A DNA stretch of 64,000 nucleotides, taken from Aliiglaciecola sp. LCG003. Its GTDB lineage: Bacteria; Pseudomonadota; Gammaproteobacteria; Enterobacterales; Alteromonadaceae. The position numbers and the translations under genes were made by a program. This document shows, piece by piece, positions 1 to 64,000 of this stretch (positions are counted from its first letter, which is position 1; each line of letters opens with the position of its first letter). The DNA lies in the NCBI RefSeq assembly GCF_030316135.1, contig NZ_CP128185.1, positions 3,162,001 to 3,226,000 on the forward strand, written 5' to 3'. The notes beneath the pieces are model-generated. The model worked only from the letters and a program-made list of their open reading frames with translations. It made no database searches and was not told the DNA's origin.

Positions 1-1134
1 ATGAGACAAAGACGCCGCAGCGACTATGGCTGGATCGGTAATATCAACTGAGTGATGCAGTTCATAGCGTTCTTTAAGACCACGTAATATTGCAATAGTG
101 TCTTCGACACTAGGTTGATCGACGATGACTTTTTGGAAACGACGCTCTAGCGCCGCATCTTTTTCAATATATTGGCGGTATTCATCTAACGTGGTTGCCC
201 CCACGCAGTGCAAGTCGCCACGTGCCAATGCTGGTTTGAGCATATTGCCAGCATCCATTGCGCCCTCGCCTTTCCCTGCGCCGACCATGGTATGCAATTC
301 ATCAATAAATAAAATCACCCGCCCTTCTTCTTTGGACAGTTCATTTAGCACCGCTTTGAGTCGTTCTTCAAACTCGCCGCGGTATTTAGCGCCCGCTATC
401 AAGGCTCCCATATCCAATGACAAGACACGCTTATTTTTTAAACCCTCAGGGACTTCTGAATTAATAATACGTTGCGCAAGCCCTTCTACAATGGCAGTTT
501 TACCCACACCCGGCTCACCAATCAATACAGGATTATTTTTTGTTCGACGCTGCAATACTTGAATGGTGCGACGAATTTCTTCATCACGACCTATCACTGG
601 GTCTAATTTGCCCTGCTCAGCACGCTCGGTCAGGTCTGTGGTGAATTTTTCCAAGGCTTGGCGCACATCTTCTGCATTTGGGTCAGTGACTTTCTGACCA
701 CCGCGCATTTTTTCAATGCCTTGCTCTAATTTGCCCTGAGTCACATTTAATTGCTTAAATATCTCCCCCAACTTGCCTTTATCTTCAATTGCCGCCAACA
801 CAAATATTTCTGAGCTGATATATTCATCTTTGCGTTTTTGTGCAATTTTATCGCTCATATTTAGCAATACAATTGAATCTTTACTAAGTTGCACGTCACC
901 GCCAATCCCATCTACACGAGGTAAACGCTCGATGGCTTCTGCTAGCGAAGAGCGCAGCGCATTAACATTGACGCTGGCATTATCGAACAGGGGGCGTATT
1001 GAACCGCCCTCTTGATTCAACAATGCGGTCATTAGGTGAACGGGTTCGATATATTGGTGATCTCTGCCCAACGCGATTGATTGAGCGTCGGAGATAGCCA
1101 TCTGAAATTTACTGGTAAATCTATCTAATCTCAT
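1..1134 (-). CDS. clpB: ATP-dependent chaperone ClpB, N-terminal part (cut by window edge)
   Basis: Cytosolic AAA+ disaggregase that works with DnaK to rescue aggregated proteins after heat stress. The 378 codons in the window cover the Clp N-terminal domain (roughly residues 1-145), the linker, and most of the first nucleotide-binding domain, with Walker A GEPGVGKT near residue 206, Walker [10 protein letters not shown] near 275, and the pore-loop [13 protein letters not shown] segment. The frame runs open off the left edge, so the middle domain and second ATPase domain lie outside. The ATG is preceded by AGGAC with 6 nt spacing. A sigma-32-like promoter lies just upstream. No disruption is seen. 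Confidence 0.96.
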
Positions 1135-1166
1135 ATTTGCGTCCTAAAGAATTTACATTACCCCTT

Positions 1167-1195
1167 AGATGGGTCCAACTTATCTATGATTCAAT
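1167..1195 (-). promoter_or_regulatory. sigma-32-type (heat-shock) promoter of clpB
   Basis: On the minus strand TTGAA (1190-1194) is followed after 16 nt by CCCATCT (1167-1173). This fits the sigma-32 consensus CTTGAA-N13-17-CCCATNT. It lies 33 nt upstream of the clpB start, which is a typical heat-shock target, so the assignment rests on both sequence and context. The transcription start is inferred near 1160. Confidence 0.65.
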
Positions 1196-1237
1196 AGATA
1201 ACCCTATGCTTGCTTGATCTAGATCACAATTTTAGCG

Positions 1238-2017
1238 CTATTTTTCGAGGTAAATAGCGCTGATGAAACGACCCGTTTGGGCCGCGCCGTTGTGCTGGCC
1301 GTGGCGGTGGGAGTAAAACAACTGATGATTTTGATAAGTACAAATATTTTCGCTGTGAATTTGGCTTAATCCCAAAGACTCACAAATGGCTGTGACTATT
1401 TCTATCAAACTGCATTGGTACTTGGCCACTCCAGTTAAGCTATTGGCAACGTGAATAAAAGCGTTGGGATAGCCAGTAAAAGCCTGTTTAACCTCTTCAC
1501 CTACTTCGAAGTGCTGTTGCGAAATATGTGGACCAACCCATAAAGTAAGGGTGTCGGTAGGACACTGCATAGCCTTTATACTATTTTGCAACACCCCATT
1601 AGCTAATCCCCGCCACCCTGCATGCACGGCAGTAACGCAGGTAGCAGCTTGATTTGTAATTAAGATTGGCAAACAATCAGCTGTCATTACCGCACAGACT
1701 AGCTGCTTGTTTTGGGTCATGCTAGCATCAGCCTTAGCAGTTTCACCAGATAAAAAATACTGCTCTGATAGAGAGATACAACGACTGCTATGAACTTGCT
1801 GCAACCATGCTATTTTATTCGCTAAAGGCAATCTGCTGCGATTAGCCTCGACTCTGGCTGAGTGGTCACCCACATGAGTCGCCAAATTAAACGAGTCATA
1901 TGGTTGACGACTGACACCATTTAGGCGATTAGTATAAAAAGCGTTGACGCCATCAGGCAATGCCCAATTAGGCTTAATTACATTTTCTGTGGTTAATTTA
2001 GTCTTCGTCAAATCCAT
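1238..2017 (-). CDS. pgeF: Peptidoglycan editing factor PgeF (YfiH, laccase-domain family)
   Basis: 259 residues, the usual size for the YfiH/DUF152 family. Members bind zinc and were first described as polyphenol oxidases; in E. coli PgeF removes wrongly incorporated L-Ser from peptidoglycan precursors. The conserved zinc ligands are visible as His in LQQVHSS, Cys in TADCLP and His in AVHAGWRGL, and the C-terminus has the usual YSHRHG motif. The gene overlaps the 3' end of rluD by 20 bp, so translation is probably coupled; the ATG has no clear ribosome binding site. rluD-pgeF-clpB is a common order in gammaproteobacteria. Confidence 0.92.
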   Translation of the reverse strand: MDLTKTKLTTENVIKPNWALPDGVNAFYTNRLNGVSRQPYDSFNLATHVGDHSARVEANRSRLPLANKIAWLQQVHSSRCISLSEQYFLSGETAKADASMTQNKQLVCAVMTADCLPILITNQAATCVTAVHAGWRGLANGVLQNSIKAMQCPTDTLTLWVGPHISQQHFEVGEEVKQAFTGYPNAFIHVANSLTGVAKYQCSLIEIVTAICESLGLSQIHSENICTYQNHQLFYSHRHGQHNGAAQTGRFISAIYLEK

Positions 2018-2981
2018 GTTCGAGTGTATCCGCCTTTAATACCTCTAAAAGTTCGCACATATCCTCTGGTAGTGGTGCTTTCCAGCTCATCCACTCACCT
2101 GTAATAGGATGGGCTAGTTCTAATTGAATAGCATGTAATGCCTGACGTTTGAAACCTCTTAACATAGCAATCATTTCTGGCCCGCTAGCTTTGGGGAGTC
2201 TGGGGCGACCACCGTAAAGGTTGTCTCCTACCAGAGGATAGCGCAGATGCGCCATATGCACTCTGATCTGATGAGTTCGACCGGACTCAAGTTTAAGACG
2301 CAAGTGCGTATGGGCTCGAAACTTGTCTTTAACCCGATAATGGGTCACAGCTGGTTTACCTGACTCTCTAATTGCCATGCTAGTGCGTTTGGTAGGATGT
2401 CGCCCTATAGGTGCGTCAACCACTCCACCAGCAACCATAGTGCCATATACAACGGCCTCATATTCGCGGCTAATCTCGCGGGCTTGTAGAGCTTCAACTA
2501 AGTGTGTCTGGGCCGGTACAGTCTTCGCTACTACCATCAAGCCAGTAGTGTCTTTGTCGAGTCGATGTACGATTCCTGCCCTTGGTACATTTGCCACTTC
2601 AGGTGCGTGACTAAGCAAGGCATTTAGCACAGTGCCGTCGGCGTTGCCTGCGCCTGGGTGTACAACTAAATCAGCGGGCTTATTAATAACTAGTATGTGT
2701 TCATCTTCGTAAACAATATTTAGCTCTATCGATTGAGCTTCATGGCTGACTTGAATTTCAAGAGTCGCATCTATTTCAATTTGTTCTTCACCAAATACTT
2801 TTTCTTTAGGTTTATCCCAAACGACACCGTTTACTTTAACATTTCCAGCCAATATCCAATCTTTTATGCGAGATCTTGAATAATCTGGGAACATTTCGGC
2901 TAAAGCTTGATCTAACCGTTTGCCCATAAGTATTTCGGGCACTGCCGCGCTCAGTTGAACGGCTTGTTGTTGGATTGACAT
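1998..2981 (-). CDS. rluD: 23S rRNA pseudouridine(1911/1915/1917) synthase RluD
   Basis: Makes the three pseudouridines in helix 69 of 23S rRNA. An N-terminal S4 RNA-binding domain (RLDQALAEMFPDYSRSR, near residues 20-75) precedes the RluA-type catalytic domain with the HRLDKDTTGLMV motif, whose Asp is the catalytic residue. I place the start at the internal ATG (327 residues, matching the usual RluD length, with AGGAC 10 nt upstream) rather than at an upstream ATG that would add 11 residues. It is divergent from bamD and overlaps pgeF downstream, an arrangement known from E. coli. Confidence 0.95.
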   Translation of the reverse strand: MSIQQQAVQLSAAVPEILMGKRLDQALAEMFPDYSRSRIKDWILAGNVKVNGVVWDKPKEKVFGEEQIEIDATLEIQVSHEAQSIELNIVYEDEHILVINKPADLVVHPGAGNADGTVLNALLSHAPEVANVPRAGIVHRLDKDTTGLMVVAKTVPAQTHLVEALQAREISREYEAVVYGTMVAGGVVDAPIGRHPTKRTSMAIRESGKPAVTHYRVKDKFRAHTHLRLKLESGRTHQIRVHMAHLRYPLVGDNLYGGRPRLPKASGPEMIAMLRGFKRQALHAIQLELAHPITGEWMSWKAPLPEDMCELLEVLKADTLEHGFDED

Positions 2982-3137
2982 GTAAAATATGGTCCTGTTA
3001 ATGAATGACTGCAATTCGCAATAAAAAGTGCATCACAAAGATCCCTAAGGTAGAATGCTTCGGATCAATGAATTAATATAAGTGGAGTTTAGCGGATTTT
3101 TACCTTCGGCTGAATCCTAATAAAGAATAAGAGTACC

Positions 3138-3905
3138 ATGACATTTAAAAATTCATTCTATAAACTAGTTTTAATATTATCAGTTGTCGGCCTTTATGGT
3201 TGTTCTTCCTCACCTGATAGTGAAGAAATTTTACTCGGCAACCGCAGTGAAAGCGCTTTGTATGAAGAAGCAAAGAAAACGATGGCGCAAGGAAATTTTA
3301 ACGCAGCCACGACGATTTTAAGTACTCTGGACTCTAGATACCCTTTCGGTCCTCACTCCCACCAAGTTCAGTTGGATTTGATCTACGCCTACTACAAGGT
3401 AGGTAAGACAGATGAAACTATCGCAACCATCGACCGTTTCGTTCGCCTTAATCCAAATCATTCCGATGTGGATTATGCTCTGTACATGAGAGGGTTAACC
3501 AATATGGATGCAGATAAAAATTTGTTCCAAGAAATGGTAGGCATAGACCGTTCTGACCGCGACCCCTCCCGCTCTAGAGATGCATTCGATGATTTTAGAC
3601 GTTTGATAAATAAGTTTCCAGATAGCAAATATGCGGCTGATGCCAAGAAACGTATGGTTTTTATCAAAAACCGTCTAGCCAAATATGAAATTGCTATAGC
3701 GCGATTTTATATGCGTCGCGAAGCCTTTGTCGCTGCTGCTAACCGTGGTCGCTATGTTTTGGAGTACTACCCAGATTCAACTGAAATTCAGCAGGCATTA
3801 GAAATCATGGTTGAATGTTATGAGCAATTGGATTTACCAGATTTGAAGAAAAATGCGCTGAAAACATTGCGCTTGAACTACCCTGATAGTCAATACTCAA
3901 GCTAG
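3138..3905 (+). CDS. bamD: Outer membrane assembly lipoprotein BamD
   Basis: Essential periplasm-facing lipoprotein of the beta-barrel assembly (BAM) complex. The 255-residue product has a lipoprotein signal peptide ending in the lipobox VGLYGC with the acylated Cys near residue 22, followed by tetratricopeptide repeats (ALYEEAKKTMAQGNF and DYALYMRGLTN regions) that bind BamA and BamC. Length and motif order fit the family (E. coli 245 residues). It is divergent from rluD and ends before a strong terminator. Confidence 0.95.
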   Translation: MTFKNSFYKLVLILSVVGLYGCSSSPDSEEILLGNRSESALYEEAKKTMAQGNFNAATTILSTLDSRYPFGPHSHQVQLDLIYAYYKVGKTDETIATIDRFVRLNPNHSDVDYALYMRGLTNMDADKNLFQEMVGIDRSDRDPSRSRDAFDDFRRLINKFPDSKYAADAKKRMVFIKNRLAKYEIAIARFYMRREAFVAAANRGRYVLEYYPDSTEIQQALEIMVECYEQLDLPDLKKNALKTLRLNYPDSQYSS

Positions 3906-3934
3906 GAATACGTTCCACTAGTGTTGACTCAGTA

Positions 3935-3972
3935 AACCCCTTGAAGATAGAAATAACTCAAGGGGTTTTTTA
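3935..3972. terminator. Bidirectional terminator between bamD and the anti-sigma gene
   Basis: A 10-bp perfect stem (AACCCCTTGA / TCAAGGGGTT) with a 13-nt loop and a run of T on the plus side. It sits between two convergent genes and its 3' edge touches the stop codon of the minus-strand anti-sigma gene. Confidence 0.85.
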
Positions 3973-4653
3973 TTTGGTGTTAAAAAACAAATGACTGAAT
4001 GGATTTAACAAGCGTGCGATGCCAGAAGTAAAGTGTAATGGTGCGTCGACAATTGAAAATACTAAACACCCCTCACTGGCTTCAGAATAAGGAGCATGAG
4101 TATTCTCCCCACCCATTAGAATGAAATCGCCAGTATCGTAGTCAGACATACCATCACTGAATTCGCCGTTTATAACTAGCGTCAGTTCGGTACCTCTATG
4201 AGTATGTTCTGGGACTCTTCCGCCTTTTTGCATATAGATAAAGTTAGCTTTACCTATGGGACCTAAATCGACAGGAGCTTGCCAAAGATTACCAAGCAAA
4301 TGTGAAAAATTACCGGTTTTAGCAATAAAACGTCTCAATGTACGTGGCAATTTAAATTGCCTACCGTCCAATTCAATCGACTCAACCAGCGGTTGACCTC
4401 GACTAGCTTGATCGAAAGTGATTTGTTCCGCTGCGGGTAATTTAGTGATATCAGATAGCATAGTACCAAAATCAATGCGCTCAGCTTCTACTTCAAATAT
4501 TCCTTCACCGATGCTGCTTTCTAACAACTCGATGCGGCCTCTGCATTTGGGACACATATCTTTGTGAGCAGAGATCATCAACGCCATTGCGGGGGCAGAA
4601 TTGCCTTCGACGAAGTCGATTAGCTGCAATTGGTTAGGGTGGAAATTAATCAT
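3970..4653 (-). CDS. chrR: ChrR-family zinc anti-sigma factor with C-terminal cupin
   Basis: Holds its partner ECF sigma factor inactive until singlet oxygen or related oxidants trigger release. The N-terminal zinc anti-sigma domain carries His5 and the HxxxCxxC motif (His30, Cys34, Cys37), matching the layout of Rhodobacter ChrR. The C-terminal half is a cupin with the metal-binding pattern PEHTHRGTE and a later GENTHAP, the part needed for the singlet-oxygen response in ChrR. 227 residues is normal. It overlaps the sigma gene by 8 bp, so the two are translated together. Confidence 0.9.
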   Translation of the reverse strand: MINFHPNQLQLIDFVEGNSAPAMALMISAHKDMCPKCRGRIELLESSIGEGIFEVEAERIDFGTMLSDITKLPAAEQITFDQASRGQPLVESIELDGRQFKLPRTLRRFIAKTGNFSHLLGNLWQAPVDLGPIGKANFIYMQKGGRVPEHTHRGTELTLVINGEFSDGMSDYDTGDFILMGGENTHAPYSEASEGCLVFSIVDAPLHFTSGIARLLNPFSHLFFNTK

Positions 4654-5260
4654 CGTCGTTCAACATCTCTTTCAATCTTTGTAGGGCTAATCGGGTTCTC
4701 GATTTTACCGTACCAAGGGGGATCCCTAGTTCATCCGCAACTTCTTGCTGCGATTTACCTTCGACATATATAGCTTCTATAACCACTCTTTGCTTATCTG
4801 GAAGGGTTTCAAAAAGGGTCGATACCTGCTGTAAGGTAATCTGATGATCTATAGACACTTCATTGACATCAGCAGTTTGCTCGCACAGTACAGGCCAAAG
4901 ATCGTCAGAACATATATCTTCCTTGCGATTTCTTTGCTTGCGTAACATGTCGAAGCGAATATTTCTGGCAATGGTGAAGATCCACGTAGAAGGTGAACCT
5001 TTTTCAGCATTAAATAAGTGCGCCTTTTGCCAAACATTTGACATTGTATCTTGCACCAGCTCCATCGCTAGCGCTTCATTACCAATTTGCTTTAACGCAT
5101 AAGAACGTAAACGCGGGGCGAAGTAGCCAAACACTTTAGAAAATGAGCGTGTACATCTATCTTCTGCGACTATCTGCAAATACTGAGACATCTCTTCGGC
5201 ACACTCTTTTGGCCGCGGCGTTTCCGAGCGATTTTCTTCCAATGGGATTCCGACTAACAT
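4646..5260 (-). CDS. rpoE: ECF RNA polymerase sigma factor, ECF11/RpoE (ChrR-linked) type
   Basis: Directs RNA polymerase to photo-oxidative-stress genes and is controlled by the ChrR-type protein encoded next. Region 2 covers roughly residues 45-110 (ALAMELVQDTMSNVWQ) and region 4 the C-terminal part, with the helix-turn-helix SQQEVADELGIPLGTVKSR. The start chosen has GGTG-type pairing a few nt upstream; an internal ATG at codon 24 would give a 181-residue protein closer to some relatives but has a weaker ribosome binding site. This is not the sigma-E of the rseABC envelope-stress system. A TGATCC promoter just upstream suggests autoregulation. Confidence 0.9.
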   Translation of the reverse strand: MLVGIPLEENRSETPRPKECAEEMSQYLQIVAEDRCTRSFSKVFGYFAPRLRSYALKQIGNEALAMELVQDTMSNVWQKAHLFNAEKGSPSTWIFTIARNIRFDMLRKQRNRKEDICSDDLWPVLCEQTADVNEVSIDHQITLQQVSTLFETLPDKQRVVIEAIYVEGKSQQEVADELGIPLGTVKSRTRLALQRLKEMLNDDD

Positions 5261-5291
5261 GCACCTTCACCTGAATTTGTTAACTTCAGAA

Positions 5292-5320
5292 TTTATACGT
5301 GCTTTGACTGAAAGGGATCA
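5292..5320 (-). promoter_or_regulatory. Autoregulatory ECF11-type promoter (TGATCC -35) of the sigma/chrR operon
   Basis: On the minus strand TGATCC (5315-5320) is followed after 17 nt by TATAAA, with CGTATAA across the -10 (5292-5299). TGATCC is the known -35 element of RpoE/ChrR-controlled promoters in Rhodobacter. It lies about 30 nt upstream of the sigma start codon, and the TGA of the -35 is also the stop codon of the upstream LON-domain gene. Confidence 0.7.
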
Positions 5321-5899
5321 CTCTACCAGTTGAGAAAGAAATTCGACAGCATTAACGCAGTCTTTTTGAGCCAAAAACTTTTGTTTTTGCTCTGCCGGAA
5401 CAGGTAATAATTCGAGCCAGCGATAGATGACCCACAAAGGGTTACTGAATTCCGGCTTTGGATAAAGCGCATTTACCTCTGGGTATTTAACAAATATCTC
5501 TTGAAGTCGAGTATGCATGGGTGCGAGGGTGTCAATATCTAGATCGCAGGACCAGTCATCTTGCCATTGACATTGTCCCACCCGCAAACCGTCATCTTGC
5601 GATTCTATTGCATCTATAGTGACACATCGATGCCCTTGAACTTTGATGCCCAACAAGCCGTCTTCCAACAGGTCGAAGTCCACCACCGTGGCATAGGTTC
5701 CCACTGGGTATATGTGTTGATTGAGCTGTTTGTTGCCTTGAGAATTGAGCATACAAATGATGAACCCCGTCTGATTAGCACAGGCTTCTTTTACCATCCG
5801 GATATAGCGCGGTTCAAAAATTCGCAACGACATCATGCCACCAGGCAATAAATGCGCAGACAAAGGAAACAAAGGTGCCGAAAAAATGTTGGAGCCCAA
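5318..5899 (-). CDS. LON N-terminal substrate-binding domain protein
   Basis: 193 residues consisting of a single LON N-terminal (PF02190-type) domain: LFPLSAHLLPGGMMSLRIFEPRYIRMV at the start is diagnostic, and no AAA+ or protease domain follows. Such stand-alone proteins may bind substrates for proteolysis, but no firm role is known. The start codon is TTG with AAGAGGA 8 nt upstream. Its stop codon overlaps the ECF promoter downstream, so readthrough from this gene could also feed the sigma operon. Confidence 0.82.
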   Translation of the reverse strand: MGSNIFSAPLFPLSAHLLPGGMMSLRIFEPRYIRMVKEACANQTGFIICMLNSQGNKQLNQHIYPVGTYATVVDFDLLEDGLLGIKVQGHRCVTIDAIESQDDGLRVGQCQWQDDWSCDLDIDTLAPMHTRLQEIFVKYPEVNALYPKPEFSNPLWVIYRWLELLPVPAEQKQKFLAQKDCVNAVEFLSQLVE

Positions 5900-6091
5900 A
5901 ATAATATTCCTCTTAACGATTCATAGAACTTTACGACACTCAAAGGAGTTTGGATCGAATTAATTGAGTTAGTTAAGTCAATAGGCATAACACTAAAATG
6001 CACAATCCAGTAAATAAGCATATCGCATTTACCTAGTTGAGGCTAAAACAGAGGTACGGTGGTTTAAAATAACGCCCTTACGCTAATTTGA

Positions 6092-6118
6092 GTTGTCAGA
6101 CATAGCCTGGCAGTGAGG
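6092..6118. repeat. 27-bp direct repeat, copy 1
   Basis: Begins GTTGTCAGACATAGCC and ends GGCAGTGAGG. Identical over 27 bp to the copy at 6151-6177, with starts 59 bp apart. Each copy contains the near-palindrome GCCTGGC. Confidence 0.9.
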
Positions 6119-6150
6119 TCATACGAGACAGGGTTACAGGGGTATAAATG

Positions 6151-6177
6151 GTTGTCAGACATAGCCTGGCAGTGAGG
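6151..6177. repeat. 27-bp direct repeat, copy 2
   Basis: Perfect copy of 6092-6118. Bases flanking the two copies differ, so the duplicated unit is exactly 27 bp. It lies about 250 bp upstream of the LON-domain gene. Confidence 0.9.
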
Positions 6178-6243
6178 AGCATTTTAATGTCAAATAAGGC
6201 CAACAATAAATAAAATGTAAAGCCAAAAAACTGAGGATTAAAT

Positions 6244-7170
6244 TTATTCAACCACGGAAATAGGTTTTGAATACATAGGCTTGCCTTGATTTATAGAAAT
6301 TTCGACCCGTCGATTGCGACTCCGATCACCATTATTTTCATTTGTCGATAACGGCGCTGTATCGGCTTTGCCGACAACGATCATTCGTTGTTCATCAAAT
6401 CCGGTCGCCCGACGTATTTCTTCCGCCACAGCCACTGCACGTTGCGCGGAAAGGTCCCAATTGGAACGATATAGCTCATTGGAGATTTGTTGACTGTCAC
6501 TGTGCCCTGAAATTTCAATCTCGCCAGGGACATCACCTAAAAGCTCACCAATGTTCTTTAATATAGGTTTAAATTGCGGTTGTAAGAATGCTGACCCCGC
6601 TGAAAATGAGCCTTGTTCTCTGATCCGAATAATGATTTGCTGTCCCAAAGACTCCATTTCAATAGAGCCGTCTAAGATTTGTTTTTCCAACTGCTGAGCA
6701 ACTTTTTTCATCATCTCATTAGTTTGTTGCTGGGTAGCTTGCATCTGTGCTGTACTAGCCGCTTGGTCGGTGGCGGTTTGCTGGGCAGAGCCGCCACGTT
6801 GTTCACCCCGTTGTTTTTGACGTCCGCCGGCAGAATCCTCATCACCCGCTTGAAATTCAAGCATTTCTTGAGTCATATCGATTGTTTGCTGCTGGATATT
6901 TTCAATTGGAGTGGGGTCCGGTTTCCCTGGTCTAAACTCCATTGCGATAACGCTTGTACCTTTGGGAATGTCTTTGACTTCAATTTTATTTTGCACACCA
7001 AAGGCAAACTTCATTGAACCGGCGATTTGTTTAAACTTCAGTACGTCCATTTCAGAAAAAGCCAGTAATAAAACAAAGAAACACATCAGCAGTGACATCA
7101 AGTCTGCGAAAGTTCCCATCCAAGCCGGAAGTCCTTCAGGTGGACACTTTGGACATTCCTGCTCAGCCAT
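6244..7170 (-). CDS. pomB: Sodium-type flagellar stator protein PomB (MotB family)
   Basis: Anchors the sodium-driven stator to peptidoglycan. Residues about 16-36 form the single membrane helix, with the ion-binding Asp in GTFADLMSLLMCFF; the following SEMDVLKFKQIAGSMKFAFG is characteristic of PomB rather than proton-type MotB. A low-complexity Gln/Gly-rich linker (about 110-160) precedes the OmpA-like peptidoglycan-binding domain (ISGHSDSQQ...LSAQRAVAVAEEI). 308 residues fits. It starts 2 nt after the pomA stop, with a good ribosome binding site inside the end of pomA. Confidence 0.94.
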   Translation of the reverse strand: MAEQECPKCPPEGLPAWMGTFADLMSLLMCFFVLLLAFSEMDVLKFKQIAGSMKFAFGVQNKIEVKDIPKGTSVIAMEFRPGKPDPTPIENIQQQTIDMTQEMLEFQAGDEDSAGGRQKQRGEQRGGSAQQTATDQAASTAQMQATQQQTNEMMKKVAQQLEKQILDGSIEMESLGQQIIIRIREQGSFSAGSAFLQPQFKPILKNIGELLGDVPGEIEISGHSDSQQISNELYRSNWDLSAQRAVAVAEEIRRATGFDEQRMIVVGKADTAPLSTNENNGDRSRNRRVEISINQGKPMYSKPISVVE

Positions 7171-7172
7171 TA

Positions 7173-7937
7173 CTACTCTTCCTCAGCGGCGCTGCCGCGC
7201 TTATTAGCAGCCAAATAGCTCTTCAAAATACCTTCGATGACACGGGGATTTTGCCCATCAGCAATACCAATGATGCCATCCAACACCAAACTTTGATTGA
7301 TCTTTTCCTCAATCGCACGATTACCTAGTTTTACGGCAATCGGCAAACACACTATGTTAGCGAAAAATGCGCCGTACAAGGTGGTTAATAGAGCCACCGC
7401 CATTGCAGGTCCAATCGCTTTGGGGTCATCCATGTTTGAGAGCATGGCAACCAACCCAATTAAGGTACCTATCATACCCATAGCGGGTGCGACGTCACCC
7501 ATACCTTTGTAAATAGTCGCCCCAAACTCATGGCGTTCGGTGGTCATTGCGATGTCTTTGGCTAGGGTATCTCTTACTACATCCACATCGTGACCATCCA
7601 CCAGCATATCGACCCCTTTTTGCATAAAGGCGTTTTCTATTTCAGCCTCTTCAAGGGCTAAAAAACCACCTTTTCGAGCAGCATCGGCCATTTCAACGAT
7701 TTTTTGAATCAAGTCATCTGGCGATTCAATTTTAAACATAAATGCTTTTGCAGCGATTTTACCAGCTCCAAAGAATTGGCCCAGAGAAAATTGCGAAAGC
7801 ACAACAAACAACGTTCCGCCGAATACAATTAGTATGGATGGCACATTCATAAACATGCTGAGATCTCCACCCAACACCATGGCCATAAAAACAAAACCAA
7901 TTGCACCAAGCATACCTATAAGGGTTGCTAAATCCAC
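7173..7937 (-). CDS. pomA: Sodium-type flagellar stator protein PomA (MotA family)
   Basis: Ion-conducting partner of PomB with four membrane helices (two near the N-terminus, two at about 155-215) and a large cytoplasmic loop that touches the rotor. GDVAPAMGMIGTLIGLVAML is the classic MotA/PomA third-helix signature. I start at GTG (7937), giving a 254-residue protein beginning VDLATLIG, which aligns with MDLATL of Vibrio PomA and has GGAGG 5 nt upstream. A TTG seven codons earlier would bury that ribosome binding site in coding sequence. Its neighbours xseB-ispA-dxs, divergent, are also found beside pomAB in Vibrio. Confidence 0.94.
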   Translation of the reverse strand: MDLATLIGMLGAIGFVFMAMVLGGDLSMFMNVPSILIVFGGTLFVVLSQFSLGQFFGAGKIAAKAFMFKIESPDDLIQKIVEMADAARKGGFLALEEAEIENAFMQKGVDMLVDGHDVDVVRDTLAKDIAMTTERHEFGATIYKGMGDVAPAMGMIGTLIGLVAMLSNMDDPKAIGPAMAVALLTTLYGAFFANIVCLPIAVKLGNRAIEEKINQSLVLDGIIGIADGQNPRVIEGILKSYLAANKRGSAAEEE

Positions 7938-8307
7938 ACTGTCCTCCAAAGACGCCAAATACTTTGCGAAACCCCGTTTCGAGCAAACTATTTTACAATG
8001 CTACTTGACTTGATAAGTCACTGAAATATTCAATTTTATCGGCTATAGATTACAAATCTGAAGCAATAATTATTTAACCCTACTCTAGGTTCATTAAACC
8101 ATAGCATATTCCTAACTTCAGTATAATAAATAGCACCTAATTGTAGATTAAAATCTAACACTGTAATGCAATAACACCTCAACTTATATTTTGAGCTCTA
8201 AACCTAGGTTGAGCAACGATTTAACAGGCAAAATCAATTGACCCTAATAGGTGCGTCAGGTATCTTTCAAGGCTTAAATTTTCCCGCCACTAGGACCTCC
8301 AACACAA
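7938..8307. other. Divergent intergenic region between pomA and xseB
   Basis: 370 bp, AT-rich. It contains a sigma-28-like promoter reading toward pomA (listed separately) and presumably the xseB promoter. A short palindrome TAGATT-AA-AATCTA is also present. No credible coding sequence was seen. Confidence 0.6.
8036..8062 (-). promoter_or_regulatory. Sigma-28 (FliA)-type promoter of pomAB
   Basis: On the minus strand GCCGATAA (8036-8043) is a perfect match to the flagellar sigma-28 -10 element. Eleven nt upstream is TTCAGATT (8055-8062), a 5/8 match to the TAAAGTTT -35. It points at pomA with a leader of about 90 nt. Stator genes are late flagellar genes in Vibrio, which supports the call. 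Confidence 0.6.
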
Positions 8308-8556
8308 ATGAGTAAAGCCAAGCAAACAGCACAACCATCATTTGAAGATGCGATGCAAGAACTTGAAGATCTTGTATCTGAAATGGAAAGTGGCGATTTA
8401 CCTCTAGAACAAGCACTGGCAAAGTTTGAGCGGGGTGTAGTATTGGCAAGAGCCAGTCAAAAAATGCTCAAAGAGGCTGAACAAAGAGTACAAATTTTAA
8501 CCAATCAAGATGGTGAAGAGAAACTGGCCCCCCTTGAGCAAGAGACTGATCTTTGA
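8308..8556 (+). CDS. xseB: Exodeoxyribonuclease VII small subunit
   Basis: 82-residue helical subunit that, with XseA encoded elsewhere, forms the single-strand-specific exonuclease VII. The family signature [32 protein letters not shown] is intact. Its stop codon overlaps the ispA start by one base, and dxs follows, the common xseB-ispA-dxs operon. Confidence 0.94.
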
Positions 8557-9449
8557 TGATTGAGTTAGGCCAACGACAAAAAGATTATCAATTGCGGGTT
8601 GATGAAATCCTGCAAGGCTTTTTTCAAGTCAGCGAGGAGCATGCCCCTAAGCTTAAAAGTGCCATGCAGTATGCTCTATTTAATGGTGGCAAACGCATGC
8701 GTCCATTTTTAGTCTATGCAACCGGTGAAATGTTAGGCGCAAAACAGCAGGATCTAGATTACCCGGCAGTCGCAATTGAATGCATCCATGCCTATTCCTT
8801 AGTGCATGATGACTTACCGGCAATGGATGATGACGATTTACGTCGCGGCAAGGCAACCTGTCATATTGCATATGATGAAGCCACCGCGATTTTAGCTGGC
8901 GACGCCCTACAAACTATGGCCTTTGACATTTTAGCTAATGCAACTTTGAGCCATGACAGTCCTAAAATGCAATTAGCGCTCATCAAACAACTCAGCCATG
9001 CATCGGGTTATGATGGTATGTGTGGTGGCCAAGCCATTGACTTAGCCTCCACAGACAAACGCATTTCCCAAGCTCAGTTACAACAGCTTCATAGTTTAAA
9101 AACGGGGGCGTTACTTCGTGTAGCAGTCTCTATGGCGGCGACACTTTCACCGGATGTAGCCCCAGAAAGTACAAGGTTGCTCAATGAATTTAGTGTTAAC
9201 TTGGGTCTGGCGTTTCAGGTTCAGGACGATATTCTAGATATCGTTGGAGACTCTTCAACCCTAGGTAAACCGCAAGGTTCTGACCAAGCGCAAAACAAAT
9301 CTACCTATCCATCGATATTAGGTTTGCGAGGCGCCAAGGACTATTTATCCCAGTTGCACCAACAAGCACTTCACGCATTGCGTGCTTTACCCTACAATAC
9401 CAGTGTTTTGGAAACGTTCACTGATTTCACTGTGCAACGAAACCATTAG
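8556..9449 (+). CDS. ispA: Farnesyl diphosphate synthase (geranyltranstransferase)
   Basis: Condenses isopentenyl diphosphate with dimethylallyl and geranyl diphosphate to make farnesyl diphosphate. Both Asp-rich motifs are present: [15 protein letters not shown] near residue 85 and [15 protein letters not shown] near residue 225. The ATG chosen overlaps the xseB stop (TGATG); a TTG one codon earlier is less likely. 297 residues matches the family. dxs, which feeds the same pathway, starts 29 nt downstream. Confidence 0.95.
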
Positions 9450-9478
9450 ACACACTCAGAATAACTATTAGGCAATTC

Positions 9479-11344
9479 ATGACTCTTGATTTAGCACATT
9501 ACCCTACGTTGGCCAAGGCTGGCACTCCTGAAGAACTGCGCAAACTACCGCAAGAGCAATTGAAGCAATGTGCCGATGAATTGCGGCAATATTTATTGTC
9601 TTGTGTGAGTAAAAGCAGTGGTCACTTTGCCTCAGGATTAGGCACTGTAGAGTTAACCGTCGCTTTGCATTATGTCTATAACACCCCTTTCGATCGCCTT
9701 CTTTGGGATGTCGGCCACCAGGCTTATCCACACAAAATTCTAACTGGCCGCCGAGAACGTATGACTTCTATTCGCCAAAAAGGCGGTTTACACCCCTTCC
9801 CTTGGCCGCCGGAAAGCGAATACGACACTTTCGCTGTGGGTCACTCCTCTACTTCTATCAGTGCAGCACTTGGCATGGCAGTTGCGGCCGATAAAGAAGC
9901 TAAAGGTCGTAAAGTGGTTGCCGTGATTGGCGATGGTGCGATGACCGCAGGTATGGCTTTTGAGGCCTTGAATCATGGTGGGGATATGGATAAAGACTTG
10001 TTGGTCATTTTGAATGACAATGAGATGTCAATATCCGAAAACGTGGGAGCCCTTAATAGCCACTTAGCTCGCCTATTGACCGGTAACTTTTTTAACTCGA
10101 TTCGTGACGGGGGTAAGAAGCTTCTGAGTAATGTGCCGCCTATCAAAGAGTTTGCCAGCCGAGCTGAAGAGCACATAAAAGGCATGGTAGTCCCGGGAAC
10201 AATCTTTGAAGAATTAGGCTTTAATTATATCGGACCTATTGATGGTCATGATGTAAAAGGGGTCGTTGAAACTTTGCGTAATATGCGCAACATCAAAGGC
10301 CCACAAATACTTCATGTGGTAACCAAGAAAGGCAAAGGGTTTGAACAAGCTGAAAAAGACCCAATAAAATTTCATGCTGTGCCTAAATTTAATCCAGCTG
10401 ACGACGCTTTGCCAAAATCAGCGCCCAGTGGCCCAAGCTATTCTCAGGTGTTTGGGGACTGGTTATGTGACATGGCAGCTGTAGATCCAGCGTTGATGGC
10501 GATTACGCCCGCCATGCGCGAGGGATCAGGCATGGTGAGGTTTTCTCAACAATACCCTGAACAATATTTCGATGTTGCCATAGCCGAGCAGCATTCGGTA
10601 ACCTTTGCCGCGGGTTTAGCCAAAGAAGGGCTTAATCCGGTGGTTGCCATCTACTCCACATTTTTACAACGGGCTTACGATCAACTGATTCATGATGTTG
10701 CCTTACAAAATTTACCGGTTCTGTTTGCTATAGATAGAGCCGGCATCGTTGGCGCAGATGGTCCGACTCACCAAGGTGCATTTGATATATCTTTTCTGCG
10801 CTGTATTCCCAACCTAGTCATCATGGTCCCTGGGGATGAAAATGAATGCCGTCAAATGTTATATACTGGGCACAAACTCAATCAGCCTGCCGCTGTGCGT
10901 TATCCCAGAGGTACCGGCAGCGGGGTCGTTATTGAAGAGACGATGCAAGCCATTCCAATTGGCAAGTCCCGCAGCCTTAGAGCGGGTAAGCAAGTCGCCA
11001 TTTTAAACTTTGGCACCTTGCTACCTTTTGCGCAGCAGGCAGCAGAGATACTGGATGCAACTTTGATAGATATGCGTTTTGTCAAACCCTTGGATACCAG
11101 CGTCCTTGACCAACTTTGTCTGGATCATAGCCTGTTGGTTTCATTGGAAGATGGTGCCATAGTCGGCGGTGCTGGAAGCGCTGTGGCGGAATATTTAATG
11201 ACGCAAAAAAGTGCAACCAAATTATTACAGATTGGTTTACCTGATGAGTTCATCATGCAAGGTACCCAACAACAAATGTATGCCGACCTAGGCTTAGATT
11301 CGGCTGGGATTATTCACAAGGTGGAAGGGTTTCTAGCGAGTTAA
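9479..11344 (+). CDS. dxs: 1-deoxy-D-xylulose-5-phosphate synthase
   Basis: Thiamine-diphosphate enzyme that makes DXP from pyruvate and glyceraldehyde 3-phosphate, the entry step of the MEP isoprenoid pathway and a source of thiamine and pyridoxal precursors. 621 residues, the normal length. Visible motifs include [15 protein letters not shown], the cofactor-binding GDGAMTAG...LNDNEMSIS, and the catalytic Glu in [13 protein letters not shown]. It is the last gene of the xseB-ispA-dxs operon; no clear terminator was seen before the convergent pgpA. Confidence 0.97.
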
Positions 11345-11554
11345 TTCATCTGTTGATGCTACTTGGAGGGCGTATTGGTGGATGACACTAATGCGCCGTT
11401 TAATCTTTAGCCTATGCCGTGCAGGACCAATCTGAAGTTGGATAACTCCCATACAATCGAAATATCCACAGTGCAATCACCCTAGGTTGATATGGATTGA
11501 TTTTGTTTCAGGATGGAAATGAAAAGTGGAGATGCTAAGCAGCAGTTTCTAAGG

Positions 11555-12046
11555 TTAAACTAACCAAGCTAAATACAACATCAAATGCACACTCAGCAGT
11601 GCAGCCACACCAGCCAACACATCATCCAACATAATCCCTATGCCACCATGTAACACACGGTCTACGTAGCTGATAGGCCAAGGTTTGACTATGTCAAAGA
11701 ACCGAAACAGCACAAATCCCGCGAGCATGGTTTGCCACGATAAGGGAACCGCAACCATGACTATCATCATCCCGGCAATTTCATCCCACACGATAGCGGC
11801 ATGATCGTGCACGCCCATATCGTCTGCGGCCTGCCCACAAATCCAGATACCCAAGATGCAAGCTAACACCGTCACTGCAAGGTATAGAGGTAATGTAAGG
11901 TAATGGCTGCATAACATAACAAGTGGAATAGCGGCGATAGAGCCAAATGTTCCGGGCATTTTTGAGGCAAGTCCAGATCCAAAGCCAAAAGCCAAAAAGT
12001 GTACTGGGTTACGCAATGACACTTTTTGACGGAGTTCAGGGATCAT
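11555..12046 (-). CDS. pgpA: Phosphatidylglycerophosphatase A
   Basis: Inner-membrane enzyme that dephosphorylates phosphatidylglycerol phosphate. The 163-residue product has the family signatures GFGSGLASKMPGTFGS near the N-terminus and VWDEIAGMMI near residue 95, with several membrane helices. The start overlaps the thiL stop by one base, as in other nusB-thiL-pgpA operons. Confidence 0.92.
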   Translation of the reverse strand: MIPELRQKVSLRNPVHFLAFGFGSGLASKMPGTFGSIAAIPLVMLCSHYLTLPLYLAVTVLACILGIWICGQAADDMGVHDHAAIVWDEIAGMMIVMVAVPLSWQTMLAGFVLFRFFDIVKPWPISYVDRVLHGGIGIMLDDVLAGVAALLSVHLMLYLAWLV

Positions 12047-13008
12047 TAGGCAAAATGCTCAAAACCAGAACGTTGAACCTGGTAAGGTTCGTCTTCGTAG
12101 CGTAATTCTAATTTTTCTTTCAAACCCGTCAATTGACCAATACAGGTTACACTGATATTGGCACTTGCTAGGGCAATGTCTAAATTGCCTTTTTGTTCTT
12201 CACTTACGGTGAAGAGTAATTCGTAATCATCTCCGGCACTCAAGGCAGATTGATAAGCATCCTCAACCTCTACAGCTTCTTTTAAAGCCACAGAAAGAGG
12301 AAGTTTATCAACTTGTATTTTTGCTCCACATTGGGACGCCTTGAGGATATGTTTAATATCACTCACCAAACCATCTGACAAGTCGATACAAGCGGATGCG
12401 ATTCTACGTAACGCAGTTCCTGCCAACAGGCGAGGAGCTGGATAATTTAAACGGTTTACCAAATAATCTGCGCAATGCTGACTCACGTCATGCTTGCCTT
12501 GTAGGATGCCTAAACCTATGCCCGCGTCCCCTAGGGTGCCAGTAACATAAATCAAGTCACCAGGCATAGCGCCACTGCGAATCAAAGCATGCTCTTGGGG
12601 CACGAACCCTTGTGCAGTGATAGTAATAGACAATGGCCCATTGACAGTATCGCCACCAATCAGTTGGATAGAATAGTACTCAGCAAGCTCAAATAATGAC
12701 TTGGAAAATGCGTCTAACCATGCCTCATCTACACTTGGTAATGACAGGGACAAACTAAACCAAGCAGGTTCAGCGCCCATAGCCGCAAGATCACTCAAGT
12801 TAACGGCTAGTGCTTTATGAGCAATGGCTTCTGGGGCGGTGTCTATGGGAAAGTGCACACCACTGATTAAGGTATCAGTGGTGGTAGCTAAATTGAGACC
12901 GTCAGGCACACGGGTAATGGCACAATCGTCACCAATACCTTGAATTACATCTTTGCGCTGATAACTTTTGCAGTTAAAAAAGCGCTCAATTACATCGAAT
13001 TCTTTCAC
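12046..13008 (-). CDS. thiL: Thiamine-monophosphate kinase
   Basis: Phosphorylates thiamine monophosphate to the active cofactor. The 320-residue product shows the PurM-like fold motifs GIGDDCAI near residue 25, AVNLSDLAAMGA near 70, and the GDTV and DLSDGLVSD motifs. The start is GTG with AAAGAG upstream, one base after the nusB stop. DXP synthase, which supplies a thiamine precursor, is the near convergent neighbour. Confidence 0.94.
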   Translation of the reverse strand: MKEFDVIERFFNCKSYQRKDVIQGIGDDCAITRVPDGLNLATTTDTLISGVHFPIDTAPEAIAHKALAVNLSDLAAMGAEPAWFSLSLSLPSVDEAWLDAFSKSLFELAEYYSIQLIGGDTVNGPLSITITAQGFVPQEHALIRSGAMPGDLIYVTGTLGDAGIGLGILQGKHDVSQHCADYLVNRLNYPAPRLLAGTALRRIASACIDLSDGLVSDIKHILKASQCGAKIQVDKLPLSVALKEAVEVEDAYQSALSAGDDYELLFTVSEEQKGNLDIALASANISVTCIGQLTGLKEKLELRYEDEPYQVQRSGFEHFA

Positions 13009-13009
13009 G

Positions 13010-13441
13010 TTACTCTTTATAAGACAGTTCGTGTTTACGAAGTGTTTTAACCGCTTTATCTAATACACCATTGACAAACTTATGGCTTTCTTCAGCACCA
13101 AAGGATTTTGCCAACTCAATTGCTTCGTTGATCACAACCTTATAAGGCACATCAATTCGCACACTTAGTTCATAAGTAGATATGCGCAAAATCGCTTTTT
13201 CAACGACATCCAATTCTTCTGGAAGTCGTCCTAGGTAAGGCTTGATAGTCTTATCTAGGTTAGCGCTATCGTTCACTACTGCTCGCAACAACTCCTGGAA
13301 ATATCCCATATCGACCTTAGCCATGTTGTTGCTAGTGGCGATACTGAGTTCAATTTGTTCTACAGGATTGTTGGTCATCTGCCAGGAATAGACAGCTTGA
13401 ACCGCTAACTCTCTGGCCTTTCTGCGCGCCGCTGGCTTCAC
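13010..13441 (-). CDS. nusB: Transcription antitermination factor NusB
   Basis: All-helical RNA-binding protein that pairs with NusE (S10) at boxA to prevent premature termination of rRNA transcripts. 143 residues; the N-terminal Arg-rich [17 protein letters not shown] is diagnostic. The start codon is GTG with GAGG 8 nt upstream, lying inside the end of ribH, so ribH and nusB are probably coupled. Confidence 0.94.
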
Positions 13442-13444
13442 GTG

Positions 13445-13918
13445 TTAAGCCTCTTCAATCTGAGCAATTACATTGACCATTTCCAAAGCGCCCATAGCTG
13501 CTTCAGCGCCTTTATTGCCAGCTTTAGTACCAGAACGTTCAATGGCTTGTTCAATGCTATCAGTGGTGATAACACCGAAGGAAACAGGAATACCGTACTC
13601 TAAGGATACTTGGGCTAGACCTTTGTTGCATTCGCCCGCAACAAATTCAAAATGAGGTGTACCACCGCGAATAACTGCACCTAAAGCAATTATTGCATCG
13701 TATTTTTTCTGTTCAGCCAATTTTTTAGCGACAATTGGCAGCTCGTAAGCACCTGGCACGCGAACTAAAGTGATATCTTGATCACTGACTTCACCAACAC
13801 GATCAAGCGTATCTAATGCGCCATCAACCAAACTTTCTACAACAAAGCTATTAAAGCGTGACACAACTAGGGCGAATTTTTTGCCTGTTGCGCGAACATT
13901 ACCTTCGATGATATTCAT
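13445..13918 (-). CDS. ribH: 6,7-dimethyl-8-ribityllumazine synthase
   Basis: Penultimate step of riboflavin synthesis, usually as an icosahedral capsid. The ATG at 13918 gives 157 residues beginning [23 protein letters not shown], which fits the family, and has AGGAC upstream; an earlier start would add 14 unlikely residues. Motifs include [10 protein letters not shown] and [14 protein letters not shown], the latter with the catalytic His region. Confidence 0.95.
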
Positions 13919-13973
13919 GATACAAGAGTCCTGTAGGAAAAACGGCGCGCATTGTAGCACACCGTTACTTAAA

Positions 13974-15071
13974 CTAATATACGTAATCTACGACTTCTAA
14001 GCCGTAACCAGATAGTGCATGGTACTTTTTCGGCTTGCTAAGCAAACGCATCTTGCGAACACCCAAAGATGCCAGTATTTGACTGCCCACACCGACGGTC
14101 CGAGATGTCCCCTGCCATGCAGCATTGACTGGCATTTCGCCGTTATCTTCGGCTTCAAATTGTATAACTTGGGCAATTAAATCTTCTTGTTTTCCGAGTA
14201 AGATCAACACGCCGCCTTCATCAGATATTTTTTGCATGGCTTCTGGTAAACCCATGCTACGTTCAATGGAACGCTCGGAACCGAGTAAATCACTGAAGGT
14301 ATTGTGCAGATGTACGCGAACCAAGGTTGGAGTCTCACCCTCTATTTTGCCTTTGCACAGGGCAAAATGAACTTGATCATCGATGACATCCTTAAAGGTA
14401 ACTAAATCAAATTCACCATAACGAGTAGGTAGCTTACACGTAGCCACTTTTTCTATAGTAGTTTCGTTTAGGTTGCGATATTCAATTAAGTCAGCAATGG
14501 TACCGATTTTAAGATCATGCTTCTGTGCGAAAATTTCTAATTCGGGACGGCGCGCCATACTCCCATCCTCATTCAAAATTTCGACAATTACAGATGCTGG
14601 CTCTGCTCCTGCTAAGCGAGCTAAATCCACTCCGGCTTCGGTATGCCCAGCGCGATTCAAAACCCCGCCTTCTTTAGCTATTAATGGGAAAATATGACCT
14701 GGTTGCACTATGTCTTTAGCTTGCGCATTCTTGTTCACTGCAGCTAATATAGTCTGGGCTCGGTCTGCGGCAGATATGCCAGTTGTTACACCCTCAGCAG
14801 CTTCAATAGAGACAGTGAAATTGGTGGAGAATTGCGCGCCATTATTATCGACCATAAGGGGCAATTTCAAGGTTTGACAACGCTCAGCCGTCATGGGTAG
14901 ACAGACTAATCCACGGGCATGAGTTACCATGAAGTTTATCGCTTCAGGTGTGACATGCTCGGCAGCCATGATAAGGTCGCCTTCATTCTCGCGATCTTCA
15001 TCATCCATCAGAATGACCATTTTGCCTTGACGAATATCTTCAATTATCTCTGCAATGCTATGAAATGCCAT
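13974..15071 (-). CDS. ribBA: RibBA-like: active 3,4-dihydroxy-2-butanone 4-phosphate synthase fused to a degenerate GTP cyclohydrolase II domain
   Basis: The N-terminal about 200 residues are a complete DHBP synthase with the acidic loop [12 protein letters not shown] and the substrate-binding [16 protein letters not shown]. The C-terminal about 165 residues have the GTP cyclohydrolase II fold, but the zinc site of RibA (C-x10-C-x-C) is missing: the matching stretch [18 protein letters not shown] contains no Cys. I infer that only the RibB activity is retained and that a separate ribA exists elsewhere. Fusions of this kind are known in Vibrio and relatives. It sits in a ribD-ribE-ribBA-ribH run; no FMN riboswitch was seen in front. 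Confidence 0.92.
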
Positions 15072-15138
15072 GTGTTTAGGGTTCTCTATAATCAGTTATG
15101 ACGTTTTAATTTGATTCTACGCGGCACGTAGATTTTAG

Positions 15139-15801
15139 TTATTTCAGGTAACCATTCTCGGCTAAAAACTTCAGATCAATACCGCTTTTACTGGTACTTT
15201 GAGCGGCTTTATCGCCCATCATCAAGCGTTCTAAGTATCGTGCAATAAGATCAACTTCCAAATTCACTTTGCTACCAACACGATAACTCCCAATGATGGT
15301 TTCTTGCAGTGTATGGGGAATAAGCGTCAGCATAAATTTGCCACCGTCTACATCATTTACGGTTAAGCTTACCCCATCTACGGTGATAGAACCTTTTTCA
15401 GAAATATATTTAGCAAGGGCATCTGGTGCTTGGATCCAGGCCTCTAACCAACGGTCAATCTGGGTTAAGCTGATGATTTTACCAACCCCGTCGACGTGGC
15501 CACTGACGATATGCCCGCCAAAACGAGAGGAGGCCTGCATCGCCTTTTCTAAGTTAACTTTGTCGCCAACAGCATAATCAGCAAAACCAGAGCGTTTTAT
15601 AGTTTCATGGGATACATCTACACTGTAGTGTTTGCTGGAAAAGTCCACCACAGTCAAACATACACCATTAGTGGCAATACTATCGCCAAGGGCCACATCT
15701 GACATGTCCATTTTATTCACATTTACGGTGAGACGAATATCGTCACCTGTGGGCTGTAATTTGGCGATATGCCCTACATCTTCTATTATTCCGGTAAACA
15801 T
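15139..15801 (-). CDS. ribE: Riboflavin synthase, alpha subunit
   Basis: Dismutates two lumazine molecules into riboflavin and a pyrimidine recycled by RibH. 220 residues made of two repeated lumazine-binding barrels: MFTGIIEDVG begins the first and VSGHVDGVGKI the second, with the conserved GVCLTV and GVSLTVN segments. It lies 11 nt downstream of ribD. Confidence 0.95.
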   Translation of the reverse strand: MFTGIIEDVGHIAKLQPTGDDIRLTVNVNKMDMSDVALGDSIATNGVCLTVVDFSSKHYSVDVSHETIKRSGFADYAVGDKVNLEKAMQASSRFGGHIVSGHVDGVGKIISLTQIDRWLEAWIQAPDALAKYISEKGSITVDGVSLTVNDVDGGKFMLTLIPHTLQETIIGSYRVGSKVNLEVDLIARYLERLMMGDKAAQSTSKSGIDLKFLAENGYLK

Positions 15802-15812
15802 AATTTCTCTAA

Positions 15813-16946
15813 TTATTCACTATTAGGCACAAAACGTGCGGTAAATTTAACGTCTTCACCGACCATTTTGATGGATGACCATTGTAACATCTTTGTTTGC
15901 GACATGGAGGTTAGCTCATCCATTACAAACAAGTTTTGACTCTTATCGCCTAATAATTTGGGCGCTTGGTATAAAATCAATTCATCAACTAAATTTTGTT
16001 GCACTAGGGCACCGGCTAGTCGGCCACCCGCCTCTAACCAAATATTGTTAAATTGCAGTTCAGCCAAATTCTGCAGAACGGCCTGCAAGTCAAGTTTGTT
16101 ATCCTTAGATGCCAACTGAATTTGCTCAACACTAGGTCTCAATAACGAGTTGTAGGTTTGATTAAATACATAGGTTTGGCCAGCAAGATCAAACAATCTG
16201 AGCGCATTGTGAAGTTGATTCCTGCCATCTAATATTATTCTAGCGGGTTGGCGCATGGTACTTTTATCTATCTGCTGCGCTAAATCACCTAACTCATGGT
16301 GTCTAACATTGAGACTTGGGTCATCAGTTAATACCGTACCTGAACCACTCAAAATAGCACAGCTTGCCAGTCGGTGTCGTTGCACATCTTGGCGCGCAGC
16401 AGTGCCAGTGATCCACTGACTGCGTCCGTTAGCTAACGCGGTTTTGCCATCTAAACTAGCAGCGAGCTTAAGGGTTACCCAGGGTGTTCCTGTTTTCATC
16501 CGTTTAACAAAACCACGGTTTAACGTTTCTGCTTGCTCAGCCATTAATCCATATGAGGTGTCTATGCCTTGTTGTTGCAATATGGCTAGTCCACGCCCAG
16601 ATACGGCAGGGTTAGGATCGACCATAGCGGCCACCACACGTTTAATACCAGCTTCGACTAGCGCATTCGCGCAGGGAGGCGTACGACCAAAGTGGCTACA
16701 GGGCTCTAAAGTGACATAAGCTGTCGCCCCTTTAGCCAACCGCCCAGCTTGGCGTAATGCATGGACTTCAGCATGAGGAGAGCCGGCTTTAAGGTGCCAG
16801 CCTTGGCCCACTATGTTATCGCTATCATCAGCAATCACACAGCCCACATTTGGATTTGGCGAGGTGGAATAGATACCCCGTTGAGCCAACTTCAAGGCTT
16901 GGGCCATCATACGGTGATCTTGCGCAGAAAATGTTTGAACTGTCAT
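15813..16946 (-). CDS. ribD: Bifunctional diaminohydroxyphosphoribosylaminopyrimidine deaminase / reductase
   Basis: Second and third steps of riboflavin synthesis. The N-terminal deaminase domain (about 1-145) has the zinc motif HAEVHAL and PCSHFGRTPPCANAL; the C-terminal reductase domain begins near WVTLKLAASLDGK. I use the ATG at 16946, giving 377 residues; a GTG four codons earlier is the alternative. nrdR is immediately upstream, the usual arrangement. Confidence 0.94.
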   Translation of the reverse strand: MTVQTFSAQDHRMMAQALKLAQRGIYSTSPNPNVGCVIADDSDNIVGQGWHLKAGSPHAEVHALRQAGRLAKGATAYVTLEPCSHFGRTPPCANALVEAGIKRVVAAMVDPNPAVSGRGLAILQQQGIDTSYGLMAEQAETLNRGFVKRMKTGTPWVTLKLAASLDGKTALANGRSQWITGTAARQDVQRHRLASCAILSGSGTVLTDDPSLNVRHHELGDLAQQIDKSTMRQPARIILDGRNQLHNALRLFDLAGQTYVFNQTYNSLLRPSVEQIQLASKDNKLDLQAVLQNLAELQFNNIWLEAGGRLAGALVQQNLVDELILYQAPKLLGDKSQNLFVMDELTSMSQTKMLQWSSIKMVGEDVKFTARFVPNSE

Positions 16947-16972
16947 GAAGTTATCCACTCACGATAGGACGT

Positions 16973-17422
16973 CTAGTCGCCAAGCTTAGCAATTTCTTCG
17001 CCAAACTCACGGATATCCTCAAATGAGCGATAGACAGACGCAAAGCGCACATAAGCCACTTTGTCGAGATCTTTCAACGCGTTCATTATCAAACCACCTA
17101 GAAATTCGCTGCTGATTTCACGCTCACCGGTGGCCCGCAAAGACGACTTTAACTGACTGATACAATGCTCAACTTTTTCAGTGCTCACAGGACGTTTCTC
17201 CAACGCCCGCTGCAGTCCTGCGCGCAATTTATCTTCATTAAAAGGTTCACGGGAGCCATCTCGTTTCACCACTCGGGGCATAACTAGTTCAGCAATTTCA
17301 AAAGTCGTAAAACGCTCGTGACAACTGGTACATTCACGTCTACGTCTAACTTGGTGGCCTTCAGCCACCAGCCGCGAGTCAATAACTTTGGTTTCTTGTT
17401 CAGCACAAAATGGACAAAACAT
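16973..17422 (-). CDS. nrdR: Transcriptional repressor NrdR
   Basis: ATP/dATP-sensing repressor of ribonucleotide reductase genes. 149 residues with an N-terminal zinc ribbon (CPFC near residue 3 and CTSCHERF near residue 32) and the ATP-cone domain beginning [13 protein letters not shown]. First gene of the classic nrdR-rib-nusB block. No evident ribosome binding site precedes the ATG. Confidence 0.95.
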
Positions 17423-17535
17423 AAATGTTGGTATCTTTTCAACAAGATTTTAATGGGCTAAAACTAGCAAAATTTGCAGCTAAATTATAGTTCGATAGGC
17501 TAATTAGCCCGACATAAACTGTAAAACCATGTTAT

Positions 17536-17931
17536 CTATCCCACCACAAGGCTTAATCCTTCATCGAGCCAGCCCGTTACCCCACCAATCATTTTCTTTA
17601 CCGGACGAGACAAATCAGCCAACTTGACCGCAGCCTTATCTGCGCCATTGCAATGTGGTCCTGCGCAGTAAACCACAAATACAGTATCGTCAGGGAAGTG
17701 AGATAAACTTTCTACACTTAACTGTTTATGCGCAATATTAATCGCATGGGGAAGATGACCTTGCGCATACAACTGGGCATTGCGCACATCCAGTAAAACA
17801 AAATCCTGACGACTATTCGATTGAGCGAAATGTACATCCCAGCAATCAGTTTCGAAGCTCAGCAATTGGCTAAAGTATTGTTTGGCAGCGTCGCTCTGCC
17901 CAGCAGGAATTCGGGTTACTACAGATGACAT
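17536..17931 (-). CDS. Rhodanese-like domain protein
   Basis: 131 residues from the ATG at 17931, which has AGGGG 7 nt upstream; an earlier TTG would add 23 hydrophobic residues without support. The rhodanese fold is indicated by FVLLDVRNAQLYAQGHLPHAINI and the active-site loop VYCAGPHCNGAD, whose first Cys would carry the persulfide. The C-terminal GVTGWLDEGL is typical. The substrate is unknown. Confidence 0.85.
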   Translation of the reverse strand: MSSVVTRIPAGQSDAAKQYFSQLLSFETDCWDVHFAQSNSRQDFVLLDVRNAQLYAQGHLPHAINIAHKQLSVESLSHFPDDTVFVVYCAGPHCNGADKAAVKLADLSRPVKKMIGGVTGWLDEGLSLVVG

Positions 17932-18039
17932 CTTGGGCCCCTGTTTAATGATAAAGACCCTAGTTTGCCAGAATATCAAACCGCTTATAGAGGTAAGCAA
18001 GCCATTATTCGATAAAATTGAGACAAGGAATAAAATGCC

Positions 18040-18825
18040 TTAAATTAGCTTGCGCCGGCTAAATCCACGGTTGAAAACTTGGCTTAAAAGGTACAGACCA
18101 GCCACTGATAGCCCAAATGTAAGACCGTTGACTACAACAGAATTATATTGGTATTGTTCAATAGGTTGGTAACCTATATAGGCGCTGGTATTGAACACTG
18201 CATGAGCAAAAATACACGGCCACAATGAGCGGCTTTTGTAATATATCCAAGCTAAAAAAATACCCATCACCAGTGCCACCAAAAACTGATACAGATTCAG
18301 ATGAGCACCGGCAAATAACACCGCTGATAATACTATCGCTAGACTGGGCGGGTAATGATGCAGAAAACCACGAAAAATAATACCGCGGAAAAGAACTTCC
18401 TCAATAACCGGAGCAATCACACACACTGCCAATATAGACCAGATACCGCCCGTCATTAACATATCAAAGTGCTTGAGGATCTCTGGGCTAGGCGGAATCA
18501 GTTTAAAATACTGCATTTGAATATCGGCAAACCACCACAAGGCACCGACTAATACCACGCATATTGGTGGAAACAATAATGTCGCTGTGCTTCTAAACTG
18601 ATTGCCAGAATCATCCCACAAGCCGCTGAAACTCAACTCAGTGTGCTTCATCGCCAGTAACACCACCATACCGGTAGCAATGGTGACAACTAGCATATCC
18701 CAAAAAACGCTGGACTGTGTCACTAAACCAGATTGATAGAGCACTAGGCCTAATAGGATTTGTAATATTATCCAGGTGATCACTAAACCTAAAGCAATTA
18801 GCAGAGAAGGTGGATTTTTCAACAT
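18040..18825 (-). CDS. CPBP-family intramembrane glutamic endopeptidase
   Basis: 261-residue multi-pass membrane protein of the CAAX-protease/Abi family. The catalytic motifs are present: EEVLFRG near residue 140, the His in FAGAHLNLYQF, and the His-Asn of FAHAVFNTSAY. The ATG at 18825 is preferred to a TTG seven codons earlier because AGGAC lies 10 nt upstream. It is separated from glyA by a terminator, so it probably has its own promoter. The target protein is unknown. Confidence 0.85.
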   Translation of the reverse strand: MLKNPPSLLIALGLVITWIILQILLGLVLYQSGLVTQSSVFWDMLVVTIATGMVVLLAMKHTELSFSGLWDDSGNQFRSTATLLFPPICVVLVGALWWFADIQMQYFKLIPPSPEILKHFDMLMTGGIWSILAVCVIAPVIEEVLFRGIIFRGFLHHYPPSLAIVLSAVLFAGAHLNLYQFLVALVMGIFLAWIYYKSRSLWPCIFAHAVFNTSAYIGYQPIEQYQYNSVVVNGLTFGLSVAGLYLLSQVFNRGFSRRKLI

Positions 18826-18923
18826 GGCTATTGTCGTCCTATACAATATGCTAGAAAATTAAATTTTAAGGGTTATATCTTCAACAAATTGAAGTTCTCA
18901 CAACATAGTCTATTTTCAGACAT

Positions 18924-18951
18924 AAAAAAACCGTACACAGGTACGGTTTTT
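18924..18951 (-). terminator. Terminator of glyA
   Basis: Stem CCGTAC/GTACGG extended by A/T pairs, 4-nt loop, and seven T on the minus strand, 18 nt beyond the glyA stop. Confidence 0.85.
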
Positions 18952-18968
18952 CAATGATTCAAATCAGA

Positions 18969-20225
18969 TTACCCATAAACAGGGAACTTCTCACATAGGG
19001 CAAGGACTTCGCTTTTTACTCGATCTATTGTGCTTTGGTCACCCATATTGTCAAGTACGTCGCAAATCCAAGTGGCAACTTGCTCAGCTTCAGCTTGCTT
19101 GAAGCCACGACGGGTAATTGCCGGAGAGCCTATGCGTAAACCACTGGTCACAAAAGGTGAACGTGGGTCGTTGGGGACTGAGTTCTTGTTCACGGTAATG
19201 TTGGCACTGCCCAGCGCGGCATCAGCTTCTTTACCGGTGATGTCTTTATCAATCAAGTCCATCAAGAACAAATGATTTTCTGTACCACCAGATACGATTT
19301 TATATCCACGTGATTGCATCACCGCCACCATAGCTTTGGCATTTTTAACCACTTGCTGTTGATAAACTTTAAATTCTGGCTCCAGCGCTTCTTTGAAGGC
19401 TACGGCTTTTGCAGCAATCACGTGACACAAAGGACCACCTTGATTACCTGGGAATACCGAACTATTTAATTTCTTATAAATGGTTTCATCGCCACAAGAA
19501 GAAACGATTAATCCACCTCGTGGACCCGCTAAAGTTTTGTGGGTAGTGGTGGTTACAACATGGGCATGAGGCAATGGATTCGGATAAACACCGGCAGCCA
19601 CTAGGCCAGCGACATGGGCCATATCAACCAATAAATACGCACCAACTTTGTCAGCAATTTCACGGAAACGCTGCCAATCAACAATACCTGAGTAAGCTGA
19701 GAATCCACCGATAATCATCTTAGGTTTGTGCTCAAGGGCTAGGGCTTCCACCTGCTCCATATCAATTTCGCCAGTCGCTTCATTCAAACCATATTGTACG
19801 GCGTGATAAGTTTTACCTGAAAAATTCACATGTGAGCCATGGGTCAAGTGACCACCATGGGCCAAGCTCATACCTAATACAGTATCGCCAGCCTCTAACA
19901 AGGCCATAAAGACCGCAGAGTTGGCTTGTGAACCTGAGTGTGGCTGAACATTCGCATAATCAGCACCAAAAAGTTGTTTAGCACGCTCGATGGCCAAATC
20001 TTCTGCGATATCCACATATTCACAGCCACCGTAGTAACGCTTATGTGGGTACCCTTCGGCATATTTATTGGTCAATTGCGAACCCTGTGCTTCTAACACT
20101 CTTGGGCTGCAATAGTTCTCAGAAGCAATCAATTCAATATGTTGTTCTTGGCGTTGAGTTTCTTTAACAATCGCGTCATGCAATTCCGGATCAAAATCTG
20201 CGATATTCATGTTTCGTGTCAGCAT
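18969..20225 (-). CDS. glyA: Serine hydroxymethyltransferase
   Basis: Pyridoxal-phosphate enzyme that interconverts serine and glycine and supplies 5,10-methylene-tetrahydrofolate. 418 residues. The cofactor Lys is in [16 protein letters not shown] near residue 230; [20 protein letters not shown] and [15 protein letters not shown] are also diagnostic. Strong ribosome binding site GAGGAG before the ATG. No glycine riboswitch was seen upstream. Confidence 0.97.
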
Positions 20226-20366
20226 GGTGTCTCCTCAACAACTTGGCACTTTTTCAAATTAAATAACTTTGTCTAAGCACAATCTCAGGCAAAAAATGAG
20301 CGCTTATTCTAGTCATTTTGTTGCCGATGTACACCGTTAAAACGCAATGTTTTATACCGGTTAGTT

Positions 20367-21365
20367 TTATTCTACCCTTTCTATGCGTTCAGGAAAGGTT
20401 AAACCTACCTGTTTACGCACCTCATCCAAGGTTTCCATGACATTAATACTGTCGGCATGACTCATGCGAGGATCACATAATCGTGCGCTACAGATTGACT
20501 GCATAATAGACTCAATTTGATATTCAAAACCGTTTACTTGATGGTGAAAATCAACAGATTCAACCAGCTCATCATCTTGATAACGTTGTGCATGTTGGCC
20601 ATTCCAAAAATGAGCCGGTAATAATATATAGCCCGCTTTACCGTGGATGGTCATGGTGTTGGTAGCCTGAGCGCCGATGGTGCAGGTAAACTGACTGCTC
20701 ACCCCTGAAGGATAAGCTAAATTTACCAACGTATTTTGATCCACCCTATCTGAGTTTATTTGGCTAATAGCAGCTATAGCGTTTGGATATTCACGTAGCA
20801 AAAACTGACTAATACTGACGCTGTACACTCCCAAGTCCAACAGGGCCCCGCCAGCAAGCCCTGGACTGGTTAATCGATGATTTTGTAAATGCGAAAATGG
20901 GAAGCCGATTTGCGAACTAATATATTGCACATCACCAATAAGCCCCTTATCCAACCAGTCTCTTACGGTCTCGAAACAGGGCATATAGCGGCTCCACAAT
21001 GCTTCTTGAAAAACACAATTGTGCCGTACTGCAAGATTAATTAAATGCCGAGTTTGCTGGGCATTCACGGTCAATGGTTTTTCCATCAAAACATGTTTTC
21101 CGGCTTCAATACACGCCTTAGCATAAGGATAATGATGGGAATGTGGTGTGGCAATATAGATAGCATCGACATTCTGAGCATTGATGATAGCGTCATAATC
21201 AGCGTAGGTGTCTGGGGCTTGATATAATTGGGCGAACTCAACCGCCCGCTGTTGACTACGACTCGCTACTCCTTGCAAGCTCCCCTGTTTTGAGGCCGCC
21301 AAAGCTTTGGCAAATTGGTGGGCTATTCCGCCTGGGCCAATAATCCCCCATCGAATTGATGTCAT
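20367..21365 (-). CDS. Gfo/Idh/MocA-family oxidoreductase
   Basis: NAD(P)-dependent dehydrogenase of unknown substrate. The N-terminal Rossmann motif WGIIGPGGIAHQFAKAL and the conserved EKPLTVN (with the catalytic Lys region) near residue 95 are present, followed by the C-terminal alpha/beta domain (GGALLDLGVY). 332 residues resembles trans-1,2-dihydrobenzene-1,2-diol-dehydrogenase-like members. It is divergent from ettA and stands alone. Confidence 0.85.
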   Translation of the reverse strand: MTSIRWGIIGPGGIAHQFAKALAASKQGSLQGVASRSQQRAVEFAQLYQAPDTYADYDAIINAQNVDAIYIATPHSHHYPYAKACIEAGKHVLMEKPLTVNAQQTRHLINLAVRHNCVFQEALWSRYMPCFETVRDWLDKGLIGDVQYISSQIGFPFSHLQNHRLTSPGLAGGALLDLGVYSVSISQFLLREYPNAIAAISQINSDRVDQNTLVNLAYPSGVSSQFTCTIGAQATNTMTIHGKAGYILLPAHFWNGQHAQRYQDDELVESVDFHHQVNGFEYQIESIMQSICSARLCDPRMSHADSINVMETLDEVRKQVGLTFPERIERVE

Positions 21366-21552
21366 TTTTTTCTCTTATAAAATAGTCATCTATCCATTGT
21401 GCCGGTTGTGACTCTAAATACCAGTTGTTATGGCCAGAATAACAACAGATCAGACCAAATGAGCTATTACCGACAAAAAAACACATCAGCCATTGGACTA
21501 AAGGAAAGTCTGGATTACACTAGCAGGTATTCGTAATTAATCAGTATCATCA

Positions 21553-23220
21553 ATGGCACAATACGTTTACAGCATGCACAGAGTGGGCAAAATCGTCCCG
21601 CCCAACCGACATATTCTAAAAGATATTTCACTCAGCTTTTTCCCTGGCGCTAAAATTGGTGTGTTAGGTTTGAATGGCTCAGGTAAATCTACCCTATTGC
21701 GCATCATGGCAGGTATCGATAAGGACATTGAGGGCGAAGCTCGTCCTCTGCAGGACCTGAAAATCGGCTATCTCCCACAAGAGCCCAAATTAGATGAGAG
21801 TAAAGACGTTCGAGGCAATATAGAAGAAGCCGTAGCCGATGTGGCTCATGCGATTAAACGCTTGGATGAAGTTTACGCAGCCTATGCCGAAGAAGGTGCA
21901 GATTTTGATGCTTTAGCAAAAGAACAAGGCGAATTAGAAAGCATTATTCAAGCTAAAGATGGCCACAATTTAGATAATGCTTTGGAGCGGGCGGCTGATG
22001 CACTTCGCCTGCCCCCTTGGGATGCGGATGTAAGTAAATTGTCTGGGGGAGAAAGACGCCGAGTGGCTTTATGCCGCTTGTTACTAGAAAAACCCGACAT
22101 GTTATTACTCGATGAGCCGACCAACCACTTGGATGCTGAATCCGTTGCTTGGCTAGAACGCTTTTTACATGATTATGAGGGCACTGTTGTTGCCATCACC
22201 CATGACCGTTACTTTTTGGACAATGTGGCGGGATGGATTTTAGAACTCGACCGTGGTCAGGGTATTCCATGGGAAGGCAACTATTCTTCTTGGTTAGACC
22301 AAAAAGACAAACGTTTAGAACAAGAAGAACGCACAGAAAGCGCTCGTCAAAAGTCAATTAAGCAAGAATTGGAATGGGTACGCTCCAATCCTAAAGGTCG
22401 TCAGGCTAAGAGCAAAGCACGTATGGCCCGCTTTGATGAACTCAGCACCGGTGATTATCAAAAGCGAAATGAAACCAATGAATTATTTATCCCGCCCGGT
22501 GAGCGTTTAGGGGAAAAAGTCATCGAGGTGTCTCATCTAAGTAAATCTTATGGTGATCGCTTACTGATTGACGATTTGTCATTTAAGGTCCCCAAAGGCG
22601 CGATTGTAGGGATTATCGGTCCTAATGGTGCGGGTAAATCCACCCTGTTTAGAATGCTGACCGGACAAGAACAACCCGATTCAGGCAGTATCGAATTAGG
22701 GGAGTCGGTGCAGTTAGCCAGCGTCGATCAATTTCGCGATCATATGAACGAGAAAAATACCGTGTATAAAGAAATTTCTGATGACTCAGAGATTATTCGA
22801 ATCGGTAATTTCGAGCTCAACAGCCGAGCATATTGCAGCCGCTTTAATTTCAAAGGGACAGATCAACAGAAATTCATCAAAGACTTATCCGGTGGTGAGC
22901 GAAATCGCGTCCATCTGGCTAAATTATTGAAAGCAGGCGGAAACGTTTTGCTGTTAGATGAACCGACCAACGATTTGGACGTGGAAACATTGCGAGCGCT
23001 GGAAAATGCCATATTGGAATTCCCTGGCTGTGCAATGATTATTTCCCATGATCGCTGGTTCCTTGACAGAGTGGCCACTCATATCATGGACTATCGTGAT
23101 GAAGGAAAAATCAACTTTTACGAAGGCAACTTTACTGAGTATGAAGCTTGGTTAAAAGAAACCCTTGGTGAAGCCATGATTGAGCCCCATAGATTGAAAT
23201 ACAAAAAAATCAGCAAATAA
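21553..23220 (+). CDS. ettA: Energy-dependent translational throttle protein EttA
   Basis: ABC-F ATPase that binds the ribosomal E site and gates the first elongation step according to ATP/ADP. 555 residues, two ABC domains: Walker A GLNGSGKST near residue 40 and GPNGAGKST near 357, signature LSGGERRR and LSGGERNR, with the P-site-tRNA-interacting linker between them. The N-terminus MAQYVYSMHRVGKIVPPNR is typical of EttA rather than Uup. No obvious ribosome binding site precedes the ATG. Confidence 0.96.
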   Translation: MAQYVYSMHRVGKIVPPNRHILKDISLSFFPGAKIGVLGLNGSGKSTLLRIMAGIDKDIEGEARPLQDLKIGYLPQEPKLDESKDVRGNIEEAVADVAHAIKRLDEVYAAYAEEGADFDALAKEQGELESIIQAKDGHNLDNALERAADALRLPPWDADVSKLSGGERRRVALCRLLLEKPDMLLLDEPTNHLDAESVAWLERFLHDYEGTVVAITHDRYFLDNVAGWILELDRGQGIPWEGNYSSWLDQKDKRLEQEERTESARQKSIKQELEWVRSNPKGRQAKSKARMARFDELSTGDYQKRNETNELFIPPGERLGEKVIEVSHLSKSYGDRLLIDDLSFKVPKGAIVGIIGPNGAGKSTLFRMLTGQEQPDSGSIELGESVQLASVDQFRDHMNEKNTVYKEISDDSEIIRIGNFELNSRAYCSRFNFKGTDQQKFIKDLSGGERNRVHLAKLLKAGGNVLLLDEPTNDLDVETLRALENAILEFPGCAMIISHDRWFLDRVATHIMDYRDEGKINFYEGNFTEYEAWLKETLGEAMIEPHRLKYKKISK

Positions 23221-23244
23221 TTTTTGCTCAATTGAAATACAACG

Positions 23245-23268
23245 AAAAGGCGCAATTGCGCCTTTTTT
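23245..23268 (+). terminator. Terminator of ettA
   Basis: Perfect palindrome AAAAGGCGCAA/TTGCGCCTTTT with a T run, 25 nt after the ettA stop. Confidence 0.88.
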
Positions 23269-23309
23269 GTGCTTAACTATAATGAAACATTACTTAGCTA
23301 GTGCAAATC

Positions 23310-23666
23310 ATGGAAAAACGACATTTTAATCGAGTGCTATTTTCTGCCTCAGCGCTGCTCATCCAAGATCATAATGTTTGGCAGACAACGGTGCTCGATA
23401 TATCACTCAAGGGGGCGCTAATTGCTTACCCTGACGATTTCGAGGGTGATTTGGAACGTGACTTTGAATTAGATATTGATATACAAGGTGTGAACAATAA
23501 TATTGTGATGCGAGGAACAATTGCACACAATGCCAACCATTCTTTAGGCTTTAGTGCTCAGCAACTAGATATAGAAAGCATTACTAAATTACGCCGTCTG
23601 GTTGAGCTTAATCTAGCTGACGATGAATTACTCCACCGGGAAATCCAAGCGCTGATTGCACACTAA
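23310..23666 (+). CDS. Small PilZ-domain protein (c-di-GMP binding)
   Basis: 118 residues, a single PilZ domain. The two c-di-GMP contact motifs are visible: RHFNR at residues 4-8 (RxxxR) and DISLKG near residue 31 (D/NxSxxG). I start at the ATG at 23310 (MEKRHFNR); a GTG three codons earlier is possible, and neither has a strong ribosome binding site. The output partner is unknown. A second, much larger PilZ protein is encoded 1.5 kb away. Confidence 0.85.
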   Translation: MEKRHFNRVLFSASALLIQDHNVWQTTVLDISLKGALIAYPDDFEGDLERDFELDIDIQGVNNNIVMRGTIAHNANHSLGFSAQQLDIESITKLRRLVELNLADDELLHREIQALIAH

Positions 23667-23686
23667 CAACCAGCGCCACCCATTAA

Positions 23687-25051
23687 TTAAAGTGCTTCCA
23701 ACGCTTCTGATAAGCGCGAAACAGCAATAACTTCAATGCCAGCAATAGTCTGTTTAGGTTTATTACCTTTGGGCACTATAGCCTTTTTGAAGCCATGCTT
23801 AGCCGCTTCTTGGATCCGTTCAGTGCCATTTGGCACCGGTCTGATTTCGCCTGCCAATCCCACTTCGCCAAACGCAATTAATTCCCGCGGTAATGCCTGA
23901 TTCCTAAAGCTAGAGATCATCGCTAGCAATAAGGATAAATCTGCACTGGTTTCGGTAACTTTGACTCCGCCCACGACGTTTACAAATACATCTTGGTCGT
24001 TCATTTGAACATTACCATGTCGATGCAACACTGCTAATAACATAGCCAGTCGATTGGTTTCCAAACCTACCGCTATGCGGCGTGGATTAGCCATTTGCGA
24101 ATAATCAACCAAGGCTTGTATTTCCACTAACAAAGGTCGAGTCCCCTCCCAAATCACCATAACTATGCTGCCGGGAGATTGCATTTCGTCGCGACTTAAG
24201 AAAATCGCGGACGGATTGCTGACTTCTTTTAAGCCTTTGTCTGTCATGGCAAACACGCCAAGCTCGTTGACTGCACCAAAACGATTCTTATTGCCTCTGA
24301 GGGTTCGATAACGACTATCACTTTCCCCTTCAAGCATCATGGAGCAATCGATACAGTGTTCAAGTACTTTGGGGCCCGCCAGGTTACCTTCTTTGGTTAC
24401 ATGACCAACTAAAAACATGGCGATATGATGTTGTTTAGCAAAGCGGGTTAAAAAGGCCGCACTTTCACGTACTTGTGACACGCTGCCAGGGGCGGAAGTA
24501 ACATCATTGACATGCATCACCTGTATAGAATCAATCACCATGATCTGCGGCTTGTGCTGCAATGCCAGCTCGCAAATGGTTTCGATGTTGGTTTCGGCTA
24601 ACACTTTTAGTTGAGATGTCGGCAGGCTGAGTCGTTGAGCACGCATTGCAACTTGTTGTAGGGATTCTTCACCCGTGACATATAGGGTATTTTTAGCCGC
24701 GGCTAGGTGACACATAACTTGCAACAATAGGGTACTCTTACCCGCACCAGGAGACCCCCCAATCAGCATGGCGGCACCCGGCACTACACCACCACCCAAG
24801 ACTCTATCTAACTCTTTGAATCCAGCGCTGAATCTAGGAAGAGCTTGTAAATCTATTTTATCCAGGGTTTCTACTTTCGCTTGAGTCTGCCCAGCGTAAC
24901 CCTTTAAATTGCGTTCGGGTGCATGTTTTTCAGAACTGAGTACAATCTCAGAAATAGTATTCCACGCTAAACAGTCGTTACATTGTCCTTGCCAGCGAGG
25001 AAACTCTGCTCCACAATCGGAGCATACAAAAGCGGTTTTACGTTTTGCCAT
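23687..25051 (-). CDS. radA: DNA repair protein RadA
   Basis: RecA-like branch-migration ATPase that processes recombination intermediates. 454 residues with an N-terminal four-Cys zinc finger (C10, C13, C24, C27), Walker A GGSPGAGKST near residue 90, the RadA-specific KNRFG motif, and a C-terminal Lon-protease-like domain (ADLSLLLAMISSF). The order ettA / PilZ / radA / long PilZ gives two c-di-GMP receptor genes flanking radA. Confidence 0.96.
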   Translation of the reverse strand: MAKRKTAFVCSDCGAEFPRWQGQCNDCLAWNTISEIVLSSEKHAPERNLKGYAGQTQAKVETLDKIDLQALPRFSAGFKELDRVLGGGVVPGAAMLIGGSPGAGKSTLLLQVMCHLAAAKNTLYVTGEESLQQVAMRAQRLSLPTSQLKVLAETNIETICELALQHKPQIMVIDSIQVMHVNDVTSAPGSVSQVRESAAFLTRFAKQHHIAMFLVGHVTKEGNLAGPKVLEHCIDCSMMLEGESDSRYRTLRGNKNRFGAVNELGVFAMTDKGLKEVSNPSAIFLSRDEMQSPGSIVMVIWEGTRPLLVEIQALVDYSQMANPRRIAVGLETNRLAMLLAVLHRHGNVQMNDQDVFVNVVGGVKVTETSADLSLLLAMISSFRNQALPRELIAFGEVGLAGEIRPVPNGTERIQEAAKHGFKKAIVPKGNKPKQTIAGIEVIAVSRLSEALEAL

Positions 25052-25161
25052 AAGTAATTGAACTACATTAAATTAGAGTGAGTTGATGTCAAAGGTTATG
25101 CAATCATTGCCGATAACAGAATATCATACTGACAGATTAACCATAACGAACTTTTAGTGGC

Positions 25162-27678
25162 ATGAGTCAAGATTTAACAGAATTCCAAGACATTATCGAA
25201 CAGCTTAAACCTATGATCAATGAACCTGAGTTTAATCAGGTGTTGTCGCAGGTAGCTTCCGATGTACCAAAGCAAAAGCGCTTCCTGATAAAAATGGAAT
25301 TGAAGCGTCTTGCCCGCCCCTGTTTGCGGGTGGTGGATTTACGTGGACAAGTTTCAGGTGTTTGTCGCGAATATACCTATCAGGGCAAGTCCCATTTCCT
25401 CGATGACACCGCGATTGATGTATTCGAACGTCAGGTCCGCTTATTTGGTGAGTACACCATGGGAGTGTATGAGGCGGTAATTAGTACCGAAAATAGTTAT
25501 CGAGTGATTTACCAAAAGCAGCGTGAGAAGGCGGAAAAAGCAGAAAAAGAAGGTCATCCATCTAGCGAAAAACATCCCCATCAAGCCCCCGCATTAATGT
25601 TTGGTAATTATGCAAAGCGCTGTGAAGAGCGGATGAATTTCGCTATCAATATCGAAATGTTTACGGATCTAAACAAGAGCTTACAAGCAACAACTATTGA
25701 TGTCTCCGTCAGTGGCTTAAAGATAAAATTGGCGAATGAACATTTATTCAAAGTCGGCGAACGGATCACCGTCCAGTTCCGCGGTTTGGAAGGTGAGTAT
25801 GCCATCGATAGAAAAGCCGGTGTGGGTTACACCATTGTCGATGTGGAAACCAATAAAAAAGAACAGCGACTATCATTACAAAAAAACAATGAGCATGCAT
25901 CTCATGCCTTTGAAGAGTTTTTTGAGAAATTTATCCATGGTAATAAGCGTCGCTACAAAGTGAACATGGATAACACCCTCTCCGCCATCAAATTAAAAAC
26001 TTACGAACAATATTTCACGCCTAACTTTACCTCAGTGCCTTTGTACATCGAGACAATTAATGGTCTGCACAAACCCAAATATGCGTTAATCAATGATAGT
26101 AATAAGGATCCTTTATATTATTGGAGTGATGAACAATTTGAGTTGCGCATTGGTTATATGATCAACCATAGTCGGCTTGAAAGACTGATAGCTCTTCAAG
26201 AGGGTCCAAGAGAAACAGTACTTTACGCGTTTAATCACGTAAAAGACGAAAAAATATATTTTTATTCGGCCTCTCAAGAAGAGTTGTTTGAGCGCCCTGA
26301 CCTAATGAAAGTGTTCTTAGGTTATGGATCCCGCAAAGCCAGTTGGCGAGTATTTAAATTACAGATCACCGATATGACCTTAGCTCAGGCTCATATCCCC
26401 TTATCCATTCCCGATTCGATTAGCAGTGCGGTTAAACGCCAGAATCAACCCCCCGCTCCTCGTCTTATGGCACGTATCAAGAATGTTAAACATATTGCGT
26501 TGCTCACTGATATTACCGATGAAGTGGGTACCCAGACATATGAGCGTATTCCCATCCGCAGGAGTGAGATTTCAGCTCTAAGAGTATTTGGCCACCCGCG
26601 AAACAAAGTGCCTGTTGCAGTACAGATGTTTCGCTTTAAATACCATAATCAACGCAAAGAGACCCGCTATCAATTGCGTAGCAAAGTATCATTAAAAATT
26701 GGCGACGTCACTATAGAAGGCAATAGTGAAGACATCTCTATTCATGGGTTGCGCGTTGAACTCAATAGCTTCTTCCATGGGGTTGAGAATGATTTTGTCG
26801 ATTTGAGTTTTCCAACACTGCAAAACGTCACCAAAAAATATGACTTGATCAACCTACCCTATCAAGTTCGTGGGATTTCCTATGATAGAAACGTACTGCA
26901 TTTGCATGCGGTTACAGACTCCGCCAATAAAACTGCGCAGAAGTTCTTTGACGAATTAATTCGCAACAATCGCTCTAAGTTAAAGGCATACAAAGAAGAG
27001 GAAGAAATCCCTGGCATTGGTAATGCGTTACGGAACTTATATGCTAAAAATGTCCTTAACACCGCCTTTTTCATCCGTAAAGAAGGTGTGGATTTCCTGC
27101 CTGACGCCTTGGTTACCAGCGCGCCTAACAGTCGGGTAAATACCTTATTGGCTTTCAACGCCGAGCCAGGCCAGTTTAAATTAGACTTTTTGTACTCTAC
27201 TTATGGCGTCGAGTTAGATTTCATCCAGTACACCTTGAAAAAAATCAAAACCAATGACAAACCTGTTATGCGCGAAATTTTTGTTGCTTTCGACCCAAGC
27301 CAAGACAGTTCATCTGCAGCAGTAAAAAGCCGCTTTGCTGATCAATTCCATGGTGATAAAGAGCGTAAAAGTTTTATTTCTGAAGCGTTATTAGCCGGCC
27401 AATTTATTGCCATTAAAGTGTTCCTTGCTAGAGCAGGCCGACCTGACTTGGAACAACTGCAGTCGGAGTTGAGCTACGTAGCAGTGTACGCTATACATCG
27501 AGCTAAATTGCTAGAAGAGCAATTGTGGAACATCGTTGGCGTGGGGGACCTGATTGATGTCACTGACGAGGTTATGATCCGCCATCACTTCTCTCATGCA
27601 CTGATAAAAAACAATCAGATAACGCCCGCTTATCACAAAGTGAAAACCACTGAAGTCGAGCATCTACTCAAAACCTAA
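25162..27678 (+). CDS. Large protein with two PilZ-type segments, possibly PlzA-like
   Basis: 838 residues without signal peptide or clear membrane helix. Two separate regions carry PilZ signatures: TIDVSVSGLKIKL near residue 180, and KETRYQLRSKVSLKI...SEDISIHGLRVEL near residues 495-530. The second is a complete RxxxR plus DxSxxG pair and is the likelier c-di-GMP site. The middle and C-terminal parts are not recognised. Long tandem-PilZ proteins exist in Vibrio (PlzA) and this may be an ortholog, but I infer that from architecture only. Divergent from radA. Confidence 0.75.
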   Translation: MSQDLTEFQDIIEQLKPMINEPEFNQVLSQVASDVPKQKRFLIKMELKRLARPCLRVVDLRGQVSGVCREYTYQGKSHFLDDTAIDVFERQVRLFGEYTMGVYEAVISTENSYRVIYQKQREKAEKAEKEGHPSSEKHPHQAPALMFGNYAKRCEERMNFAINIEMFTDLNKSLQATTIDVSVSGLKIKLANEHLFKVGERITVQFRGLEGEYAIDRKAGVGYTIVDVETNKKEQRLSLQKNNEHASHAFEEFFEKFIHGNKRRYKVNMDNTLSAIKLKTYEQYFTPNFTSVPLYIETINGLHKPKYALINDSNKDPLYYWSDEQFELRIGYMINHSRLERLIALQEGPRETVLYAFNHVKDEKIYFYSASQEELFERPDLMKVFLGYGSRKASWRVFKLQITDMTLAQAHIPLSIPDSISSAVKRQNQPPAPRLMARIKNVKHIALLTDITDEVGTQTYERIPIRRSEISALRVFGHPRNKVPVAVQMFRFKYHNQRKETRYQLRSKVSLKIGDVTIEGNSEDISIHGLRVELNSFFHGVENDFVDLSFPTLQNVTKKYDLINLPYQVRGISYDRNVLHLHAVTDSANKTAQKFFDELIRNNRSKLKAYKEEEEIPGIGNALRNLYAKNVLNTAFFIRKEGVDFLPDALVTSAPNSRVNTLLAFNAEPGQFKLDFLYSTYGVELDFIQYTLKKIKTNDKPVMREIFVAFDPSQDSSSAAVKSRFADQFHGDKERKSFISEALLAGQFIAIKVFLARAGRPDLEQLQSELSYVAVYAIHRAKLLEEQLWNIVGVGDLIDVTDEVMIRHHFSHALIKNNQITPAYHKVKTTEVEHLLKT

Positions 27679-27712
27679 TGATTAGCAAAAGCTAGTTTCT
27701 AGCAGAATTTAA

Positions 27713-27740
27713 TTGCAACAAAATGAAAAACTGCTAGAAT
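27713..27740 (+). promoter_or_regulatory. Sigma-70 promoter of suhB
   Basis: TTGCAA (27713-27718), 16-nt spacer, TAGAAT (27735-27740) with an extended -10 TGC. It lies about 65 nt upstream of the suhB ATG. A short hairpin GCTAG-TTT-CTAGC (27691-27703) sits between it and the end of the upstream gene. Confidence 0.6.
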
Positions 27741-27810
27741 ACGCGGCGAAATTTTGTGCAATCCAGTTTCTGGTTTGTAGCTCCTGTTCTTTTAAAATTG
27801 GTGGAATTAT

Positions 27811-28584
27811 ATGCATCCTATGCTGAATATTGCTGTGCGCGCTGCGCGCGCTGCAGGTAACGTGATTACTCGTGGGTTTGAAAACCGTGGCGACTTATTA
27901 ACCGAGAAAAAAGGTGAAAATGACTTTGTTACTAAAATTGACAAAGAAGCCGAATTTACGATAATCAACAAAATTCAGCAATCTTATCCAGACCATAGCT
28001 TCATCGGTGAAGAAGGTGGTTTGGTTAAAGGAGATGAAGACTACAAATGGATTATCGATCCATTGGATGGCACCACTAATTTCATCAAAGGCATCCCTCA
28101 TTTTGCCGTATCCATTGCATTAATGCACAAAGGTCGTATAGACCAAGCCGTAGTTTTTGATCCCATCAGAGGTGAGTTATTTACCGCCAGCAAGGGTGGT
28201 GGTGCGCAATTGAATGGATTCCGTATTCGTGCAAGTAACGCCAGAGACCTCAATAACACAGTTTTGGCCACGGCGTTTCCTTTTAAAGCCAAAGATGATG
28301 CTGAGCAAGCCATCCAACGCTTTAGTAATATATTTAAGCAATGTGGTGATATTCGCCGTGGCGGCTCTGCTGCTCTGGATTTAGCCTATGTAGCAGCCGG
28401 ACGTTTTGATGGCTACTGGGAGCGTGGTCTTCAACCCTGGGATGTTGCAGCAGGTGAACTACTGGTGCGTGAATCTGGTGGCTTGGTGACAGACTTCAGT
28501 GGCGGCAATGACCCCTTGTATAAAGGTGAAATTGTTGCTGGAAACCCAAGAGTGGTTCAAGCATTGGTGAAACACTTAAAGTAG
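27811..28584 (+). CDS. suhB: Inositol-1-monophosphatase / Nus-factor SuhB
   Basis: Magnesium-dependent phosphatase fold; in E. coli SuhB also joins the rRNA antitermination complex. 257 residues with the metal-binding motifs GEEGG near residue 67, the catalytic WIIDPLDGTTNFIKGIP near 80-96, and WDVAAGELLVRESGG near 210. Ribosome binding site GGTGGA before the ATG. Monocistronic between a promoter and a strong terminator. Confidence 0.95.
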   Translation: MHPMLNIAVRAARAAGNVITRGFENRGDLLTEKKGENDFVTKIDKEAEFTIINKIQQSYPDHSFIGEEGGLVKGDEDYKWIIDPLDGTTNFIKGIPHFAVSIALMHKGRIDQAVVFDPIRGELFTASKGGGAQLNGFRIRASNARDLNNTVLATAFPFKAKDDAEQAIQRFSNIFKQCGDIRRGGSAALDLAYVAAGRFDGYWERGLQPWDVAAGELLVRESGGLVTDFSGGNDPLYKGEIVAGNPRVVQALVKHLK

Positions 28585-28605
28585 ACAGTAACTACTAATC
28601 TAATA

Positions 28606-28634
28606 AAAAAGGGAGGCAAAAGCCTCCCTTTTTA
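28606..28634. terminator. Bidirectional terminator between suhB and the GGDEF gene
   Basis: Stem AAAAGGGAGGC/GCCTCCCTTTT with a 4-nt AAAA loop, flanked by A and T runs, between convergent genes. Confidence 0.9.
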
Positions 28635-28671
28635 GTGGTAGATACAAATTATTTCGAACTCACCCATACTG

Positions 28672-29865
28672 TCATTCATCAGGTTCGATGAATGCTTGCG
28701 GCCGTACAGTGGGGGAATCTATAAATTCAACACAATTGTAGCCTTTTTGTTTGGCCTTTCTCAGCGCCAAATCGGCAGACTTTAGACTCGTTTCGATATC
28801 GGCTGATTGATGAATACTGGTCACCCCAAGACTGGCCGTCAATGAAATCGATTGCTGCTCATACCTCAATTGCAATGCCTCAATTTGTATACGGATGCGT
28901 TCAGCAATAAGCATTGCGCCAGCCTGTCTAGTTTGTGGCAGCAGTAGGACAAACTCTTTGCTGCCAAAACGAGCAATAAAGTCCTCGACACGCATCTGCT
29001 CACGAATAATATCTGCCACCGACGCGATAACCTCATCACTGGCAAATTGGCCATATTTATCTGCTACATCAGTAAACCGATCTAAATCACATAAAATAAT
29101 GCAAACTGGAAACTGGTGTCGTTTGGCGGCGTGTAAAAAACGATTAGCTTGCTCCATGAAAAATCGTCGGTTATATACTCCAGTAACAGGGTCCTGACTG
29201 GCACTTTCTTTAGCTAAATATAATGCATCTTCATACAGCAAAAAGTAAATCGTACCGAACATCATAGGCACAATCATATTTTGAATCAGCAATAACAAGT
29301 TTAAGAAGTCTACTTCATCGACGCTGGATAAATACAAAATGGGGAAAAGCATGATCCCCAAAGTAGTAAGTACAATTGCTAAACTCAATGGTTTGGAAGT
29401 ATGTCGCTCTTCTTTGCGATTTCGATGCAATAAGGCAAAGGCGTAGAGTAACACCGCGACTAAGTTGATGTAGAAAAACAGCAGACGCAGCAACATACTG
29501 TCTTGATAATAATGACTCAAGGTGACCTGTAAAGCAGTAAAAACCACAATATGACCTATCACTGGCCAGTAAAATATATGGTTATCTAGCTTCAAGCGCC
29601 ATCTTAAACCGAATACAATGCAATACATGGCAAATAGCAATAAACAATTCGTCAGGCCTACAGACACTTCTAGTATCAGCACCGCACGAAGCACATAAGA
29701 TGCGTAACCGAACAGGGAGAATAAGAAAAACAACCTGAAATATCTTATGGAGTAGTTATTATGCTGTGTTTGATTTGAAGGCACCAAGGCTAGTAGCGCA
29801 AATGCAATTCCACTATTTGTGGCTAACAACACGGTTAGTAGGTAAGTTGCAGACAGGTTTTCCAC
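28672..29865 (-). CDS. Seven-helix membrane protein with a degenerate GGDEF domain
   Basis: 397 residues: about seven membrane helices in the first 210 residues, then a GGDEF domain. The active-site motif reads GSKEF instead of GG(D/E)EF, and the Asn of the usual F-x-x-x-N-D motif is Ala (FTDVADKYG), so diguanylate cyclase activity is unlikely. The allosteric c-di-GMP site RxxD is kept as RVED at its normal place five residues upstream. I infer a c-di-GMP receptor or regulatory partner. The start is GTG without a clear ribosome binding site, but no nearby alternative exists. Confidence 0.82.
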   Translation of the reverse strand: MENLSATYLLTVLLATNSGIAFALLALVPSNQTQHNNYSIRYFRLFFLFSLFGYASYVLRAVLILEVSVGLTNCLLLFAMYCIVFGLRWRLKLDNHIFYWPVIGHIVVFTALQVTLSHYYQDSMLLRLLFFYINLVAVLLYAFALLHRNRKEERHTSKPLSLAIVLTTLGIMLFPILYLSSVDEVDFLNLLLLIQNMIVPMMFGTIYFLLYEDALYLAKESASQDPVTGVYNRRFFMEQANRFLHAAKRHQFPVCIILCDLDRFTDVADKYGQFASDEVIASVADIIREQMRVEDFIARFGSKEFVLLLPQTRQAGAMLIAERIRIQIEALQLRYEQQSISLTASLGVTSIHQSADIETSLKSADLALRKAKQKGYNCVEFIDSPTVRPQAFIEPDE

Positions 29866-30073
29866 TCGGTGCCAATAGTTATTCTTATGTAATAAAGGTT
29901 AGTCTATTTTTTGGCGCTTGTTAAATGTCATTTTTAATTAAGTCTTTTACCCCTGCTCGTTCATCTGTGTGCCCTCACATAAACAGCATGATTCCATCAT
30001 AAGCTTACCTATCCCTCAACACAGCATTTTCAAGCAAATATATCTAATTGGGCTTGCGCTATGTTCGCAGCAT

Positions 30074-30098
30074 AAAAAAGCCGGGGCATGCCCGGCTT
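30074..30098 (-). terminator. Terminator of the queA-tgt-yajC-secDF block
   Basis: On the minus strand AAGCCGGG, a 5-nt loop, CCCGGCTT and six T, 24 nt beyond the secF stop. Confidence 0.85.
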
Positions 30099-30121
30099 AA
30101 AATAATTTATATCTGATGAGG

Positions 30122-31063
30122 CTAAGGTAAAGAGTCTAAATCAGCACCTTCTTTCTCAACGACTGTAGGCATTAAGTCTTCTTTGCTTATTCCTAACATA
30201 AGCGCGACAAGACTAGCCACATAAATTGACGAGTAAGTACCAATGACTACACCAAATAGCAAGGCTGTAGCAAAACCATGAATCAATGCTCCACCTTTAT
30301 AAAACAACGCTAACAACACCAAAATGGTGGTTAGTGAGGTTATGATGGTTCTGTTCAAAGTTTGCGTTAATGAGGTATTGATAATATCAATTGGCTCACC
30401 TTTACGAATTTTCAGAAAGTTTTCACGAATACGATCCGAAACAACAATAGTATCGTTCAACGAGTATCCAATCACGGCCAATACTGCGGCTAGAACGGTT
30501 AAATCAAACTCAATTTGCAATACGGAGAACAATCCCAAGGTGAGAATAACATCGTGTGCCAAAGCAATTACCGAGCCTAATGCAAAGCGCCACTCAAAAC
30601 GCATTGCGACATAGATAAGAATACAAATCAGCGCAACCAACATGGCCAATCCACCCTGCTCAGCTAACTCTTCTCCTACATTAGGGCCAACAAATTCAAT
30701 TCTCCGCATATCTACCGCATCACCAGATGCACGTAAGGTTGCTAGTACCTGATCGCCGACTTCTTCTGCTTTTACACCATCACGGGGTGAAAGGCGAATA
30801 AGTACATCTTCACTGCTACCAAAGTTTTGCACAACCGCATCGCCAAAACCGGCGACATCTAACTGAGAGCGAATACTGTCTAACTGAGCAGGTTTGTCGT
30901 ACCCCACTTCAATCAGAGTACCACCGGTAAAATCCAACCCCCAGTTGAGCTGATTAATGGCCAAAGAGGTTAAGGAAGCAACGATTAGCAAACCAGAAAA
31001 AATCATGGCGGGTATACGCATCGACATAAAATCGATGCTTTCTTTCATTTTAAAAAATCTCAT
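30122..31063 (-). CDS. secF: Protein translocase subunit SecF
   Basis: Works with SecD to use the proton or sodium gradient to complete protein export through SecYEG. 313 residues; six membrane helices, the periplasmic P4 domain after LNWGLDFTGGTLIEV, and the conserved GYSLNDTIVVSDRIREN in helix four. Ribosome binding site GGAGCGGG before the ATG, 9 nt after the secD stop. Confidence 0.95.
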   Translation of the reverse strand: MRFFKMKESIDFMSMRIPAMIFSGLLIVASLTSLAINQLNWGLDFTGGTLIEVGYDKPAQLDSIRSQLDVAGFGDAVVQNFGSSEDVLIRLSPRDGVKAEEVGDQVLATLRASGDAVDMRRIEFVGPNVGEELAEQGGLAMLVALICILIYVAMRFEWRFALGSVIALAHDVILTLGLFSVLQIEFDLTVLAAVLAVIGYSLNDTIVVSDRIRENFLKIRKGEPIDIINTSLTQTLNRTIITSLTTILVLLALFYKGGALIHGFATALLFGVVIGTYSSIYVASLVALMLGISKEDLMPTVVEKEGADLDSLP

Positions 31064-31072
31064 TTCCCGCTC

Positions 31073-32917
31073 CTAAATCCATAACTTGTTTAGACGCTTA
31101 CCGCCCCATACACCATTGACAATGGCGCGGGTAACGATAATTGCGGTAAACATTGACGTCAAAATACCGATCATCAAGGTAATTGAGAAGCCTTTTATAG
31201 GACCTGTACCAACGGCAAACAAAATGATTGCCGCAATGAAAGTCGTGATGTTAGCGTCTAAAATAGTCGAGAATGCACTGTCATACCCATGATGAATAGC
31301 TTGCTGTGGCGTACGACTGTCCCGTAACTCTTCTCTAATCCGCTCGAATATCAGCACATTTGCATCAACCGCCATACCGACTGTTAATACTATGCCTGCC
31401 ATGCCCGGCAACGTCAGGGTGGCACCGGGTATCATTGACATTACACCGACAATCATCACTAAGTTAACCGCAAGCGCAATATTAGCGACTAAACCAAAAG
31501 CTTTGTAATACATCAGCATAAATGCCAGAACCAGTACAAAGCCCCAAATTATAGCCTGCATTCCCAAATCGATATTTTCTTGACCTAGGCTAGGCCCAAC
31601 AGTCCGCTCTTCTACTATGGTAATTGGTGCAATCAAAGCTCCAGCTCGCAACAACAGCGCTAGATCTCTTGCTTCTTTGGGTGAATCTAAGCCGGTAATT
31701 TCAAATCGACTGCCTAACTGAGCACGAATAGTCGCCTGATTGATAAGTTCACGTTTGGGTACGAAAATGAGTTTGTCGTTTTCATCACGCTCACCAGTGG
31801 CTTTGTATTCAATGAAAACCGTTGCCATTGGCTTACCAATATTTCCTTTGGTGGCCAAAGACATCTTACTTCCGCCAGCGGAATCCAATGAAATAGACAC
31901 TTTAGGCATACCATATTCGTCAACTCCGCTATTGGCATCAATGATATGGCTACCCTCGAGCATCACCTTATCTTGAAGCAATTGTGGCACACCTTGCCGA
32001 TCTTCAATTAATTCAGTTCCAGGAGGAATACGGCCGTTGAGGGCGTCACGAACATCATGTTCCAAGTCGACCATTTTGAATTCGAGGGTGGCTGTTGCAT
32101 TCAGAATTTGCTTAGCACGAGTGGTATCTTGAATACCAGGCAGCTGCACCACAATGCGTTCAGCACCCTGACGCTGAACTAGCGGTTCGGCCACACCAAG
32201 TTGGTTGACACGATTACGAATAATGGTGATGTTTTGTTTTACCGCGTAATCACGAATTTCGGTTAATTTTTGTTCTGACATACTGGCAACGAGTAGTAAG
32301 TCGCCCTGCTGAGTCAGTGTCATGTCACGGTTGCGATTTTTTAAGAAAAATTCTGCCTTGTCCAAGGTTTCGCTATCACGAAACTGAATATGCACAGTTT
32401 CATCAACGATACTGACACGGCGGTAACGAATTTTTTCTTCTCGCAATGAGGTTTTGAAATCCCCTTCCATGTCTTTTAACGTTTTAGTGACTACCGAGTT
32501 CATATCCACTTCCATTAGGAAGTGCACACCACCGCGCAAATCCAAACCAAGCTTCATCGGTGTGCCACCCAAGCCGGCTAACCATTCAGGCGTGTCAGGG
32601 GCTAAGTTCATAGCGACGTAATAATCTTCACCTAGCGCGACTTCTAGTTTTTCTCGTGCTAAGCGTTGATCACTATCGTTTTTCAAGCGCACGAGTATCT
32701 GGTTGTTCTCTAGCACTATGGCTTTTTTATCGATATTGGCTTCTGCCAATTGCCCGTTAACGCGATCCATTAACTTGGTGTCTACCACTGCATCTCTGCC
32801 AGCAGAAATCTGAACGGCGTAATCTTCGCCATACAGATTGGGGGAAGCATACAAAGTGCAGACGGCTATCACCAGCAACACCAGAATGTACTTCCAAAGA
32901 GGAGTTTGATTTAACAC
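31073..32917 (-). CDS. secD: Protein translocase subunit SecD
   Basis: 614 residues with one N-terminal helix, the large periplasmic P1 domain, and five C-terminal helices. Hallmarks are [16 protein letters not shown] near residue 120 and [17 protein letters not shown] near 520, the latter holding the conserved membrane Asp. The start is GTG with AAGGAA upstream. A hairpin in the yajC-secD gap may tune its expression. Confidence 0.96.
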
Positions 32918-32943
32918 TTAGCTTTCCTTCACTACATAAACGA

Positions 32944-32969
32944 AACAGGCAAACCTAAGTTTGCCTGTT
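32944..32969 (-). other. 11-bp stem hairpin between yajC and secD
   Basis: AACAGGCAAAC / GTTTGCCTGTT, 4-nt loop, in the 58-nt gap inside the operon. On the minus strand it is followed by TCGTTTATG, too poor in T for a strong terminator. It may be a partial attenuator or an mRNA-stabilising element. Confidence 0.6.
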
Positions 32970-32975
32970 CATCTT

Positions 32976-33311
32976 TTAAATTGATTTCATGGTGCCTTTA
33001 GGCAGAACCGCTGAAACCGCTCCTTTTTGAATGACGATATTAGTGTTGTCATTCAACGCGATTTCTATGAAGTCTTTTTCATCAGAGACTTTAGTGACTT
33101 TGCCGACCATGCCACCTTGAGTGAGTACTTCATCACCTTTACCGATTGAATTGACTAATGCTTTATGTTCTTTTACACGTTTAGCCTGTGGGCGATACAA
33201 CATGAAATAGAATATTAAGCCAAAAACACCCAATAAAATCAGCATCTCAAAACCACCACCCGCTGGGCCACCGGCTTCCTGAGCATAAGCGTTCGAAATA
33301 AATAAACTCAT
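32976..33311 (-). CDS. yajC: Preprotein translocase accessory subunit YajC
   Basis: 111-residue single-helix inner-membrane protein that binds SecDF. The helix is FEMLILLGVFGLIFYFMLYRPQ near residues 22-43, followed by the typical KGDEVLTQGGMVGKV motif. Ribosome binding site AGAGGAA before the ATG. Second gene after tgt, as in E. coli. Confidence 0.94.
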   Translation of the reverse strand: MSLFISNAYAQEAGGPAGGGFEMLILLGVFGLIFYFMLYRPQAKRVKEHKALVNSIGKGDEVLTQGGMVGKVTKVSDEKDFIEIALNDNTNIVIQKGAVSAVLPKGTMKSI

Positions 33312-33333
33312 AAGTTCCTCTTATCTTTTTTAG

Positions 33334-34458
<1,125 letters not shown>

Positions 34459-34563
34459 TCATTCTGCGACCCGGAAGACAGTCCAGGGCTGAAAAACAGC
34501 GGGGATTATAAAGGAATAATAGCGATGCTTAAATCAGCAAATGCGATTTCTCTTCGCAATATT

Positions 34564-34600
34564 AAAAAAGCCCTGTAAACCGTAAAGTTTTCAGGGCCTT
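34564..34600 (-). terminator. Terminator downstream of queA
   Basis: On the minus strand GCCCTGAAAAC and GTTTACAGGGC pair (one A-A mismatch), with six T following. It lies just after the queA stop, so tgt may have its own promoter. Confidence 0.78.
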
Positions 34601-34616
34601 ATAAAGAGACTCTAAG

Positions 34617-35657
34617 TTACATTTTTTCGATAAACATAGCGTCACCGTAGCTAAAGAAACGATATTCTTGTTCAATGGCTTGTTGGTAGGCGTTCATAAC
34701 TTGATCTCGTCCGGCGAATGCACTGATTAACATCAGCAAAGTTGACTCAGGCAGATGAAAATTGGTCAGCATGGCATCAACAATTTCGAATTGATAACCG
34801 GGATAAATAAATATATCGGTATCTTGAAAAAATGCCGCAAGGGGTTTTCCTTGTTTGATAGAAGCGTGGGCAGCAGACTCCAGAGAACGTACTGAAGTAG
34901 TACCCACCGCAATCACGCGTTTTCCACTTTCTTTGGTGCGGATAATTGCATCTACCACATCTTGTGGCACCTCGGCATATTCAGAATGCATGTGATGCTC
35001 TACTATATTCTCGACCCGCACGGGCTGAAAGGTTCCGGCACCGACATGTAAAGTGACAAATTTGATCCCTACTCCTTTTTGCTTGAGAGTCTGTAATGTT
35101 TGTTCATCAAAGTGCAAGCCTGCCGTAGGGGCGGCAACAGCGCCTGGCTTTTCAGAGTATACGGTTTGATAGCGTTCTTTATCAGAGAACTCATCGGGAC
35201 GGTCTATATAGGGTGGCAATGGCATGTGGCCATATTGCTCTAGCAAGGTAAGTATAGGCTCGTCGTTTAACACTTTTAATTCGAATAGTTGATCTTTGCG
35301 ACCGAGCATTTCAAGCTTGATGTGGTCCTCCATCAACAATTGAGTTCCGGGTTTCGGTGATTTGCTCGCGCGCACATGGGCCAAGATGGTTTTGTCATCG
35401 ATAATACGTTCAACTAATACTTCTACTTTTCCGCCAGTAGATTTTTGCCCTAACATGCGCGCGGGTATCACTCGGGTATTATTAAAGATAAGTAAATCAC
35501 CGGGCTCAACTAAATCGATTAGATCGGTGAATTTTTTATGCTGCACCTTTCCTGATTTGCCTTGAAGATGCAGCAACCTGCTTGCACTGCGCTGTTTCAT
35601 TGGGTATCGAGCGATTAAATGCTCAGGTAGTTCGAAGTCAAAATCAGATAATTTCAT
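34617..35657 (-). CDS. queA: S-adenosylmethionine:tRNA ribosyltransferase-isomerase
   Basis: Adds the epoxycyclopentanediol ring in queuosine synthesis, acting after Tgt on the same tRNA base. 346 residues from the ATG at 35657, whose [19 protein letters not shown] matches the family N-terminus; a TTG four codons upstream is rejected. Motifs include [29 protein letters not shown] and [11 protein letters not shown]. Confidence 0.96.
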
Positions 35658-35769
35658 AGCAAATTCCAAATATAATTACCACTATTTTACGTATTAAAAA
35701 ATATACCTGCAATCCTTTCTACATACCCTGTATTACTTGTGTAAAAAAATGATTAGGCTAAATTGTATA

Positions 35770-35838
35770 CAACATTAAGTTTTTCAGCGTTTCTCCCAAA
35801 CGATATTTTGCCCAACATCCCCTGTTGGGCTTTTTTTT
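35770..35838 (+). ncRNA. Candidate Hfq-type small RNA with two C-rich hairpin loops
   Basis: An intrinsic terminator (stem GCCCAAC/GTTGGGC at 35810-35816 and 35824-35830, then eight T) lies on the plus strand with no plus-strand gene upstream; queA and the DUF6471-like gene both read leftward and the minus strand lacks a T run. A smaller hairpin CGTTT-CTCCC-AAACG (35788-35802) precedes it. Both loops (CTCCC and ATCCCCT) are anti-Shine-Dalgarno-like. A weak promoter (TTGTGT at 35737, 16 nt, TAAATT at 35759) would give a transcript of about 70 nt. The 5' end is inferred. Confidence 0.55.
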
Positions 35839-35862
35839 GCCTGCTAATATTAGGCCGCAGGT

Positions 35863-36141
35863 TTATTGATCATCTAATTTGATTTCCATGTCGGCAAAAA
35901 TATCAATAATCTCATCTCGCTCAATTTTACGCATGTTTAATACATACATAATTTGCAGTAACAGATCAGCACCTAAAATGCCCTTGTTCACCTTATTTCT
36001 AAGGTTATCGGCGCTTTGGTATATCTTAATATTCTCCAGTCGGTCACTAAGATCTTGATATTTAACCCCACGTTTAGACATTTCGGCCTTAATGATGCGT
36101 TGTACAACTTGCCGCCAATCAGCATTATTTTGCGGGTCCAT
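35863..36141 (-). CDS. Small DUF6471-type protein
   Basis: 92 residues, predicted mostly helical and resembling a small DNA-binding regulator: ADWRQVVQRIIKAEMSKRGVKYQDLSDRL, then DNLRNKVNKGILGADLLLQIMYVL. I associate this with the DUF6471 family from memory of its pattern; no function is established. It is divergent from the yjfI operon, with a palindromic AT-rich element in the shared upstream region, so local regulation is possible. Confidence 0.6.
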   Translation of the reverse strand: MDPQNNADWRQVVQRIIKAEMSKRGVKYQDLSDRLENIKIYQSADNLRNKVNKGILGADLLLQIMYVLNMRKIERDEIIDIFADMEIKLDDQ

Positions 36142-36164
36142 ACATTCTCCAATTAAGTCTTTAT

Positions 36165-36194
36165 GTGAATTATAATTTACGTAAATGAATTATA
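36165..36194. promoter_or_regulatory. Operator-like element between DUF6471 gene and yjfI operon
   Basis: Two direct repeats, GTGAATTATA (36165-36174) and ATGAATTATA (36185-36194), are spaced exactly 20 bp apart and share the palindrome TTTACGTAAA (36176-36185) between them. This looks like a binding site for a dimeric regulator 23 bp upstream of the DUF6471 start. Confidence 0.5.
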
Positions 36195-36218
36195 CACTAC
36201 ATTCAGCTAAAATAAAGT

Positions 36219-36248
36219 TTGACAAGAAAATACTCTTGTGACTACAAT
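36219..36248 (+). promoter_or_regulatory. Sigma-70 promoter of the yjfI-yjfC operon
   Basis: Perfect TTGACA (36219-36224), 18-nt spacer, TACAAT (36243-36248, 5/6). It would give a leader of about 95 nt before yjfI. No sigma-54 element like that of E. coli pspA was found here. Confidence 0.65.
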
Positions 36249-36350
36249 TCGTCCTGTTACAAAAAAACTTACAAAGCAATTTGCATTGATCATGTTTTTT
36301 CGTCAACAAAGGTAACATACTATAGTCATTACACTGACAGGAGAGTAGGC

Positions 36351-36740
36351 ATGACTTGGGACCTTAATAAACTTGAGACCCTTTTTTCAGAAAACGACAA
36401 CCTAGTTGTCACCCAGGAAGAAAACTGTTTATTGATCGGCAATGGCGATGGTTTAGACGCTTGGTTGGCCATCAGTGGTGAACAGATTATTGTTGAAAGC
36501 TTATTGTTTTCAACCTCAGAGGTAAAAGATAACGCAGCGTTGAATGAAGAAATTCTAAAAACACACATGCTGTTCCCCTTAACGACTATTGGCATATCCC
36601 AAGTCGCAGGAGAAGAGTATTACACTGCATTTGGCGCACTAAGCTCACAATCAAAAGCTGAAAGCGTCATGATCGAAGTCACTGCATTATTTCAAAATGT
36701 AGAAGCATTTTTAGATGCTTATCAAGATCATTTGAAATAA
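36351..36740 (+). CDS. yjfI: YjfI family protein (DUF2170)
   Basis: 129 residues from the ATG at 36351 (MTWDLNKLETLF), with AGGAGAG upstream. The much earlier in-frame start is rejected because the preceding codons read as low-quality Lys/Tyr-rich sequence spanning the promoter. The family is of unknown function but is the standard first gene of yjfIJKLMC operons. 26 nt upstream of the PspA-like gene. Confidence 0.82.
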   Translation: MTWDLNKLETLFSENDNLVVTQEENCLLIGNGDGLDAWLAISGEQIIVESLLFSTSEVKDNAALNEEILKTHMLFPLTTIGISQVAGEEYYTAFGALSSQSKAESVMIEVTALFQNVEAFLDAYQDHLK

Positions 36741-36766
36741 CCCTAGTCGGTATATAGGAGAGAATT

Positions 36767-37447
36767 ATGTCAGTTTGGAGAAAATTGATAACTGCGGTTA
36801 AAGGTGGTGCTAACGAAGCAGCACAATCTGTAGTTGATAGTCAGGCTATACGTATCCTTGAACAAGAGATCCGTGAAGCCAAAGAAGAATTACGTAAGTC
36901 GGACCATGCTCGTACGCAAATTTTGGCCAAGTGTAAATTGGCTAAACAAAAAGTAGAGGGTCTTAAGACGTCAATTAGCCAATATGAAGAGCATGCCCGT
37001 AAGGCAATTGATAGCGATAGACAACTGGCTCTTGATTGTGCGCAAAAAGTGTCTGACTTGAGCGCCGAGCTTGAAGCAGAGCAGGCTTACCTTGACCAGT
37101 TTACTCAATCAGAAAAGCAATTAGCTGGGAATATCAACCAAGCCAAGTCAAATTTAAAACGACTTGAGCAGCAAGTCGATATGGTTAAAGCCACTGAGTC
37201 AGTGCAAAAAGCGCAAGTTGCAGTTTCATCTCGTCACATGGGTGCCAATAGCAAAATGAAAACGGCAACCGAGTCATTGAGTCGCATTCAGGATAAGCAG
37301 AAACTGCGCAGCGCTGAATTAGAAGCAGCTGAAGAACTCGCGGCGGATGAATCAACTGACGATCTTGAAAAACGTCTGGCACAAGCTGGCATCAAAGGTG
37401 GACAAAGTTCAGCTGATGATGAATTAAAACGGATTTTAGGACAGTAA
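36767..37447 (+). CDS. yjfJ: PspA/IM30 family protein (YjfJ)
   Basis: 226-residue coiled-coil protein of the ESCRT-III-like PspA/Vipp1 superfamily, which coats and stabilises stressed inner membrane. It is almost entirely heptad-like helix (ILEQEIREAKEELRKSDHARTQILAKC through the C-terminus), ending in an acidic tail DDELKRILGQ. Very strong ribosome binding site AGGAGAG. It is followed by a potassium channel, which fits a role in keeping membrane potential. Confidence 0.88.
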   Translation: MSVWRKLITAVKGGANEAAQSVVDSQAIRILEQEIREAKEELRKSDHARTQILAKCKLAKQKVEGLKTSISQYEEHARKAIDSDRQLALDCAQKVSDLSAELEAEQAYLDQFTQSEKQLAGNINQAKSNLKRLEQQVDMVKATESVQKAQVAVSSRHMGANSKMKTATESLSRIQDKQKLRSAELEAAEELAADESTDDLEKRLAQAGIKGGQSSADDELKRILGQ

Positions 37448-37463
37448 TACGGTAACCATCAGG

Positions 37464-38516
37464 ATGTTGGTATTCAGTAAAGTCAAAAAAGTAATCGTCA
37501 GAGTGTTCTCTGAAATGCGCTGGTACAGTATTGTACTGGCGCTTTTATTTTATGGCACCAGCAGTTGGCTATTATTGTCTGCAGCGGGTGAACACGCCCT
37601 ACTCAACCCCAGCGATTTTATTTATTGGCTGGTTGTCACAGGCTCAACGGTGGGATATGGCGACCTTTCTCCCAGCACCGAGGCCGGTAAGTATTTAGTT
37701 TCATTTTATGTTATTCCACTAGGACTCAGTATCTTTGCGTTAGTCCTTGGGCGGGTGGCGTCTTGGGTTGCACTGCAATGGCAAAAAGGGGTAAAAGGTT
37801 TGAAACCATTAAATCTGGAAAATCATGTACTCGTAATTGGTTGGAATGGTCAACGTACGATGCAACTATTGAACTTGCTATTAAAAGAGCGCAGCGAAAC
37901 AGATCATCAGCCCAGCATAGTATTGTGTGCCAAAGCGGATATTGACAATCCGATGCCGGACAAGATTGAATTTGTCAAAGTTTCATCATTTAACAACGAT
38001 GACGACATGGATCGTGCCTGCGTAGCCAGTGCGTCTGTTGTGATAATGGACAACCCAGAAGATGATGTCACCATGACAACTGCATTATATTGCAGCAAAC
38101 GCAATCAGATGGGACATCTAATTGCCTATTTCAAAGATGAAAGCCTAGTCGATTTATTACAGACCCATTGCCCCAATGTTGAATGCACACCAAGTGTGGC
38201 GGTTGAAATGTTAGCCAAATCGGCTTTCGACCCTGGCTCGAGCTTATTACAGCATGATTTATTAACTGTGCAAGATGGCCAAGCTCAATACTCCATTGAA
38301 GTTCCGGAAGATATAGATTCCATACCTGTTGAAAAGCTCTTCTTGGCGCTAAAACAACAATATAACGCCACTTTTATTGGTTACGTTGAGCCGACCGTGC
38401 CTGCTAGGGTGCAACTCAATCCCAGTTTTGATCAGCAACTGCGTGGCAAATACAAACTATTTTACATTGCCGACAAACGCATTATGCAGATGAATTGGGC
38501 AGCACTGAGTGCTTAA
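37464..38516 (+). CDS. Two-helix potassium channel with RCK/TrkA-N domain
   Basis: 350 residues: membrane helix, pore loop with the canonical selectivity filter TVGYGD near residue 60, second helix, then a cytoplasmic Rossmann-like RCK domain starting HVLVIGWNGQRTMQLL near residue 122. The nucleotide-binding glycine pattern is altered to GWNGQR, a variant seen in channel RCK domains. The gene is inserted between the yjfJ and yjfK homologs, an arrangement not present in the E. coli yjfIJKLMC operon. It probably gates potassium flux under membrane stress. Confidence 0.87.
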   Translation: MLVFSKVKKVIVRVFSEMRWYSIVLALLFYGTSSWLLLSAAGEHALLNPSDFIYWLVVTGSTVGYGDLSPSTEAGKYLVSFYVIPLGLSIFALVLGRVASWVALQWQKGVKGLKPLNLENHVLVIGWNGQRTMQLLNLLLKERSETDHQPSIVLCAKADIDNPMPDKIEFVKVSSFNNDDDMDRACVASASVVIMDNPEDDVTMTTALYCSKRNQMGHLIAYFKDESLVDLLQTHCPNVECTPSVAVEMLAKSAFDPGSSLLQHDLLTVQDGQAQYSIEVPEDIDSIPVEKLFLALKQQYNATFIGYVEPTVPARVQLNPSFDQQLRGKYKLFYIADKRIMQMNWAALSA

Positions 38517-38548
38517 TCATCCAATCCAAAGAATGTTGAGAGGGAAGC

Positions 38549-39196
38549 ATGTTTTCTAAGTTATTCGGTAAAAAAGATACCAACACCAAGCCAAAGGCGC
38601 CGGAGATAATGGGCCTTTATTTAGGCGGTTCATTTGAACTCGACGATCTGAATTTGAAATTGATCGAACCGTTACTGACAATAGATGGTGCCGCCAGGCA
38701 GCATATTATTCAAGCTGTAGGTGAGGCCCACCTCGATACCGGCGGTAAAATTTTACGCTTTTACACCGATGATGACGCTTTCTTGCAAGTCGTTTTGGAC
38801 GGTGGAGAGACTGAAAGTCATATTACCGATGTTAAGTTGTGGTACTTTTATGAAACCAAAACGGTTGGTTCAAAACAGCAGTGGGACCAGTTAATAAATG
38901 AACAAGTCTCCACACCATTGTACACCTTAGCAGGCAACACTTTTAACCGAGTATGGGATGCAATTGGTGATGAGTCACCGCCAGTTGCCATGACAGAAAA
39001 GACCTATGAATTAGATGGTGATGTAAGTGAAACGGATCAGTTTGTGATGCTCTACGAACGAGAAATCAATGCTCAACAATCTGAAACTTTGCTTGTCAGC
39101 GCAGAAGAAAAAATTATTAACAATAATCATGATCGCTGCTTAGTGATTAGCACCGGCTTTGATGTGTTGCCAGCAGATATTAAAATCAACGGCTAA
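38549..39196 (+). CDS. yjfK: YjfK family protein (DUF2491)
   Basis: 215 residues, soluble, no signal peptide. The fourth component of the yjf operon, recognised by position and by the DUF2491 pattern (MGLYLGGSFELDDLNLKLIEP; DVKLWYFYETKTVGSKQQWDQL). Biochemical role unknown. Ribosome binding site GAGAGGG; 32 nt after the channel gene. Confidence 0.78.
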   Translation: MFSKLFGKKDTNTKPKAPEIMGLYLGGSFELDDLNLKLIEPLLTIDGAARQHIIQAVGEAHLDTGGKILRFYTDDDAFLQVVLDGGETESHITDVKLWYFYETKTVGSKQQWDQLINEQVSTPLYTLAGNTFNRVWDAIGDESPPVAMTEKTYELDGDVSETDQFVMLYEREINAQQSETLLVSAEEKIINNNHDRCLVISTGFDVLPADIKING

Positions 39197-39228
39197 CTAG
39201 ACTCTAGCATAAAAATTAAGGAAACCAC

Positions 39229-39645
39229 ATGGACACCATTATGGAATCATTCGCAGGATTAACTAGTTTTACTATTTATTTCGCTGTTTCAATTGCGCTG
39301 CTGTTTGTATTTAAACTGGCTTACACCTTGGTCACGCCGCAAGATGAGTGGAAACTAGTAAAAGAGGAGCGCAATACAGCAGCAGCTCTTGGCTTTGGCG
39401 GAGCCATTGTGGGCTTTTGTATCGCTTTAGCAGGTGCAGTTAGTAACTCGGCCTCATTAGTCGATTTTGCTATCTGGGGATTCGTAGCCCTTATTGCTCA
39501 AGTTCTAGCTTTCTTGATATTACGTTTTACTTTCATGCCAAAAATCGCCGAACGTATCGACAATCAAGAAGTATCCGCCGGTATTATGTTAGCATCAATG
39601 TCTATTGGCGTCGGGCTGCTTAACGCGGCTTGCATGACGTATTAA
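39229..39645 (+). CDS. yjfL: YjfL family membrane protein (DUF350)
   Basis: 138 residues with four predicted membrane helices arranged as two DUF350 repeats (TIYFAVSIALLFVFKLAYTLVTP and GVGLLNAACMTY at the ends; AALGFGGAIVGFCIALAGAVSNS in the middle). DUF350 genes regularly accompany YjfC-type ATP-grasp ligases. Ribosome binding site AAGGAAA. Confidence 0.82.
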   Translation: MDTIMESFAGLTSFTIYFAVSIALLFVFKLAYTLVTPQDEWKLVKEERNTAAALGFGGAIVGFCIALAGAVSNSASLVDFAIWGFVALIAQVLAFLILRFTFMPKIAERIDNQEVSAGIMLASMSIGVGLLNAACMTY

Positions 39646-39655
39646 GGGGCCTATT

Positions 39656-40270
39656 ATGACACCCAAACGCAGTGCTCAAATAACACTTCCAATGATTCGT
39701 AAGCATTTTGCACTTAAACCGCTCACGGTGGGTGTGGTTGGCGTTTTGCTTGCTGCCTGCTCTGACAACCGTCAAGAAGCCACTGTGTATACAAACGAAC
39801 AGGATTGTAAAGACGCCAACCCAGAACAAGCTCAAACCTGTGTAACTGCCTATAAGCAGGCATTGGCCGAAGCAGAGCGCACCGCTCCTAAATATAACAG
39901 CCAAGGTGACTGTGAGAGTGAGTTCGGGCCAAATCAGTGTCGCTATGTGGAACGCAATTCAAGCTCGTTTTTCATCCCTTTTATGACGGGTTACATGATC
40001 AGTAATTTGTTGTCGCCAAATCGCTATCAATACCAACCGCTGTTTACCTCCTATTCACCCTATTCTTCCTATCGCCATCGCTGGGTCGGTGCAGACGGTT
40101 ATGATTATGGTGATATTCGCAAACGTAATTACAAAGTCAAACCCGATGCGTTTAAACCCAAACCTACTGTGAGTAAAACCATAAAGCGGGGCGGTTTTGG
40201 TAGCAGTGTTCGCGCAAAATCTAGCTGGGGCAGTAAGAGCAGCGGCTCTAAAGGCGGCTGGGGCGGATAA
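39656..40270 (+). CDS. yjfM: YjfM-like lipoprotein (DUF1190)
   Basis: 204 residues. A lipoprotein-type signal ending in LLAAC (Cys near residue 35) leads to a Cys-containing domain (DCKDANPEQAQTCVTAY; CESEFGPNQCRYV) and a low-complexity Gly/Ser/Lys tail ending SKGGWGG. The Cys and Gly-rich pattern fits DUF1190. The last codons form part of a GC-rich hairpin. Likely the envelope-exposed member of the operon. Confidence 0.78.
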   Translation: MTPKRSAQITLPMIRKHFALKPLTVGVVGVLLAACSDNRQEATVYTNEQDCKDANPEQAQTCVTAYKQALAEAERTAPKYNSQGDCESEFGPNQCRYVERNSSSFFIPFMTGYMISNLLSPNRYQYQPLFTSYSPYSSYRHRWVGADGYDYGDIRKRNYKVKPDAFKPKPTVSKTIKRGGFGSSVRAKSSWGSKSSGSKGGWGG

Positions 40271-40329
40271 ACCGCCCTTAAGGTCAATCCACTAACTTTT
40301 CATTATGCGGCAGGGATGCTGTCCCTGCC
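40261..40329 (+). other. Two consecutive hairpins between yjfM and yjfC
   Basis: GGGCGG-ATAAA-CCGCCC (40261-40277) includes the yjfM stop codon, and GGCAGGGA-TGCTG-TCCCTGCC (40309-40329) lies 38 nt before yjfC. Neither is followed by a T run, so they more likely affect mRNA processing or the relative level of yjfC than full termination. Confidence 0.6.
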
Positions 40330-40366
40330 CATCAACCCGACTCACGCCAAGCACTGAGGTACCTGC

Positions 40367-41536
40367 ATGATCCGATTACCCATTGATGAAAGACTAGATT
40401 GGCAGCAACAAGCAGACAAGATTGGCTTTCATTTTCATACAATGTACGGGGACCGCTATTGGGATGAAAGAGCCTATTATTCTTTTACCCGCGAACAAAT
40501 TGAAAATGACTTAGAAGATCCGACCGAAGAGCTGAATCAAATGGCTTTGCATGTGGTCGACAACATCATCAACGATGAAGAACTACTGAAAAAATTTGCT
40601 ATTCCGGCCAGTCAGTGGGATTTGGTTAGACACTCTTGGCGGCAAAAAGACCCTTCGTTGTACGGCCGCATCGATCTATCCTACGATGGATCTTCGCCGG
40701 CAAAATTGCTTGAGATGAACATGGATACACCTACCTCTGTGTTTGAAGCAGGCCATTGGCAATGGCTTTGGTTAGAACAAAATGTGGATAGCGCTAAGTT
40801 GCCTCGTTCGGCAGACCAATTTAATTCCATTCAAGAAAAGTTAATTTATCGTTTTGCGGACATCGCAGCTAAGCATCCTAACCAACAGCTCCATTTTGCA
40901 TGTTGTAAAGATACCAAGGAAGACTTAGGTACCATTGAATATCTTGCATCTTGCGCAGCAGAATCGGGGATCCCTGTAAAATTTAGCTTTATTGAAGATA
41001 TTGGCATCACGCAAGATAATCAATTCACCGATCTGGATGATGAACTCATAGAATGGATATTTAAGCTATACCCTTGGGAGTTCATGATGCGCGAAGAGTT
41101 TGGGGACTACCTTGCTCAGCAAAAATGTCACTGGTTGGAACCCCCATGGAAGTCATTATTATCCAACAAAGCAATCTTGCCTCTGCTTTGGTCGCATTTC
41201 CCCAAGCATCCCAATTTGTTGCCAGCATACTTTGCTGATCAACAGCATTTGCTAGACCAAAAAGGTGGTATTGTCCGCAAACCTATTTTCTCTAGGGAAG
41301 GCGCTAATATTAAGATTCAAAAAGATGGCAAGGTGATCGCTGAATCAGACGGATTCTATGGCGATGAAGGGTTTATATATCAAGGATATGCGCCCTTACC
41401 TAAATTTGGCGATTATTATACCTTGATAGGGAGTTGGCTGGTGGGTGATAAGGCAGCAGGTTTAACTATTCGTGAGGATGGCAATATTATCACTCAAGAC
41501 ATGAGCCGATTTGTGCCACATATCATCATTGACTGA
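40367..41536 (+). CDS. yjfC: Glutathionylspermidine-synthase-like ATP-grasp ligase (YjfC)
   Basis: 389 residues of the C-terminal GspS (pre-ATP-grasp plus ATP-grasp) family without an amidase domain. Typical segments are LLEMNMDTPTSVFEAGHWQW near residue 107, LLPAYF...VRKPIFSREGANI near 285-310, and ESDGFYGDEGFIYQGYAPLP. The family forms an amide bond to a peptide or amine; the substrate in yjf operons is unknown. Its last 75 bp overlap the 3' end of the convergent TSUP gene. Confidence 0.88.
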   Translation: MIRLPIDERLDWQQQADKIGFHFHTMYGDRYWDERAYYSFTREQIENDLEDPTEELNQMALHVVDNIINDEELLKKFAIPASQWDLVRHSWRQKDPSLYGRIDLSYDGSSPAKLLEMNMDTPTSVFEAGHWQWLWLEQNVDSAKLPRSADQFNSIQEKLIYRFADIAAKHPNQQLHFACCKDTKEDLGTIEYLASCAAESGIPVKFSFIEDIGITQDNQFTDLDDELIEWIFKLYPWEFMMREEFGDYLAQQKCHWLEPPWKSLLSNKAILPLLWSHFPKHPNLLPAYFADQQHLLDQKGGIVRKPIFSREGANIKIQKDGKVIAESDGFYGDEGFIYQGYAPLPKFGDYYTLIGSWLVGDKAAGLTIREDGNIITQDMSRFVPHIIID

Positions 41537-42310
41537 GACAGAAGGTGGCATATCATCTACAACGGCCAAGATACCTTGCCAAACTAATTGAGCAGATAAT
41601 ACACTCAAGATCAGTCTAAATATTAATTTGAATTTTGCCGTCGGCAACTTAACTAAAAGTCGTAAACCAAACCAAGTGCCTAGGGCACCAGCACTAATCA
41701 TTAATAATATCAGTGGCAGCCATTGCCAGAATGAAAAGCCAGCCGCCACATAAACCAACGCTTTCAAAGTGTGCTGAAGGGTCATACAACTAGAAAACGT
41801 GGCCGTGAAGCGCATCTTGTCGTAGCCATTTACATGCATCCAACTACCCACTAACGGACCGCTGGCTCCGACAAACATAGAAAGAAAAGTGGTGATGTAG
41901 CCTGCTATTATCTTCCATAGGGTAGAGGTCTCAGCAATTTTAGGCGTCACGCCCCACAATAAATACAAGACAAAGATGCCAACTGCTATCTTACTCAAAT
42001 CGTGGGGGAAGTCCGCTACAAAAAACCAAGAGCTCAGCGCGCCGCCTAGCCCGCCTATAGAAAAAAATATCAGCATGGCGCGATCAATGTAACGAAAGGT
42101 CATAGCTGCGCGGTTTGCATTTGAGCCTAATTGCACTAAACCGTGCACAGGTATAACGACCGACATCGGCATAATTGATGCTAACACCACCAGCAACATC
42201 AGTCCGCCCCCCGCGCCAAATGCAGCAGTAAAGAAAGATGTCATTCCGGCCAATACGATTAATAGGCAAGTCGTAAGAGGCGTTAAAAAATCGTTGGTGA
42301 AAAATTCCAT
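41462..42310 (-). CDS. TSUP-family membrane permease (TauE/SafE)
   Basis: 282 residues, about eight membrane helices, with the two family half-repeats (FFTAAFGAGGGLMLLVVLASIMP near the start and FVGASGPLVGSWMHVNGYDKM in the middle). Members export or import sulfite, sulfoacetate or related anions; no substrate can be assigned. The coding region runs 75 bp into the 3' end of yjfC on the opposite strand, adding a hydrophilic tail of about 25 residues (DDMPPSVSVNDDMWHKS). Confidence 0.85.
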   Translation of the reverse strand: MEFFTNDFLTPLTTCLLIVLAGMTSFFTAAFGAGGGLMLLVVLASIMPMSVVIPVHGLVQLGSNANRAAMTFRYIDRAMLIFFSIGGLGGALSSWFFVADFPHDLSKIAVGIFVLYLLWGVTPKIAETSTLWKIIAGYITTFLSMFVGASGPLVGSWMHVNGYDKMRFTATFSSCMTLQHTLKALVYVAAGFSFWQWLPLILLMISAGALGTWFGLRLLVKLPTAKFKLIFRLILSVLSAQLVWQGILAVVDDMPPSVSVNDDMWHKSAHVLSDNIAILTNS

Positions 42311-42633
42311 TTATCTATATTAACTGAAAAACAGTAGCGATAAATCTTATATTAACTAGATATTTTATCCTGCGATTAATATGCACAAACAGGGGGTCAG
42401 CAACGACAGTTTTCACCCATTTGTACGGTCTAGCAGGCATCAATTATGTGAAGCCTGGGGAAATTCCAACCTGTCGTAATCAGCTTAAATTTCACGGTGA
42501 TAAAACTTGTTACATCTATTAGGGTTCCAATCACTATCTGCGCCCTTTACACTGCAGCGACAATAAAAACCGTTGTTTAACCTAGCTTAGCGATTTTAAG
42601 CCTTGCGGTAGTATAGTAATTTAAGGAACCTAT
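42311..42633. other. Divergent intergenic region, nothing specific seen
   Basis: 323 bp between the TSUP gene and the rhomboid gene, reading apart. It should contain both promoters, but no convincing -10/-35 pair, repeat or small reading frame stood out. Confidence 0.5.
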
Positions 42634-43194
42634 GTGACGGGAAATGCAACCTCAAAGCTCTACTTACAATTTAAGTTTGTTTTTTATTTCATACTAACCT
42701 TTGCAATAATTGAGTTGGTAAATATTATTTCGAACCGCAGTTTGAATGTGTTCGGTATTTATCCTCGTGAGTTATTTGGCTTACGGGGTATTTTGTTGAG
42801 TCCTTTGCTACACAGAGATATTTTTCACTTCGGTGCAAATATTGTCACATTAGCAATTTTCAGTTGGCTGGTGCTGCAATATGGCCGCAATAAGTTTTTC
42901 GCGATTACACTATTTATTGTACTCAGCAGCGGCTTAATGGTTTGGATATTGGGCCGTTCTGCCATGCACATAGGTGCCAGTGGATTGGTATATGGTTATC
43001 TAGGGTTTTTATTCTTAGGCGGGCTACTGGCAGAAAGATTTAAATTGTTGTTTATTTCACTTATTGTCACATTTTTTTACGGGGGATTGATTTTTGGTGT
43101 CTTCCCTACCCGCACGTTTGTATCTTGGGAGTCCCATTTATTCGGCTTCATAACAGGATTAGTGGCTGCAAAAATTTGGGCAAAAAGGAGATAG
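42634..43194 (+). CDS. Rhomboid-family intramembrane serine protease
   Basis: 186 residues, about six membrane helices. The catalytic Ser is in the GASGLVYGYLG motif near residue 114 and the catalytic His in SHLFGFITG near 167; the HRDIFHFGANI segment matches the conserved rhomboid HxxxxHxxxN pattern. GTG start with AAGGA 7 nt upstream. It might belong to the rhombosortase branch, but nothing in the immediate neighbourhood supports that. Confidence 0.88.
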   Translation: MTGNATSKLYLQFKFVFYFILTFAIIELVNIISNRSLNVFGIYPRELFGLRGILLSPLLHRDIFHFGANIVTLAIFSWLVLQYGRNKFFAITLFIVLSSGLMVWILGRSAMHIGASGLVYGYLGFLFLGGLLAERFKLLFISLIVTFFYGGLIFGVFPTRTFVSWESHLFGFITGLVAAKIWAKRR

Positions 43195-43216
43195 TCGCGC
43201 AAAAATAATTACACCA

Positions 43217-43279
43217 GTGAGTTATATTATCGCAGTTATTTGCACTTTGGGCCCGTTGTTATTAGAGCTTTGGTGGTAA
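43217..43279 (+). CDS. Possible 20-residue hydrophobic small protein
   Basis: GTG-started frame encoding MSYIIAVICTLGPLLLELWW, a single hydrophobic stretch, in the gap after the rhomboid gene. The frame is open further upstream across the rhomboid stop. No good ribosome binding site, so coding is uncertain. Confidence 0.2.
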   Translation: MSYIIAVICTLGPLLLELWW

Positions 43280-43320
43280 ATTCGATATAATTTTTGTTCC
43301 TATTATGAGAGTCCTAATTC

Positions 43321-44052
43321 ATGACCAATCAAGCAGAAAGTTCGACAAGCAAAAAGCCTGCTAAACCTAAACAAAACGGCGGTTTCCTTGGGAACTTGGC
43401 ATTTAATATTGTTATCCCAGTATTAATTCTAACCAACCTAAGTGGAGAAGACTCCTTAGGGCCAGCCTGGAGCGTAGTGATTGCCTTGCTATTTCCAATT
43501 GGCTTTGGCCTATGGGATCTGAAGAAATCAGGCAAAGTTAACGGTTTTTCTGTGCTAGGGATTATCAGTATTTTTCTGACCGGTGGTATAACACTGCTCA
43601 AACTACCAGCAGAATATATAGCTATTAAAGAAGCCGCGATCCCATTGTTAATTGGTATTGCCGTGTTAGTCTCGCAATTCACTCAAAAGCCTTTAGTCAG
43701 ACTCCTTATTTTGAATGAGAATGTGATTGACCTACAAGCATTAAATCTGGCTCTTGAAAATAAAAATAATACTGCGCTTTTTAATCAGAAGGTAAATGTC
43801 AGCTCTTATATTGTGACAGCATCTTTTTTCTTATCCTCAGCACTTAATTATATTTTAGCGAAAATGATTTTAGTTAGCGAGCCAGGCACAACCGCATATA
43901 TTGAAGAGTTAGGGCGTATGACGGCTCTAAGCTATCCAGTTATTGTGATCCCAAGCACTATTATGTTATTTGGCGCAATAGGTTATTTATTTGTACAAAT
44001 GAAAAAGTTGACTGGCGAAGATTTTTTCACATTTATATTAGAAGAAGCTTAG
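43321..44052 (+). CDS. VC0807-family membrane protein
   Basis: 243 residues with a Lys-rich cytoplasmic N-terminus (KKPAKPKQNG) and about six helices. The order LAFNIVIPVLILTNLSGEDSLGP, IGFGLWDLKKSGKVNGFSVLGIISIFLTGGITL, and a late FFLSSALNYILAKMIL matches the uncharacterised VC0807 family of Vibrio. No transport substrate known. Ends before a strong bidirectional terminator. Confidence 0.78.
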   Translation: MTNQAESSTSKKPAKPKQNGGFLGNLAFNIVIPVLILTNLSGEDSLGPAWSVVIALLFPIGFGLWDLKKSGKVNGFSVLGIISIFLTGGITLLKLPAEYIAIKEAAIPLLIGIAVLVSQFTQKPLVRLLILNENVIDLQALNLALENKNNTALFNQKVNVSSYIVTASFFLSSALNYILAKMILVSEPGTTAYIEELGRMTALSYPVIVIPSTIMLFGAIGYLFVQMKKLTGEDFFTFILEEA

Positions 44053-44093
44053 CTCGGTAGCGTACTATTCGATTAACAAGGCTAGCAAGATAT

Positions 44094-44127
44094 AAAAAAG
44101 AGGTATCAATTGATACCTCTTTTTTGT
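44094..44127. terminator. Bidirectional terminator between VC0807-family gene and phoA
   Basis: A 32-bp perfect palindrome, AAAAAAGAGGTATCAA and its complement, between convergent genes. Confidence 0.9.
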
Positions 44128-44151
44128 TTTAACCACCATTATTAGTGTCAT

Positions 44152-45450
44152 TTAGTCTGCTTGTTGACCCAGCAAAGCAAATATTTTTTGCGGAATTTCA
44201 ACATTATCCATATGCCCTGAGAAGTGCTCAGAACCAGCCCCCATGGCAAATATCTGCACATCAACGCCTGTGTGACCAGAGGTAGTCCATCCGGTATTCG
44301 TGCGCTTATCCATAACTTTTTTCAGTTGTACGTAAACGGCTTTTTGGTCGCCAATACTAGCAGTTGCAATGAGCGCTTTTTCTTCCTCCGTTAACGCAAA
44401 TCCTAAACCCTTGTGCGCTTCTTCGAATGGTGTATCACTAGTGGTCATTTTAGCCGCTAGAGTAGTTAAAGACGCATTAAGATTTTTTAGCGGATCTGGC
44501 TTCCACTCATATAAACCATCGGCTGCGAGAGTAAATCCGCCGGTACTATGGTCGGCGGTCAACACCACTAGGGTGTCTGGATGCTGCTCAACATAGCTTT
44601 CAAGCCATTCTAGGGTCTTGGCCAAATCATGCATTTCAGCCATAGCAGACGCCACATCGTTAGAATGCCCTGCCCAATCTACCTGACTGGCTTCCACTAC
44701 CAAGAAGAAGCCCTTGTCGTTCTCGAGTTGTTTGACCGCAGCCCCTGTCAACATGGGTAAACGCACACGGTTGTTGGTATCCAGAGCCCAGGGCATACCC
44801 TGCTCGCCAAATAATCCAATTACAGGTTTATTAGGCTGCAAATCCCCCAAAGCTGATAAGGTATCAATGTATTGGTATCCGGCAGCTTGAAATTGCTCAA
44901 CCAAGTTACGATCTTTACGGATAAAGTAATCCCAGCCACCGCCTAACATCACATCTAACACAAACATTCCATTTAGTTTTCGATCATAGTAGCTATCTGC
45001 TATTTGATCATAATTGCGACGGGACTCATTGTGAGCAGCAAAAGATGCTGGTGTGGCATGATTGATTTGCGAGGTAACTGCAACTCCGGTTTTCATCCCT
45101 TTGAGTCGGGCCAACTCTAAAGTGGTTTGAAGGGACTTCTTGTCAATATCAACGGCGATGGCACCATTGTAAGACTTAAACCCTGTCGATAGTGCAGTAG
45201 CACCGGCTGCTGAATCAGTGACATAACCACTCATTCGTGCAGGATAGGTGCTGGCCATGCCAACTAAGTGACGGTCAAACACAGTTTCTTCTATATTTGC
45301 CGACGATTTATCGTCCGCAAAATAACGATAAGCAGTGGTATACGCCGGTCCCATACCATCACCTATCACCATGATGATATTCTTAGGTTTTTCATCTGCA
45401 TTGGCAGTACAAAGTACCAACACACTAAGCAGTGCTAAAATAGATTTCAT
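44152..45450 (-). CDS. phoA: Periplasmic alkaline phosphatase (PhoA family)
   Basis: 432 residues with an N-terminal Sec signal (MKSILALLSVLVLCTANA). Metal site Asp in MVIGDGMG near residue 31, nucleophile Ser in YVTDSAAGATALSTG near 82, VEASQVDWAGHSND near 255, VVLTADHSTGGF near 298 and the final TSGHTGVDV. This is the Bacillus/Alteromonadales-type monodomain enzyme. No Pho box was recognised upstream. Ribosome binding site GGAG. Confidence 0.93.
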   Translation of the reverse strand: MKSILALLSVLVLCTANADEKPKNIIMVIGDGMGPAYTTAYRYFADDKSSANIEETVFDRHLVGMASTYPARMSGYVTDSAAGATALSTGFKSYNGAIAVDIDKKSLQTTLELARLKGMKTGVAVTSQINHATPASFAAHNESRRNYDQIADSYYDRKLNGMFVLDVMLGGGWDYFIRKDRNLVEQFQAAGYQYIDTLSALGDLQPNKPVIGLFGEQGMPWALDTNNRVRLPMLTGAAVKQLENDKGFFLVVEASQVDWAGHSNDVASAMAEMHDLAKTLEWLESYVEQHPDTLVVLTADHSTGGFTLAADGLYEWKPDPLKNLNASLTTLAAKMTTSDTPFEEAHKGLGFALTEEEKALIATASIGDQKAVYVQLKKVMDKRTNTGWTTSGHTGVDVQIFAMGAGSEHFSGHMDNVEIPQKIFALLGQQAD

Positions 45451-45698
45451 TACAACTCCGAATGACTATTTACTTCAGGATTCATTATACCTGTGAAGGC
45501 GGATCATACTGGAATAAGCCAAAAGAGGCACTACAGTTTGCTGATTTTGAACCCATAACTATAGCAAATGAACGTGAATTTGAACCTATAGGTCTCATTT
45601 CAATGACCATAAGAAATACACGGGCCCCTAAGGGAGTGGTATTTTTAGGAATAATTTGTCGGCATTTCTGCCAAAGGATAATACTAGAAGTCGTATGT

Positions 45699-46649
45699 TT
45701 AGTCTGATTCTAATTTTTCACGCATGCGCTGTTGAACCACATCCACTAACAAATCAGGCTGAAACTTTGAGATAAAGCGGTTGCAACCAACCTTCTCAAC
45801 CATAGCTTCATTAAAACTACCACTTAGCGAGGTATTGAGTGCGATGAATAGGTGCTTCATGCGCTCATCTGAACGCACTTCTGAGGTCAAACGATAACCG
45901 TCCATCTCAGGCATTTCTGCATCGGTAAACATCATCAAAATTTCGTCGGTGACATTTTTGCCTTCATCAGCCCATTGTCGTAACAAGTTCAACGCCATCA
46001 AACCGTCACGCCGCTCAATGATATTTATACCCAATTGCTTTAATGTGTCTCGGATCTGCCACCTTGCTGTTGCCGAGTCATCTACAACTAACACAGTTTG
46101 CCCCTTCAAATGCTTTACCACATCTTCATCGAGTACATCTTCAGAAATATGGGTGTCGTACTCAATAATTTCTGCCAAGACCTTTTCCACGTCGATAATT
46201 TCCACTAGCTCATTTTTACCATCAACTTCAATTTGAGTAATCGCAGTCAGATAGTTGTTTTTGCCTATAGTGGTAGGCGGTGGCTGGATATTACTCCAGG
46301 ATGTATTGACTATGTTCATCACCTCGCCGATCAAAAAACCCTGCACACTACGATTGTATTCAGTGATGATGACATTTTGATTCTGCGATACTTTTGGAGA
46401 GGAACTGATTTTAATGGCTTGGCGCAAATCGATCACAGGTATTGATGTACCGCGATAGTTGGTTATACCTTTTAAATGAGCATGTGAACCGGGAATTTGA
46501 TTTAGTTGTGGTACCGTAATCACTTCTTTTACTTTGAAAACATTGATTGCAAAAGTGTGCCTCGTACCTAACTTAAACATCAAAAGTTCAAGCCTGTTCT
46601 CGCCTACAAGTTGAGTTCTTTGATCGACTGACGCTAAAATTCCGGACAT
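45699..46649 (-). CDS. cheV: Chemotaxis coupling protein CheV
   Basis: Hybrid adaptor linking chemoreceptors to CheA. A CheW-like domain (about 15-160) is followed by a response-regulator domain with the acidic pair VLVVDDSATARW, the phospho-acceptor Asp in MMFTDAEMPEMDGYRL, the conserved Thr region ALNTSLSG and Lys in FISKF. I start at the ATG giving MSGILASVDQRTQLVGENRLELL, as in Vibrio CheV; a Met three codons earlier is the alternative. Confidence 0.93.
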   Translation of the reverse strand: MSGILASVDQRTQLVGENRLELLMFKLGTRHTFAINVFKVKEVITVPQLNQIPGSHAHLKGITNYRGTSIPVIDLRQAIKISSSPKVSQNQNVIITEYNRSVQGFLIGEVMNIVNTSWSNIQPPPTTIGKNNYLTAITQIEVDGKNELVEIIDVEKVLAEIIEYDTHISEDVLDEDVVKHLKGQTVLVVDDSATARWQIRDTLKQLGINIIERRDGLMALNLLRQWADEGKNVTDEILMMFTDAEMPEMDGYRLTSEVRSDERMKHLFIALNTSLSGSFNEAMVEKVGCNRFISKFQPDLLVDVVQQRMREKLESD

Positions 46650-46995
46650 AGGTACCATACACTTAGTTGACTATATACATAATAGTCTTAAAACGGCTCT
46701 GTGGTAAACCTGTCAACGGCATAGTTTTATACTATAGCCGAATTATTCACAGCGGTTATTTTTACAATTTAATATATATCGCTATGGAAATTGTTTTACT
46801 CACGCCACACATTCACAATATCTATACCGAAAATAATTAACATCAGTTTCATTTATTCAAACCATCCCGTTACTATGACTCCATCGATGCAAACAATATT
46901 AACAATAGGCGAATCGATAATTTTAAGTTAATAGCCAAGTCACTACTTCGCTGTTGACCTCAGTTCCCTACAAAAGTAACGAGAAGGATAGAGCT
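46650..46995. other. Divergent intergenic region between cheV and aceA
   Basis: 346 bp. Toward cheV there is a sigma-70-like element (separate entry) and, beside it, a bulged hairpin CGGC-ATAGT-TTTAT-ACTAT-A-GCCG (46717-46740). The aceA-side promoter was not resolved. No coding frame was found. Confidence 0.55.
46688..46716 (-). promoter_or_regulatory. Possible sigma-70 promoter of cheV
   Basis: Minus strand: perfect TTGACA (46711-46716), 17-nt spacer, weak TTTTAA (46688-46693). It would give a leader of about 30 nt. The -10 is poor, so confidence is limited. Confidence 0.4.
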
Positions 46996-48591
46996 ATGTC
47001 TCAATACCAAAATGATCTAAATGCAGTATCACAACTTTGTCAGCAAAATGGTAGTGGCTGGAGTGCAATTAATCCAGAATACGCAGCTCGTATGAAAGCT
47101 CAAAACCGATTCAAGACAGGTCTGGAAATCGCAAAGTATACCGCTGCTATTATGCGTAAAGACATGGCGGATTATGATGCCGACAACAGTCAATACACTC
47201 AATCCTTGGGATGCTGGCATGGGTTCATCGGCCAACAAAAAATGTTGGCCGTTAAAAAACACCAAGGCACAACAGATAAAAGTTATCTTTATCTTTCGGG
47301 TTGGATGGTTGCCGCCCTTCGCTCTGAGTTCGGTCCTTTACCTGATCAATCCATGCATGAAAAAACCTCAGTTGCAGCGTTAATTGAAGAGCTCTACACC
47401 TTTCTTCGCCAAGCCGATGCGCGGGAACTGGGCGACTTGTTTAAACAATTAGACAGCGCCAAGGCCGCAGGTAAAGACAGCAGCGAAATACAGGCGCAGA
47501 TAGACAATTATGAGACTCATGTGGTGCCGATCATCGCCGATATTGATGCCGGATTTGGAAACGAAGAGGCTACTTATTTGCTCGCCAAGAAGATGATTGA
47601 AGCGGGTGCTTGTTGCATTCAAATCGAGAATCAAGTTTCTGATGCCAAGCAATGTGGTCACCAAGATGGCAAAGTTACTGTTCCTCATGAAGACTTCTTA
47701 GCTAAGATTAATGCTGTGCGTTATGCGTTTCTAGAACTAGGCGTGGATGACGGTGTGATAGTGGCCAGAACCGATTCTTTAGGTGCAGGTTTGACCCAGA
47801 AAATCCCTGTTTCAACTAAAGCAGGGGATTTAGCGTCTCAGTACAACGCCTTTTTAGATACCACCGCGGTAAATTCTGTTGATGATTTAAATGATGGCGA
47901 TTTGGCTCTTCGCCAAGATGGTCAGCTTGTTAAACCAGTACGTTTACCAAATGGATTGTTTAAATTCAAGGACGATACTGGCTTTGATCGTGTGGTTCTG
48001 GACTGCATAACATCATTGCAAAATGGCGCTGATTTATTGTGGATTGAGACCGAGAAACCTCATGTAGGACAAATTGGTGCAATGGTAGACGCGATTCGTC
48101 AAACTATCCCGAATGCTAAATTGGTTTATAACAACTCCCCTTCATTCAACTGGACGCTAAACTTCCGTCAACAAGTTTTCGATACTTGGCAGGAAGCGGG
48201 TAAAGACCTAAGCCAATACAACCGTGATGAATTAATGTCTGTGAAATATGATGACAGCGACTTGGCTCAAGAAGCAGATGAAAAAATCCGCACCTTCCAG
48301 GCTGATGCAGCCCGTGAAGCTGGTATTTTCCATCATTTGATCACTTTACCAACCTATCATACAGCGGCTCTATCCACTGACAATCTAGCCAAAGGATATT
48401 TCGGGGACCAAGGTATGCTTGCTTATGTTAAGGGCGTGCAACGTCAAGAACTCCGTCAGGGCCTAGCGTGTGTGAAGCACCAAGCCATGGCAGGATCTAA
48501 TTTAGGTGATGACCATAAAGAATACTTCAGTGGTGAGCAGGCGCTTAAGGCAGCCGGCGAAGACAACACCATGAACCAATTTGATGCGTAA
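46996..48591 (+). CDS. aceA: Isocitrate lyase, long (531-residue) type
   Basis: First glyoxylate-shunt enzyme, splitting isocitrate into glyoxylate and succinate for growth on acetate or fatty acids. 531 residues from the ATG at 46996, with AAGGA upstream; the Pseudomonas/Alteromonas long form has this length. The metal site is in PIIADIDAGFGNEEATY near residue 180, and the active-site motif reads KQCGH where E. coli has KKCGH. Followed by a terminator, a LysR gene and malate synthase G. Confidence 0.94.
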   Translation: MSQYQNDLNAVSQLCQQNGSGWSAINPEYAARMKAQNRFKTGLEIAKYTAAIMRKDMADYDADNSQYTQSLGCWHGFIGQQKMLAVKKHQGTTDKSYLYLSGWMVAALRSEFGPLPDQSMHEKTSVAALIEELYTFLRQADARELGDLFKQLDSAKAAGKDSSEIQAQIDNYETHVVPIIADIDAGFGNEEATYLLAKKMIEAGACCIQIENQVSDAKQCGHQDGKVTVPHEDFLAKINAVRYAFLELGVDDGVIVARTDSLGAGLTQKIPVSTKAGDLASQYNAFLDTTAVNSVDDLNDGDLALRQDGQLVKPVRLPNGLFKFKDDTGFDRVVLDCITSLQNGADLLWIETEKPHVGQIGAMVDAIRQTIPNAKLVYNNSPSFNWTLNFRQQVFDTWQEAGKDLSQYNRDELMSVKYDDSDLAQEADEKIRTFQADAAREAGIFHHLITLPTYHTAALSTDNLAKGYFGDQGMLAYVKGVQRQELRQGLACVKHQAMAGSNLGDDHKEYFSGEQALKAAGEDNTMNQFDA

Positions 48592-48617
48592 ATCATCGCG
48601 CTCAAAGTGAACTAGCT

Positions 48618-48648
48618 AAAAGAGCAAGCACTCGCTTGCTCTTTTTTT
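48618..48648 (+). terminator. Terminator of aceA
   Basis: Stem AAAGAGCAAGC / GCTTGCTCTTT, 4-nt loop ACTC, then a T run; 27 nt after the stop codon. Confidence 0.9.
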
Positions 48649-48739
48649 ATCCACAAAACCAATTGATTGGATTTTGTGTGTGAATACCCCCCACCTGTTG
48701 ATATAATCCTTTGAAAATCAGACCATAAGTAGATTTATT

Positions 48740-49678
48740 TTGAACATAGCAAAAGTCGACCTGAATTTATTGGTGTATTTAGATGTTCTGCTTCGTGAAG
48801 GAAGTGTAACCAAAGCAGCCAATCAGCTAAGTATCACTCAACCTGCCATGAGCAACGGTTTGAAGCGTTTACGGGACTTGTTCAAAGATCCGCTATTAGT
48901 TCGCACTAGTGACGGTATGACTCCAACTAAACGGGCATTGGAATTGCAACCTGTAGTCCGAGATGTACTAGCCAAACTTGAAACCACAATTCAACCTGAG
49001 ACCGAATTTGTTCCGGCTACAAGCCATCGAACCTTTAGAATTATGGCGAGTGACTATGCTGAATCTACTTTACTGATCGAGGTTATTCGCCAATTAGGTA
49101 AAATTGCCCCTAACATCACCTTGGATGTTATCACCCCAAGTGATGTGACGTTTCACGACGTAGAGCACGGCAAAGTAGATATGGCTATCAATCGTTTCGA
49201 TGAATTGCCCCTTTCTTTTCACCAGAAAGTGATTTGGTACGACACCTTTTCCTGTGTGTTAAATAGTCAGAACCCGATAGTGGCAAAATTTGATTTACAC
49301 AGTTACTTGTCGGCTCAACATATTTGGGTGAGTAAAACCGGATTTGGTGTCGGTGTGGGGGTGGATCCCAATGAAGTACAAAAACTAGGTTGGGTGGATG
49401 CTGAGCTGACCAAAATTGGCAAGAAGCGAGATATCCGTGTATTCACTCGCCATTACCATGTAGCCTTGCAGTTAGCAAAAGCGCAAAATTTGATTGCGAC
49501 GCTGCCTTCAAAGGCTGCACATCTTTATCACAAAGACCAAGATGTGGTTATATTAGACCCACCCTTTGATATTCCCCCTATTGCACTCAAAATGGCTTGG
49601 AGCGCGCTATTGCATCACGATGCAGGGCATATATGGTTCCGACGTTTAATTGGTGATGTGGCAAACCAACTAAGTTAG
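48740..49678 (+). CDS. LysR-family transcriptional regulator
   Basis: 312 residues with an N-terminal winged helix-turn-helix (VTKAANQLSITQPAMSNGLKRLRDLFKDPLLVRT) and a periplasmic-binding-like effector domain. Its place between aceA and glcB, all in the same direction, suggests control of the glyoxylate shunt; this is inference. The start codon appears to be TTG (M-N-I-A-K-V-D-L-N-L-L), with a weak ribosome binding site. Confidence 0.88.
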   Translation: MNIAKVDLNLLVYLDVLLREGSVTKAANQLSITQPAMSNGLKRLRDLFKDPLLVRTSDGMTPTKRALELQPVVRDVLAKLETTIQPETEFVPATSHRTFRIMASDYAESTLLIEVIRQLGKIAPNITLDVITPSDVTFHDVEHGKVDMAINRFDELPLSFHQKVIWYDTFSCVLNSQNPIVAKFDLHSYLSAQHIWVSKTGFGVGVGVDPNEVQKLGWVDAELTKIGKKRDIRVFTRHYHVALQLAKAQNLIATLPSKAAHLYHKDQDVVILDPPFDIPPIALKMAWSALLHHDAGHIWFRRLIGDVANQLS

Positions 49679-49812
49679 TCAAATGCTGCCTGAAGGGACA
49701 GCTGTCACCCCTAACATTCACCAAATCTATCACAGGCATAATAACCATAAATTAAACATAATTTCATTGACTGGGTATGATAGTCAAATCACACACCGCA
49801 GGAGTAATGGCT

Positions 49813-51990
49813 ATGCAGAATTATGTAACACGAGGATCACTCCAGGTTGCTGAAGTATTAGAAAACTTTATAAGCAATGAGGCACTGCCGCAAACTCAAG
49901 TTGATTCAGAATTATTTTGGCAAGGCTTTTCTTCACTACTTAAAGACTTAGTGCCCATCAATCAATCCTTGCTACAAAAGCGCGATAGTTTGCAACATCA
50001 ACTAGATAAATATTACCTTTCTCATCCACAATACGAGTTGAGTTCCTATAAAACTTTTTTACAAGATATTGGCTACTTGGTTCCCGCGCCAGTACCGTTC
50101 AAAATAAGCACCACCAACGTTGATGCTGAAATAGCTACTATGGCAGGCCCACAGCTCGTTGTACCTATTAATAACGCGCGCTATGCCATCAATGCAGCAA
50201 ACGCCCGCTGGGGAAGCTTATATGATGCAGCTTATGGTACTGACGTAATAAGTGAAGACAATGGAGCGCAAAAGGGTAAGCAATATAATCCAGTGCGTGG
50301 TCAACTGGTAATAGAATTTGGCCGTCAGTGGTTGGATAAAATAGCCCCGCTGCAACAGAGTACACACGCAGATGTCGTTAAATATAGTATCGAGAATTCA
50401 GCACTTGTCTGCACCTTGGAAAATAACCAAACAGCTCACTTGGCAACCCCAGAACAATTAATCGGTTTCAAAGGTGATTTGGCTGACCCGAGCGGAATCT
50501 TGTTAAAACACAACGGGCTGCATGTTGAATTACAATTTGATCGCTCTCATCCTGTGGGCAAAAGCGACTCAAGTGGCCTGAAAGATATACTAGTCGAATC
50601 TGCTTTGACCACTATCATGGACTGTGAAGACTCTGTTGCAGCAGTGGATGCCGACGACAAAACCCTAGTTTATCGCAACTGGTTAGGTTTGATGAAGGGT
50701 ACGCTAGAGACCTATGTCACTAAAGGCGGTAAGCAATTCACCCGTACCCTAAACGCTGACAGAAGCTACACTAATATTGACGGAAGTACTCTTGCGCTAA
50801 ATGGCCGCAGCCTGATGTTTGTGCGCAATGTAGGCCATTTGATGGATACAGATGCGATTCTCTTGGACGGTAAACCTGTACCAGAAGGGATCGTAGATGG
50901 CGTGCTCACCTCATTAATTGCAAAGCATGATTTGCTCGGTAATGGGCGTTTCAAAAACAGCCAACATGGTAGTATTTATATCGTTAAACCTAAGATGCAT
51001 GGGCCTGAAGAAGTTACTTTTTCAGATACTCTATTTGAGCGTATCGAGCAACTTTTAGGCCTCGCCCCCAATACGGTAAAAATGGGTATCATGGATGAAG
51101 AACGCCGTACCAGCGTTAACCTAAGCGCATGTATTGAGGCGGCAAAAACCCGAGTAGTCTTTATCAACACTGGCTTTCTTGACCGCACCGGTGATGAAAT
51201 CCACACCTCGATGCAAGCCGGCGCCTTTGCCCTCAAAGCTCAGTTGAAGAAAGAGCCTTGGATAACTGCCTATGAAAAAGACAATGTTACCCATGGCTTG
51301 AACGCCGGATTCTCTGGTAAAGCGCAGATAGGCAAAGGCATGTGGCCAATTCCAGATCATATGGCTGAAATGATGCAGGCCAAACAAGTACATCCTTTGT
51401 CAGGGGCCAATACGGCTTGGGTACCCTCGCCTACTGCAGCAACATTACATGCACTGCATTATCATCAAATTGATGTTTTTGCGAAGCAGTCTGAATTGTC
51501 CCTCACACATACCACTTCAGTCGATGACATTTTACGTATTCCATTAATGAAACCTGCAGTAAATGTCAGTCCGCAAGAGATTCAGAACGATCTTGACAAC
51601 AATGTCCAAGGGATCCTTGGATACGTTGTCAGATGGGTCAATCAAGGAATTGGCTGTTCTAAAGTGCCGGACATCAACAATGTTGGCTTAATGGAAGACC
51701 GCGCGACTTTACGTATTTCAAGTCAACACATTGCCAATTGGTTGGAACATAAACTTGTTAATGAAGAACAAGTGAAAGAATCTCTACAGCGTATGGCCAG
51801 CTTAGTTGATCAACAGAACTCTAGTGATTCTGAATATATAAATATGTGTCCTGATTTGGACAATTCGATTGCATATAGTGCCGCTAAAGCACTGATTTTT
51901 GAAGGGACTAAGCAACCCAATGGTTATACCGAGCCACTATTGCATGAAATGCGTAGAAGAATGAAAGCTCAGCTAAATAGCACTAACTGA
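49813..51990 (+). CDS. glcB: Malate synthase G
   Basis: Condenses glyoxylate with acetyl-CoA to malate, completing the shunt begun by aceA. 725 residues from the ATG at 49813 (MQNYVTRGSLQVAEVLENF), which has AGGAG 8 nt upstream and fits the 723-residue E. coli protein; ATG and TTG-like alternatives 2-12 codons earlier are rejected. Conserved segments include IMDCEDSVAAVDADDK near residue 270, IVKPKMHGPEEV near 390 and IMDEERRTSVNL near 430. Confidence 0.95.
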   Translation: MQNYVTRGSLQVAEVLENFISNEALPQTQVDSELFWQGFSSLLKDLVPINQSLLQKRDSLQHQLDKYYLSHPQYELSSYKTFLQDIGYLVPAPVPFKISTTNVDAEIATMAGPQLVVPINNARYAINAANARWGSLYDAAYGTDVISEDNGAQKGKQYNPVRGQLVIEFGRQWLDKIAPLQQSTHADVVKYSIENSALVCTLENNQTAHLATPEQLIGFKGDLADPSGILLKHNGLHVELQFDRSHPVGKSDSSGLKDILVESALTTIMDCEDSVAAVDADDKTLVYRNWLGLMKGTLETYVTKGGKQFTRTLNADRSYTNIDGSTLALNGRSLMFVRNVGHLMDTDAILLDGKPVPEGIVDGVLTSLIAKHDLLGNGRFKNSQHGSIYIVKPKMHGPEEVTFSDTLFERIEQLLGLAPNTVKMGIMDEERRTSVNLSACIEAAKTRVVFINTGFLDRTGDEIHTSMQAGAFALKAQLKKEPWITAYEKDNVTHGLNAGFSGKAQIGKGMWPIPDHMAEMMQAKQVHPLSGANTAWVPSPTAATLHALHYHQIDVFAKQSELSLTHTTSVDDILRIPLMKPAVNVSPQEIQNDLDNNVQGILGYVVRWVNQGIGCSKVPDINNVGLMEDRATLRISSQHIANWLEHKLVNEEQVKESLQRMASLVDQQNSSDSEYINMCPDLDNSIAYSAAKALIFEGTKQPNGYTEPLLHEMRRRMKAQLNSTN

Positions 51991-52024
51991 CGGCGTTAAT
52001 ATGTAAATTTTTAACTATTTGCAT

Positions 52025-52057
52025 AAAAAAGGGTTAAGCAATGCTTAACCCTTTTTT
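52025..52057. terminator. Bidirectional terminator between glcB and the epimerase gene
   Basis: Stem AAAAAAGGGTTAAGC / GCTTAACCCTTTTTT with a 3-nt AAT loop, between convergent genes. Confidence 0.92.
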
Positions 52058-52096
52058 GATCCAACGGTAATCCAAGAATCACCTTAAGTGCCAGAA

Positions 52097-53113
52097 TTAA
52101 ACCCCAAAGTAGTCTTTATACCATTTCACAAAATTTCCAATACCTTCGTTGATATTGGTTTGTGGACGATAATCGACATCTGTCACAAGTGCTTCAACAT
52201 CTGCGTAGGTATCAGGCACATCGCCTAACTGCAGAGGAAGCAGTTCTTTTTCAGCTACTTTGCCAAGATGACTTTCCAGAGTTTCAATGTAATCCATCAG
52301 CTCTACCGGTGTTTGCGCACCAATATTATAAACCTTCCACGGAGCCTTGCTGCTACCTGGATCGGGATTCTTACCACTCCACTCAGGATTCGCTTCGGCA
52401 TTGTGGTCAAGGGTACGAATAATCCCTTCAACGATATCATCGATATAGGTGAAGTCGCGTCTATGCTTACCGTAATTAAATACTTTAATAGGCTTATCTT
52501 CTAATATCGCTTTGGTAAACAAGAAAAGTGCCATATCAGGTCGTCCCCAGGGTCCGTAGACTGTAAAGAAACGCAACCCTGTGGTAGGTAGATTGTATAG
52601 GTGACTGTAGGTATGAGCCATCAGCTCATTGGCTTTCTTACTGGCAGCATACAATGATACCGGATGATCAACATTGTCGTGAACCGAGAACGGCATAGAT
52701 TCGTTGGCACCATAGACTGAGCTGGATGAAGCATAAACTAAGTGTGCAACTTTATTATGGCGACACCCTTCTAGCACATTCATGTAACCGACGATATTCG
52801 CGTCTATGTAAGCATGTGGATTTTCAAGTGAATAACGCACACCAGCTTGGGCGGCTAAATGCACCACTTTGTCGAACTTGTGCTCCGCAAAAAGTGCTTC
52901 CATTCCTTCACGGTCTTCCACACTCATTTTAACAAAGGTGAAATTAAAGGCATGCTTATGTTGCTCGACACGTTTAAGTCTATCTAGCTTTAGATTGACA
53001 TCGTAATAGTCATTCAGATTGTCCAATCCAACAACTTCATCACCTCGTTCTAACAAATACAAACTTACATGGGAGCCAATAAATCCAGCCGCTCCGGTTA
53101 CTAAAACTTTCAT
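52097..53113 (-). CDS. NAD-dependent epimerase, UDP-glucuronate 4-epimerase-like
   Basis: 338 residues of the extended short-chain dehydrogenase family: NAD motif [11 protein letters not shown] at the N-terminus, catalytic YAASKKANE near residue 150, and the [13 protein letters not shown] loop typical of UDP-glucuronate/UDP-galacturonate epimerases (CapI/LspL type). The ATG at 53113 has AGGA upstream; a TTG one codon earlier is rejected. It lies 8 nt downstream of a TviB-like dehydrogenase, so the pair probably supplies uronic-acid sugars for a surface polysaccharide. Confidence 0.88.
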
Positions 53114-53121
53114 CAATTTTC

Positions 53122-54402
53122 CTATAATCGCAAATCTACGATCTTTTTATCTACAATGTATTTCAAATCAAAAATAACACAGTTGTCTTTGCCTAAAGCA
53201 GTTAATTCTTCACTGCTCATTTGTTTAAATTGCTGATGGGCAACTGCGGCAATAATGGCATCATATTTACCCGCTTCAGGTTTATCCACTAAACGTAAGC
53301 CATATTCTTGGTAAACTTCGTCAGATTCTGCCCAAGGGTCATAGATGTCCATATTAACATGGTAATTCTCTAACTCAGTGGCAATATCGACCACTTTAGT
53401 ATTGCGAATATCAGGACAATTTTCTTTAAAGGTAATACCTAGCAGTAAGACATTGGCGCCATTAACCATAATCTTTTTGTTAAGCATTTTTTTGACTAGA
53501 CGACTGACGACGTATTCGCCCATCTGGTCGTTAATTCTCCGTCCAGCTAATATGACCTCGGGATGATAACCAATCTCTTCGGCTTTATGGGTCAAATAGT
53601 AAGGATCCACACCAATACAATGACCTCCCACTAAGCCCGGTCTAAAGGGAAGGAAGTTCCACTTACTTCCCGCCGCAAGTAACACCTCTTCAGTATCAAT
53701 TCCCAAACGTTCAAATATCATTGCAAGCTCGTTAATCAATGCAATATTTAAATCACGCTGCGTGTTTTCAATCACTTTAGCCGCTTCGGCCACCTTGATA
53801 GAAGAAGCTTTGTGAGTACCGGCCTGAATAATGCTCAAATACAGCTGATCTACTCGCTCTGCTACATCTTCAGTGGAGCCGCTAGTTACTTTTACAATAC
53901 TCTCTAGACGATGGGTTTTATCACCTGGATTAATCCGTTCTGGACTGTAACCTGCGTAGAAGTCTTGATTAAAAACCAATCCTGAATGCTGCTCGATTAA
54001 GGGAATACAAACTTCCTCGGTCGCCCCAGGATAAACAGTAGATTCGTAAATAACAGTGGTACCTGCTTGTAATATCTTACCAATCATTTCACTGGCTCTT
54101 CGCAAAGGCGTTAGATCAGGTTGACGATTTTTATCAATCGGAGTGGGAACCGTGACTATAATATAATCACACTGGGACAAATCTTCGGAGTCATAACTAA
54201 AGGATAAATCGTTAACCGAAGACAGTTCCTGTGCAGATACCTCGAGGGTATGGTCTTCACCGCGATTTAATTCAGCGATTCGCTGCTGGTTAATATCAAA
54301 TCCAATCGTCCTGTATTGCTTGCCAAAGGCAACCGCTAGAGGCAAGCCAACGTAACCTAACCCGATGATCCCTATACATTTTGCAAGTTTGTTTTGTGCC
54401 AA
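53122..54402 (-). CDS. tviB: UDP-N-acetylglucosamine 6-dehydrogenase, TviB/VipA-like
   Basis: Oxidises a UDP-sugar at C6 to the uronate. 426 residues: Rossmann [33 protein letters not shown], the catalytic Cys in [15 protein letters not shown] near residue 265, and [11 protein letters not shown] near 335. The match to Vi-antigen TviB is close along its length, e.g. [15 protein letters not shown]. The start is TTG with GAGGAA 7 nt upstream. Two-gene operon with the epimerase. Confidence 0.9.
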
Positions 54403-54526
54403 GCTTATTTCCTCACCCCAGATATAAATCCGTATGTTGATGTTAGTCAGTTTTGTTTGTCTAGTTTGCCCTGAAAAAGGATAAATTAGTAGTATAGAAA
54501 AGGATTAAAATTGTGATGGCGGCGAA

Positions 54527-55645
54527 TTACCAATTGGGATTATTGGGTAACTTAGGGTCAAATTGGTGTTTACCAACTAGTTGATCACGTAAAGATAAAA
54601 ACAATTTAATAACAAAATGCTTAAATAAAATAGATGTTGGCATTTTAATCCAATGGCCGCGCAGATAGACAATGTTTTTAGCAACTTTATGTCGACGACC
54701 CAATACCTGATCATGCTCAGGTGCCACCGCAGGAATAAAAGCGTTTTCTAACAACCAAGCCTGACGTTTCGACAACGGGAAGTTAGCTACAAATTGCTGG
54801 GCGATTTCAGGCAATAATATTTCACTGTAGTATTGTATTGAACGCAAACAACATAAGGTCTCGAAGTTGAATCCGGTTTGCTTTGATAAATCTAATAGTT
54901 TCAACCAAAACGCATCATCGCCAAATTCTTCAATCAGAAGCAGTATATCGAGCATATCTCGCATCCAACTCGAACTATCTTCATTGGCGAACATATGAAT
55001 AATACTGTGCATCACCGTGGAGGCTGGATCTAAAACAAAGCATCCATTTTGAGTCTTCTGTCTAGATGCAATGAATGATGATACATCAGGAGAACGGCCA
55101 CTAATAGGCGGATACAGATTATGATGCATGTCAACCACTGTAGCGCGGTTCAAGTGAATTAATGGTGGGATTTCATGGGCCCATTGGCGATAATATTTCT
55201 CATCATAATCACTCAAAGGTTCTGATTTCCAGCGGCGTGACTTTAAATGGGCTTCGGCTTTGGCTAGGTCCTGCTGATTAACCAACACATCAATATCAGA
55301 ACATATTCTGCCTCGGCTATTGCTACTGTCACGCAAAGTATATCCCGCACCCTTCAAAAATATGGCGGTGACATCAATTTCTTCGAATAGCAAGCGTAGT
55401 TCAGACGCTTCAAAATTGATTTGTAGTGCTTGTCGGTCGGCATAGACTTGCGCCGAATTTAGGTGTTTTTGGGCGAATTCCGGATACTGATTAAGACATC
55501 CATGCCGTTGTGCGCTGTGATACAAACTGGCCAGGACTTTTGCTTCTCGCAGAATAAAAATCACCTCTTGCCAGTACGATAAACTGTAATCTACTCCTAC
55601 CTTAGGCTCCAATAGCAAGCTAAATAAACTACGGGTATCGATCAT
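54527..55645 (-). CDS. Nucleotidyltransferase-family protein of the HPr-rel-A operon
   Basis: 372 residues resembling the uncharacterised nucleotidyltransferase family PF14907. The polymerase-beta-like active site is FLKGAGYTLRDS...RICSDIDVLV near residues 95-125, with the DxD pair in SDIDVLV. The true start is the ATG at 55645, overlapping the kinase stop in a classic ATGA, so the two are translationally coupled. Whether it moves a nucleotide or a sugar is unknown. Last gene of a four-gene operon. Confidence 0.75.
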   Translation of the reverse strand: MIDTRSLFSLLLEPKVGVDYSLSYWQEVIFILREAKVLASLYHSAQRHGCLNQYPEFAQKHLNSAQVYADRQALQINFEASELRLLFEEIDVTAIFLKGAGYTLRDSSNSRGRICSDIDVLVNQQDLAKAEAHLKSRRWKSEPLSDYDEKYYRQWAHEIPPLIHLNRATVVDMHHNLYPPISGRSPDVSSFIASRQKTQNGCFVLDPASTVMHSIIHMFANEDSSSWMRDMLDILLLIEEFGDDAFWLKLLDLSKQTGFNFETLCCLRSIQYYSEILLPEIAQQFVANFPLSKRQAWLLENAFIPAVAPEHDQVLGRRHKVAKNIVYLRGHWIKMPTSILFKHFVIKLFLSLRDQLVGKHQFDPKLPNNPNW

Positions 55646-56499
55646 CGGCAACTCTCAATAATGTCTTCAGTTAGAAAATCATCCACATCTGCGACATTAT
55701 CGTATTCGATTTCAAAATGAGCGGTATTGCGAATAATTTTATCTACCGTCTCGAAACCTTTTTTGGCTAACACATTGTAATTAAATGCATTCTTACTCAG
55801 CACATTGAAAGCATCTAAGTGGCTTAATTGATAAATGGTCAGCTCTGTATTAGCCCGATATTTAGGAAAAACTACAGCGACTATGGGCACCGGAATGAGT
55901 GACTGGTAACGCTGCCAATCCATGACTTTAACGTGGGCCACATCACCTTTTTGAGTATCTCGACAAATTGGTGTGAAATTAGCTGCTGGGTGCCAAGATT
56001 TAACTAATTCAATAGAGTTATTTTTTAAGCAGACGGGCCGATATAAAGGTGACACTTGGCCACTTTGAGTATCAATAACCGCCATCTCATCTGAATAAGT
56101 TGACCATCCGGCTAGGCCTAAATAGGCCGTTAAGGTACTTTTACCTGAGCCTGGCAATGCCGGGAAAATTATCGCTTTACCATTTTTAACTAACACCGCA
56201 GCGTGGATCAACAACTTATTGTATTCGTGTGCTGCGATACACCAATTCATTCCCCACTCTAATACTGCCGCAGCTTGGGAAACAGGCAAGGGTTTAAAAG
56301 GTGAATGCTGATCAGAGAAAAAGCTAACTTGGGGTTTGATAAAACGTCGAACTAGGGATTCAAAAATGATGCGGATTTTAAAATCCACAGGTTGGTCTAA
56401 CTCAGGCACGTCTCCGTATATTATTTTCACCGCCTCATCGACATGCGGCGCCTGCGAGCAATAGTCAAAATGATAAAGGCCAGTATGGATTCGTAGCAT
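55642..56499 (-). CDS. HprK-related kinase A
   Basis: 285 residues. The P-loop IFPALPGSGKSTLTAYL near residue 110 and the acidic YSDEMAVID near 138 match HPr kinase/phosphorylase, but the N-terminal HprK domain and the rest of the C-terminal sequence differ, as in the TIGR-defined HprK-related kinase A of HPr-rel-A systems. No HPr protein is encoded nearby. The target is unknown; the neighbouring Tat-signal protein or a peptide bound by the PqqD-like protein are candidates. It starts directly after the PqqD stop. Confidence 0.8.
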   Translation of the reverse strand: MLRIHTGLYHFDYCSQAPHVDEAVKIIYGDVPELDQPVDFKIRIIFESLVRRFIKPQVSFFSDQHSPFKPLPVSQAAAVLEWGMNWCIAAHEYNKLLIHAAVLVKNGKAIIFPALPGSGKSTLTAYLGLAGWSTYSDEMAVIDTQSGQVSPLYRPVCLKNNSIELVKSWHPAANFTPICRDTQKGDVAHVKVMDWQRYQSLIPVPIVAVVFPKYRANTELTIYQLSHLDAFNVLSKNAFNYNVLAKKGFETVDKIIRNTAHFEIEYDNVADVDDFLTEDIIESCR

Positions 56500-56826
56500 T
56501 TAAACCTGTTCCCGCAGCACTTTGCGCTCGATTAATTGCTGTAAGGTATGCTCAGCAGTATCAGTGCTTAGCTCAAGCCATTCAATTAAATTTAACAGGG
56601 TTATGCTTGCGGGAATCGGCACTGCAATGAGATCGGCTTTCACAGTGCCTTGAGCATGGAGAAAAGTAGTATCACCATTGTAGGCGTTATAAATCGCTAT
56701 GCCACTTCCGTCCTGTAACCAAGTAACTACAGACCCCGCTACTACGGCATAATGTTTGTCAGATAAATGAGTCAACGAGTAATCGTACTGCTTACACAGG
56801 TTTCCACTGAGTGGATGCGGTTCCAT
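56500..56826 (-). CDS. PqqD-like peptide chaperone of the HPr-rel-A system
   Basis: 108 residues with the winged-helix pattern of PqqD-type RiPP precursor-recognition elements (SLTHLSDKHYAVVAGSVVTWL, later LLNLIEWLELSTDTAEHTLQQLIERKVL). PqqD relatives bind leader peptides, so a peptide or protein substrate is expected. The ATG at 56826 overlaps the end of the Tat-signal gene by 35 bp; a TTG one codon earlier is less likely. The next gene follows with no gap. Confidence 0.75.
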   Translation of the reverse strand: MEPHPLSGNLCKQYDYSLTHLSDKHYAVVAGSVVTWLQDGSGIAIYNAYNGDTTFLHAQGTVKADLIAVPIPASITLLNLIEWLELSTDTAEHTLQQLIERKVLREQV

Positions 56827-57511
56827 CAAAGCCTAAATCATAATCGCTGATACCTAAACTACTAGTTCTGAAGGTTTGGTCGTTACGACTTAACATTTGC
56901 CCCGTACTAGCCGCATGATTTTCTATGTACCAATATAAGAACACTTGCTCAGTCAACTCTTGAGCTTGATGGTCGCCATGGTAGCCGTCATAAAAGCCAA
57001 AAAAGGCATTTAGATATACAGCAGCTAATTTGGAATAAATACCTGATGAACCAGCTTCCCATGTATCTAACGCGCCACGGCAGGTTTTATTTATTGGATT
57101 GAGTTCTTGTGGCAACCTCAAAACACTATTCATGCAAGTGTTTATGACAGATGTATATTTTTCACATTCAGCTCGGTATTCTCTTTCTTTCCAGCTCGAG
57201 TCTCTGTAGCGGTTATCATAAATTTCTTTTTTCTTGGCTTTCAAACTAAGGAAGCAATCTTCGTAGTGGTTGTCCCAATCCTTCCATTGAATGGGATGCA
57301 TACCATTACCTAAATCAGGTATGGTACAGGTGTGGCGTCCGGCATTTTGTGACAAATTACCTGACATCGCGCCAGAAACAGCACAGGTGCCCCAGACCGA
57401 TTTTGCCGGAAGACTCGCAATAACCGCGCCCGTTGCCGTTTTCTTCAAAAAATTACGGCGCTTTTTCACAACGGAAACATCCTTTGTAGTTGTCTTGTTG
57501 AATTCATTCAT
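56792..57511 (-). CDS. Twin-arginine-signal, cysteine-containing protein heading the HPr-rel-A operon
   Basis: 239 residues, not recognised beyond its signal. Residues 16-41 look like a Tat signal: KKRRNFLKK, a hydrophobic stretch (TGAVIASLPA), then a cleavage-like region. The mature part has six Cys (43, 62, 86, 116, 126, 144) and is rich in Trp/Tyr/Asn. Its 3' end overlaps the PqqD-like gene by 35 bp, so it is tightly coupled and may be the modified substrate. A sigma-54-type promoter lies about 60 bp upstream. No catalytic motif was seen. Confidence 0.7.
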   Translation of the reverse strand: MNEFNKTTTKDVSVVKKRRNFLKKTATGAVIASLPAKSVWGTCAVSGAMSGNLSQNAGRHTCTIPDLGNGMHPIQWKDWDNHYEDCFLSLKAKKKEIYDNRYRDSSWKEREYRAECEKYTSVINTCMNSVLRLPQELNPINKTCRGALDTWEAGSSGIYSKLAAVYLNAFFGFYDGYHGDHQAQELTEQVFLYWYIENHAASTGQMLSRNDQTFRTSSLGISDYDLGFDGTASTQWKPV

Positions 57512-57571
57512 TGATTAAAACCCATTTTTTGCGACTTCAAAGCGCAGTTTACAATCTATAACTTAATCACA

Positions 57572-57586
57572 GCAAGAACCGCACCA
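57572..57586 (-). promoter_or_regulatory. Sigma-54 promoter of the HPr-rel-A operon
   Basis: Minus strand TGGTGCG-N4-TTGCT fits TGGYRYR-N4-TTGCW at every specified position, with the GG and GC at the required spacing. It lies 60 bp upstream of the Tat-signal gene. An enhancer-binding activator of PrsR type would be needed and is not in the window. Confidence 0.68.
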
Positions 57587-57657
57587 AATCAGCAACCACT
57601 TGATTTAGCTAATCTTAATTAAAGCAATAGCCCATAAGTGTAAAGATATTTGACATA

Positions 57658-58431
57658 CTATTTAAGACTAACTTTTGCTTGTTTGAGTAATTCACGAACA
57701 TATTTTACAGGTATTGCATAGGTAATACCACTAGGCTCTGATAAAACCGCCTCTTTAGTTGTTTTCACAAAGACCTTGTTGATCACCGCAACGACTTTTC
57801 CTTGGTCTACCTCATACACAGCACTACCGCTATTACCTGGGTATGCAGTCGCATCCATCTGATAAATATAGTATGGATCTCGCAGCCGTCGTAAGGTATT
57901 TACATCAAGTTGACTAGAGTGACTGCTAGGAATAATAATCGGAGTCGACGCCGCCATAATCCCTTTATGAGTTACCGGATAGTGACCTAAAATTGCTCCA
58001 ATCGGAAATCCAGTAAATGCCACTTCGGTGCCATCGTCGAGCAAATTATTATCTGCCAATTGCATAGGTTTTAGTTTTTCACTTATCTTTAGCAATGCCA
58101 AATCATGTAGTTCATCTATCTCGACAACTGTAGCTTCGAGTGCTTTGGGTTGTCTGCCCGTTCCGACAAAAACCACCCTTTTCTGACGGCTATTTTCCTT
58201 TAATGGAGTGCTGATAACATGATGGTTAGTAATAATATAACTGCCGTCTGCGACGGCGAAACCAGTCCCCTGTAGACTAGCTCTTGGCGAATTTATCGGG
58301 TCGAAAACACCAATACCTACCACTGATTCTTTTACTTTTTTAACCGTATCTACAATGCTATGCGCCAAGCTAAGATTTGGTGCACATAACAGGACTAAAA
58401 ATCCTATAGCCAGGTAGCTAAACTTAGACAA
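57658..58431 (-). CDS. Secreted trypsin-like serine protease
   Basis: 257 residues with a Sec signal peptide (about residues 1-23, ending SLAHS). Chymotrypsin-fold catalytic triad: His in IITNHHVIS near residue 71, Asp in ELHDLALLKI near 108, Ser in AYPGNSGSAVYEV near 197. No PDZ domain follows, unlike DegP. TTG start. The Tat-signal operon begins downstream on the same strand, but after its own promoter. Confidence 0.82.
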   Translation of the reverse strand: MSKFSYLAIGFLVLLCAPNLSLAHSIVDTVKKVKESVVGIGVFDPINSPRASLQGTGFAVADGSYIITNHHVISTPLKENSRQKRVVFVGTGRQPKALEATVVEIDELHDLALLKISEKLKPMQLADNNLLDDGTEVAFTGFPIGAILGHYPVTHKGIMAASTPIIIPSSHSSQLDVNTLRRLRDPYYIYQMDATAYPGNSGSAVYEVDQGKVVAVINKVFVKTTKEAVLSEPSGITYAIPVKYVRELLKQAKVSLK

Positions 58432-58584
58432 AATTCCAGTATCCTTATGCTATTCAACTTATCTAGTGTAATTCAGTTAAGGGTTGAAAATCAGTTATTT
58501 TGAAAATGACCGCGCAAAAGATTGAGCAAAAGATAATTTTTTGAACCATATTGTATCTAACATCTTGTTACCAATAAGTGCACC

Positions 58585-59424
58585 ATGTCATCTAAGCAGT
58601 TTGAGATTGAAACTAAAATAGTACCTATTTTTTCTGGTGGTGGCACTCGGTTAACCACTCATATAGGTATCATGCAAGCATTGCATGAATTGAACCTAAA
58701 CTATGACCATATCGTCGGTATTTCCGGAGGTTCTATTGTATCGGCGCTATTTTGCAGTGGTAAATCTTTAGATCAAATAATGACGCTGGCGGTTGAAACA
58801 GATTTTAGGCGATTTAAGGGTTATTCCATTTTTCGATTGTTAAAAGAAGGAGGCCTAAGCTCTGGAAATGCTTTTGAACAATGGATGGATAAACAACTTG
58901 AAGGTAAAACCTTTAGTCAGATGACCACCGATTTAAGCATTGTCGCAACTGATATTAATGGCGGAGGACCGGTCATTTTTAACAAACAAAACTGTCCCGA
59001 TTTAGCCGTATCCCAAGCTGTTAGGTTCTCGATGTCAATACCACTTATCTTCAGTTTTAAGCCCTATAAAGATCATCTGTTAGTCGATGGCGCTATTCTT
59101 TCAGAAGATGCCTTATTTAGAGAATGGACCGACAGTAACGATGTGAATGTGTGCTTTCGTCTTCAAAGCCAACAAGCACCAAGTATACAAAAACGTAAGG
59201 TTTTCTTTCATTTACCTGAATACTTGTTTATGTTGATCAAAACCTTTATGACCGCCTTATCCAGAGAGTATGTGCATGCCGAGCACTGGCATAACACTTT
59301 GGTGGTTGATACGGGCGAATTTTCCTCTGTCGATTTTGCACTTACTAAAAAGCAAAAGAAAATGCTTTACGATATAGGTAGAGAAACGACACTTAAGTAT
59401 TTGCCCATTAAGTTAAAACTGTAG
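58585..59424 (+). CDS. Patatin-like phospholipase
   Basis: 279 residues. Oxyanion hole FSGGGTRLTTHIG near residue 17, nucleophile Ser in VGISGGSIVSALF near 47, and the dyad Asp in LLVDGAILSED near 170. No signal peptide. The GGGTR is the canonical patatin GGGxR/K motif. It is divergent from the protease gene and convergent with the hotdog gene. Lipid substrate unknown. Confidence 0.86.
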   Translation: MSSKQFEIETKIVPIFSGGGTRLTTHIGIMQALHELNLNYDHIVGISGGSIVSALFCSGKSLDQIMTLAVETDFRRFKGYSIFRLLKEGGLSSGNAFEQWMDKQLEGKTFSQMTTDLSIVATDINGGGPVIFNKQNCPDLAVSQAVRFSMSIPLIFSFKPYKDHLLVDGAILSEDALFREWTDSNDVNVCFRLQSQQAPSIQKRKVFFHLPEYLFMLIKTFMTALSREYVHAEHWHNTLVVDTGEFSSVDFALTKKQKKMLYDIGRETTLKYLPIKLKL

Positions 59425-59479
59425 TTAGCTGTAATGGAATACAAACCCTGAGCGTTGTTTGTTGTCTCTATACGGACGT

Positions 59480-60379
59480 TTATGCACCAACGATGGAGGC
59501 AAGTGGTAACAGCACAATTTGCGCGGTAAATAGCGGGGTATTCTGCTGCACATAACCGACACACACATGACTGACCTTTTGTTGGTCACCTTCAACCTTA
59601 GTTTCTGGGCTAACCACTATATTCAACACATCATTACTTTTAAGGCTAGCTAATTGCTTCTTATCAATGCAAAGTTTGTGCGACGCATAAATCATTGGAT
59701 TTTTCACCAAATCATGGCCTATGGCCTGCGCCCGCTCGAGTAACGCTGAAGAGACTAAACTAAGGGGATACATTTGCGGAAATTTAACCCTATCTGAAAA
59801 TTCGTCAATATAGTGGGATTGCTCGGCGAACGCACTGGTCAGAAAGTTCTTTGCATTCCCCACAATCATATATTTGCGTTTAAGGAAACAGCCACTACTT
59901 TGGTGAAACGAGCGGTCCGCACGTCGGCCCCAATCTACATCCAAAGGAATCTCTGCAGGCAACAAAACCGTATTAAATTCTGATTCACGTTTAAAGCCCA
60001 ATATCACCGCTTTATCATTGGCCTTGAGCAGTAAACGATTTGAATACAACTTGCCATTTTGGTTTTGACTATGTTTACCTGACTTCACGTCTAAATGAAG
60101 TTCATCACCTGCAACCACTACACCTGCAAAGGTTAGCTCAAACGCACTAAAAGGAAAATCATCTCGGTGCAGTTGCTGCTGTTCATGGTTTTCAATTTCC
60201 GTCTGTTCCATTTGGGTTTCAATAAAACAACCTAATTGGAAGCCTAGTGCTATAGGACCATTAAATGGATTGTGTTTAATCCAATTCCATCGATTTTTAT
60301 CATGGAATAAATTGAAATCGTCGGTAGAGTTTCTAGCCACTTCAATATGTATTTGGGATAGCCGATGAGGTTTCAACAT
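59480..60379 (-). CDS. Double hotdog-fold (MaoC-like) protein
   Basis: 299 residues. The N-terminal part resembles the MaoC hydratase signature: STDDFNLFHDKNRW followed by NPFNGPIALGFQLG near residues 18-48, where hydratases carry Asp and His in D-x-N-x-x-H-x-D. Here the spacing is loose, so activity is uncertain. A second, weaker hotdog-like half begins near residue 170. It is divergent from the exosortase-associated acyltransferase, suggesting an acyl-chain-related role; this is inference. Strong ribosome binding site GGAGAT. Confidence 0.55.
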   Translation of the reverse strand: MLKPHRLSQIHIEVARNSTDDFNLFHDKNRWNWIKHNPFNGPIALGFQLGCFIETQMEQTEIENHEQQQLHRDDFPFSAFELTFAGVVVAGDELHLDVKSGKHSQNQNGKLYSNRLLLKANDKAVILGFKRESEFNTVLLPAEIPLDVDWGRRADRSFHQSSGCFLKRKYMIVGNAKNFLTSAFAEQSHYIDEFSDRVKFPQMYPLSLVSSALLERAQAIGHDLVKNPMIYASHKLCIDKKQLASLKSNDVLNIVVSPETKVEGDQQKVSHVCVGYVQQNTPLFTAQIVLLPLASIVGA

Positions 60380-60564
60380 AATCTCCTTAATTGAACTGTT
60401 ACTATCTAAACAATTGGTATAAGTATTTAGTTAAACGGCGATTATTTAATGTTAATCGTTTGACAAACATGCAGTTAAACCCGAAACTTTATACTGAATG
60501 AAATTGAATTCGTAATATAGGTCATATCAATAATGGTTAATAACCTTCACAAAGGGAAGTCTTA

Positions 60565-61302
60565 ATGACTGAAATTTCAGAAGAAAGCATTTCTAGTCAT
60601 TTCTCCGACTATTTAAGGCCAGTATTTTCAGAAACTCAGCAACATAAAAATCAGTCTTTTGAGATCCGTCATCAGGTTTATTGTGAAGAATTGCATTTCG
60701 AACCGGAGCGAGATGATAGATTAGAAACGGACGAGTTTGATAAGCATGCCCTGCATTGTCTGATTCAGCATAAATCCAGTGAGCTGTTTGCTGGCACCGT
60801 CAGATTGATTGTTTCAGATAACCCAAGTCAACTGCTGCCGATAGAACTATATTGTAAAGAAGCCATTCAGCGCCCTGACTTGTTTCCCGATAATTTTGCT
60901 CGGAATGACATTTGTGAAATTTCAAGATTAGCCGTTCCAGCCCAATTCAGACGTCGTAAAATGGATAATTACGAAGGGGCAGCGATAGGTATGATCAATA
61001 AAGAAATATACTCTGAAACAGAATTAAGGTGTTTCCCCTTTATTGCGGTAGGTTTATATTTGTCGGCCACTTCAATTTTATTGAAGAAAAATATCAATCA
61101 TTGCTTTGTTATGGTTGAACCTCGTCTAGCCAGAAGCATGCGTTTTGTAGGATTGCCCTTTGAGCAAATTGGACCTGTCATTGACTACCACGGCAAAAGA
61201 GCTCCCTACTACATCCAACCTAAACAAGTTGAGCAGAATTTAAAACAAGACTTTAAAGCCTTATTACAAAATATTGATATTGAATTACAACCCCAGATTT
61301 GA
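60565..61302 (+). CDS. PEP-CTERM/exosortase system-associated acyltransferase
   Basis: 245 residues of the GNAT-like, LuxI-related family found with exosortase systems. Typical segments are FEIRHQVYCEELHFEP near residue 33, CEISRLAVPAQFRRRK near 115, and the C-terminal MRFVGLPFEQIGPVIDYHGKRAPYYI. The family is thought to use an acyl carrier; its acceptor is unknown. Ribosome binding site AGGGAAG. The ThiF-like gene follows after 130 bp. Confidence 0.88.
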   Translation: MTEISEESISSHFSDYLRPVFSETQQHKNQSFEIRHQVYCEELHFEPERDDRLETDEFDKHALHCLIQHKSSELFAGTVRLIVSDNPSQLLPIELYCKEAIQRPDLFPDNFARNDICEISRLAVPAQFRRRKMDNYEGAAIGMINKEIYSETELRCFPFIAVGLYLSATSILLKKNINHCFVMVEPRLARSMRFVGLPFEQIGPVIDYHGKRAPYYIQPKQVEQNLKQDFKALLQNIDIELQPQI

Positions 61303-61432
61303 GGTATATCAGGTCGCTGAGCTCTTTTCTTATATGTGAATAGTATCGATGATAGCGATAATATGAGATCGCCAAGTGACAGATAGCCCCTATTGATTGG
61401 TTACTGCCCTAACAAACATAGAGAGACTAATA

Positions 61433-62308
61433 ATGTTTGACTACAAAGAAGCATTTTCTAGAAACATTGGTTGGATGACTGATGAAGAGCAAGAAATTCT
61501 TCGCAACAGCAAAGTGGCTATTGGTGGTTTGGGAGGTGTCGGCGGTGATCACGCGATTGTTTGCGCCAGACTAGGTATTGGCAATTTCCATATTTCGGAT
61601 ATGGACCAATATGATTTAGTCAATTTTAATCGTCAGGCCGGTGCCTCCATGAAAACCCTTGGCTTAGAAAAATCTAAGGTAATGGAAGATATACTTGCCA
61701 ATATCAACCCGGAATCTCGTGTAAAAAATTTCGACACCGGCATTAGTGATGAAAATTTAGAGGACTTTTTAGACGGTGTGGATCTATATATAGATAGCTT
61801 GGATATCTTTGCTATGGATATTAGACGAAAAGTGTTTCAACGTTGTTATGAGAAGAATATCCCTTGCGTCACCGCTGCTCCTATGGGAATGGGAACCGCA
61901 GTGCTAGTATTTATGCCTGGAAAAATGTCTTTTGAGCAGTATTTTTGTTTAGAAGGACTCAATGAAGAAGATAAGTTTTATCACTTAATTATGGGCTTAT
62001 CGCCAGCAATGCTGCAACTAAGTTATCTAGTTGACAGAACGAAAGTCGACTTTTGGCATGGGAAAGTTCCATCGACCCCAATGGGAATTTCATTAGCGGC
62101 AGGCGTTCTAAATAGTAACGTATTGAAAATCCTGTTAAATCGTGGAGAAGTCCTGTGTGCCCCCCATGGATGGCATGTAGATGCTTACAAAAACAAATCC
62201 AAACGAACATGGCGTCCTTGGGGGAATAAAAACCCTATACAGAAGTACATCATGTTTCCCATGGTTAAAAAGGCCATAGGCAAGCCCAAACCAGCGGATA
62301 TTAGCTAA
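61433..62308 (+). CDS. ThiF/E1-like adenylyltransferase
   Basis: 291 residues from the ATG at 61433 (MFDYKEAFSRNIGWMTDEEQ); an upstream TTG is rejected. The E1 fold is clear: nucleotide loop AIGGLGGVGGDHAIVC near residue 33, and SDMDQYDLVNFNRQ near 55 with the conserved Asp and Asn-x-x-Arg-Gln. The usual zinc Cys pairs are missing. No ThiS/MoaD/ubiquitin-like partner is encoded nearby, so the acceptor is unknown. It probably works with the acyltransferase upstream. Confidence 0.86.
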   Translation: MFDYKEAFSRNIGWMTDEEQEILRNSKVAIGGLGGVGGDHAIVCARLGIGNFHISDMDQYDLVNFNRQAGASMKTLGLEKSKVMEDILANINPESRVKNFDTGISDENLEDFLDGVDLYIDSLDIFAMDIRRKVFQRCYEKNIPCVTAAPMGMGTAVLVFMPGKMSFEQYFCLEGLNEEDKFYHLIMGLSPAMLQLSYLVDRTKVDFWHGKVPSTPMGISLAAGVLNSNVLKILLNRGEVLCAPHGWHVDAYKNKSKRTWRPWGNKNPIQKYIMFPMVKKAIGKPKPADIS

Positions 62309-62652
62309 AATAATAATAGCTTACGAACGGCCCCAAAGCGCTGTTGTGGAGCTAAAGCATGAAACTAAACATTATGTGCTTCTAATCATTGTTTAATTCA
62401 CACACTTGACTCTAGCGGCTAGGTTTAACATTTGATGTGTTATCTTAGCTGCCAATCTATCCTCTCGATCCTAGCCTACTTTGTTCTTAAATGATTGTTT
62501 TTCTTCAGGCTTCTTACAGCGTCTCTTAACCCGGTTCATTTTAACTTGTTTAAAAATAGGGCCTATAATGGATAGAAGTATTGGCTAAGCTACTTTGAGC
62601 GGAAAATAAAAAACCCGGCATAAGCCGGGTTTTTTAACACTTTTAAAGTATC
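62309..62652. other. Convergent intergenic region with terminator
   Basis: 344 bp between the ThiF-like gene and the PEP-CTERM gene, reading toward each other. Apart from the terminator at 62605-62636 nothing was recognised. Confidence 0.6.
62605..62636. terminator. Terminator of the PEP-CTERM gene
   Basis: AAAAAACCCGGC, 4-nt loop, GCCGGGTTTTTT. It is symmetrical and works for the minus-strand gene ending at 62653. Confidence 0.9.
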
Positions 62653-63483
62653 TTAGTTTTTACGTCTGCGACCTGCGCCAGCCAAACCTAAAAGACCAAG
62701 ACCTAATACCGCCAAGCTTGAAGGCTCAGGGATTTGGAAAGATAATGAACCGTCGTGGTTACCAGCCAATGTGAAGGTACCATCGTTATTATCAATAACT
62801 GTCACGAAACGCGGATCAGTGTTGAAGTCAACAAAACCGAAACCGTCAATTTCTTGATCAACCAAATCAGCTGCAGAACCTTTATCGAAGTTCAATACGT
62901 CACCAGCTGCAATACCGTTTACCATACCAGCACCAACTGAAGAAATCATAGTTCTAAGCGAAGGACCACCTAAGCTCTGTGTCACACTCAAGAAATCAAG
63001 AGTGAACAATTCTACAAACTCGCTAGTGTTAGCAAAGCCTGGCGTGAAATAATAGAAAGTGATTTCACCAGTATTATAATCTGTCGCTAAGCCAGGGCCT
63101 AAGGTACCAGATAGTTCGAATTGGAAGGTTAAACCCCAGTTACCGAAACCATTGTGGCTTTCAGTACCGAATTGATTTGGTAAAAACCCAGCAACGGCAT
63201 TGTTAGCGATATTAGCGCCAGCAGCAGGGCCACTGATGAATCCACCTGTAGTAGTGATAGCATCACCCGCAGTTGGACCATTCATATCAGCATCAGTTAC
63301 CAATGTTGAAGACGAATAGTTATAAGACATTTGCTCTAACCAACCAGTAGTTGTTGCACCAGCAGCTTGATTTTTCAGGTTATCACCGAAATCAGCACCT
63401 GCATCAATGTAAAATGCATCAGCCATGGCTACCGAAGAACCAGTTGCTAAAATCATCCCTGCTATTAAAGACTTGTAATTCAT
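62653..63483 (-). CDS. PEP-CTERM sorting domain protein
   Basis: 276 residues with a Sec signal peptide (MNYKSLIAGMILATGSSVAMA) and a C-terminal PEP-CTERM signal: PEPSSLAVLGLGLLGLAG followed by RRRKN. Exosortase cuts at the PEP motif so the protein is released to the surface or exopolysaccharide matrix. The middle part is Gly/Asn/Thr-rich with few charges and is not recognised. No exosortase gene is in the window. A sigma-54-like promoter lies upstream. Confidence 0.9.
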   Translation of the reverse strand: MNYKSLIAGMILATGSSVAMADAFYIDAGADFGDNLKNQAAGATTTGWLEQMSYNYSSSTLVTDADMNGPTAGDAITTTGGFISGPAAGANIANNAVAGFLPNQFGTESHNGFGNWGLTFQFELSGTLGPGLATDYNTGEITFYYFTPGFANTSEFVELFTLDFLSVTQSLGGPSLRTMISSVGAGMVNGIAAGDVLNFDKGSAADLVDQEIDGFGFVDFNTDPRFVTVIDNNDGTFTLAGNHDGSLSFQIPEPSSLAVLGLGLLGLAGAGRRRKN

Positions 63484-63555
63484 ATTTATTCTCCAGCGAG
63501 TAAGTTAAAGTTGTTAAAGCTATTTTGCATGTCTAGCTTTCCATGATTGTATAAA

Positions 63556-63570
63556 GCATATTACGGGCCA
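63556..63570 (-). promoter_or_regulatory. Sigma-54-like promoter of the PEP-CTERM gene
   Basis: Minus strand TGGCCC-N5-ATGC, matching TGGCAC-N5-TTGC at all but two positions, with correct GG/GC spacing. The start codon is about 70 bp downstream. PEP-CTERM genes are known RpoN/PrsR targets in Zoogloea. Confidence 0.6.
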
Positions 63571-63660
63571 ACTTTTAACTCACTGTTTTTACGTTGTTTT
63601 TTATTTATGACTGTTGGGGAGTGTTAAAAATGCTGACACTTTAATTACCCCCAAGTGCTA

Positions 63661-64000
63661 TTATTGATTCGCTTTTTGAGCCGCTTCGTAATGTATTCGA
63701 TAGTCCTGGTTACTTGGCTGCAAATCAAATGCTTTTTTACTAACTTCTAATGCTCTTTTCAGATCACCATTTTTCAATAATGCGACACCTAGAGTATCCA
63801 GCATCATAGGGTTTTCAGGTCGCAGCGCTACCGCTTTTTCTGCATAATCCACCGCTTTAACTGTCTCCCCTGTTTGCCCGTACAGCCAGCCTAAATTGTT
63901 TAGTACAATTATATTTTCCGGTAAATACTCAACTAAGAATACATAGTGTTCAATTGCTTTTTCAGGGAATTCCTGCATATACATTTCGGCTAATCTTGCT
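63661..64000 (-). CDS. TPR-repeat protein, C-terminal part, probably PrsT (cut by window edge)
   Basis: At least two tetratricopeptide repeats are visible (VLNNLGWLYGQTGETVKAVDYAEKAVALRP and MLDTLGVALLKNGDLKRALEVSKKAFDLQP), ending at a normal stop. The frame stays open to the right edge, so the N-terminus lies outside and any internal Met is not the start. Because a PEP-CTERM gene follows directly, the TPR protein PrsT of exosortase systems is the likely identity, but the diagnostic part is missing. Confidence 0.65.
   Translation of the reverse strand, partial: ARLAEMYMQEFPEKAIEHYVFLVEYLPENIIVLNNLGWLYGQTGETVKAVDYAEKAVALRPENPMMLDTLGVALLKNGDLKRALEVSKKAFDLQPSNQDYRIHYEAAQKANQ

Follow-up and report, generated by a model that had tools for sequence, protein, structure and literature searches.

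A Tat-signal protein as the candidate substrate of HPr-rel-A kinase cassettes in Aliiglaciecola sp. LCG003 and related bacteria

The stretch of DNA analysed here (the window, 64,000 nucleotides) corresponds to positions 3,162,001 to 3,226,000 of the 4.41-Mb single-contig genome of Aliiglaciecola sp. LCG003. Four genes lie leftward between positions 54527 and 57511, and all four open reading frames were found on the minus strand where a first-pass annotation had placed them. They encode a Tat-signal protein of 239 residues (56792..57511), a PqqD-like protein (56500..56829), an HprK-related kinase A (55642..56499) and an NTP_transf_5 nucleotidyltransferase (54527..55651, with a likely ATG start at 55645). 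The overlaps of 35, 0 and 4 bp given previously hold when pqqD starts at the ATG at 56826 and the nucleotidyltransferase gene at the ATG at 55645, the pqqD and kinase genes being exactly adjacent. With a TTG start at 56829 the overlap between the Tat-signal gene and pqqD would be 38 bp, and with an in-frame TTG at 56775 there would be a gap of 16 bp and a better length fit to close relatives; the start of pqqD is uncertain among these three positions. The single shared promoter that had been proposed was not confirmed, as a consensus scan gave no sigma-70 site in the gap at 57512-57657, where a promoter is still possible; over the scanned region, 7 such sites were counted, compared with 12.0 in shuffled sequences.

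The family names given earlier to the two enzymes were borne out: the kinase matched TIGR04352 with 289.9 bits (cut-off 200) and the nucleotidyltransferase matched PF14907 with 131 bits (cut-off 31.2). The catalytic residues of the kinase were retained in 146 sequences. In the P-loop (residues 117-122; 56134..56151, minus strand), G119, K120 and T122 were present in all 146, G117 in 145 and S121 in 144, and Asp137 and Glu138 (56086..56091, minus strand), K159, K184, G185 and N240 were likewise invariant. The P-loop and Asp137 aligned with the HPr(Ser) kinase structure 3tqf (E 0.006), Asp137 falling on an Asp, but the aligned stretch covered about 50 residues, and the HPr kinase/phosphorylase (HprK/P) model TIGR00679 was absent from the matches of the window kinase at E values up to 0.1. 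The catalytic residues of the nucleotidyltransferase were invariant as well (K100, G101, D119, D121 and D174, in 135 of 135 sequences), and no solved relative was found for it at E values up to 1.

The PqqD-like label stood as regards gene position and predicted fold, but not as regards profile score, as TIGR04353 (PqqD_rel_X) matched with 14.9 bits, below the cut-off of 35. The structural model (mean pLDDT 83) was composed of predicted strands and helices, and its best match in the PDB was TbiB1 in complex with a leader peptide (probability 0.89, E 0.08). TruD, the RiPP recognition element (RRE) of PbtF and PqqD were within the top ten matches, mixed with unrelated chains, and no match reached an E value of 0.001. 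On the basis of this model, the protein appears to resemble RREs most closely, although not significantly by E value.

The sequence comparisons confirmed that the four genes form an HPr-rel-A cassette, made up of the Tat-signal protein, the PqqD-like protein, the HprK-rel-A kinase and the NTP_transf_5 protein. The window has the kinase family and gene order of the named HPr-rel-A system (TIGR04352, TIGR04353), including the adjacent nucleotidyltransferase-family gene. The order is the same in a cassette on a Sphingomonas parapaucimobilis plasmid (L184), where the three enzyme genes carry the corresponding NCBI labels. It differs from the named system in that the Tat-signal protein is unlabelled and the window's PqqD-like protein falls under the TIGR04353 cut-off. 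Literature searches on HPr-rel-A, on HprK-related kinase and on PF14907, NTP_transf_5, TIGR04352 and TIGR04353 returned no description of the system among the papers searched, a search combining nucleotidyltransferase, PqqD and twin-arginine returned nothing, and none of the titles given by broader searches dealt with it; the available part of one paper (PMC1569441) mentions neither HPr nor a nucleotidyltransferase.

The Tat-signal protein of the window had no family in Pfam or NCBIfam. Its leader (residues 18-42; 57386..57460, minus strand) consists of a twin-arginine motif ahead of a hydrophobic stretch and runs to the residues SVWGT. The Tat signal announced in the first-pass annotation was thus upheld by the twin arginine, which is kept in relatives, but not by the generic model TIGR01409, which gave 13.7 bits against a cut-off of 16.7. 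The leader is followed by a motif, C43-x-x-S46-G-x-x-S50-G-N-x-S54, extending to C62 (57326..57385, minus strand), and by a helical body (residues 63-204; 56900..57325, minus strand). Block means of the AlphaFold2 pLDDT were about 44-52 over residues 1-60 and 75-97 over residues 61-200, as would be expected of a flexible tail ahead of a confident helical domain. A Foldseek search with the model of the body found no match in the PDB below an E value of 3.9, and the attempt to derive a function from this fold was abandoned.

Relatives of this protein are referred to here as class 1. Among 75 class 1 sequences, R19 and S46 were invariant, and R18, S50, S54 and N168 were conserved in at least 90%. 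Mean pairwise identity was 0.38 in the leader, 0.40 in the motif and 0.22 in the body; between the window protein and its nearest relative, the corresponding values were 0.88, 0.80 and 0.37. The six cysteines counted previously are at positions 43, 62, 86, 116, 126 and 144. The column of Ser46 held Ser in 82 of 83 class 1 rows, compared with Cys in 73 of 82 for the column of Cys43, and since a subgroup without the motif Cys retained the Ser, the Cys is not the key feature. The Cys after the leader suggested a lipoprotein, a reading dropped on inspection by eye, as the position of the Cys and the residues preceding it vary and the subgroup lacks it; the Cys was dropped as the modified residue for the same variable position and absence. 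From the conservation, we infer that Ser46 is the best candidate for a modified residue in the window protein, with Ser50 and Ser54 as alternatives. In Catenovulum sediminis (L010, 9015-9742), the Tat-signal gene was present as two overlapping ORFs, the sign of a frameshift that is either genuine or confined to the record.

The co-occurrence of the Tat-signal gene with the kinase was assessed by iterated profile searches at 81 loci, consisting of the window and the best 80 of 103 kinase relatives; the nearest kinase found in the genome collection, at 72% identity, came from Aliiglaciecola sp. M165. A relative of the Tat-signal protein was found by profile at 77 of the 81 loci, a PqqD-like ORF at 77 and the nucleotidyltransferase at 78. 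The ten gaps at the place of pqqD that gave no profile match each contained an open frame of at least 45 codons, which is weak evidence. A divergent Tat-signal protein just upstream of pqqD at another locus (L028; E 0.0013, motif seen by eye) brought the total to 78 of 81. At the other three (L044, L056 and L070), the upstream place was empty of a Tat-signal gene and the downstream place, which is used for this gene by loci related to them, lay beyond the end of the contig. The usual position was just upstream of pqqD; at 16 loci the gene followed the nucleotidyltransferase gene, and four of these loci had two tandem copies (L026, L030, L035 and L045). Paraglaciecola sp. MB-3u-78 (L073, 5031-11939) carried two divergent cassettes with different substrates, the Tat-signal genes being approximately 0.45 kb apart, and one of its two kinase ORFs was just 204 aa long.

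In a class-level sample of 369 genomes, 41 contained a TIGR04352 kinase above the cut-off. Profile A1 was built from 75 class 1 proteins, with 8 of the 83 rows omitted (near-copies, L020, one L035 copy and the two L010 pieces). In 37 of these 41 genomes, A1 had a match no more than 3 kb from the kinase; six of the matches were weak (20-28 bits) and were checked by eye. Three further genomes (G091, G213 and G303) had a different Tat-signal protein upstream of pqqD, so that the adjacent total was 40 of 41; in the remaining genome (G259), the kinase was 640 bp from the end of the contig and no substrate was obtained. All 31 A1 places with at least 80 bits across the 369 genomes were in kinase-positive genomes, and 30 of them were beside the kinase. 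The one away from it was a second class 1 copy in which the motif was intact (G296:C20). A1 also matched 15 further genomes, through the C-terminal domain alone (G080, G084, G099 and G215), through short Tat-signal peptides (G036, G101, G184, G285, G318 and G360) or weakly through the leader region (G038, G126, G158, G214 and G279).

A phylum-level sample of 398 genomes contained 61 that were TIGR04352-positive, of which 40 were fetched, four more were also in the class sample and four were tested with A4, the profile of the second substrate class described below; the class and phylum samples share some species (for example, L020 and L172). A Tat-signal protein was adjacent at 36 of the 40 phylum loci (8 of class 1, 27 of class 2 and the atypical L171). 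None was adjacent at the other four (L158, L165, L169 and L182), each of whose genomes had a class 2 substrate elsewhere. Of the four genomes tested with A4, three were positive (G385, G434 and G524), and no substrate was found with A4 in G540, which is 57% complete. In three genomes (G477, G618 and G385), pqqD was beside the Tat-signal substrate and away from the kinase; in G564, pqqD was with the kinase and the substrate elsewhere; and G438 gave no PqqD next to its substrate. At the G438 kinase locus (L158), where there was neither an adjacent pqqD nor an adjacent Tat-signal gene and the class 2 substrate was on another contig, the TIGR04352 kinase followed ORFs that by eye resembled a deacetylase, a FemAB protein and a glycosyltransferase. 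Co-occurrence, whose strictness was the check attached to the original proposal, was thus observed at 78 of 81 close loci, in 40 of 41 genomes of the class sample and, at the 40 phylum loci, as 36 adjacent genes plus 4 elsewhere. Pairing of a PqqD-like protein with another peptide elsewhere was not seen in an unsystematic look among the loci covered. Two cassettes were plasmid-borne, on Vibrio alfacsensis plasmid pVa1 (L183) and on the S. parapaucimobilis plasmid. The gene at the substrate place is annotated as a hypothetical protein in both, and the products carry the leader and motif, class 1-like in the former and class 2 in the latter.

The Tat-signal proteins fell into two classes with a common leader and a common C-x-x-S motif with an invariant Ser; the motif follows the leader in class 1 and lies near the C-terminus in class 2. 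Class 2 comprised 34 proteins of 74 to 235 aa, all 34 of which had the C-terminal motif Ser, and 31 the Cys; in the profile alignment A4 (33 rows), R39, R40 and S175 were invariant. As 10 of the 34 proteins were selected by a pattern containing the motif, its presence in those ten is partly by construction. Of the 24 class 2 proteins identified independently of the motif, 20 had the pattern C-x-x-S-[FLIVM] near the C-terminus. Fifteen of these 24 came from the phylum sample, which was fetched after the motif had first been seen, and all 15 had it; the same pattern was found in 65 of 4391 control ORFs of at least 120 aa from the same loci. A second conserved Ser directly after the leader was observed in 30 of 34, and for this reason the target Ser in class 2 is unsure. 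Profile A4 matched 19 of the 369 genomes, 15 of which had a kinase above the cut-off, although 8 of those 15 had contributed rows to A4. In the other four (G036, G184, G285 and G360), TIGR04352 matched below the cut-off with E values of about 1e-10 or better; since weak TIGR04352 matches are frequent (181 of 369 genomes at E 0.001), only the over-cut-off part of this result weighs much.

By sequence, the two classes appear little alike beyond the leader and motif. Matches of A1 to class 2 proteins stopped by model position 66 of 252, and one match of A4 to a class 1 genome (G055) was longer, covering positions 10-142 of 178. Neither the ten substrates compared with NCBIfam nor the nine compared with Pfam received a family name. 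The Tat-signal protein with its six Cys had been named as the obvious substrate candidate; as a refinement, these proteins are not one family, having just the leader and the C-x-x-S motif in common, and the Cys is dispensable. The smallest class 2 protein (74 aa, G057, locus L110) was little more than a leader and a short Ser/Cys tail. Short Tat-signal peptides of 57-105 aa with Gly-Ser soon past the leader were encoded at ten loci (L102-L108, L112, L114 and L115), and at five of these (L102, L103, L104, L105 and L107) they were near an HprK-like kinase under the TIGR04352 cut-off. Judged by sequence, they are possibly a third, peptide-sized class.

Substrate class also followed the kinase. 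In a tree of 99 kinase rows (a subsample of 139, with known duplicates removed), one branch separated the two classes with one row misplaced (L171); organism phylogeny confounds this result. Where a row had no adjacent substrate, as in four cases, its label was taken from the substrate present in another part of the genome, and L044, L056 and L070 were labelled class 1 by default, their substrate not having been seen. The PqqD-like protein and the kinase were encoded by a single ORF at three loci (L055, L056 and L070), as were the kinase and the nucleotidyltransferase at one (L160).

A close precedent for such a gene set is the tailoring of lasso peptides (PadeK, PsmK, PsmN and the B1 proteins), with which the cassette has in common an HPr-kinase homologue, a PqqD-like leader binder and a nucleotidyltransferase. 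The target in those peptides is a Ser, and the class 2 motif of the cassette is also near the C-terminus. According to the accessible portions of PMC9266682 and PMC8498205, PsmK is a kinase that (poly)phosphorylates a lasso peptide at its C-terminal Ser. For pseudomycoidin, PsmN is reported to decorate this phosphorylated Ser with one or two hexoses, although nucleotidylation followed by the action of a host glycosyltransferase was not excluded. The accessible portion of PMC5067487 reports that the PqqD-like PadeB1 binds its own leader at about 5 nM. The cassette differs in that its substrates are mostly proteins of exported type, about 120-270 aa long with a Tat-like leader; its leader resembles an export signal and not a dedicated RiPP leader, a difference from PqqD and other RREs. 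The likeness to the enzymes that tailor lasso peptides raised the possibility of a lasso-peptide cluster, which was set aside, as no lasso cyclase (asparagine-synthetase-like) or leader peptidase family was present among ten proteins scanned around the window operon.

The first-pass proposal of a modification pathway with the Tat-signal protein as substrate is supported by the co-occurrence, the shared leader and the invariant Ser, from which we infer the reaction. That the Tat-signal protein is the substrate of the HprK-rel-A system is well supported by these sequence comparisons; the chemistry, phosphorylation and extension, is a reasoned guess by analogy. In the reading that we prefer, with a probability of about 0.6, the cassette would combine a substrate with its modifiers. 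In the cytoplasm, the PqqD-like protein would bind the leader region and present the Tat-signal protein to the kinase, which would phosphorylate the motif Ser (Ser46 in the window protein, or alternatively Ser50 or Ser54). Such phospho-tailoring is expected because of the analogous lasso precedents, PsmK/PsmN and PadeB1. The nucleotidyltransferase would then extend the phosphate with a nucleotidyl group or, as the lasso peptides suggest, with a sugar. The protein would be exported by the Tat pathway, for which TatC is encoded in the window's genome, and removal of the leader would leave the modified terminus outside the cytoplasm. The cassette thus probably places a phosphate-based tag on one invariant Ser before export of the protein.

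Redox-enzyme maturation proteins act as chaperones of Tat signals, and the PqqD-like protein might likewise be a chaperone in a quality control of export, in which the kinase and nucleotidyltransferase regulate the chaperone or the timing of export and the Tat-signal protein is an unmodified cargo. This is unlikely. The leader, together with the motif, is the most conserved stretch of the protein, and the pairing of pqqD with the substrate at a site apart from the kinase (G477, G618 and G385) would suit a chaperone. However, the invariant Ser is outside the leader, near the C-terminus in class 2, and its placement tracks the kinase clades. The single PqqD-kinase ORF fits delivery to the kinase, and substrate and PqqD are apart in G438 and G564.

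It is less probable still that the genes are merely co-regulated, in which case the kinase and nucleotidyltransferase would make a nucleotide signal or some small molecule, and the Tat-signal protein would be a surface protein expressed with them. The evidence for contact between the kinase and the Tat-signal protein is indirect, and the cassette is situated among exopolysaccharide and exosortase-associated genes, both of which would allow such an arrangement, but it would leave unaccounted for the near-total co-occurrence with otherwise variable proteins that have a common leader and motif, the RRE-like partner, and the retention of the motif in the class 1 copy located elsewhere in G296. Formation of a thioether, in which phosphate on the Ser is eliminated and the Cys of C-x-x-S closes a lanthionine-like ring, has the C-x-x-S spacing of both classes and the parallel of class III lanthipeptide enzymes, which combine a kinase and a lyase, in its favour, but is very improbable given a dispensable Cys (present in 73 of 82 class 1 rows and 31 of 34 class 2 proteins) beside an invariant Ser, the lack of a match to a lyase or cyclase family in the scan of ten proteins from the surroundings of the operon, and a nucleotidyltransferase left unexplained.

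For the preferred reading of phosphate-based tailoring before export, the genomic setting makes a surface or matrix role of the cassette likely, and the modified terminus would probably serve an exopolysaccharide/exosortase surface. Exosortase (TIGR02602) was found in 38 of 41 cassette genomes compared with 79 of 328 others (Fisher p 4e-18, a value that ignores phylogeny). Where cassette and exosortase were on one contig, they were within 110 kb of each other in 12 of 16 cases; in the window's genome, the exosortase was 2 Mb from the cassette. The window cassette itself is surrounded by genes associated with exosortase and, as judged by eye, by UDP-sugar genes. Next to it, at 60565-63984, are genes for an exosortase-associated acyltransferase (TIGR03694) and for a ThiF-family protein. 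The same stretch encodes a PEP-CTERM protein, whose match to the flocculation protein PepA is below the cut-off, and what by eye looks like a TPR fragment. A more speculative and rather doubtful extension is a Tat-dependent system for anchoring proteins, in which the kinase and nucleotidyltransferase, guided by the RRE, would attach a sugar through a phosphodiester to the invariant Ser of Tat-exported proteins and so prime these proteins for covalent attachment to exopolysaccharide, as a cytoplasmic counterpart to exosortase/PEP-CTERM sorting in which the export signal is the recognition leader.

HPr-rel-A is a named system whose substrate is unlabelled in Pfam and NCBIfam, and a candidate is now proposed; because this candidate is nearly always present and has an invariant Ser, the question of the substrate is directly testable. 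If the proposal is true, RRE-guided phospho-tailoring of the lasso type extends from small peptides to full-length exported proteins, an export signal doubles as a recognition leader, and phospho-tailoring is tied to the exopolysaccharide/exosortase surface of many Pseudomonadota.

Two other genes near the cassette were recorded. A trypsin-like protease, possibly accessory, is encoded at 57658..58431 (minus strand); at 26 of 106 loci (L002, L020, L023 and L121 among them), a gene of this type was present no more than 2.7 kb from the kinase, with neither its side nor its orientation being fixed. One of the 26 is a weak match on the opposite strand, and one genome enters the count twice (L020/L172). 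Such a protease could process the exported Tat-signal protein. Positions 59480-60379 encode a protein of 299 aa, which gave no Pfam or NCBIfam match at E values up to 0.1 and had relatives at 4 of the 81 loci within the limited flanks covered.
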